A stretch of DNA of 32,375 nucleotides from Anaerolinea thermolimosa (GTDB taxonomy: Bacteria > Chloroflexota > Anaerolineae > Anaerolineales > Anaerolineaceae). Shown here piece by piece: positions 1 through 32,375 of the stretch (position 1 is the stretch's first letter; every line of letters begins with the position of its first letter). The position numbers and the translations under genes were made by a program. The stretch covers positions 2,842,331-2,874,705 of the forward strand of contig NZ_DF967965.1 of assembly GCF_001050195.2 (NCBI RefSeq), written 5' to 3'. The notes under the pieces were generated by a model, which saw only the letters and a program-made list of their open reading frames with translations, did not search any database and was not told the DNA's origin.

Positions 1-2
1 CC

Positions 3-107
3 CCTACGCAAACCTTCACCCTCACCCCCACCCGGACACCCACACGTACCCCGGCCGTTTCACCCACCCGCACCCCAACGCGTTCTCTGGCCACACCTAC
101 TCCCTGA
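3..107 (+). CDS. 3' end of a Thr/Pro-rich protein (partial)
   Basis: The reading frame is open from the window edge and ends at the TGA at 105-107. The 34 visible residues are almost entirely Thr, Pro, Arg, Ser and Ala, with repeated T-P-T and R-T-P-T units. Such tails are typical linkers or C-terminal stretches of extracytoplasmic proteins in Anaerolineae-like bacteria. The stop lies 17 bases before the start of the following PBP-like gene, so the two may share a transcript. The catalytic or binding part of the protein is outside the window, so no function can be given. The other two frames are also open over part of this stretch because it is GC-rich; this frame is preferred for its strongly biased but protein-like composition. 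Confidence 0.55.
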   Translation, partial: PTQTFTLTPTRTPTRTPAVSPTRTPTRSLATPTP

Positions 108-124
108 GCCAGCTCCCTTAGCCC

Positions 125-3007
125 GTGCGCACCATCATCCTTTCTACTCTCGTTCATCGTCGCCGTCATCGCCGCACCGCGCGTCAGCAAAAAGCCCGGC
201 GCCTTGCTGCCCGGCTGGCCTGGGGGGTACTGGCAGGTTTCCTCCTCTCACTGGTGGTGGGAATCGGTGCCCTGGCCGTTGGGTACATTTACCTCACCCA
301 CGACCTGCCCTCTGTCACTTCACTTCCTTCCTTCTTTGCCCCGGGTGAGGGGGCATTCTTCAGCCCCACCCGTCTCTACGATCGCACCGGCAAGCAACTC
401 CTCCTCACCCTCGAAAACCCCGGCATCCCCCGCCGTTACCTGCATGTTGACCCGGCGGCCCCTGACGCCTTCTCGCCCGAACTGGTGCGTACGGCCGTGA
501 GCCTGCTCGATCCGGGCTTCTGGAATCATCCCGGTTTTCTGATCCATCGCCTTCTCGACCCGCAGCCAGGCACCATCGCCGAGCGCCTTTCCCTCGACCT
601 GTTTTTGAGTCAGGAGCCCCCCGACACCCGGCGTGCCCTCCGGATGCGCCTGCTGGCCGCCGAATTAACCAGCCGTTATGGGCGCGCCCAGGTGCTGGAA
701 TGGTACCTCAATGCCGCTTTTTTTGGCCACCTCACCTACGGCGCCGAAGCCGCCTCTCGCCTGTATCTGGATAAATCTGCCTCCGAGTTGAACCTCGCCG
801 AGGCCGCTTTGCTCGTACCTCTCACGGATACCCCCGCGCTCAATCCGCTCGATTCTCCTACCGCCGCCCTGGAAAACCAGCGCGCAGCTCTGCAACGCCT
901 GCAGGAAAGCGGACAGATCTCCCAGACAGAGTACGAGCGCGCGATTCAGACTTCTCTACGGCTAACCAGAGCAGCCCCCTCCTCACAACCTGTTGCAGGT
1001 GCGTTCACCGTCCTGGTGCTCGAACAGCTTGGCGCTCAACTTGGCCGACAGCGCCTGGAGCGCGGCGGTTTGCGCATCATCACCACCCTCGATTACCCCA
1101 CCCAGCTTGAACTCACCTGCCTTGTTCGAACCCAGCTCAACCGGTTGGAAGGAACCAGTTCATCTGAGACCCTCCCCGATGGGTCTCCCTGCCAGTCGGC
1201 ACGCCTGTTACCCACCCTGCCAGCGGGTATCAGCTTTCCCTCCGGACTGGCCGCCAGCGGCCTGCTCCTGGATAACGAAACCGGGCAGATCCTTGCTTTT
1301 GTTGGAGATACCTCTAAAAACCGGGAAATTGCCACCCTCACGGCTCACGCCCCGGGTACCACCCTCACCCCGCTGGTGGCCGTAGCAGCGTTCGCACGCG
1401 GGTTCAGCCCGGCCAGCCTGGTCTGGGATATTCCCGCCAGCGTGCCGGAACCATTTTCCACCTTTACCAATCCAGACGGTCAGTTCCACGGCCCGGTGCG
1501 CTTACGGATGGCCCTGGCCAACGACTACCTTACTCCCCTCGCCCGGATAGCCACACAAATTGGGGCCGAGAATATCTGGCGCCTGGCCGGCACCCTGGGC
1601 ATCTCCTCCCTTTCGGAGGTTCAGAAGCTTGATACTCTCATCGAAGGTGGAAAAGTGACCCTCCCCGAACTCGCGCATAGCTACTCGGTGTTCGCTAATC
1701 AGGGAAACCGGGTGGGGCAACTCGTTGAAAACCGGCAGGGGATGCAACCTACCAGCGTGCTGTATGTTGAAGACAGTGCTGGCAACCTGCTTCTGGATCA
1801 AAGCCACCCCCAGACCCAGCCCGCGCTCAGCGCTCCGCTGGCCTACCTGGTGCACCACGTATTGAGCGATGAACAGGCCCGCTGGCCAACCCTGGGTTAC
1901 CCCAACCCGCTGGAAGTGGGCCGCCCGGCTGGAGCGAAGACGGGCCGCACCGCCTCAGGCCAGGATGCCTGGGCCATCGGCTACATCGCCCAGCGCACCG
2001 CCGTTTTCTGGCTTGGGTTGCCCGCGGGGACACAATCTGAGTCCCTCCACCTTGACCCACGTTACGCCGCCGGAATGTGGCACGCCCTCATCCAGTTCAC
2101 CGCGCGCGATCTGCCACCACGCGACTGGCCCACCCCACCCGAAATTACTACCCTGCAGGTCTGCGACCCCTCAGGTCAGCTACCAACCCCTGCCTGCCCA
2201 ACGGTAGTCAGTGAAGTCTTCATCAGCGGTAATGAGCCCACCGCGTACGACTCGCTTTATCACACTTACCAGATCAACCGAGAAACTGGCCGGTTGGCCA
2301 CCGTTTTCACCCCTGCGAGTTTAATCGACGAGCGGGTTTACATGGCCGTGCCCCCTGAGGCTCAGGCGTGGGCCAGGCAGGCCGGCATTGAAATTCCCCC
2401 ATCTGCTTACGATACAATCCAGCCGCCACAGCCATCCCCCTATGTTCGCTTCAGCAGCCCGGCTCCTTTCTCGTACGTACGGGGAAAGGTCAGCTTGCAC
2501 GGCACCGCCAGCGGCGATGGCTTTGCCTATTACCGTGTGCAGGCAGGGGCTGGCCTTAACCCGCAGAGCTGGTTACAGATCGGCCCCGATAACAGCACAC
2601 CGGTAGAAGATGGTCTGCTGGCCGAGTGGGATACCCGTGGACTGGATGGGTTATACGCCCTGCGCCTGATCGTGGTACGTGCCGATCAAACGCTCGAAAA
2701 TGACACCATCCAGGTGACTGTAGATAATACGCCACCCCTTGTACGCATTCTCTATCCCCTGAACGGGCAGACCATTTCATCCGGCGACCATCGCGAGATG
2801 ATCTTCCGCGCCGAAGCCAGCGATGCCATGGGCGTCCAGCGTATCGATTGGCTGGTAGATGGTCAGATGGTCGGAAATAGCCTGGTAGAACCCTTCAGCC
2901 TGGCCTGGTCCGCCACACCCGGCAACCATACCCTGCTTGTCCGCGCCTATGACCTGGCAGGGAATATGACCGAGTCAACCCCGGTGTCATTTACCGTGCA
3001 GAGGTAG
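125..3007 (+). CDS. Penicillin-binding protein 1-like protein with degraded catalytic motifs
   Basis: 960 residues with the layout of a class A penicillin-binding protein: basic cytoplasmic N-terminus, one membrane segment (about 31-57), a GT51 transglycosylase-like domain (about 70-275), a transpeptidase-like domain (about 375-660) and C-terminal Ig-like repeats (about 770-960). The GT51 fold is recognisable from NHPGF (134-138) and the WYLN..FFG.LTYG stretch (193-206). The usual catalytic Glu of EDxxF is replaced (LLDPGF, 127-132), and the second conserved Glu region reads RRALR. In the transpeptidase half the Ser-x-x-Lys box is TTLT (412-415) and the SxN box is not kept (ANDY, 465-468), while KTG (605-607) survives. 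The family role is peptidoglycan glycan-strand synthesis and cross-linking at the outer face of the membrane; here catalysis is doubtful. GTG start at 125; the preceding SD is weak. Confidence 0.85.
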   Translation: MRTIILSTLVHRRRHRRTARQQKARRLAARLAWGVLAGFLLSLVVGIGALAVGYIYLTHDLPSVTSLPSFFAPGEGAFFSPTRLYDRTGKQLLLTLENPGIPRRYLHVDPAAPDAFSPELVRTAVSLLDPGFWNHPGFLIHRLLDPQPGTIAERLSLDLFLSQEPPDTRRALRMRLLAAELTSRYGRAQVLEWYLNAAFFGHLTYGAEAASRLYLDKSASELNLAEAALLVPLTDTPALNPLDSPTAALENQRAALQRLQESGQISQTEYERAIQTSLRLTRAAPSSQPVAGAFTVLVLEQLGAQLGRQRLERGGLRIITTLDYPTQLELTCLVRTQLNRLEGTSSSETLPDGSPCQSARLLPTLPAGISFPSGLAASGLLLDNETGQILAFVGDTSKNREIATLTAHAPGTTLTPLVAVAAFARGFSPASLVWDIPASVPEPFSTFTNPDGQFHGPVRLRMALANDYLTPLARIATQIGAENIWRLAGTLGISSLSEVQKLDTLIEGGKVTLPELAHSYSVFANQGNRVGQLVENRQGMQPTSVLYVEDSAGNLLLDQSHPQTQPALSAPLAYLVHHVLSDEQARWPTLGYPNPLEVGRPAGAKTGRTASGQDAWAIGYIAQRTAVFWLGLPAGTQSESLHLDPRYAAGMWHALIQFTARDLPPRDWPTPPEITTLQVCDPSGQLPTPACPTVVSEVFISGNEPTAYDSLYHTYQINRETGRLATVFTPASLIDERVYMAVPPEAQAWARQAGIEIPPSAYDTIQPPQPSPYVRFSSPAPFSYVRGKVSLHGTASGDGFAYYRVQAGAGLNPQSWLQIGPDNSTPVEDGLLAEWDTRGLDGLYALRLIVVRADQTLENDTIQVTVDNTPPLVRILYPLNGQTISSGDHREMIFRAEASDAMGVQRIDWLVDGQMVGNSLVEPFSLAWSATPGNHTLLVRAYDLAGNMTESTPVSFTVQR

Positions 3008-3019
3008 TCGCAAACCAGC

Positions 3020-3757
3020 TCAGTCCAGAATTAATCGGGAACGCTTGAAGCGCAACATCGCCACACTGATGAGCACGGCATCCGCTACCACCAGCCCCAG
3101 CACCACCATGGCAACGAACATGGGCAGTCTTTCGGGTGTAAAAAAGCCACTCAAAAGTACCCGGGCTTCTTCAGGAAGGAAGCGAGTCACCAGGAAAATA
3201 CCCACCCAGAAGACCAGCATACTCAGACTGAGGGTCTGTGAGGCCTGTCGCACCGAACTGGCACGCAACGAAACCAGGGTTCCCAGGGAAGCCATCAGTA
3301 AGGCCAGAAGCAAACTCAAAGCCCAGAGTATCCCCAGAAAATCGAGCGGGTAGTACACAAATCCCTCTTCCAGAGAACCCAGGTTGGCCACCACACCCCC
3401 GATCAACAGGCTGGTAATGCCGATCCCCAGGCTGTAAACGACTCCTGCGGCAATCTTCCCCAGCAGGATAGACGCATCTGGAAGGCGGCTGGCGAGCAAG
3501 GTCTCAAGGGTATGGCGTTCCCGTTCGCCTGCAAAACTATCCGCCACCACGCCAATCACCAGGAAAAACGGCAACCATGCGAAACTGATCGGGTTGAGCA
3601 GGTTGGTTACCCATTCACGCCCGCTCATCAAGGGCATATAGACACCCATGACTCCAATCACCACCAGTATATTGATCCACCCGCTGCGCTTCGTTCCGCG
3701 CATCTGAAGGATTTCCTTGAACTCCTTGATAAAAACCGTCACGATATCCTGAATCAT
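3020..3757 (-). CDS. ABC-2 type transporter permease
   Basis: 245 residues with about six hydrophobic segments and, after the second, the stretch AGERERHTLETLLASRLPD, typical of ABC-2/NosY-like permeases. It forms the membrane channel for the ATPase encoded just upstream (20 bases away). ATG at 3757 is chosen because AGGAG sits six bases before it; an in-frame upstream start would run into the ATPase gene and adds only a polar tail. It is the last gene of a four-gene minus-strand operon and ends 12 bases from the end of the convergent PBP-like gene, with no obvious terminator between. The substrate cannot be read from sequence; homologues act in export or in membrane-stress and resistance functions. 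Confidence 0.85.
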   Translation of the reverse strand: MIQDIVTVFIKEFKEILQMRGTKRSGWINILVVIGVMGVYMPLMSGREWVTNLLNPISFAWLPFFLVIGVVADSFAGERERHTLETLLASRLPDASILLGKIAAGVVYSLGIGITSLLIGGVVANLGSLEEGFVYYPLDFLGILWALSLLLALLMASLGTLVSLRASSVRQASQTLSLSMLVFWVGIFLVTRFLPEEARVLLSGFFTPERLPMFVAMVVLGLVVADAVLISVAMLRFKRSRLILD

Positions 3758-3776
3758 GTCCAACTCCTGCTTTCCA

Positions 3777-4724
3777 TCACGCTGTATACGGCTCTTTATC
3801 CCCATCCACCACCAGGTCTAAAAACACCTCTTCAAGGCTGGCCTTATTCCGGCGCACCTCTTCCACACCGACCCCACGCTCCACAAGCGCCCGCACCAGC
3901 GACGAAAGCTCTCGATCACCCGGCCATTCCAGCTCCAGGTGGCCATTGACCAAACCAGCCTGACGTACCCCAAAATGTGTATCCAGCCACGGCAGAAGGC
4001 TTTGCTCCAACCCCTGACCATAAATTTCAACACGCTCGTTCTTCCGGCGGCTGCGCAACGTCTCAGGACTTCCAAAAGCCACCAGTTTTCCGGCGCGAAT
4101 GATCGCCACCAGCCCACACAGGCGCTCGGCTTCGCTCAGATTGTGCGTGGTGAGAAACACGGTTACTTTTTCGGCCTCGGCCAGTTGCGCCAGATCGTTC
4201 CGCAACTCCACCGCTGCCACGGGGTCAAGCCCGGCAGTAGGTTCATCCAGGAAAATCAGCTTTGGACGGTGTAGCAGGGCGCGGGCAATGGCTACTTTCT
4301 GCTTCATCCCACGGCTCCAGCCAGCCAGGGGTTCATGGCGGCGCTCCCACAGCCCAAGGTGCTCCAGCAACTCTTGAATCCGCGAACGGCGCTGTATGGC
4401 CGGGAGATGGTACACGCGGCCGTAAAAGTCCAGGTTATCCAGAGCACTCAACCGTTCATAAAGGCCAGGATGCTCCAGCAACGCGCCCGTCTGTTCGCGG
4501 ATGCGATGACCTTCGGATTGGGAATTGAACCCGAGTACATGCGCTGTGCCGCCGGTCGGCTCCAGCAGGCCCAGCAAAAGCCGGATGGTAGTCGTCTTCC
4601 CTGCACCGTTAGGGCCAAGGAACCCGAACACAGTTCCATACGGCACCTGAAAAGTCAGGTGATCTACAGCTCGCACCGTTTTAAAATCCCGGGTGAGCGA
4701 TTGGGTTACAATGACATCATTCAT
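3777..4724 (-). CDS. ABC transporter ATP-binding protein
   Basis: 315 residues. Walker A is GPNGAGKTT (37-45), the signature motif is the divergent WSRGMKQ (136-142), and Walker B with catalytic Glu is LIFLDE (156-161), followed by the D-loop and a switch His (TTHN). The C-terminal 100 residues match the extra domain of CcmA/DrrA-type ATPases that pair with ABC-2 permeases. It powers the permease encoded immediately downstream at the cytoplasmic face of the membrane. The start codon overlaps the end of the regulator gene by eight bases, indicating translational coupling. Family assignment is secure; the substrate is unknown. Confidence 0.93.
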   Translation of the reverse strand: MNDVIVTQSLTRDFKTVRAVDHLTFQVPYGTVFGFLGPNGAGKTTTIRLLLGLLEPTGGTAHVLGFNSQSEGHRIREQTGALLEHPGLYERLSALDNLDFYGRVYHLPAIQRRSRIQELLEHLGLWERRHEPLAGWSRGMKQKVAIARALLHRPKLIFLDEPTAGLDPVAAVELRNDLAQLAEAEKVTVFLTTHNLSEAERLCGLVAIIRAGKLVAFGSPETLRSRRKNERVEIYGQGLEQSLLPWLDTHFGVRQAGLVNGHLELEWPGDRELSSLVRALVERGVGVEEVRRNKASLEEVFLDLVVDGDKEPYTA

Positions 4725-5043
4725 TTTTCTGCTCCGGTAAGGAGTTCACAAAAGCTTTCAGTTGCTTGCAATAGGTTTCGAAGGCCGTGCGGCCTTCTTC
4801 CGTCAACGAAATCAACGTCTGAGGCACTTTTCCGCGGTACGTCTTTTCTACCTTGATGTAACCGGCGGCTTCCAACCGCGTCAGGTGCGCCGAAAGATTT
4901 CCTCTGGTGAGCCCCGTCTGGTGGAGAAGGAAGAGAAAATCTGCCTTCTCCACCGTGGAGAGAATGGTAACGATGGCCATGCGCGCCGGTTCATGAATCA
5001 AGCGGTCTAACCCGGCCACCTGACGAATGGGCTCTTCGCTCAT
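4717..5043 (-). CDS. Winged-helix transcriptional regulator (HTH_34/ArsR-like)
   Basis: 108 residues: a helix-rich N-terminus, then a recognition-helix region (about 45-62, TGLTRGNLSAHLTRLEAAG) and a wing containing a basic YRGK followed by a TLISLTEEGRTAFE strand-helix ending. This is the layout of small winged-helix regulators that often accompany ABC-2 transporters. It probably binds as a dimer and represses its own operon; two tandem palindromes just downstream of the operon's -10 box (5705-5729) are the obvious target. Its ATG overlaps the stop of the preceding membrane-protein gene (ATGA), and its end overlaps the ATPase start. The ligand or signal is unknown. Confidence 0.85.
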   Translation of the reverse strand: MSEEPIRQVAGLDRLIHEPARMAIVTILSTVEKADFLFLLHQTGLTRGNLSAHLTRLEAAGYIKVEKTYRGKVPQTLISLTEEGRTAFETYCKQLKAFVNSLPEQKNE

Positions 5044-5687
5044 TCTCCCTCCTCCTGGCCTTCCAGAGCCACCGGGTACCGGCGGATGAACAGGAACATC
5101 GTGACCAGACCTGAGATCAGGTTAAGCGCACCAAACGCCGTGAAAAGCGCTGTCATACCGCGCCATGCATCAGGGATAAAGAGCGCCGCTCCCATTCCCA
5201 GGCCAAAGGTCACCAGCCCCACCACAAAAAACCGCCCCACCCCGAACCGCAGGCTCAGGAATACCATCACCAGGGCGAAAACCAGCCCCACCCAGGCAAC
5301 CGATTTTGAGCCTTCGCCCGCAAAAATAACCTGCAGACCACCGATGGCCATCCCCACCCCCAGACCCAGGGCAATCCGCCTCCACCACAGATGCGGCTGT
5401 GGGCGCCGAAAAACCACATACCCCGTGCGCGGAAAGGCAACCCTTTCTTTAAGCATCGCAATGAACCATCGTGTGCAGAGAAATGCCGCCATAAAAAAGA
5501 AGAGTTGCACCACAGGCAGTCCCATACCCAGGTGCAGTTCCAGGTTTAACCATTCACTGACCCAGTAAAAGAGTGCGATCAGCAAAATGGCTACCCCAAA
5601 ACCAATTTCCCAGATACCATCAGCGTACCATTCCCGCTGGGTTTTGCGAATAATCTGTTGAATTTCACGCTCTGGCGGGTTATCCAT
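5040..5687 (-). CDS. Six-helix integral membrane protein of unknown function
   Basis: 215 residues. A polar, charged N-terminus of about 27 residues (MDNPPEREIQQI...) is followed by six hydrophobic segments, the first about residues 28-48. No family can be named with confidence. The start at 5687 is preferred over 5741 because GGAGAA lies just upstream and the longer version would extend through the operator and the likely transcription start. It is the first gene of the operon with the winged-helix regulator and the ABC transporter, and its stop overlaps the regulator start. Possible roles are sensing or assisting the transporter; this is inference from position only. Confidence 0.75.
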   Translation of the reverse strand: MDNPPEREIQQIIRKTQREWYADGIWEIGFGVAILLIALFYWVSEWLNLELHLGMGLPVVQLFFFMAAFLCTRWFIAMLKERVAFPRTGYVVFRRPQPHLWWRRIALGLGVGMAIGGLQVIFAGEGSKSVAWVGLVFALVMVFLSLRFGVGRFFVVGLVTFGLGMGAALFIPDAWRGMTALFTAFGALNLISGLVTMFLFIRRYPVALEGQEEGE

Positions 5688-5704
5688 ATTTCTCCATAGA
5701 CTGG

Positions 5705-5729
5705 TTTGTAATACAAACTTGTTTACAAG
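5705..5729 (-). promoter_or_regulatory. Tandem palindromes, candidate operator
   Basis: Two adjacent inverted repeats sit between the -10 box and the first gene of the minus-strand ABC operon: TTTGTAATACAAA (5705-5717, 5-base arms around AAT) and CTTGTTTACAAG (5718-5729, 5-base arms around TT). Both share the half-site TTGT/ACAA. Their position at the transcription start suits repression by a small dimeric winged-helix protein; the one encoded at 4717-5043 is the natural candidate. Binding is inferred. Confidence 0.55.
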
Positions 5730-5732
5730 ACC

Positions 5733-5760
5733 ATTATACATCTGCCTTGTTGCCTGTCAA
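5733..5760 (-). promoter_or_regulatory. Sigma-70 type promoter of the ABC operon
   Basis: On the minus strand TTGACA (5760-5755) is followed after 16 bases by TATAAT (5738-5733). Both boxes match the consensus exactly. Transcription would begin within the tandem palindromes at 5705-5729. Confidence 0.75.
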
Positions 5761-5833
5761 GGCCAACATTCATGGATTCCCCCGAAATCCCCAAAAGACG
5801 ATCATTGTCGTCTGCCGTTCCTCCTCCGGCTCT

Positions 5834-5862
5834 TTGCAATTCGGATGATTCTGGTGTAATAT
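5834..5862 (+). promoter_or_regulatory. Candidate promoter of moaA
   Basis: TTGCAA (5834-5839), a 17-base spacer, then TAATAT (5857-5862), about 33 bases before the moaA start codon. An inverted repeat AGACGA/TCGTCT (5796-5801 and 5808-5813) lies just upstream and could bind a regulator, though it may be chance. Confidence 0.45.
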
Positions 5863-5894
5863 GAGATATATCCTCTTTACAGGTAATCGCTCCC

Positions 5895-6875
5895 ATGGCG
5901 TTCGATCGCTTTGCTCGGAATATCCATTATTTGCGCATCAGCCTGACCGATCATTGCAACTTGCGGTGTGTCTACTGCATGCCCGAACAGATGACCTTCC
6001 GCCCGGGCCAGGACCTGATGCAGAACGATGAACTGCTCACCCTGGTGCGCCTTTTCGCCGGGCTGGGGTTCGATAAGCTCCGCCTCACCGGGGGAGAACC
6101 CACCGTGCGCGCGGGTGTTGTTGAACTGGTGCGGGAAATGGCCGCCACCCCGGGGGTCAGAGAATTGACGATGACCACCAACGGCGTGCTCCTCAGCCGG
6201 CTGGCCCGCCCGCTTAAAGAGGCCGGCCTCCAGCGCGTCAACATCAGCCTCGACACACTCAACCCCGAGCAATTCCACCGCCTGACGCGCCGGGGAAGCT
6301 TTGCTCAGGTCTGGAAAGGAATTCAGGCCGCCGAAGAAGCTGGTCTCCTCCCCATAAAAATCAATGCCGTGGTGGTGAGAGGTTACAATGACCACGGTGT
6401 AGCCGATCTGGCCCGACTGACCGAGCATCATCCATGGCAGGTGAGATTTATCGAAATGATGCCGTTCGGAGGAGCAACCGACCTGCAACGCAGCCAGGTA
6501 GTGCGCACCGAAGAGATCATCGCCCGCATTGAACAGGTGCTTGGCCCGCTGGAATTGCTCGACCATGGCGCACTGGACGGCGAGGCCCGCCTGTACCGCC
6601 TGCCAGGGGCTCAGGGCACTCTGGGATTCATCTCCTCCGTGTCTCTGCCTTTCTGCGCCTCATGCACCCGCGCCCGCCTCACCGCCGACGGCAAGCTACG
6701 CCTCTGCCTGCTCCGAGAAAAAGAAGTCGATCTGCTCACTCCTCTCCGAGCCGGTGCCACCCCTGCGGATTTACGGCAGATCATCCTGGACGGAATCTGG
6801 CAGAAACCCTGGGGGCATGGCCTGCAGGAGGGTGAATTTGCTACCAATCGCGTCATGAGCGAGATCGGCGGCTGA
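5895..6875 (+). CDS. moaA: GTP 3',8-cyclase MoaA
   Basis: 326 residues, normal for the family. A radical-SAM cluster motif CxxxCxxC (C21, C25, C28) binds the first 4Fe-4S cluster, and a C-terminal CxxC plus Cys (C254, C257, C271) binds the second. The SAM-binding TGGEPT (65-70) and the terminal Gly-Gly (325-326) needed for the second step are present. The enzyme converts GTP to 3',8-cyclo-GTP in the cytoplasm, the first step of molybdopterin synthesis. ATG at 5895 gives the usual N-terminus (DRFARNIHYLRISLTDHCN). No other molybdopterin gene is adjacent; the next gene is a hydantoinase in the same direction, 146 bases away. All key residues are intact. Confidence 0.95.
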   Translation: MAFDRFARNIHYLRISLTDHCNLRCVYCMPEQMTFRPGQDLMQNDELLTLVRLFAGLGFDKLRLTGGEPTVRAGVVELVREMAATPGVRELTMTTNGVLLSRLARPLKEAGLQRVNISLDTLNPEQFHRLTRRGSFAQVWKGIQAAEEAGLLPIKINAVVVRGYNDHGVADLARLTEHHPWQVRFIEMMPFGGATDLQRSQVVRTEEIIARIEQVLGPLELLDHGALDGEARLYRLPGAQGTLGFISSVSLPFCASCTRARLTADGKLRLCLLREKEVDLLTPLRAGATPADLRQIILDGIWQKPWGHGLQEGEFATNRVMSEIGG

Positions 6876-7021
6876 ACCCTCACCGAGAGGCCAGAGTTGC
6901 CACGCCTGTTCATTTTCCTTCATGCCATATTTCTGTAATCCGTTTATACTTTAAGAGCCTCTTCCTTATTCTATGTATCTATCCGCCTGGCTGAATGCCC
7001 GGCGGGAAACGAGGACGGATG

Positions 7022-8443
7022 ATGACGTGGATCATTCGCAACGGAACCTTAATCACCGCCGCAGAGACCTTCTCTGCCGATATCCTCATTGAAGGAGAAA
7101 CTATCGCCGCCATCGGGAAACATCTTCCCGCTCCCGAAAACGCTCGCCTCATGGATGCCAGCGGCCTGTATATCCTGCCGGGGGGGGTAGATGTGCACTG
7201 CCATTTTGACCTGCCCATGTTCGGCACGGTATCATCCGACGATCATTACACCGGTCACAAGGCTGCCGCCTTTGGTGGCACCACCACCGTGATCGATTTT
7301 ATTTCTCAGGACGATCCTTCCCTGCCTGCGTGTGTGGAAGCCTGGCACAACCGGGTAGGAGGAAAAGCCGCCGTCGATTACGGTTTTCACATGAACATCA
7401 CCCATCTCTACGAACACACCCTTGAAGAATTACCCGACCTCCTCAATGCAGGGATTTCTTCCATCAAAGTGTTCACCGCCTACAATAATCGCTTGCGGCT
7501 TTCAGACGGAGAAATCTTCCGCGTGATGCGCGTGGCTGGCCGCCACGGGCTGCTCACCCTTCTCCACGCCGAAAACGGCGACGTCATCGACACCCTCACC
7601 GCCGATGCACTGGCCTCAGGGCATACTTCACCCATCTGGCATGCCCGCACGCGCCCGGCCTGGGGTGCTGTGGAGGCTGTGCTTCGTGGTGCAGCGCTGG
7701 CCGCTCAGGCCGAGGCACCGCTGTACGTGGTGCACATGAACGCCGCGGGGGAGGTTGACCAGCTGGCTTACGTGCGAGAACGCGGGCTTCCCATCATGGG
7801 AGAGACCTGCCCCCAGTACCTCTTTTTCACCGAAGACGCATTAACCCGCCCCGACGGGGCAAAATGGGTCTGCTCGCCCCCTTTACGCACTGCCTCTGAC
7901 CAGCAGCGCCTCTGGGAAGGCCTGAAAGACGGCACCCTCCAGGTCGTTGCCACAGATCACTGCCCCTTCTTTTACAATGGCACCCGTCCCATTCTTTACG
8001 AAGGGCAGCCCGTATCCATCCCGGGAAAAGAACTGGGGCAGGACGATTTCACCCGCATCCCCAATGGCCTGCCCGGCGTGGGCGACCGTTTGCCCATTCT
8101 GTGGACGTATGGTGTTGGCAGTGGTCGGTTGACCCCCAATCAATTCGTTGCCCTCACCGCTACCAACCCGGCGCGCATTTTTGGCCTGTATCCACGCAAA
8201 GGCACTCTCCTCCCCGGCGCGGATGCCGACCTTGTCCTCTGGGATCCGAAAAAACGTCTCACGTATGGCGTGGATCACGCCCACCATCGCACTGACTACA
8301 ACCTCTACGAAGGCTGGGAACTGACCGGCTACCCCGTGCGGGTCTTCTTGCGTGGTAACCTCATCGTGGACGAAGAAAAGTGGCTGGGAAAACGCGGGCA
8401 GGGACGTTTCTTGCACCGCAACCCTTTTGAGGGGAGGGTTTAA
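7022..8443 (+). CDS. Dihydropyrimidinase / hydantoinase family amidohydrolase
   Basis: 473 residues, typical of cyclic amidohydrolases. The metal ligands are present: HxH (H59, H61), a lysine likely carbamylated (K149, SSIKVF), H182, H238 and D312 (VATDH). These make a binuclear zinc site that opens dihydropyrimidine or hydantoin rings. The start at 7022 is preferred over 7019 or 6995 because GAGGA (7011-7015) is then six bases away. The best match is dihydropyrimidinase or D-hydantoinase; dihydroorotase-like or allantoinase activities are less likely given the KVF motif and length. No other pyrimidine-degradation gene is nearby. The stop is followed within five bases by the TTG start of a membrane protein, so the genes are probably co-transcribed. 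Confidence 0.88.
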   Translation: MTWIIRNGTLITAAETFSADILIEGETIAAIGKHLPAPENARLMDASGLYILPGGVDVHCHFDLPMFGTVSSDDHYTGHKAAAFGGTTTVIDFISQDDPSLPACVEAWHNRVGGKAAVDYGFHMNITHLYEHTLEELPDLLNAGISSIKVFTAYNNRLRLSDGEIFRVMRVAGRHGLLTLLHAENGDVIDTLTADALASGHTSPIWHARTRPAWGAVEAVLRGAALAAQAEAPLYVVHMNAAGEVDQLAYVRERGLPIMGETCPQYLFFTEDALTRPDGAKWVCSPPLRTASDQQRLWEGLKDGTLQVVATDHCPFFYNGTRPILYEGQPVSIPGKELGQDDFTRIPNGLPGVGDRLPILWTYGVGSGRLTPNQFVALTATNPARIFGLYPRKGTLLPGADADLVLWDPKKRLTYGVDHAHHRTDYNLYEGWELTGYPVRVFLRGNLIVDEEKWLGKRGQGRFLHRNPFEGRV

Positions 8444-8447
8444 GCCC

Positions 8448-10049
8448 TTGCTGGCCCTGCTACCCATCACGCTTTTGCTTTTGGCCGCCCTGGGCATCTT
8501 CCTGCTCCAGCGGATTCGCCCCAGCACCGGTTGGAGCTGGCTGATCGCTCTGATCAGCACCCTCATCAGCACCATCAGCGTCATTCTTTTACGCTGGCAT
8601 CTCCCCCAACAGGTAGCCATCGAATCCTGGCTCCCTTTTTCTCAATTTACCGATTCCCCCATCCTTGGCCTGGACGGTAATGCCTGGCCCTATCTGTTCG
8701 CTCTCTCCGTAGTGGCTCTCGCCATCATCCTTACCGCTTCTGCCCGCCTGCAGTACGATATCAGCCCTTATGCGTGGGTCGGTGTGCTCAGCCTTTGCGC
8801 CGTAGGCAGCCTGGCCGTGCTTGCCGCCAACCTGCTCACCCTCATCCTGGCATGGTCACTGCTTGACCTCATCGAACTGGTCATCCTGCAGGCCAACAGT
8901 ACCCATCGCAGTTTAGGGTTACAGACGGTTTTCGCATTTGCCTTCCGGGTCACCGGCACTGGCCTGGTGATGACTGCCATTTTACTGAATGCCGGACAGC
9001 AAGCCCCACCCACCTTTTCCTCGCTGAACGCCACTTCAGCCCTCCTTCTCCTCCTGGCAGTGGGGCTACGGCTGGGTGTGCTTCCTCTCCACCTTCCGGG
9101 TGTTCAGGGAATTGTTCTGAGACGAGGACTGGGTACCATGTTGAGGATGTCTGCCGCGGCCTCCTCTCTGGTAGTGCTGGGGCGGCTTCCGGCCCAATCT
9201 TTACCGCCCACCCTGACGGACTTTTTTCAGCTTCTTGCGGCGCTGGCCACACTCTATGCCGGTGTTCGCTGGACAACCGCCGGTGACGAGGTCGAAGGTC
9301 GCCCTTACTGGTTAATCGCCTTCAGTGGCCTGGCAGTCAGCAGCGTATTTCGCGGGAACCCCCCATCCAGCCTGGTCTGGGGAATGGCGCTCATCCTTCC
9401 CGGGAGTCTGTTATTCCTCTACTCAGCCAGGCGGCGTCAGATTCTCTGGATACCCGCTCTGGCCCTTTTAGGGTTCAGCGGCCTGCCCCTTACTCCGGTT
9501 TCGGGGGGTTGGAGCGGTCTGATAGCCCCCCCGTTCCGCTTTTCGCACCTGCTGTTGATCAGTGCTCACGCCTGTCTCCTTGCAGGATATGTCCGTTTGA
9601 TTTTAAAACCCGGGGATGACCTGGCCCACATGGAACGCTGGGTTCAGGTGGCCTATCCAATTGGATTACTGATCACCGTTCTCGCCCTGGTTTTCGTCGG
9701 TTTTCTCGGTTTACCGGTTACCCCGGGGATGAACTTCGGCTGGGTGGGCTTCCTTTCAGTCGCCATGGCCTCTCTGGGCTGGCTGGGGGCACTTCTCTGG
9801 CACCAGCGAGTTGAGGCCGGAACTCCCCTTGGCCGATGGTATGCCGAAACTGCACGCCGCCTCGGAAGAGCCCTCGAGGCACTCTTCAATCTCAAATGGT
9901 TCTACCAGTTTCTCTGGTGGCTGTACCACCGGCTGATGACCCTGGTCGACCTCCTTACGCAGATCCTGGAAGGAGCCGGGGGAGTGTTGTGGACACTGGT
10001 ACTCCTGGCACTGCTCATTTCCCTCCTCCGCACGGAATTGACCCCATGA
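8448..10049 (+). CDS. Complex I / Mrp antiporter-like membrane subunit (NuoL/M/HyfB-like)
   Basis: 533 residues, almost entirely transmembrane helices. The helix carrying AVGLRLGVLPLHLPG corresponds to the proton-channel helix of NuoL/M/N, with the usual Lys as Arg. A later ALALLGFSGLPLTP matches the conserved loop after the antiporter core, and a long amphipathic C-terminal stretch precedes a last helix. TTG at 8448 is chosen because GGAGGG (8433-8438) stands nine bases upstream and the encoded N-terminus becomes a membrane helix; the frame extends further upstream but would overlap the hydantoinase gene with an un-membrane-like sequence. The last codon overlaps the next gene (ATGA). It probably moves protons or ions in the inner membrane, but no redox partner is encoded here. 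Confidence 0.72.
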   Translation: MLALLPITLLLLAALGIFLLQRIRPSTGWSWLIALISTLISTISVILLRWHLPQQVAIESWLPFSQFTDSPILGLDGNAWPYLFALSVVALAIILTASARLQYDISPYAWVGVLSLCAVGSLAVLAANLLTLILAWSLLDLIELVILQANSTHRSLGLQTVFAFAFRVTGTGLVMTAILLNAGQQAPPTFSSLNATSALLLLLAVGLRLGVLPLHLPGVQGIVLRRGLGTMLRMSAAASSLVVLGRLPAQSLPPTLTDFFQLLAALATLYAGVRWTTAGDEVEGRPYWLIAFSGLAVSSVFRGNPPSSLVWGMALILPGSLLFLYSARRRQILWIPALALLGFSGLPLTPVSGGWSGLIAPPFRFSHLLLISAHACLLAGYVRLILKPGDDLAHMERWVQVAYPIGLLITVLALVFVGFLGLPVTPGMNFGWVGFLSVAMASLGWLGALLWHQRVEAGTPLGRWYAETARRLGRALEALFNLKWFYQFLWWLYHRLMTLVDLLTQILEGAGGVLWTLVLLALLISLLRTELTP

Positions 10050-10630
10050 CCCTGGCCAACCTGCTGCTTCTCCCTCTGTTGCTGGTTACCATCTCCACCC
10101 TGATCATTCTGATCAGTCAGAACTGGAGGTACAGCGTTCTGGCTCTCGCACTTCAATATGTAGGCGTGTTCTGGCTCATCAACGGCCTCTGGCCTCTGGG
10201 ACTGGCCGTGGTGAAGCTGGTTGCCGGTTGGATGGCCTGCGCCGTCTTGAGCGCCTCTCAGCCGGCAGCAGATGTGCGTGAAGAGCAAACCAGCCCCACG
10301 GCACCGGCTTTCCGCCTCCTGGCTGCTGCTCTTGCGCTGGCACTGGTAGTCTCGGTCGAACCATCCGTTGAGGCACGCATCCCCGTCAACCGGTTCATTC
10401 TCATGGGAGGGCTGCTCCTGATCAGTGTGGGATGGCTTCATCTTGGAATCACCACCCGCCCCATCCGTGTCATCATTGGCCTGCTTACCGTACTCTCTGG
10501 CTTTGAAATTCTTTACGCCGCCGTGGAAACTTCCATCCTCATTGCCGGGTTGCAGGCCGCAGTCACCCTTGGCCTGGCACTGGTGGGCGCCTACCTGATC
10601 GCCGCCCCTACCATGGAGGAAACCCCATGA
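10046..10630 (+). CDS. NuoK/HyfE-like small membrane subunit
   Basis: 194 residues with about six hydrophobic segments. The C-terminal half (RPIRVIIGLLTVLSGFEILY, then a helix with VTLGLALVGAYLI) resembles NuoK, MnhC and HyfE subunits, which carry a conserved membrane Glu in an IGLE-type helix; here a Glu follows GLLTVLSGF. The first half is extra relative to NuoK (about 100 residues) and closer to HyfE in size. ATG at 10046 overlaps the preceding stop, and its own stop overlaps the next ATG (10627), so the three genes are coupled. It probably forms part of an ion-translocating membrane complex with its neighbours. Assignment rests on helix pattern and context, not on a strong motif. Confidence 0.6.
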   Translation: MTLANLLLLPLLLVTISTLIILISQNWRYSVLALALQYVGVFWLINGLWPLGLAVVKLVAGWMACAVLSASQPAADVREEQTSPTAPAFRLLAAALALALVVSVEPSVEARIPVNRFILMGGLLLISVGWLHLGITTRPIRVIIGLLTVLSGFEILYAAVETSILIAGLQAAVTLGLALVGAYLIAAPTMEETP

Positions 10631-12024
10631 CCGCCGCCCTGATCTGGATTTTCCTCCCCTTTACTGCGGCCATTGGCCTCTGGGCCTGGTCTCGTCACCC
10701 CGCTCAGAGCACCCGCCTGGCAACCCTGCTTTGTCTCTTCCTTGCCACCACTGCCTGGCTCATCCCCATTGGTAAAGTGCTCCGCCTGGGGCCGCTTACT
10801 CTGGAGATTCAGCCCATCCTGCTTCTCGCGGGACGGCGTCTCAACCTGACGGATACCGATCGTCCATTATTAATCTTCTTCTTTACCATTGCCGCCTTCT
10901 GGTTTGCAGGAGCACAGCAGGCCGGAAGCCATCGTTTATTCATTCCTTATGGCCTGGCCATTGTCAGCTTCCTGGTAGCCGCCATGGCCGTTGAGCCTCT
11001 CCTGTATTCCGCTTTGATGATTGAAATAGCCGTCCTGCTCAGCGTCCCGCTTCTCTTTCCGCCAGGAGAACGCAGTGTTGGGCCCGGGTTGCTTCGCTAT
11101 CTCATCTTTCAGACCCTTGCCATGCCTTTCATTTTACTCGCCGGGTGGGCACTGGATGGCGTTCAGGCCAATCCCACCGATACCAATCTCATCGCTCTGG
11201 CAAGCCTCTTTCTGAGCCTCGGTTTTGCATTCTGGCTGGCGATCTTCCCCTTTTATACCTGGGTACCCCTGCTCGCCGGAGAAACCCACCCGTACGCCGT
11301 GGGGTTCTTGTATTTGCTTTTGTCCACCACTTCCCTCCTGCTGGGAGTGGAGTTCATAAATGCATATGGCTGGCTGCGCAATGCCCCGCAACTCTACCTC
11401 TTTCTTCGCTGGATGGGAGCAATCATGGTGATCACCGCGGGGATCTGGTCGGCCTTTCAACATAATGTTGGGCGACTCTTTGGTTACGCCTTAATCATCG
11501 AGACGGGCTTTTCACTTCTGGCCATCAGCCTGAACAGCCGATTGGGAGTAGAAATATTCACCATGCTGTTCCTGCCGCGTGTCATCGGGTTTGGTCTGTG
11601 GGCTCTCTCCAGCTCCATTCTGCTCCAGGCCGGGCGATCGATGGAATTCCAGCAACTGGAACGCGTAGCCGAGAAATGGCCCTTTGCCTCAACCGGTCTG
11701 ATTGTCGCCTGCCTTTCGCTGGCTGGTTTACCGCTCCTGGCTCATTTTCCCGTCCGCCTGGTTCTGCTTGAACAGGTTGCGAGGCAATCTCCGCTGCTGG
11801 CAGTCTGGGTGCTGGGAGGGAACATCGGGTTTTTAATGAGCACCTTTCGCCTTCTGGCTGTAGTCACCGGAGGTTATTTTGGCCCCCGACAACCAGGCGA
11901 GCGCCCCTTACAAATCACCCTTCTCTCCATCGGCGCCCTTTCCCTGGTCATCATCGGCCTTTTACCCCGCCTGTTCCTGCCCATGTTCACCGGATTGCTC
12001 TCGGCCTTTACCCGCCTTCCCTGA
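10627..12024 (+). CDS. Proton-conducting membrane transporter family protein (NuoM/N-like)
   Basis: 465 residues with 12-14 transmembrane helices. The central FWLAIFPFYTWVPLLAGE stretch matches the FPFHxWxPD segment of NuoM/N, and HNVGRLFGYALIIETGFSLL matches their NxKRLLAYSSIxxxG segment. The channel lysine five residues before the Pro of FPF is replaced by Trp. A membrane Glu is kept in the fifth-helix region (LMIEIAVLL). As a homologue of the antiporter modules of complex I and membrane hydrogenases it would act in the inner membrane; the missing lysine argues for altered or lost proton transfer. It starts by ATGA overlap with the preceding gene. No NuoA/H/J or soluble subunit is encoded in the window. 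Confidence 0.72.
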   Translation: MTAALIWIFLPFTAAIGLWAWSRHPAQSTRLATLLCLFLATTAWLIPIGKVLRLGPLTLEIQPILLLAGRRLNLTDTDRPLLIFFFTIAAFWFAGAQQAGSHRLFIPYGLAIVSFLVAAMAVEPLLYSALMIEIAVLLSVPLLFPPGERSVGPGLLRYLIFQTLAMPFILLAGWALDGVQANPTDTNLIALASLFLSLGFAFWLAIFPFYTWVPLLAGETHPYAVGFLYLLLSTTSLLLGVEFINAYGWLRNAPQLYLFLRWMGAIMVITAGIWSAFQHNVGRLFGYALIIETGFSLLAISLNSRLGVEIFTMLFLPRVIGFGLWALSSSILLQAGRSMEFQQLERVAEKWPFASTGLIVACLSLAGLPLLAHFPVRLVLLEQVARQSPLLAVWVLGGNIGFLMSTFRLLAVVTGGYFGPRQPGERPLQITLLSIGALSLVIIGLLPRLFLPMFTGLLSAFTRLP

Positions 12025-12026
12025 AC

Positions 12027-12045
12027 GCCCCAAACCGCACGGGGC
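12027..12045 (+). repeat. Small hairpin after the antiporter-like trio
   Basis: GCCCC (12027-12031) and GGGGC (12041-12045) form a five-base stem with a nine-base loop, three bases after the stop. There is no T-run, so termination is uncertain. Confidence 0.25.
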
Positions 12046-12051
12046 ATAAGG

Positions 12052-12057
12052 TATAAT
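12052..12057 (+). promoter_or_regulatory. Candidate -10 box for the coiled-coil gene
   Basis: TATAAT in the 104-base gap before the coiled-coil gene. No convincing -35 box is found at 16-18 bases, so this promoter would be weak or need an activator. Confidence 0.3.
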
Positions 12058-12128
12058 TCTTTCGAAAGAACCATCTCTGTCCACTTTCCCTGCATTTCCC
12101 CTGTATCTGGAGAACGAAAAACAAGACC

Positions 12129-13307
12129 ATGGACCTCGACCAACTGCAAAAGCGATTGGAGTTTCTGGAAAACGAACACCGGAAAGACAAGGCAATTATC
12201 GACACCCTTGAACAACGCCTGGCTCAACTGGAAAGCGGCCTGCCCGAATTACAACAGCAATCCAAAGAAATCTCCAGTGAGGTGGTGCGGCTCTCGATGA
12301 TCATGAGCCGCTTTGACCAGCTGGATGCCGCACTTTCTCAATTGCGCATGGATGTTACCCGCGACCTTGAAGCCATCGAAAAACTGCGCCTCGATCACGA
12401 CCGCGAAATGGAGAAAGTCCGTCTGGCCGACCTCGAATCTTTCCAGAAGGCTATTGGCGAACTGCGTAAAGGGCAGGAATCCATCCCAGAATTGCGTAAG
12501 GCCCTGCAGGCCCGTGTGGAAGAAGATTTCCGCCTTGCACGTTTGATCGAGGAGCTGGAAGTAAAACTGCTGGAAACGAAACGCTCCGATGAGGAATACC
12601 GCCGCGCCCAGAAGCTGATCGAAGACGGCCAGCGCCAGGAAGCCAGGCGCGTAACCGACCTTCAAGGCGAGGTGGCAGCCATGCGCAAAAGGCTCGATGA
12701 ACAGCGAGGAAGACTGGACCTGGTCAATGACAGCCTTCGGAAAATCGAGACTCGCATCGGCGATTTACAAAACACGGAAAACGAACGCAGGCAGACGATC
12801 TCCACGTTCATTGACAAACAAAATATGCTTCAGCTGGAACGCGAGCGCATCTGGAAAGACTGGCAAACCCGTTTTGAGGCCATCGAGCGCCAGTCGGCCA
12901 ACCTCGACACCCAGGTGCAGGCGCTCGATGCCCTGCAACGTTCCGTACGCCGCGCCCAGGAAGGGTTCGAAGAAATCACCCAGCGTTTTGAACGGCGCAT
13001 CAATGAAATCACCGAGATGCAGCGCCTTGCCGAAGAACGCTTCAGGCAGGAATGGGTCGCCTTCCGCGCTGAAGACCAGAAACGCTGGACCAACTACTCC
13101 CTCGTTCAGGAAGAACAACAGCGCGAGCTTGCCCGCCAGTTTGACCGTTCCAGCGAACAGCTGACCCAGCTGACTGACCGGCTTCAGGAACTGCATGATG
13201 CCGTCCAACTCATCACCGCCGAGACCCAGAAGCAGCTCCAGGGTCTCCTGGCCATGGCACATGAGTGGGTAGAAGACTTCGACCGTTCCTTAGGCCAGGG
13301 CAAATAA
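12129..13307 (+). CDS. Long coiled-coil protein of unknown function
   Basis: 392 residues, dominated by Glu, Arg, Gln, Leu and Lys in heptad-like order from residue 1 to about 375, with no Cys, no signal peptide and no membrane helix. It is therefore probably a cytoplasmic elongated or fibrous protein. It is not recognisable as SMC, a chemoreceptor or a named septation factor. ATG at 12129 has only a distant GGAG (about 16 bases), but no better start is seen. The stop is three bases before selB, so the two are likely translated from one message. The link to selenocysteine translation is only positional. Confidence 0.75.
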   Translation: MDLDQLQKRLEFLENEHRKDKAIIDTLEQRLAQLESGLPELQQQSKEISSEVVRLSMIMSRFDQLDAALSQLRMDVTRDLEAIEKLRLDHDREMEKVRLADLESFQKAIGELRKGQESIPELRKALQARVEEDFRLARLIEELEVKLLETKRSDEEYRRAQKLIEDGQRQEARRVTDLQGEVAAMRKRLDEQRGRLDLVNDSLRKIETRIGDLQNTENERRQTISTFIDKQNMLQLERERIWKDWQTRFEAIERQSANLDTQVQALDALQRSVRRAQEGFEEITQRFERRINEITEMQRLAEERFRQEWVAFRAEDQKRWTNYSLVQEEQQRELARQFDRSSEQLTQLTDRLQELHDAVQLITAETQKQLQGLLAMAHEWVEDFDRSLGQGK

Positions 13308-13310
13308 AAA

Positions 13311-15203
13311 ATGCACGTCATTGGTACAGCGGGTCACGTCGACCACGGGAAATCTACCCTGGTGGCCGCCCTCACAGGCACCCATCCCGATCGCCTCAAA
13401 GAAGAGCAGGAACGGGAGATGACCATCGACCTCGGGTTTGCCTGGATGACCCTTCCCGGCGGTGAATCGGTAGGCATTGTGGATGTGCCCGGCCATCGTG
13501 ACTTCATCGAAAACATGCTCGCCGGGGTGGGTGGCATTGACGCCGCCCTGCTGGTGGTGGCCGCTGACGAAGGCATCATGCCCCAGACCCGCGAGCACCT
13601 TGCCATCCTCGATCTGTTGCAAATCCCCACAGGTGTGATTGCCCTGACGAAAACCGACCTGGTTCCAGACGATGACTGGCTGGAACTGGTTCTGGCCGAG
13701 GTCCGAGGGGTCATTCAAGGCACCGTTCTGGCGCGGGCGCCCATCATACCTGTTTCGGCGCGCACCGGGCAGGGCCTGCCAGACTTAATGGCTGCCCTGC
13801 AGGCCTGCCTGGCAGAACGCCCTCCTCGTCCCGACCTTGCCCGGCCACGCCTGCCGATCGACCGGGTATTCACCATTGCCGGTTTTGGCACCGTGGTCAC
13901 CGGCACGCTCATCGATGGCTCTTTACGCGTCGGTGAAGAGATCGAAATCCTGCCGGGGGGGCTGCGCGGGCGTATTCGAGGACTGCAGACCCACCGCCAG
14001 AAAGAACAGATCGCCCTCCCTGGAAGCCGCACCGCGGTCAACATCTCCGGGTTGGACGTGCATCAGATTCGCCGCGGCGACGTGCTGACGCATGTGGGTA
14101 AATACCGCCCCACCCGCCTGCTCGATGTCCATTTCAAACTACTGCCCGATTCATCTGCAGCACTCTCTCACAACAGCCAGGTAAAACTGTTCCTGGGCAG
14201 TGCTGAGGTAATGGCACGGGTTCGCCTCCTCGGCACTGAGGTTCTTTCTCCTGGCCAGGAAGGCTGGTTGCAGCTGGATCTCCACGAGCCGGTTGTGACT
14301 GTGCGCGGTGACCATTACATCCTGCGCCGCCCGTCACCCTCCGAGACCCTCGGTGGCGGAGTGGTGATAGACCCTTCACCCACCCGGCATCGCCGCTTTG
14401 ACTCTTCCGTTCTGGCGGCGCTGGAAGCCCTCCGCCATGGCACCCCTTCGGATGTGCTTCTGCAGGCCTTTATGGCCCTGGGCATCACCTCTCTTCAACA
14501 CGCATGTGCCCAATCCCATCTTCCAAACGACCAGGCTATGGCGGCCCTCCGGGAATTAATCGAAACCGGCCAGCTCCACCTGCTGGAAGAAGGCCCTCTC
14601 CATCCACAGGCCGATCTGCTGGCCGCTCCGGCCCCTTTATGGGAAGCGCTCACCCGCCGCGCCCTTGATGAAGTGGAAGCCTTCCACCACACCAGCCCGC
14701 TCAGGCGGGGCATTCCCAGAGAAGCCCTGAAAAGCCGCCTGAAGTTACCCGCGCGCGTGTTCCATGCGGCTCTCAAGTCCTGGCTGACCCGGGGTATTCT
14801 GGAAGAGCATACCGGGCTGGTGCATCGCCCGGGGTACACCCTCACCTTTACCCCTCAACAGCAAGCCGCCATCGACCGCCTGATGGCTGAATTTTCCTCC
14901 GCGCCCTTCAGTCCACCTTCCGTGAAGCAAGCCCAGGCACAGCTTGGGAACGAACTGTACCAGGCTCTGCTCGATCTGGGGCGGCTGGTTCAGGTTTCTG
15001 CAGAGGTGGTCTTCCGCCGGGAAGACTACGAAGCCATGCTCCACTGGGTTCAAAATCATTTTGAAAAAGAGCCCACCCTCACCGTGGGGCAATTTCGAGA
15101 TCATTTTAACACCAGCCGTAAGTACGCTCTGGGATTTCTGGAACACCTGGACACCCTGGGAATAACCCTGCGTGAAGGTGACTTCCGCCGCCCGAAGCGA
15201 TAA
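13311..15203 (+). CDS. selB: Selenocysteine-specific elongation factor SelB
   Basis: 630 residues, the normal length. The N-terminal GTPase has all G motifs: GHVDHGKS (8-15), DVPGH (58-62), TKTD (113-116) and SAR (149-151). EF-Tu-like barrels follow, then the C-terminal series of winged helices (about 380-630) that bind the SECIS hairpin, ending NTSRKYALGFLEHLDTLGITLREGDFRR, a conserved SelB ending. SelB brings selenocysteyl-tRNA to in-frame UGA codons. No selA, selC or selD is in the window, nor an obvious selenoprotein. With moaA nearby, a molybdenum/selenium formate dehydrogenase elsewhere in the genome is a reasonable guess. Start ATG at 13311 gives the canonical MxVIGTAGHVDHGKST. Confidence 0.94.
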   Translation: MHVIGTAGHVDHGKSTLVAALTGTHPDRLKEEQEREMTIDLGFAWMTLPGGESVGIVDVPGHRDFIENMLAGVGGIDAALLVVAADEGIMPQTREHLAILDLLQIPTGVIALTKTDLVPDDDWLELVLAEVRGVIQGTVLARAPIIPVSARTGQGLPDLMAALQACLAERPPRPDLARPRLPIDRVFTIAGFGTVVTGTLIDGSLRVGEEIEILPGGLRGRIRGLQTHRQKEQIALPGSRTAVNISGLDVHQIRRGDVLTHVGKYRPTRLLDVHFKLLPDSSAALSHNSQVKLFLGSAEVMARVRLLGTEVLSPGQEGWLQLDLHEPVVTVRGDHYILRRPSPSETLGGGVVIDPSPTRHRRFDSSVLAALEALRHGTPSDVLLQAFMALGITSLQHACAQSHLPNDQAMAALRELIETGQLHLLEEGPLHPQADLLAAPAPLWEALTRRALDEVEAFHHTSPLRRGIPREALKSRLKLPARVFHAALKSWLTRGILEEHTGLVHRPGYTLTFTPQQQAAIDRLMAEFSSAPFSPPSVKQAQAQLGNELYQALLDLGRLVQVSAEVVFRREDYEAMLHWVQNHFEKEPTLTVGQFRDHFNTSRKYALGFLEHLDTLGITLREGDFRRPKR

Positions 15204-15224
15204 AATTTACTCCCCGTAAAGATT

Positions 15225-15252
15225 TTGACTTTTTCACAGGACGGTATAGAAT
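15225..15252 (+). promoter_or_regulatory. Promoter of the DUF362 gene
   Basis: TTGACT (15225-15230), a 16-base spacer and TAGAAT (15247-15252), 41 bases before the start codon. A small hairpin TTTAC/GTAAA (15206-15220) followed by TTTT lies just before it and may weakly end selB transcription. Confidence 0.6.
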
Positions 15253-15293
15253 CATCCCTGTCTATCTGGTTGCACGATTACAGGAGTCGTTGA

Positions 15294-16532
15294 ATGGTTG
15301 AAACCAGCTCAAAAGCCTATCATGTGCGCGCAGTGCACTGCGATTATCGATCCAGCGACGAAGAAGTGTATCAGGCAATGAAACGGGCGGTAATGCCCCT
15401 CGATCGAGCCTGGGAAAAACTTCGTAAGGCCCGCCGCATCGCCATCAAATTCAACCAGGACTGGGTGGCGGACCGGGTCATCATGCACCAGGGGCATCGC
15501 CAGCAACTGGTCAGCGATCAGGCTGCCCGGGCGTTATTGCGCATCCTTCGTGAAGAGACCCATGCCGAGCTTTTTGCCGTTGATGTGGGAGTAGAAGGCA
15601 TCTGGCATGGCGACCCTGAGGGAAGCACCAATATCCTGCCTGTGTTACGCGAGTTCGATGTACCCTTCGTCTACGGCCACCGGGACAAAGTGGCCTGGGT
15701 GCAGGTGCCGGGCGGTGGGTTAATGTTTGAGAAGTATCCCGTGCTGCAATCAGTCCTGGATGCCGATGAAGTTATTTCGGTTCAAAAGCTTAAAAATCAC
15801 CAGTTCATGGGCATTACTCTGTGCCTGAAAAACCTCTTTGGATTGATGCCCATTGAACCTGAGGGACGCCCCCGCTGGTACTACCATCATCTGGTGCGCA
15901 TGCCTTATATGCTTGCTGACCTTGGTCGCCTTTACAACCCTGCTCTCAATGTTCTGGACGCCATGGTCACACAGGCTGGCATGGAATGGGGGCCGGGCGA
16001 TCACCCGCGCATATGCAACGCACTCATCGCCGGAGATCAGGTCATTGCGACCGATGCCTGCGGGGCTTACCTCATGGGGCACGACCCTCAGGCCGACTGG
16101 TATACTCCGCCCTTCCACCGCGACCGAAACGCCCTGCTCATTGCCGCTCAGAACGGCTTCGGCACGGTAAATCTTGATGAAATTGACTTTCAAACTGAGG
16201 TGCAGGCTCCGCTGGGAGAATTTTTCTCGCGCATTACAGATCCCTTTGAAACAGTGGTAAGCTGGCGGCGCACCACCGCCGAGCAGGGGCTCTTTTACCG
16301 GGACCATCGTAAAGAAATCGAAGCGAAATATGCCGGGCAGTACATTCTGTTGCAGATGGGCGAAGTGCGCTGGTCCGACCCTCAGGGCGTTCTCCGACAG
16401 AGCCGGCGCGTCCTCTCCGGGGCGCACCCGGAACAGGCTATGTGGCTTAAATATGTAGACCCCGAGGAAACTGAAGGCGAACACTTCGAGGTATATGAGC
16501 GCACACTCCAAGAGGTGAAAGAGAAAATATAA
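15294..16532 (+). CDS. DUF362 family protein
   Basis: 412 residues. The family signature is clear in the middle: DEVISVQKLKNHQFMGITLCLKN followed by LFGLMP (about 157-185), and later DAMVTQAGMEWGPG and ATDACGAYLMGHDP. The N-terminal part contains KFNQDWVADR. DUF362 proteins are cytoplasmic proteins of uncertain activity, often with ferredoxin domains; here no CxxCxxC cluster motif is present. ATG at 15294 follows a good CAGGAG at seven bases. The gene has its own promoter and stands alone: selB ends 90 bases upstream and a 397-base non-coding stretch follows. Confidence 0.88.
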   Translation: MVETSSKAYHVRAVHCDYRSSDEEVYQAMKRAVMPLDRAWEKLRKARRIAIKFNQDWVADRVIMHQGHRQQLVSDQAARALLRILREETHAELFAVDVGVEGIWHGDPEGSTNILPVLREFDVPFVYGHRDKVAWVQVPGGGLMFEKYPVLQSVLDADEVISVQKLKNHQFMGITLCLKNLFGLMPIEPEGRPRWYYHHLVRMPYMLADLGRLYNPALNVLDAMVTQAGMEWGPGDHPRICNALIAGDQVIATDACGAYLMGHDPQADWYTPPFHRDRNALLIAAQNGFGTVNLDEIDFQTEVQAPLGEFFSRITDPFETVVSWRRTTAEQGLFYRDHRKEIEAKYAGQYILLQMGEVRWSDPQGVLRQSRRVLSGAHPEQAMWLKYVDPEETEGEHFEVYERTLQEVKEKI

Positions 16533-16586
16533 GGCAGGGCGACTTTTGCATCTTGCGGCAGAGAGCCCTCCATGCGGTTACATCAA

Positions 16587-16611
16587 CCAGGACAGCCAAT
16601 GCTTGTCCTGG
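16587..16611. repeat. Inverted repeat CCAGGACA/TGTCCTGG
   Basis: Perfect 8-base arms (16587-16594 and 16604-16611) around a 9-base loop, about 55 bases after the DUF362 stop. It could end transcription of that gene, but no T-run follows. Confidence 0.6.
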
Positions 16612-16646
16612 CATAGTCTATGAATCGTAATCACTGGCATTTGAAG

Positions 16647-16714
16647 AGCTGCCTACCGTTCTTGGGACAAAACAGAGAATAGTCTGTCCCAAGGCTGGGG
16701 TATATTTGGCAGCT
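16647..16714. repeat. Nested inverted repeat
   Basis: Outer arms AGCTGCC (16647-16653) and GGCAGCT (16708-16714) enclose inner arms CTTGGGACA (16661-16669) and TGTCCCAAG (16685-16693). Both pairs are perfect and together would fold into one long hairpin with an internal loop. It shares the GGACA word with the hairpin at 16587-16611. Confidence 0.65.
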
Positions 16715-16787
16715 TTCCTCATTCAATTCCCCCCTGGCAGCGGCGGTTATAAAGTCACCAACCATTTTTGGGACAGATACATAAAGC

Positions 16788-16815
16788 TTGACAAAAAATA
16801 CTATTATGATAGATT
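16788..16815 (+). promoter_or_regulatory. Candidate promoter of the secreted-protein pair
   Basis: TTGACA (16788-16793, exact consensus), a 16-base spacer and TAGATT (16810-16815), within AT-rich DNA. The resulting leader to the start at 16930 would be about 110 bases. Confidence 0.5.
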
Positions 16816-16929
16816 AAACAAATAAAAAGCATGTTTCCTAGCTTAGAGTAGTTTCTGACAGGTTCATGATTGGCTATGGAGGGAGATAATTTTCATTTAT
16901 ATAAGTGAATGACTGCACAGGTGGGATAT

Positions 16930-17745
16930 ATGAAAATACGATTTAGTTTCATTGTCTTGAGTTTGCTTGCCTTATCAATCGTCTTTGGCAGCCAAGTACA
17001 GGCTGCCGGTAAAAAGCGCATTCCACAGGAAAAGATGACCATACTACAGGCAACAGTCGATGACCTGGTAAAGAAATGTGAACAACAGGGAACTGGTCAG
17101 GGATGGATCTATGTTACTTACCAGGATGAGATGCCGGGTGACAATGGTGTAGACCCGGTAACAGGCGTTAAGTTGCCCGTTCATTCGAAGTGGCAAATCT
17201 GGTACCAGTTAGATTCGGAAGGCAAACAAGAGCAGATGATCTCACGACGTGAAGATCTTGAGACGGGCAATGTGTGGATCGCTATGTACAGGTACGGGAA
17301 AATGTATGCTTACCCAGCTGGTTACAAAACAGTAACGGTCTTCAGTGCTCCGGGAAATGTTTACCCGCTCAAGGAGCGTTGTGCTGCATTGGATACGTTC
17401 CTTAAAGAGGGATTGCAAAACCCTGCGGAATCGACTATCACTACCCGTTTCCTGAAAGATGACAGCGGCCAGATAATCCGAGAATTTGTTCAGGAAACCA
17501 AGAGGACAGAACCGGTCGAAATGGAAATCGGCGGTAGAATCCAATCCATTGTGGGGAGTAAAGTCATTCTTCTCCGCAATGATCAAAACGGCCTGCCAGT
17601 TAGCTCTGCGTATTATGTAACTACCGATGAAGGTAATCTCATTTTAACCGGAAGATATTTTGATTTCTCGCTATCCGTTGTGCCTGATTTGCCAGACGAG
17701 GTAAAGTCAATCCTGAATTGGCCGAGTGAGGTGAATCAGGCGTGA
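16930..17745 (+). CDS. Secreted protein of unknown function
   Basis: 271 residues. A classic signal peptide (MKIRF, hydrophobic core, then GSQVQA with likely cleavage before AGKK) is followed by a mostly beta-strand, polar mature part of about 245 residues with two Cys (in KKCEQQG and KERCAAL). No known motif was recognised; the strand-rich pattern with WQIWYQLD and TGRYFDFSLSVVPD is compatible with a LolA/RseB-like periplasmic fold, but this is a guess. ATG at 16930 is preferred over 16909 because it follows GGTGGG and opens directly into the signal peptide. Its stop overlaps the GTG of the next, frameshifted gene (GTGA), so they form a coupled pair. GC content is clearly lower than in the neighbours. 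Confidence 0.75.
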   Translation: MKIRFSFIVLSLLALSIVFGSQVQAAGKKRIPQEKMTILQATVDDLVKKCEQQGTGQGWIYVTYQDEMPGDNGVDPVTGVKLPVHSKWQIWYQLDSEGKQEQMISRREDLETGNVWIAMYRYGKMYAYPAGYKTVTVFSAPGNVYPLKERCAALDTFLKEGLQNPAESTITTRFLKDDSGQIIREFVQETKRTEPVEMEIGGRIQSIVGSKVILLRNDQNGLPVSSAYYVTTDEGNLILTGRYFDFSLSVVPDLPDEVKSILNWPSEVNQA

Positions 17746-18216
17746 AAAAATCATGGTTAATAGTGAGAATAATATTCTTTTTTAATTCTTATAGCGAGCA
17801 TCAGCTATACGCTGGTTCCAGCGTATAGCTGGTGTCAGTACCCTGCCAGCTTTTCAGGAAGAACTGTACAGGGATGCAAAGACGTTTTTACAGACACTGT
17901 AAATAACGTTAAAGTATGGAAAGGTTGGGCAGAGAGTAAAGTAATAAATGGAGCGGCACTTTCTCAGGTAGGAGAAGACATTTGGACAGATACACGTTAC
18001 TGTAACTATGTCGCGGTAGATAATTACAGTTATGGTGGAAAACTTCAGAGTAATACTACCCGCTGGGCGGCCAGCGGGGTTAATCATAACTCGTGTCCAT
18101 GTGCCGGGAGTGTGAATTATGGCGTTGTGTATGTAAAACATGCATACTCCGATGGGAGCACATGGTTTCGAGATGATTCCCGGCCTACAAATCAAAATAT
18201 ACAATCATGTCCTTAA
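17742..18216 (+). pseudogene. Small Cys-rich secreted protein gene with a one-base frameshift
   Basis: GTG at 17742 opens a signal peptide (MKKSWLIVRIIFF) that hits a TAG after 29 codons. If one T is removed from the T6 run at 17778-17783, the frame continues without a stop to TAA at 18214-18216, giving 157 residues: the signal peptide is completed by LILIASISYTLVPAYS, then a mature domain with six Cys (in WCQ, GCK, YCN, SCPC and QSCP) and many Trp, Tyr, Asn and Ser. The coherent signal peptide across the junction and the 4-base overlap with the upstream gene make a real gene likely. The break may be a mutation, phase variation or an assembly error. No homologue is recognised; paired Cys suggest disulphides outside the cytoplasm. 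Confidence 0.7.
17802..17831. repeat. 30-base palindrome, 14-base arms with TT loop
   Basis: CAGCTATACGCTGG (17802-17815) and its exact reverse complement (17818-17831) are separated only by TT. It lies 18 bases after the T6 run in the frameshifted gene, across the end of the predicted signal peptide. As RNA or single-stranded DNA it would form a very stable hairpin. Confidence 0.9.
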
Positions 18217-18271
18217 AATAGAAGACACAGGCCTGGTCAAATTGAGTATCATCTCTCTGATGATGGGTTGA

Positions 18272-18333
18272 AATAAATAGGGGTTTCCGTTCTCAAGTGA
18301 CCATACCCTACCTCTGGCGTCTGCCTATTTATT
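18272..18333. repeat. Inverted repeat between convergent genes
   Basis: AATAAATAGG (18272-18281) and CCTATTTATT (18324-18333) are perfect 10-base arms 42 bases apart, between the ends of the frameshifted gene and pheA. A smaller hairpin, ATCATC/GATGAT (18248-18264), precedes it. They may help end transcription from both sides, though neither is a classical intrinsic terminator. Confidence 0.4.
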
Positions 18334-18343
18334 GATCTCTGCC

Positions 18344-19159
18344 TCACCCTCTGAATCGCGGATACGAGCCCAGTACACGCAGGAAGGTGGCAAACTCTGC
18401 CAGGTTGGCCAGCGCGTTCTTCACCGGGGTTTCCTCGATAGAGCCAGCAAAGTCGATATAAAAAAGATACTCCCATGGTTTTCCGGCCAGCGGGCGCGAT
18501 TCGATCTTGGTCAGATCAATATCGCGTAGAGCAAACACACTCATCGCGCGATAAAGTGCACCGGGACGGTTATCCAGCGAGAAGACGATCGAGGTTTTCG
18601 CATCACTCCCCGGAGAGACCGGCTGGCGGCCAACGATTAAGAAGCGCGTAAAATTAGCCGGATTATCCTCAATAGCTTCGGCCAGCACCTCCATCTCGTA
18701 GATCTGTGCCGCGCGCCGCGCCGCGATGGCCGCCACGCTCCGCTCCCCGGCCTGCCGTACCAGGCGCACACTCCCGGCAGTATCGTAGGCAGGCTCCACC
18801 TTCACCCCCATACGTTTAAGCGTGCCCTCACACTGCGCCAGCGCCTGCGGATGGCTGGTTACCGTGCGAATCTCTTCCAGTCGCGTCCCGGGCAGACCGA
18901 TCAGACAATGCGAAACCCGCAAACTGTGCTCTCCCACCACCACCAGGTCGTGCTGTAAAAGCAGATCGTAGTTGCGGTGAATACTGCCAGCAAGTGAATT
19001 CTCAATCGGTAAAAATCCCAGGTCAGCCCTGCCATCAGCCACAGAGGCAAAGACCACCTCAAAGGACTCGCAGGGGATACTTTCGACCCCCTCGCCATAA
19101 TGCTCGATGATGGCCGCCTCTGAATAGGCCCCGTGTTCTCCCTGAAATGCTACACGCAT
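18344..19159 (-). CDS. pheA: Prephenate dehydratase
   Basis: 271 residues, a monofunctional enzyme without a chorismate mutase domain. The catalytic domain (about 1-178) begins MRVAFQGEHGAYSEAA and holds the conserved Thr-Arg-Phe (171-173, in NFTRFLIVG). A C-terminal ACT domain (about 188-268) has the ESRP motif used for phenylalanine feedback control. It converts prephenate to phenylpyruvate in the cytoplasm. It is the last gene of the long branched-chain operon, nine bases after ilvE; the aminotransferase upstream might also serve aromatic keto acids. Complete and in frame. Confidence 0.95.
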   Translation of the reverse strand: MRVAFQGEHGAYSEAAIIEHYGEGVESIPCESFEVVFASVADGRADLGFLPIENSLAGSIHRNYDLLLQHDLVVVGEHSLRVSHCLIGLPGTRLEEIRTVTSHPQALAQCEGTLKRMGVKVEPAYDTAGSVRLVRQAGERSVAAIAARRAAQIYEMEVLAEAIEDNPANFTRFLIVGRQPVSPGSDAKTSIVFSLDNRPGALYRAMSVFALRDIDLTKIESRPLAGKPWEYLFYIDFAGSIEETPVKNALANLAEFATFLRVLGSYPRFRG

Positions 19160-19168
19160 GGTTGCCTT

Positions 19169-20086
19169 TTATTCCACATAATCCAGCCACTCAGCCGAGC
19201 GAGGATGCCTCCCATGCACTACGGCATAAAAATCCTTCTGCAGGGCGCGGGTCACTGGCCCCATACTGCCACTGCCAATCACCCGAAAGTCAATCTCCGT
19301 CACCGGCACAACCTCAGCCGCCGTACCACAGACGAAGCATTCATCGGCAATGTAGAGATGATCGCGGCTGAGCTGAGTCTCGACCACCTCATACCCCAGG
19401 TCTCGCGCCAGCGTCATCAGGGCATCGCGGGTAATCCCTTCAAGCAATGCCCAGGTGCCCGGAGTGTAGATGACCCCTTTGCGCACAATGAACAGATTTT
19501 CACCGGTGCACTCAGCCACATATCCCTGAGGGTCGAGCATCACCGCCTCATCAAAGCCCAGCCGCACTGACTCGGTTTTGGCAAGGCTGCTGCTGGCGTA
19601 ATTCCCCGTTACCTTGGCTTTGGTCATCATCACATTGGGGTGGTGACGAGTAAAAGAGGCCACATGCATCCGCACCCCTTTTTCCAGGGCTTCCTCGCCG
19701 AGGTATGCTCCCCATTCCCAGGCTGCGATACCCACCCGAGCTTCGCCTGCATCGATGTTCATACTGCGCTGCGGGCTGTGGTGATAAATCAGCGGGCGAA
19801 TATAACACGCCTTGAACCCGTTGGCTTTCACCACCTCTTTACAGGCCTGACCCAATTGCTCTGCCGTATAGGGAAGATTGCGAAAACCCAGAATTTTGGC
19901 CGAATTAACCAGCCGCTCCATGTGTTCTTTCAGGCGGAAAATCGCCGGTCCGCGATCTGTCTCATAACAACGAATTCCCTCAAAGACACCCAACCCGTAA
20001 TGCAGGGCGGTATTGAGAAAGGGGACGGTAGCCTGTGCTTCATCCACAAGTTTTCCATCCATCCAGATAAGTGATGTGGGGGTCAT
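19169..20086 (-). CDS. ilvE: Branched-chain amino acid aminotransferase
   Basis: 305 residues, fold-type IV PLP aminotransferase. The PLP lysine is K158 in KAKVTGNYASS, and the ECTGENLFIV and GITRDALM segments of the class are present. It performs the last step for valine, leucine and isoleucine, moving an amino group from glutamate to the 2-keto acid. ATG at 20086 is preferred to the longer frame start at 20134 because GGAG lies 11 bases upstream and the protein then begins MTPTSLIWMDGKLV, the usual N-terminus. It lies 106 bases after leuB; a hairpin occupies the gap. Confidence 0.95.
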   Translation of the reverse strand: MTPTSLIWMDGKLVDEAQATVPFLNTALHYGLGVFEGIRCYETDRGPAIFRLKEHMERLVNSAKILGFRNLPYTAEQLGQACKEVVKANGFKACYIRPLIYHHSPQRSMNIDAGEARVGIAAWEWGAYLGEEALEKGVRMHVASFTRHHPNVMMTKAKVTGNYASSSLAKTESVRLGFDEAVMLDPQGYVAECTGENLFIVRKGVIYTPGTWALLEGITRDALMTLARDLGYEVVETQLSRDHLYIADECFVCGTAAEVVPVTEIDFRVIGSGSMGPVTRALQKDFYAVVHGRHPRSAEWLDYVE

Positions 20087-20121
20087 TGAAATTTCATCTC
20101 CATTTCTATGTAAGGTTACCC

Positions 20122-20158
20122 AAGGGCACTTCAAACCAGCAGGGTTGAAATGCCCCTT
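20122..20158 (-). repeat. Hairpin between leuB and ilvE
   Basis: AAGGGCACTTCAAA (20122-20135) and TTGAAATGCCCCTT (20145-20158) pair over about 13 bases with one bulge and a nine-base loop. No T-run follows on the minus strand, so it more likely stabilises or separates mRNA segments than terminates. A second small stem (CGCCTC/GAGGCG) straddles the leuB stop. Confidence 0.5.
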
Positions 20159-20192
20159 CCATGCTTTGTCTTTGGGGCCGCCTCAGAAGAGG

Positions 20193-21251
20193 TCAGAGGC
20201 GGCGTAAAATTTCCTCCGTCATCGCCTCGGTGCCCAGGCTTCCGCCCAGATCACGGGTGAGAGCGCCATCATCAAGGGCGCGCTCTACCGCCCGTTCCAC
20301 CGCCACGGCCTCAGCCTCCAGGCCGAGTGAATGCCGCAGCAACAGTGCTGCGCTGAGGATCGTGCCACAGGGATTGGCGATGCCCTGCCCGGCAATATCT
20401 GGCGCTGAACCATGGATGGGTTCATAAAGCCCCGGCCCCCCCGATCCCAGCGAAGCCGAAGGCAACAGCCCCATCGAGCCGACCAGCACAGCCGCCTCAT
20501 CAGTGAGAATATCTCCGAACATGTTCTCTGTGACCATCACATCGAACGCTGCCGGATTGGCCACCAGCCGCATAGCCGCCGTGTCCACCAGCACATGCTC
20601 CAGCGCCACATCTGGGAAGCGTTGAGAAACTTCCACTGTTACCTGGCGCCAGAGACGCGAGGATTCGAGTACGTTGGCCTTGTCAACCGAGGCAAGCTTC
20701 TTCCTGCGAGACTGCGCCAGCCTGAACGCCAGCTCCACTATGCGTTCAATTTCACCCTCGGTATATTCCAGCGTATCCACCGCGCGCCGCTTCCCATCGA
20801 CCAGTGAACGCCCCTTAGGCTGACCAAAATAGAGCCCGCCGGTCAGTTCCCGCACCACAACCAGATCCACCCCTGCCAGTTTTTCGGGGCGCAGAGGTGA
20901 GGCAGAGACCAGTCTGGGGTGCACCTTCACCGGACGCAGGTTCGCAAAGACTCCCAATCCCTTGCGCAGGGCCAGCAACCCCTGTTCTGGCCGCACCGGG
21001 GCTGTAGGGTCATCCCACTTCGGGCCGCCAACTGCCCCCAGCAGTACGGCATCGGCCTGCTGGCAGGCTTTCAGTGTTTCGTCGGTGAGCGCTGTTCCAC
21101 AGGCGTCAATCGCACACCCGCCAATGAGATGCTGGCTGAAATGAAAGGTGTGTCCACCCCGGCGAGCCACGGCTTCTAACACGCGCACCGCTGCACTCAC
21201 CACCTCAGGCCCAATACCATCTCCGGGTAACAATACGATGTTTGCTTCCAT
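20193..21251 (-). CDS. leuB: 3-Isopropylmalate dehydrogenase
   Basis: 352 residues. The N-terminus [17 protein letters not shown], the substrate region [16 protein letters not shown], and the C-terminal MLLxS-like [34 protein letters not shown] with its NAD-binding signature are all intact. It oxidises and decarboxylates 3-isopropylmalate to 2-ketoisocaproate; in this operon it probably also acts on the methylmalate made through citramalate. The ATG at 21251 is preceded by AGGAG at six bases; a TTG five codons upstream is less likely. It lies 11 bases after cimA. Confidence 0.96.
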
Positions 21252-21262
21252 GAATACTCCTG

Positions 21263-22819
21263 TCAATCTCCCATGAGGATGCCATACTCAATCGAATCGG
21301 CCAGAGCGCGCCAGGAAGCCTCAATGATATTCGTGCTCGCTCCCACCGTGCTCCATGTTTTATTGCCGTTGTGGGTTTCGATCAATACCCGCGTGGTTGA
21401 GCTGGTGCCCCGGTCACCGTCCAGAATCCGAACCTTGTAATCTTCCAGGTGGAAATGCGCAATGGAAGGATAGAAGGGCAGCAATGCTTTGCGTAAGGCG
21501 GCGTCCAGCGCATTGACGGGGCCGTTCCCGTCAGCTGCGGTGTGGATGATCTCTCCATTGACCCGCACCTTGACCGTCGCTTCGGCAAAAATACCCCTCC
21601 CCTGACGGTGCTCCACATTGGCTGTGAAATCCACCAGCTCAAACGGTGCACAGTAGTCCTTCTGCTGACGCTTGAGCATGAGCAGAACCGAGGCCTCTGC
21701 CGCTTCGAAAGAGAAGCCCCTGGCCTCAAGCGCTTTCAACTCGTTCAACACAGCCGTGATGTCGGCATCCTCGTCCAGAACAAGCCCGTATTCTTCGGCT
21801 TTACTGAGGAGATTGCCGCGCCCCGAAAGCTCCGAAACCACCACGCGCATCTGGTTTCCAACCAGTGCCGGGTCGATATGCTGGTAAGAAGACGCCGTGC
21901 GCCGGATGGCCGCCACATGAATTCCTCCTTTGTGAGCGAATGCCGCCTTACCCACATACGCCAGGTGCTCATCTGGAGAAAGGTTGGCCATCTCAGCCAC
22001 ATAATGGGAAAGCTCGGTCAGGCGCGCCAGACTGCCCTCAGGGAGAGCTTTGAGGCCCATTTTAAGCTCCAGATTTGGGATGATCGAGCATAGATTGGCA
22101 TTTCCACAGCGCTCCCCATACCCGTTAATCGTCCCCTGAACCTGAATGCACCCCTCCTGCACTGCTATCAACGAATTGGCCACGGCGCACTCAGCATCAT
22201 TATGAGCATGAATCCCCAGCTGAGCTTCAGGAAAGCGCGCCCGTACTGCACGGACGATCTCGGCCACTTCCCAGGGCATGGTGCCGCCATTGGTATCGCA
22301 GAGCACCAGCGTTTCGGCGCCACCGCGCGCGGCCGCCGCCAGCGTCTGCAGAGCATATTCCGCATCTTCCTTGTACCCATCGAAGAAGTGTTCGGCGTCA
22401 TAAATAACCGCCCGTCCCTGCTGACCCAGATAGGCCACCGACTCTTCGATCATCCGCAGGTTGTTTTCGCGGGTCGTGCGCAGTACCTCACGCACATGTA
22501 AAACCGAGCTTTTACCCACCACTGCACAGTGGCTGGTACGGGCATCGATCAGGGCGCGAATATTGGCATCCTCATCGGGTTTCTTGTTCGCCGCGCAGGT
22601 GGCCCCGAAAGCCACGATGCGGGCATTCTGCCAGTGCATCCCGGCGGCACGCTCAAAAAATTCGGCATCTTTGGGGTTAGACCCCGGCCAGCCGCCTTCA
22701 ATAAAGGTCACGCCCAATTCATCGAGCCGTCGGGCGATCTGAATCTTGTCATTACACGAAAGAGAAATATCCGTGCGCTGCGTGCCATCGCGTAAAGTTG
22801 TGTCGTATACCTGGATCAT
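21263..22819 (-). CDS. cimA: (R)-Citramalate synthase
   Basis: 518 residues of the 2-isopropylmalate/citramalate synthase superfamily. The N-terminus has [27 protein letters not shown] (41-51), [10 protein letters not shown] (141-150) and metal ligands HAH (204-206), features that distinguish CimA from LeuA. A LeuA-type regulatory domain occupies the C-terminus (about 375-518). It condenses pyruvate with acetyl-CoA, opening the pyruvate route to isoleucine that bypasses threonine deaminase. It lies between leuD and leuB, consistent with shared use of LeuBCD. No ilvA is present in the window. Homocitrate synthase is the main alternative but fits less well. Confidence 0.93.
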
Positions 22820-22870
22820 AGCACCCTCTTAAAACAACGCTAATCAAAAATCGCCAACCCTCCCAACTGT

Positions 22871-23470
22871 TTAACTCGCAGTGGCAGGGTGTTGCGCCTC
22901 GTACCGGCGGATGTGCTCTTCCAGACCCAGTAAATACCCCAGCTCGTCTACCCCGTTGAGTAAACAGGTCTTCGAAAAGGGGTCGATCGGGAAGGCCACC
23001 GCTTCTCCATCTGGCAGAACCAGGTGTTGCGCGGCCAGGTCAATCGTTACGTGTGCTTCCGGGTTGGCTTTCAATTGCTCCATCAGCCTGCGATGCACCG
23101 CTGCATCCACAATCACCGGGAGCAGGCCGTTTTTAAGGGCATTGTTCCGGAAAATATCGGCAAATGTGGTAGAAATGACCGCCCGAAACCCCCAGCCCAT
23201 TAACGCCCAGGGAGCGTGCTCACGGGAGGAACCACAACCAAAGTTGTCACCCGCCAGCAACACCTTTGCGCCCTGATTCTCAGGCTGGTTGAGGACAAAA
23301 TCCGGGTTGGGCGATCCATCAGGAAGGTAACGCCAGTCGGCGAAAAGATTGGCGCCCAGCCCTGCTTTATCGGTGGTCTTCAGAAAACGCGCCGGGATGA
23401 TCTGATCGGTATCAATATTATCAACCGGCAGAACAACCACACGCGAGGAGATTGTGGTGAATTTTTCCAT
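22871..23470 (-). CDS. leuD: 3-Isopropylmalate dehydratase small subunit
   Basis: 199 residues, the bacterial-type small subunit. [17 protein letters not shown] (18-34) and [17 protein letters not shown] (about 74-90) are the family signatures. With LeuC it forms the heterodimer that isomerises 2- to 3-isopropylmalate through isopropylmaleate; it probably also handles citramalate here. It follows leuC after 71 bases that contain a terminator-like hairpin, which may set the LeuC:LeuD message ratio. SD AAGG lies about nine bases before the ATG. Confidence 0.96.
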
Positions 23471-23499
23471 AGAATACCTTCTACCTGAAAAGAAACAAA

Positions 23500-23534
23500 G
23501 GACGCGACCCCCGTACCTTTCGGTGTTCGCGTCC
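23500..23534 (-). terminator. Terminator-like hairpin between leuC and leuD
   Basis: On the minus strand GGACGCGA (23534-23527) pairs perfectly with TCGCGTCC (23507-23500), followed by the T-rich TTTGTTTCTTTT. Inside the loop ACC-GAAA-GGT makes a second small stem with a GNRA tetraloop. It sits seven bases after the leuC stop and would cause partial termination or protect the mRNA end. Confidence 0.6.
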
Positions 23535-23541
23535 TCCAGAA

Positions 23542-24966
23542 TTAGAGGATGGTGCGCGGGTCAGTGACCCTCCCGGTAAGGGCGGAAGCGGCGGCAGTGA
23601 GCGGGCTGGCCAGAAAAGTGCGTCCGCCTTTTCCCTGTCTTCCCTCGAAGTTCCGGTTGCTGGTGCTGATGGCATACTGCCCTGGCTCAAGTTGATCTCC
23701 ATTCATGGCGATACACATCGAGCACCCCGGCTCGCGCCACTCGGCTCCGGCCTCTTTGAAAATGCGATCCAACCCCTCTGCCTCAGCCGCACGTTTGATG
23801 TGCTGTGAGCCGGGCACCACCAGCACCCGCAGGCCATCGGCCACCTTACGCCCGCGCAGAACCGCCGCGGCGGTGCGTAGATCATTCAACCGTCCATTGG
23901 TGCACGAACCAATAAAAACCACATCCACTTTATGGCCGGTTAAAACGCCGCCCGGGGCTAATCCCATGTAGGCCAGTGCCTTCTCAAGCGCGGCTTTCTG
24001 CGCCGGATCAGTCATGGCCTCAGGCGAAGGGATGCGCCCGGTAATGGGAATGCCCATCCCGGGATTCGTACCAAAAGTCACCATGGGCTCCAGAGCCGAG
24101 GCATCCAGGGTGACCACCTTATCGTAGACGGCCCCCTCATCGCTCGGCAGGCGGCGCCATTCAGCCACGGCTTTCTCCCAGGCCTCGCCTTTGGGGGCAT
24201 ACTCGCGCCCCGCCAGGAACTGGAAGGTGGTTTCGTCCGGGGCGATCATCCCGGCCCGGGCTCCCGCTTCAATCGACATGTTGCAGATGGTCATGCGCTC
24301 TTCCATGCTCAGGGATCGGATCGCCTCGCCGGTGTATTCCAGCACATACCCTGTTCCGCCAGCCGTGCCGATCTTCGCAATGAGCGCCAGAATGATATCT
24401 TTGGCCGTCACCCCTCTGGCCAGCCGACCTTCCACACGTACCTCGCAGGTCTTCGGGCGATGTTGTAAAAGGCACTGGGTAGCCAGCACATGCTCCACTT
24501 CACTGGTGCCAATACCAAAGGCCAGAGCACCAAAAGCGCCGTGCGTGGCGGTGTGGCTGTCACCACACACAATGGTCATCCCCGGTTGGGTAAGGCCAAG
24601 TTCTGGCCCGATGATATGGACAATCCCCTGGTGAGGGCTATCCAGCCCCATGAGGGGGATACCAAACTCGCGGCAATTGGCCTCCAGCTGGCGAATTTGC
24701 CGGTAGCTCATTTCATCCGCGAAGGCCATCCGCCCCTCAGGGGTGCCATCGGTGGAGCGTGTCGGCACACCATGATCCATGGTGGCCACCGTACGTTCAG
24801 GGCGGCGTACTTTCAGGCCGCGTGCACGCAACCCGGTAAACGCCTGGGGTGAGGTCACCTCGTGAACGAGGTGCAGGTCAATGTACAGCACAGCCGGCGC
24901 GCCTGGCTCCTCAACGACGACGTGCTTTTCCCAGATCTTATCGAACAGCGTTTTTGGAGTTGTCAT
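23542..24966 (-). CDS. leuC: 3-Isopropylmalate dehydratase large subunit
   Basis: 474 residues, bacterial-type LeuC of the aconitase family. The 4Fe-4S ligands are C354 ([10 protein letters not shown]), C415 and C418 (PGCSMC). The N-terminus [14 protein letters not shown] and the [29 protein letters not shown] region are canonical. It is the catalytic subunit working with LeuD. No good SD precedes its ATG, but the gene overlaps the end of the 70-codon orf70 by 29 bases, so its translation is probably coupled to that reading frame. Confidence 0.97.
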
Positions 24967-25150
24967 AGGGCGCCGAGAACGTAGGGTTGGTTTGATTGAA
25001 TGCCGTGCCGTTCATCTCTGCCGGGTCATGCTCGTGTCCAGAGATCCAGTCCGTCACATCCCAGGCTGAGGGGATGGTGCGCGGTTCGCGGAAGGGTTCA
25101 GGGTGTCCCTCTCGCATCGGGTCAACCATTTGATTCTTCTGGGGGTTCAT
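24938..25150 (-). CDS. Uncharacterised 70-residue protein (orf70) in the leu operon
   Basis: A small frame between leuA and leuC beginning [26 protein letters not shown] stands seven bases before the ATG, a strong SD. The product is polar and acidic, rich in Pro, Asn, Asp and Glu, with no Cys and no hydrophobic segment; it is probably soluble and partly disordered. It overlaps leuC, which has no SD of its own, so one role may be to deliver ribosomes to leuC. A longer frame upstream (to 25216) overlaps leuA and is not preferred. No family was recognised. The strong SD and coupling argue it is translated; function is unknown. Confidence 0.6.
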
Positions 25151-25208
25151 TTGTCTTCTCCTTTGGCTCAAAATTTCCAGACGGTTACCGCACCCTGCGG
25201 TAAAAAAA

Positions 25209-26831
25209 TCATGCACTGACCATGTGCGTGGCTACCTGTTCAGCCGGGCCATAACGACCAGTAGCCACCAGCAATTTATTGAGCGCCGCCAGATACGCTT
25301 TGGCACTGGCCACCACAATATCTGTATCGGCACCATAACCGCCAAAAGTGCGCGGCTGATCCACTTCACGCTGGGCATCAAGGGTGGAATGGCTATCCTG
25401 CCCCTGAATGCGCACGGTTACCTCGCCCAGGGCATCAATCCCTTCGGTAACTGCGTGGACCACAAATTCCTGAAGCACATTTTCAGCCTGCACAATCGCA
25501 TCGATGGCCTTATAGGCGGCATCCACCGGACCGGTGCCCACCGCCGCATGGACGTGAAGCCGTCCCTGAGGATCACGCAGGCGCACCGTGGCAGTGGGCA
25601 TGCCCATGGTGCCGCAGGCCACCTGAAGGCCATCCAGCGAAAACAGTTCACGCGGCTGGTACAGTTCATCCGAAATGAGCGCCTCCAGGTCAGCATCCGT
25701 GATGACCTTCTTCCGGTCAGCCAGCGACTTGAAACGCTCAAACACCTGATCCAGCTCATCTTCACCCAGGTCGTACCCCAGGGAAGCCAGACGCATCTTC
25801 AACGCATGGCGCCCGGAATGCTTGCCCAGCACCAGGCGTGTTTGAGAAGCACCCACCGACTCGGGGCGCATGATCTCATACGTGAGTTGATTCTTGAGCA
25901 ACCCATCCTGATGAATACCCGCCTCATGCGCAAAGGCATTGGCGCCCACAATGGCCTTATTCGGCTGAACACTGATGCCGGTATAGTTGCTCACCAGTTT
26001 GCTGATGCGTGTGATCTGCGTGGTATCAATGCCGGTCGAAAGGTTAAAGACCGGTCTGCGGGTGTGCAAAGCCATGACCACTTCTTCGAGAGCCGTATTG
26101 CCAGCCCGCTCGCCGATACCATTGACAGTCACCTCGGCCTGTCTGGCTCCCGCCGCCAGCCCGGCCAGAGTATTGGCCGTGGCCAATCCGAGATCATTAT
26201 GACAGTGAACCGAGACGATGCAATTTTCGATGCCGGGGGTATGGCGGATAATCCCGGCAATCAAGGCCCCGAACTCCTCGGGCAGGGTGTAACCCACCGT
26301 ATCGGGAATATTGAGGGTGGTCGCCCCGGCTTCGATCGCCACACCAAGGACTTCATAAAGGAATTCCGGATCGCTCCTCCCCGCATCCTCGGGGCTGAAC
26401 TCCACATCTTCACACAGGCTACGGGCATAAGAGACCATCTCGCGCACCCGTTCCACCACCTGTTCGCGCGTCATGCGGAGCTTGTACTGCATGTGGATTT
26501 CAGACGTGGCCAGGAAGGTATGAATACGGGGGTGTGCCGCCGGTTGCACTGCCTGCCAGGCTTTGTCAATATCATTGCGAGTGGCGCGTGCCAGCCCACA
26601 GATGATGGGGGCTCTTCCGCCATCCGCAGGGTTACCCACCTCCACGGCAATACGGCGCACGGCCTCCAGATCATCGGGCGATGCCGCCGGAAAACCCGCC
26701 TCGATCACATCCACCCCCAGGCGCGCCAGAGCACGGGCTACCTCCAGCTTCTCTGCGCTGGTCATGGTTGCCCCCGGCGACTGTTCGCCATCGCGCAAGG
26801 TGGTGTCGAAAATCCGTACATAAGAGTCCAT
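25209..26831 (-). CDS. leuA: 2-Isopropylmalate synthase
   Basis: 540 residues. The TIM-barrel domain opens with [12 protein letters not shown] (9-20) and has metal ligands H209 and H211 ([10 protein letters not shown]); NGIGERAGN and the C-terminal LeuA dimer regulatory domain (about 395-540) follow. It condenses 2-ketoisovalerate with acetyl-CoA, the committed leucine step, usually inhibited by leucine through the C-terminal domain. ATG at 26831 has GGGAG at a good distance; the longer frame start (26948) would run into ilvC. It lies 62 bases after ilvC and 58 before orf70. Confidence 0.96.
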
Positions 26832-26893
26832 ACTTCTTACTCCCTTTTCCTTCCCTTCACAGGCATCCTCCCTGTGCGGAGGAGACGGAAAGG

Positions 26894-27946
26894 TCACTTC
26901 TTCCAGTTCTCCGGGCGCAGGGCGCGCACCTGAGCTCCTGCCCGCCACAGCTCCGACTCGCGCATTTCACGCAGCTCGGCTTCCAGCTTCTCTTTGTAAT
27001 CTGGCGCGCTGTTGGCTTCGAGGACGATACGCGTTTCTTCCCCGGAGGCCACGCTTTCATACAGACGTTCGAAAACCGGCAATGTGGCTTTGCGGAACTC
27101 GTGCCGCCAGTCCAGTGCACCGCGCTGGGCCGTGGTTGAACAGTTGGCATACATCCAGTCCATGCCGTTCTGCGCCACCAGGCGGATCAGGCTCTGGGTC
27201 AATTCTTCAACGGTTTCATTGAAAGCCTCTGAGGGTGTATGCCCGTGCTCGCGCAGCACCTGATACTGTGCCTCCATGATCCCCGCCAGAGCGCCCATCA
27301 AAACACCGCGTTCACCCGTCAGGTCGCTGAAGACTTCGTGTTCAAAGGTCGTCTCGAAAAGGTACCCCGAGCCGATGGCAATGCCCAGCGCCAGGGTGCG
27401 CTCGCGGGCCCGGCCGGTGTAATCCTGAAAGACCGCAAAGCTGGAGTTAATCCCGCTCCCCGCCAGAAAGTTGGCGCGCACGCTGGTTCCAGAACCTTTG
27501 GGGGCTACCAGCACCACATCCACATATTCCGGAGGGATGACCCCCGTCTGGTCTTTGTAAACCACCGAGAACCCGTGCGAGAAATAAAGCGCATCTCCCG
27601 GTTTGAGGCATTCCACCACCCGATCCCAGGTGAGCTTCTGGGCGGCGTCTGATACAAGGTACTGAACCACCGTGCCACGCAGGGCGGCTTCTTCGATGGA
27701 GAAAAGGGTTTCACCCGGCACCCAGCCATCTTCCAGCGCTTTCTGCCAGGAACGACCGCCGGGGTTGACCCCCACGATCACTTTGATGCCGTTGTCGCGC
27801 ATGTTGAGGGCCTGGGCCGGCCCCTGCACACCGTATCCCAGCACTGCCACCACTTCATCTTTGAGCACCTCACGGGCTTTTTCCAGTGGGAACTCTTCAC
27901 GCGTCACTACTTCTTCCAGCGTACCTGCAAAATCCATTTTGGCCAT
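26894..27946 (-). CDS. ilvC: Ketol-acid reductoisomerase, fungal-like class I
   Basis: 350 residues. The Rossmann motif is GYGVQG (37-42); the knotted C-terminal domain contains [10 protein letters not shown] and a single knot-domain set, so it is class I. Several stretches ([56 protein letters not shown], and an RPEN ending) resemble the fungal mitochondrial Ilv5 type more than E. coli or common bacterial enzymes. It isomerises and reduces acetolactate or acetohydroxybutyrate using NAD(P)H and Mg. It lies between ilvN and leuA. The protein is slightly longer than usual short class I enzymes because of an N-terminal extension. Confidence 0.95.
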
Positions 27947-27991
27947 AAAACTGTCTTCTCCTTGGGCAATGATGAAACCTGACTGAAAAAA

Positions 27992-28531
27992 TTACGAGGC
28001 ATAATGAGCGGCATGAACGCCGTTGCCGTTGCCGTTTCCATTCACGTACAGAGGAGCACCTCCACGCGCCATCGCCACCACACCGGTGCGTACCATTTCA
28101 ATAATGCCGAGGGGGCGAAGCACCTCCACAAACCCTTCAATTTTTTCCTCATCACCGGTGATTTCAATGATGAAGGAAGTATTGGTCACATCCACAATGC
28201 GCGCACGGAACACATCCACCGTTTGCATGATGTGGGTGCGGTTTTCAGGTGTGGCGCTTACCTTGATCATCGCCAGGTCGCGGGTTACCCGCGGCACGTG
28301 CGTCAGATCCTCTACCTGAATCACATTGACCAGCTTGTACAGGTAAGCAATCAACCGTTCGATGGAGACATCGTCACTGTCGACCACAATCGTCATGCGC
28401 GAAACGCCGGGCTGCTCGGTGTGCCCAACAGTCAACGATTCAATATTGAACGCACGGCGTCGAAACAGCGAGGCCACGCGGTTCAACACACCGGGTTTAT
28501 CTTCCACTAAAGCCACAATCGTATGGTTCAT
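27992..28531 (-). CDS. ilvN: Acetolactate synthase small (regulatory) subunit
   Basis: 179 residues. An N-terminal ACT domain (ALVEDKPGVLNRVASLFRRR, 7-26, NIESLTVG) binds valine for feedback inhibition, and a C-terminal ALS_ss_C domain (about 83-160) follows. It binds and activates the large subunit encoded 45 bases upstream. The last 17 residues are an added Asn-Gly repeat tail, encoded by a short hexanucleotide repeat (28019-28042), that is not part of the family core. Confidence 0.96.
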   Translation of the reverse strand: MNHTIVALVEDKPGVLNRVASLFRRRAFNIESLTVGHTEQPGVSRMTIVVDSDDVSIERLIAYLYKLVNVIQVEDLTHVPRVTRDLAMIKVSATPENRTHIMQTVDVFRARIVDVTNTSFIIEITGDEEKIEGFVEVLRPLGIIEMVRTGVVAMARGGAPLYVNGNGNGNGVHAAHYAS

Positions 28532-28576
28532 TTTCTTTCTTCCTTCCTCTCCCTGAGGGGCATCCCGGGTTCGAGT

Positions 28577-30295
28577 TTAAATTTCGTCCTGGGCCGTTTC
28601 CACGATACGGTTAGGCACCGGGCGGCGAATCATGTTATGCAGATCGGCTCCGGTAGGTACCATGGGGTACACGCTGTCTTCCTGCTCAACCCTGAAGTCA
28701 ATCACCACCGTACCCTCGGTGCGACCGGCACGTTGAATGGCAGGGATCACCTCTTCCCGCGTGGTCACGCGCAGGCCGGTCAGCCCGTGCGCCTCGGCAA
28801 TCTTGACAAAATCGGGGCTGCGCATGGGGGTGGCCGCATAACGCCTTTCGTAGAAGAACTCCTGCCACTGGCGCACCATACCCAGAAAACCATTATTGAT
28901 GATGGCCACATTCACCTTGACGTTCTCCTGAGCGGCGGTAGAAAGCTCAGCCTGAGTCATCTGGAACCCACCATCGCCCACAATCGTCCAGACCTCCTGG
29001 TCGGGCCGGGCAATTTTTGCCCCAATGGCTGAAGGAAGCCCAAAGCCCATCGTTCCCAGGCCTCCAGAGGTAATCCACATGTGGGGATGATCTTGCTTGA
29101 AGTACTGCGCCGACCACATCTGATGCTGTCCAACATCGGTGGTAACCAGCACGTTCCCGCCGGTGGTACGCCACAGATCATGGATCACATGCGCCGCATA
29201 GAGATGCCCATCCGGGGGCAGGTTTTGCACATCCCGCACGGCGCTATCTCCCTTCATTTCGGTAATGTGCGCCAGCCAGTCGGTATGTTCCTGCGGCTCC
29301 AGATGCTCCAGAATCTGCCGCAGGGTATCGCGCAAATCACCCACCAGCCCCAGATCAACCTTGATGTTCTTGTTAATCTCCGCCGGGTCAATATCGATAT
29401 GGATCTTTCGGGCATTCCGTGCATAAGTATTGACATTCCCGGTCACCCGGTCATCGAAGCGCATTCCAAAAGCCAGCAGTAAATCGGCTTCCTGAATGGC
29501 ATGATTTACCCATGCCTCACCGTGCATGCCCATCATCCCAAGGTTGAGGGGATGGGTCGCCGGGAAACACCCGATTCCAAGCAAAGTCATCGCCACCGGA
29601 ATATTGGCACGTTCGGCAAACTCACGCAGTTCGCTCATCGCATTACTGAGCAGTACACCCTGCCCTGCCAGAATCAGAGGACGTTTGGCAGCCGCAATCA
29701 TCTCCAGCGCCTGCTGGATTTGCCGCGTTCCAGGCCGTAAATCGGGGCGGTAGCCGCGCATCTTGATTGGCCCCCCATTGTATTCCCACTCGATCGCATT
29801 CTGCTGGGCGTCTTTGGCAATATCTACCAGCACCGGCCCGGGGCGCCCGGTTCGCGCAATATAGAAAGCCTCGCGCAGGGTGGGGCCAATCTCTTCTGTC
29901 CGCGTCACCAGGTAATTGTGCTTGGTGATCGGCAGGGTAATGCCCGTAACATCCGTCTCCTGAAAAGCATCAAAACCGATGAACCGGCTGGCCACCTGCC
30001 CGGTGATGAACACCACCGGAGACGAGTCCATCATGGCGGTCGCAATTCCAGTCACCAGGTTGGTTGCCCCCGGGCCTGAAGTAGCCATGGCCACCCCCAC
30101 CCTGCCGCTGGCACGTGCGTAGCCGTCAGCCATGTGCGCCGCGCCCTGCTCATGGCGCGTCAACACGTGGCGCACGGGGTAGTCGAGCATGGCGTCGTAG
30201 ATAGGTAAATTCGCCCCCCCGGGGTAGCCAAAGACTACCTCCACCCCCTCGCGCACCAGTGTTTCCCAGAGAATCTGTGCACCCGTAAGTTTCAT
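28577..30295 (-). CDS. ilvB: Acetolactate synthase large subunit
   Basis: 572 residues, a ThDP enzyme. The N-terminus GYPGGANLPIYDAM and catalytic E49 (RHEQGAAHMADGYARA) are intact, as is the ThDP/Mg motif beginning GDG at about 440 and ending NNG near 467. It makes acetolactate or acetohydroxybutyrate, the first common step to the branched-chain amino acids. ATG at 30295 follows GGAGGAG and gives the normal N-terminus; an in-frame extension up to 30391 would run into ilvD. It is the second gene of the operon after ilvD. Confidence 0.96.
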   Translation of the reverse strand: MKLTGAQILWETLVREGVEVVFGYPGGANLPIYDAMLDYPVRHVLTRHEQGAAHMADGYARASGRVGVAMATSGPGATNLVTGIATAMMDSSPVVFITGQVASRFIGFDAFQETDVTGITLPITKHNYLVTRTEEIGPTLREAFYIARTGRPGPVLVDIAKDAQQNAIEWEYNGGPIKMRGYRPDLRPGTRQIQQALEMIAAAKRPLILAGQGVLLSNAMSELREFAERANIPVAMTLLGIGCFPATHPLNLGMMGMHGEAWVNHAIQEADLLLAFGMRFDDRVTGNVNTYARNARKIHIDIDPAEINKNIKVDLGLVGDLRDTLRQILEHLEPQEHTDWLAHITEMKGDSAVRDVQNLPPDGHLYAAHVIHDLWRTTGGNVLVTTDVGQHQMWSAQYFKQDHPHMWITSGGLGTMGFGLPSAIGAKIARPDQEVWTIVGDGGFQMTQAELSTAAQENVKVNVAIINNGFLGMVRQWQEFFYERRYAATPMRSPDFVKIAEAHGLTGLRVTTREEVIPAIQRAGRTEGTVVIDFRVEQEDSVYPMVPTGADLHNMIRRPVPNRIVETAQDEI

Positions 30296-30316
30296 TGTCT
30301 GTCTCCTCCATTGGCG

Positions 30317-30343
30317 AAAAACGAACTCAACCGCTTCGGTTCG
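30317..30343 (-). repeat. Hairpin with T-run between ilvD and ilvB
   Basis: On the minus strand CGAAC/GTTCG (30343-30339, 30326-30322) or, alternatively, AACCG/CGGTT (30341-30329) form stems followed by TTTTT (30321-30317). Weak, short stems; possible partial attenuation only. Confidence 0.3.
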
Positions 30344-30359
30344 GTTGGTAACCACACAA

Positions 30360-32030
30360 TCAAATCTTGAGCACCGCTCCCGTATCCGCACTGGTCACGA
30401 ACTGCGCGTAACGGCGCAACCACTTGCTGGTCGTGCGTGGCTGGAAGGGCGGCAGTGCCGCCAGCCGGCGTTGAATCTCTTCATCCGAAAGGCGCACCTG
30501 AAGGATTTGCGCATCCAGGTCAATCTCCACAATATCTCCGGGTTGCAGGGCGGCAATCGGCCCACCGGCAGCCGCTTCTGGTGAGACGTGCCCGATGCAC
30601 GCTCCGCGCGTCCCCCCGGAAAACCGGCCATCAGTGATCAAAGCCACCTTCTCGCCCAGCCCCAGCCCCATAATGGCACTGGTAGGGCTGAGCATCTCCT
30701 GCATCCCTGGCCCACCCCGCGGTCCTTCGTAGCGGATCACCACCACTTCACCCGGCTGAACCTCATGCGCCAGGATTCCACGCAGGGCATCCTCCTGAGA
30801 CTCATAAATCCGCGCCGGCCCGCTGAACTGGCGCATCGACGGGGCCACCCCGCCCGTCTTCACCACCGCGCCGTTGGGGGCCAGGTTCCCAAAGAGCACT
30901 GCCAGACCTCCATGAGCCGAGTGGGCATTTTCACACCGGCGAATCACCGCCTCATCCCGGATTTCCGCCCCCTCCAGGGACTCACCCAGGGGCCTGCCCG
31001 TCACTGTAAGGCGCTCCAGGTGCAACATACCCGTTCCGCGCTGCACCTCTTTGAGAATGGCCGGGATGCCCCCCGCCCGATGAACATCTTCCATGTGCCA
31101 CTGCCCCGAGGGGCTCACCTTGCACAGGTGCGGCACGCGCTGAGAAACCGCATTGATGCGTTGCAATGAATAATCGACTCCCGCTTCATGGGCAATTGCC
31201 AGGCCATGCAGAATGGTATTGGTCGAACCACCCATGGCCATATCCAGTGCAAAAGCATCATCCAGGGCTTCGGCCGTGACAATGTCTCGCGGGCGAATAT
31301 CCCGCTCAATCAGCTCCAGAATCAGCCTGCCTGCCCGGCGCGCCAGCTCTTCCCGCTCAGGGGTACGCGCGAGCGCTGAGCCGTTGTAGGGCAACGCCAG
31401 CCCCAGCGCTTCCATCAGGCAGTTCATGCTGTTCGCTGTGAACATGCCGGAACAGGAACCGCATGACGGACAGGCGAAATCCTCCAGCACTTTCAACCGA
31501 CGCTGATCAATTTTTCCGGCCTGAAAGGCCCCCACCCCCTCAAACACCGAAATCAGGTCGATGGTTTCACCCTCAGGAGTCCGTCCGGCAGCCATGGGCC
31601 CCCCTGAGACAAAAATGGCCGGGATGTTGACCCTCATGGCAGCCATGAGCATTCCCGGCACAATTTTGTCGCAGTTAGGGATACACACCATCCCGTCAAA
31701 ACAGTGCGCCTCCAGCATGGTCTCGATAGAGTCGCAGATTAATTCACGGGATGGCAGAGAATATTTCATTCCGGCGTGCCCCATGGCAATGCCATCGTCC
31801 ACCGCGATGGTATTGAACTCAAAGGGCACGCCGCCGGCCTCGCGCACCGCCTGCTTGACAAGCCGGCCAAATTCCTGCAAATGAACATGCCCGGGGACGA
31901 TATCAACATACGAATTCACCACCGCGATGAACGGTTTATCCAGGTCGGCATCGCTCACCACGCCGGTAGCTTTGAGAAGCGCGCGGTGGGGGGCATGTTC
32001 AATTCCTCGCTTGATCTGATCGGATCTCAT
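30360..32030 (-). CDS. ilvD: Dihydroxy-acid dehydratase
   Basis: 556 residues. Cluster and metal features of the family are present: C120 in PNCDK, the [18 protein letters not shown] region (187-204), K89 in [10 protein letters not shown] (the usual carbamylated lysine) and DDGIAMGH. It dehydrates dihydroxyisovalerate and dihydroxymethylvalerate to their keto acids with an Fe-S cluster. It is the first structural gene of the operon, 30 bases after the attenuator terminator, and its start ATG at 32030 follows GGAG at about 12 bases. Confidence 0.96.
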
Positions 32031-32060
32031 ACCGGCAAATGCTCCGTTGGTTGAAGGTTA

Positions 32061-32090
32061 TAAAAAAACCGCCCTGTTGGGCGGTTTTTT
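32061..32090 (-). terminator. Intrinsic terminator (attenuator) before ilvD
   Basis: On the minus strand AAAAAACCGCCC (32090-32079), loop AACA, GGGCGGTTTTTT, then a further T: a 12-base perfect stem with a run of seven T. It lies between the leader peptide and ilvD, so it must be overcome for operon expression. Read on the plus strand it could equally stop transcription entering from the left. Confidence 0.88.
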
Positions 32091-32149
32091 CTGCTTAGGT
32101 TTACTCTGAAACTTCTTACGCGTTCACTTCGCATCTTCTGGCCGCCCAA
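32077..32149 (-). promoter_or_regulatory. Candidate antiterminator pairing
   Basis: TTGGGCGG (32149-32142), encoded inside the leader peptide just after its Leu/Ile/Val run, is exactly complementary to CCGCCCAA (32084-32077), the 5' arm and loop of the terminator. This 8-base helix would prevent the terminator stem. An upstream hairpin GGTTCTC/GAGAACC (32179-32160) lies in the leader codons and could compete. Confidence 0.6.
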
Positions 32150-32220
32150 ACCGGAAAAAGGTTCTCAATTACGAGAACCCCAATAAGGACCAGAATGAAA
32201 AGGGCGAGACCGAAAGACAT
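32116..32220 (-). CDS. Leu/Ile/Val-rich leader peptide of the ilv-leu operon
   Basis: 34 codons from ATG 32220 to TAA 32116. Of residues 5-18, eleven are Leu, Ile or Val (5, 7, 9-13 and 15-18), with further Leu21 and Val24. It begins about 27 bases after the expected transcription start and is followed by an antiterminator element and a strong terminator, the layout of ilv leader peptides in Proteobacteria and Actinobacteria. Ribosome stalling at uncharged Leu, Ile or Val tRNAs would leave the antiterminator free. The SD (GGAAAG) is modest. A single-helix membrane protein would have a similar composition; position and RNA elements favour the leader role. Confidence 0.72.
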   Translation of the reverse strand: MSFGLALFILVLIGVLVIENLFPVWAARRCEVNA

Positions 32221-32253
32221 AGGGGAAACTTTCCAGAATTTTTAGTTCCCTTT

Positions 32254-32281
32254 ATTGTACAACGCTTTATGAAAAAGTCAA
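32254..32281 (-). promoter_or_regulatory. Promoter of the ilv-leu operon
   Basis: Minus-strand TTGACT (32281-32276), a 16-base spacer, TACAAT (32259-32254); start expected near 32247. One mismatch in each box. It is the only strong promoter seen ahead of the eleven recognised biosynthetic genes and orf70. Confidence 0.75.
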
Positions 32282-32297
32282 TAGGTTTTGCTGAAAT

Positions 32298-32375
32298 TCA
32301 GACATAAGTTAGGACAGTGGGGCGAACGATAGCAGCAAACGACGCCAAAGCCTCCTTGACAATGGACTGCCACTG
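32298..32375 (-). CDS. 3' end of an upstream gene (partial, uncertain)
   Basis: A minus-strand frame open from the right edge, ending TGA at 32298, encodes 25 residues (beginning QWQSIVKEALASF, ending VLTYV). It reads like a protein C-terminus, but is too short to assign. It ends 17 bases before the -35 box of the ilv promoter. Confidence 0.3.
   Translation of the reverse strand, partial: QWQSIVKEALASFAAIVRPTVLTYV

Follow-up and report, generated by a model that had tools for sequence, protein, structure and literature searches.

The question raised by this locus is whether the short reading frame and the terminator ahead of ilvD in Anaerolinea thermolimosa form a ribosome-mediated attenuator, a type of control that is textbook knowledge for Proteobacteria and is also known from Actinobacteria and from some Firmicutes (PMC2965389 and PMC1262725). 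A survey of leader genes counts Chloroflexi among the groups for which genomes were too scarce for a verdict (PMC4833913), and PMC9413887 mentions Chloroflexi once. The open-access literature searched, a scope that leaves most subscription journals and the 2010 survey by Lopatovskaya and colleagues outside, yields no account of ribosome-mediated attenuation in Chloroflexota. Analysis of the window, that is, the whole stretch of 32,375 nucleotides, and of its relatives indicates that the element is very probably a ribosome-mediated transcription attenuator of the ilv/leu type that governs read-through into the gene run from ilvD to pheA.

Parts of the leader region

The leader region is encoded on the minus strand and comprises the following parts:

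32254..32281, minus strand: promoter, with the -35 box TTGACT (32281-32276), a 16-nt spacer and the -10 box TACAAT (32259-32254), 10/12 matches
32116..32220, minus strand: leader peptide ORF of 34 codons, MSFGLALFILVLIGVLVIENLFPVWAARRCEVNA, with the stop codon at 32118-32116
32136..32195, minus strand: protector hairpin (strands 1 and 2), the control-codon region paired with the stretch that contains the antiterminator strand
32195-32190 with 32141-32136, minus strand: outer pairs of the protector in the computed fold, TTCTGG with CCAGAA
32160..32179, minus strand: inner hairpin P1 at the tip of the protector, GGTTCTC-gtaatt-GAGAACC, inside the leader ORF
32142..32149, minus strand: antiterminator strand TTGGGCGG, part of strand 2, exact complement of CCGCCC and the adjacent AA of the terminator loop
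32063..32090, minus strand: intrinsic terminator (strands 3 and 4), AAAAAACCGCCC-AACA-GGGCGGTTTTTT
32084-32079, 32078-32075 and 32074-32069, minus strand: terminator core, CCGCCC, loop and GGGCGG, with flanking A/T pairs
32062..32068, minus strand: U run of the terminator, seven T

A sequence-only reading of this DNA had claimed the promoter, the 34-codon leader with eleven Leu, Ile or Val among residues 5-18, the eight-base antiterminator complementary to the 5' arm and loop of the terminator, and the terminator with seven T followed by ilvD (from 32030); each is confirmed at the positions above. The protector hairpin had been overlooked. Of the 444 ORFs in the window that encode 20-60 aa, this leader alone reaches 11 or more Leu, Ile or Val in 14 residues, as do none of 13,378 ORFs from Markov-1 resamplings or 12,262 ORFs from shuffles. 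The 186-nt leader RNA folds with -65 kcal/mol (z -3.78; 1 of 200 shuffles is equally good), and P1 may act as a pause hairpin for RNA polymerase. The minus-strand terminator is omitted by the standard promoter and terminator scan, probably because the U tract is counted into the stem; it is detected by a separate, purpose-made scan.

Transcription is expected to start around 32247. Taken alone, the promoter match in the window is weak evidence, given that one promoter-like site is found against 0.4 expected in the 476 bases of 31900-32375; its support comes from recurrence before the leaders of relatives, where a promoter-like pair with at least 10/12 matches lies upstream of 30 of the 49 leaders with enough upstream sequence (mean 9.9 versus 7.8 in shuffled sequence). 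Across 18000-32375, four promoter-like sites are found against 6.4 expected, all on the minus strand, and the site before the leader has the top score. Shine-Dalgarno-like motifs are present in only 10 of 49 leaders, that of the window not being one of them, so that efficient translation of the leader is not obvious. Short predicted 5' UTRs combined with scarce Shine-Dalgarno motifs are odd for a switch that depends on prompt translation.

The final 85 bases of the window (32291-32375), which adjoin a run of N, are identical, in inverted orientation, to one end of an element that is situated about 4 kb away and contains a DDE transposase ORF (PF01609). The -35 box thus seems to have the end of a mobile element as its neighbor, at a distance of about 10 bases upstream.

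The operon downstream of the leader

The leader is followed by a run of eleven genes on the same strand, which can be assigned through matches to TIGR or NF families:

30360..32030, minus strand: ilvD, dihydroxy-acid dehydratase, first gene of the operon, start at 32030 (TIGR00110)
28577..30391, minus strand: ilvB, acetolactate synthase large subunit (TIGR00118 from residue 35; Shine-Dalgarno sequence and ATG visible)
27992..28531, minus strand: ilvN, acetolactate synthase small subunit (TIGR00119)
26894..27946, minus strand: ilvC, ketol-acid reductoisomerase (TIGR00465)
25209..26948, minus strand: leuA, 2-isopropylmalate synthase (TIGR00973)
23542..24966, minus strand: leuC (TIGR00170)
22871..23470, minus strand: leuD (TIGR00171)
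21263..22819, minus strand: cimA, citramalate synthase (TIGR00977)
20193..21266, minus strand: leuB (TIGR00169)
19169..20134, minus strand: ilvE, branched-chain transaminase (TIGR01122)
18344..19159, minus strand: pheA-like gene for prephenate dehydratase, last of the run (NF008865)

The ilv-leu operon postulated from the letters alone is thereby substantiated, and the element sits before genes for synthesis of the amino acids that it would sense. The true start of ilvB probably lies inside the listed ORF. The only sizeable gap in the run, 242 bases, separates leuA from leuC; between these two genes lies a 70-aa ORF (24938-25150, minus strand) that has a Shine-Dalgarno sequence and overlaps the listed leuC start. 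A single transcript across all eleven genes is likely; it is not assured, because weak terminator-like hairpins are present at 30347-30328 (minus strand), between ilvD and the likely ilvB start, and at 23514-23495, near the leuC-leuD junction. Terminator-like sites in 18000-32375 number eight, against 11.8 expected.

Conservation of the element in relatives

Of 151 genomes, 72, among them that of the window, have a match to ilvD. Together with named contigs, the matching genomes supplied 75 loci, in 54 of which a leader ORF and a terminator could be parsed; these yield 56 units, including that of the window (L024 and L044 contribute two each). The units are thus selected for having a leader and a terminator, and the leader starts are partly hand-set (at an ATG within the script-called frame in L005, L019, L021, L032, L044a and L114). 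Several loci were dropped although some parts are present in them: L031, whose leader is truncated; L116, which lacks a terminator under the rule used; L126 and L127, with overlong leader frames; and L134, which duplicates L044. L148 and L151 were dropped for lack of upstream sequence. No convincing leader is seen in L039, L040, L045, L133, L136, L137, L138, L142, L144-L147, L149 and L150.

The 56 units can be aligned over their length (alignment A1); the aligned members include Chloroflexi bacterium bin_128 (L044), from the family of the window, and Anaerolineae bacterium co234_bin11 (L035). Leu, Ile and Val account for 71.5% of residues 4-20 in the 56 leaders. The stop codon lies between the antiterminator and the terminator in all 56 units, at 6-55 nt from the former and 20-43 nt from the latter, the 55-nt extreme coming from L129, whose antiterminator call is doubtful. 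As expected of an attenuator of the ilv/leu type, an intrinsic terminator precedes the first gene, the antiterminator strand is exclusive with the terminator, and the protector strand overlaps the control codons. Tandem attenuators, that is, two leaders each with its own terminator, are present in L024 (1916-2253) and L044 (1666-1980), and two leader-like frames lie ahead of ilvD in L231 (~300-600).

Codon usage in the leaders is distinct from that in the genes. Over the first 22 codons of the 56 leaders, compared with 35 ilvD genes, CTT and CTC make up 66% versus 24% of the Leu codons, ATT makes up 78% versus 34% of the Ile codons, and GTC and GTT make up 82% versus 47% of the Val codons. This bias may reflect tuning of sensitivity via the charging of isoacceptors, for which a case has been made in E. 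coli leaders (PMC1183508), or the need for a pyrimidine-rich strand 1.

Small ORFs of 32-85 aa with no assigned function directly follow the attenuator in L022, L025, L030, L031 and L033, in L122 and L132, and in L202 and L204. Three or more sequence types can be distinguished among them (with DAMFDAYNG-like ends; AGMPS-like; DPEWRYYHGAWGG). The single one compared with Pfam, from L202, has no match. In E. coli, ilvX occupies the equivalent position.

Covariation and strand swaps

Shuffling of the 56-unit alignment reveals covariation in both alternative structures. For P1 together with the antiterminator helix, 80.8% of the alignment cells are paired (73.6% in shuffles), 80 cells carry two-sided changes (30.7 in shuffles) and the covariation score is 0.292 (versus 0.178), values that none of the 500 shuffles attains; 12 pairs show two-sided changes against 9.0 expected (7/500). 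For P1 together with the terminator, the corresponding figures are 90.5% versus 80.6%, 108 versus 36.1, 0.393 versus 0.210, and 13 pairs versus 9.0, each with 0/500 shuffles. Two-sided changes affect 6 of the 7 pairs in P1 and 7 of the 8 in the terminator, and every measure of covariation drops when the partner is shifted by 1-3 columns. In leaders with GTTGGG(A)TGG, the fixed columns put the antiterminator one base out of place, so that the value of 78.4% for the antiterminator helix is probably an underestimate.

Relatedness among the sequences inflates such shuffle tests; therefore, strands were also swapped between units and the duplex energies computed. True combinations are more stable than swapped ones for the antiterminator core with the terminator arm and loop (-17.8 versus -13.1 kcal/mol), for the leader upstream of P1 with the segment from P1 to the stop codon (-24.9 versus -18.3 kcal/mol), for the upstream leader with the antiterminator core (-13.0 versus -10.4) and for the upstream leader with the segment between the antiterminator and the stop codon (-13.4 versus -11.6), in each case with 0 of 5000 swaps reaching the true value; a variant with the entire 3' part of the leader yields -18.7 versus -13.7 (0/5000). 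The two control combinations, the upstream leader with the terminator arm (1860/5000) and the segment after the antiterminator with the terminator arm (4017/5000), give no signal. A fixed-column swap of the P1 arms, over 34 distinct arm pairs, reaches the true value 3 times in 10,000. Examples of matched strands are TTTGGG/CCCAAA, TTCGGG/CCCGAA, CTTGGG/CCCAAG, GGGCAG/CTGCCC and GAGGCGG/CCGCCTC.

The variable bases next to the terminator arm are often located in the loop and are explained by the antiterminator, not by the terminator: loop bases, which are dispensable for termination, track the antiterminator strand. P1 alone was considered as the protector and dropped, P1 having no overlap with the antiterminator in most units and the swap test identifying the upstream leader as the partner strand. 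Attenuation through a leader peptide, as proposed from the sequence alone, is supported by the comparison with relatives that the same reading had suggested as a check: the short frame and the control codons are retained, and so are the stems, in which compensatory changes affect both the terminator and the antiterminator.

Folding states and the proposed mechanism

Each unit was folded with a ribosome placed on it and with transcription halted before strand 4; these are equilibrium folds of fragments and do not represent kinetics. With the ribosome stalled at codons 8, 11, 14 and 17, the antiterminator forms with at least 5 pairs in 54, 55, 55 and 55 of the 56 units, respectively. Without a ribosome, the protector forms with at least 10 pairs in 42 of 56 units and the antiterminator in 18, the window not being among the latter. 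With the ribosome at the stop codon, the antiterminator count is 0 by construction if pairing across the ribosome is disallowed; if it is allowed, the antiterminator forms in 30 of 56 units, again not including the window, and the protector in 22. In the window itself, stalling at the four codons gives 9, 9, 6 and 9 antiterminator pairs, and both the free RNA and the RNA with a ribosome at the stop codon have 17 protector pairs and 0 antiterminator pairs. When strand 4 is included, the minimum-energy fold of the full-length leader contains the terminator in 56 of 56 free units and still in 43, 43, 39 and 36 of 56 stalled ones, so that antitermination must be kinetic, set by the order of synthesis.

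The mechanism that these states suggest presupposes that the leader is translated and that amino acid supply determines stalling. With ample charged tRNA for Leu, Ile and Val, or in the absence of a ribosome, the protector (1:2) would sequester the antiterminator strand, strands 3 and 4 would make the terminator, and transcription would end before ilvD. A ribosome stalled at the Leu, Ile or Val codons would cover strand 1 and free TTGGGCGG, which could then pair with CCGCCCAA as it emerges, ahead of the synthesis of GGGCGG, such that no terminator would form.

Alternative explanations

The leader could encode a genuine small hydrophobic membrane protein, with the hairpins incidental, as might be expected from its hydrophobic core and from motifs such as ENxxPVWA that loosely recur in close relatives. 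The pattern of conservation argues strongly against a conserved peptide, whose detection in relatives would have spoken against the sequence-only reading. The motif was located in 48 of 56 leaders and unlocated in 8; in the 48, the GGG of the antiterminator falls into frame 0 in 24 leaders, frame 1 in 22 and frame 2 in 2 (the frame-0 call in L121 refers to a wrong place), and because all three frames are used, it is the RNA rather than the peptide that appears to be conserved. Furthermore, L016 has one base fewer before the antiterminator and, with it, a different C-terminus; Leu, Ile and Val are interchangeable between relatives; the C-terminus past the antiterminator varies; and the residues that follow the control codons (EN, ES, KD and ED) change together with the hairpin partner, the partner arm reading GTTCTC, GCTCTC, GTCCTT and GTCCTC, respectively. 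The probability of the membrane protein explanation is accordingly close to nil. A ligand-binding riboswitch, a T-box or a ppGpp riboswitch acting on the terminator, with the ORF as a by-product, is also very improbable, even though such RNAs regulate ilv genes elsewhere (PMC10272879) and a T-box adjoins the element of one relative (L211): the conserved bases are located in the control codons and the alternative strands, no Rfam family reaches the gathering score in the window or in 13 relatives, no T-box model matches the window, and the single Rfam match in 20 further loci, the T-box of L211, lies upstream of the element, not within it.

Another variant keeps the same parts and assigns the termination state mainly to a ribosome at the stop codon instead of the protector hairpin. 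It is compatible with the invariant placement of the stop codon in the 56 units and with the 18 units whose antiterminator strand is unsequestered in the free RNA; against it, the swap test supports the pairing of the protector strands, and a ribosome at the stop codon does not keep the protector of the window from forming. This variant is unlikely, and the evidence is best compatible with an attenuator in which the protector hairpin provides the termination state.

Distribution and downstream genes

The aligned units were used to build a search model, R1. The genome of the window contains a single strong match (E 1e-21, by construction, as the model was trained on it), the next being at 0.1. 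Within a sample of 396 genomes from the class, 229 have a match, 10 of which trained the model, and the remaining 167 of 396 (stricter filters) show no R1 match; among class genomes with completeness of 90% or more and contamination of 5% or less, 147 of 234 match. In a draw from the phylum, 67 of 400 genomes match, 40 within the class and 27 outside it. The E-values are rough, and a few matches at 0.002-0.01 are doubtful, e.g., that in G534, which covers the terminator end only.

The genes behind the element were examined in 40 loci, which were not drawn at random but picked as second copies, as lying outside the class or for variety. Genes for branched-chain synthesis or transport follow the element in 32 of the 40. 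The first gene with a match to any of the window's eleven proteins is ilvB in 17 loci, ilvD in 7, leuC in 2 and ilvE in 3; a branched-chain ABC transporter follows in 2 loci, and in L221, ilvC and leuA lie behind a distant ilvB-like match. The other eight loci (L202, L204, L206, L212, L214, L215, L227 and L228) are not tied to branched-chain genes. Of these, the L206 match is probably false, and L214 has an aminotransferase first, with leuC farther along. In L227 and L228, the element is followed by a conserved protein of ~138 aa, of unknown function and without a Pfam match.

The two transporter loci, L205 and L225, come from one family, from the genomes G014 (97% complete) and G063 (95%), where the element precedes a periplasmic binding protein (PF13458); in G063, the one genome tested for it, a permease of the branched-chain type (PF02653) is encoded as well. 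The leaders, MTKFIGIMVIIFIMWVLYYLYYGKAPVLGWENNG in G063 and MTTSFGYMVIIIIMWVLYYFYYGKAPVFGWDNNGKR in G014, are rich in Ile, Val and Tyr. Neither genome has an IlvB match; for IlvD, G014 is listed without a match and G063 is absent from the 72 matching genomes. These observations, from two genomes of one genus, suggest that the switch moved to import upon loss of synthesis.

Beyond the phylum, six ilvD loci (L036, L038, L041, L043, L046 and L049) have short upstream frames rich in Leu, Ile and Val; among them, only L049 (E 0.012) matches R1 at the leader and on the right strand in a search of 30 loci. The same search yields an unexplained R1 match in L109 (E 0.0059).

The element represents a new, lineage-wide family, lacking an Rfam match, of a known kind of attenuator, its predicted function being that of its kind. 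A more far-reaching proposal, which we regard as tentative and somewhat less probable than its negation, is that Chloroflexota possess a regulon of branched-chain attenuators that spans the phylum. It would share its dimensions with the enteric one and be either equally old or of independent origin, with short and mostly Shine-Dalgarno-free 5' UTRs, located before ilvD, ilvB, leuC or ilvE depending on the lineage, in tandem in some, and moved to the branched-chain amino acid importer in sister lineages that lost synthesis. A covariation-backed family found in more than half of the sampled class genomes implies that transcription and translation are closely coupled in this class. The R1 model is ready for use in annotation, and the single, tandem and transporter-moved forms provide a natural series for studies of attenuator evolution.

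Comparison with known systems

In Rfam, Leu_leader (RF00512) scores 23.3 of 50 bits on the strand of the element, over 32061-32117 only and below the gathering score, and Phe_leader scores 25.9 of 55 bits on the same strand, likewise without reaching the gathering score. A relaxed Rfam search of the window returned only sub-threshold leader and sRNA matches, which were rejected as chance or shared terminators. In L211, the T-box (RF00230, 101 bits) occupies positions 2-209, directly upstream of the element (~300-470) and before ilvB; these are apparently two different switches in series.

Among the systems described outside Proteobacteria, the Corynebacterium ilvBNC leader and the ilvB-II motif resemble the window in having a branched-chain leader ORF, a terminator and an antiterminator (PMC10272879 and PMC11857589). 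The published antiterminator joins the terminator to the P1 loop (PMC10272879), whereas in the window the antiterminator strand comes after P1, which itself belongs to the protector. The ilvB-OMG motif, found before ilvB in various phyla, is also similar in that it includes a short ORF rich in branched-chain codons (PMC10272879); in a library that may lack ilvB-OMG itself, no leader or ilv family reached the gathering score in 34 sources (the window, 13 relatives and 20 further loci), apart from the T-box beside the element of L211.

In a search of 19 kb, R1 aligns end to end, from the start codons, with the E. coli leaders leuL (22.6 bits, E 0.0005) and ilvL (18.5 bits, E 0.003). These matches are only suggestive, because a 62-base stretch of L109, not known as a leader, scored 21.8 bits in the same search. 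They would be compatible both with common descent of the enteric and Chloroflexota leaders and with convergence.

The geometry of the element resembles that of the enteric leaders. The sequence-only reading had cautioned that the stop codon, put at about 25 bases past the antiterminator strand, departs from the textbook arrangement. This caveat falls, because the distance, 23 nt in the window, is 23 nt in ilvL, as measured by the same script, and 25 nt in leuL, and because the protector hairpin supplies a termination state. The caveat suits the trp leader, in which the stop codon is positioned elsewhere, but this arrangement is the usual one in ilv and leu leaders. The distance from the stop codon to the terminator is 31 nt in the window versus 24 nt in both ilvL and leuL; leuL has the same order of parts as the window, and in both E. 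coli leaders the antiterminator strand is, in the free state, largely held by the upstream leader. The window and ilvL belong to different phyla, have no sequence similarity indicating common descent and differ in that ilvD is the first gene in the window. Nevertheless, the two leaders are of nearly the same length (34 and 32 codons, respectively), and in both the control codons lie within the protector hairpin and the antiterminator strand lies inside the ORF.
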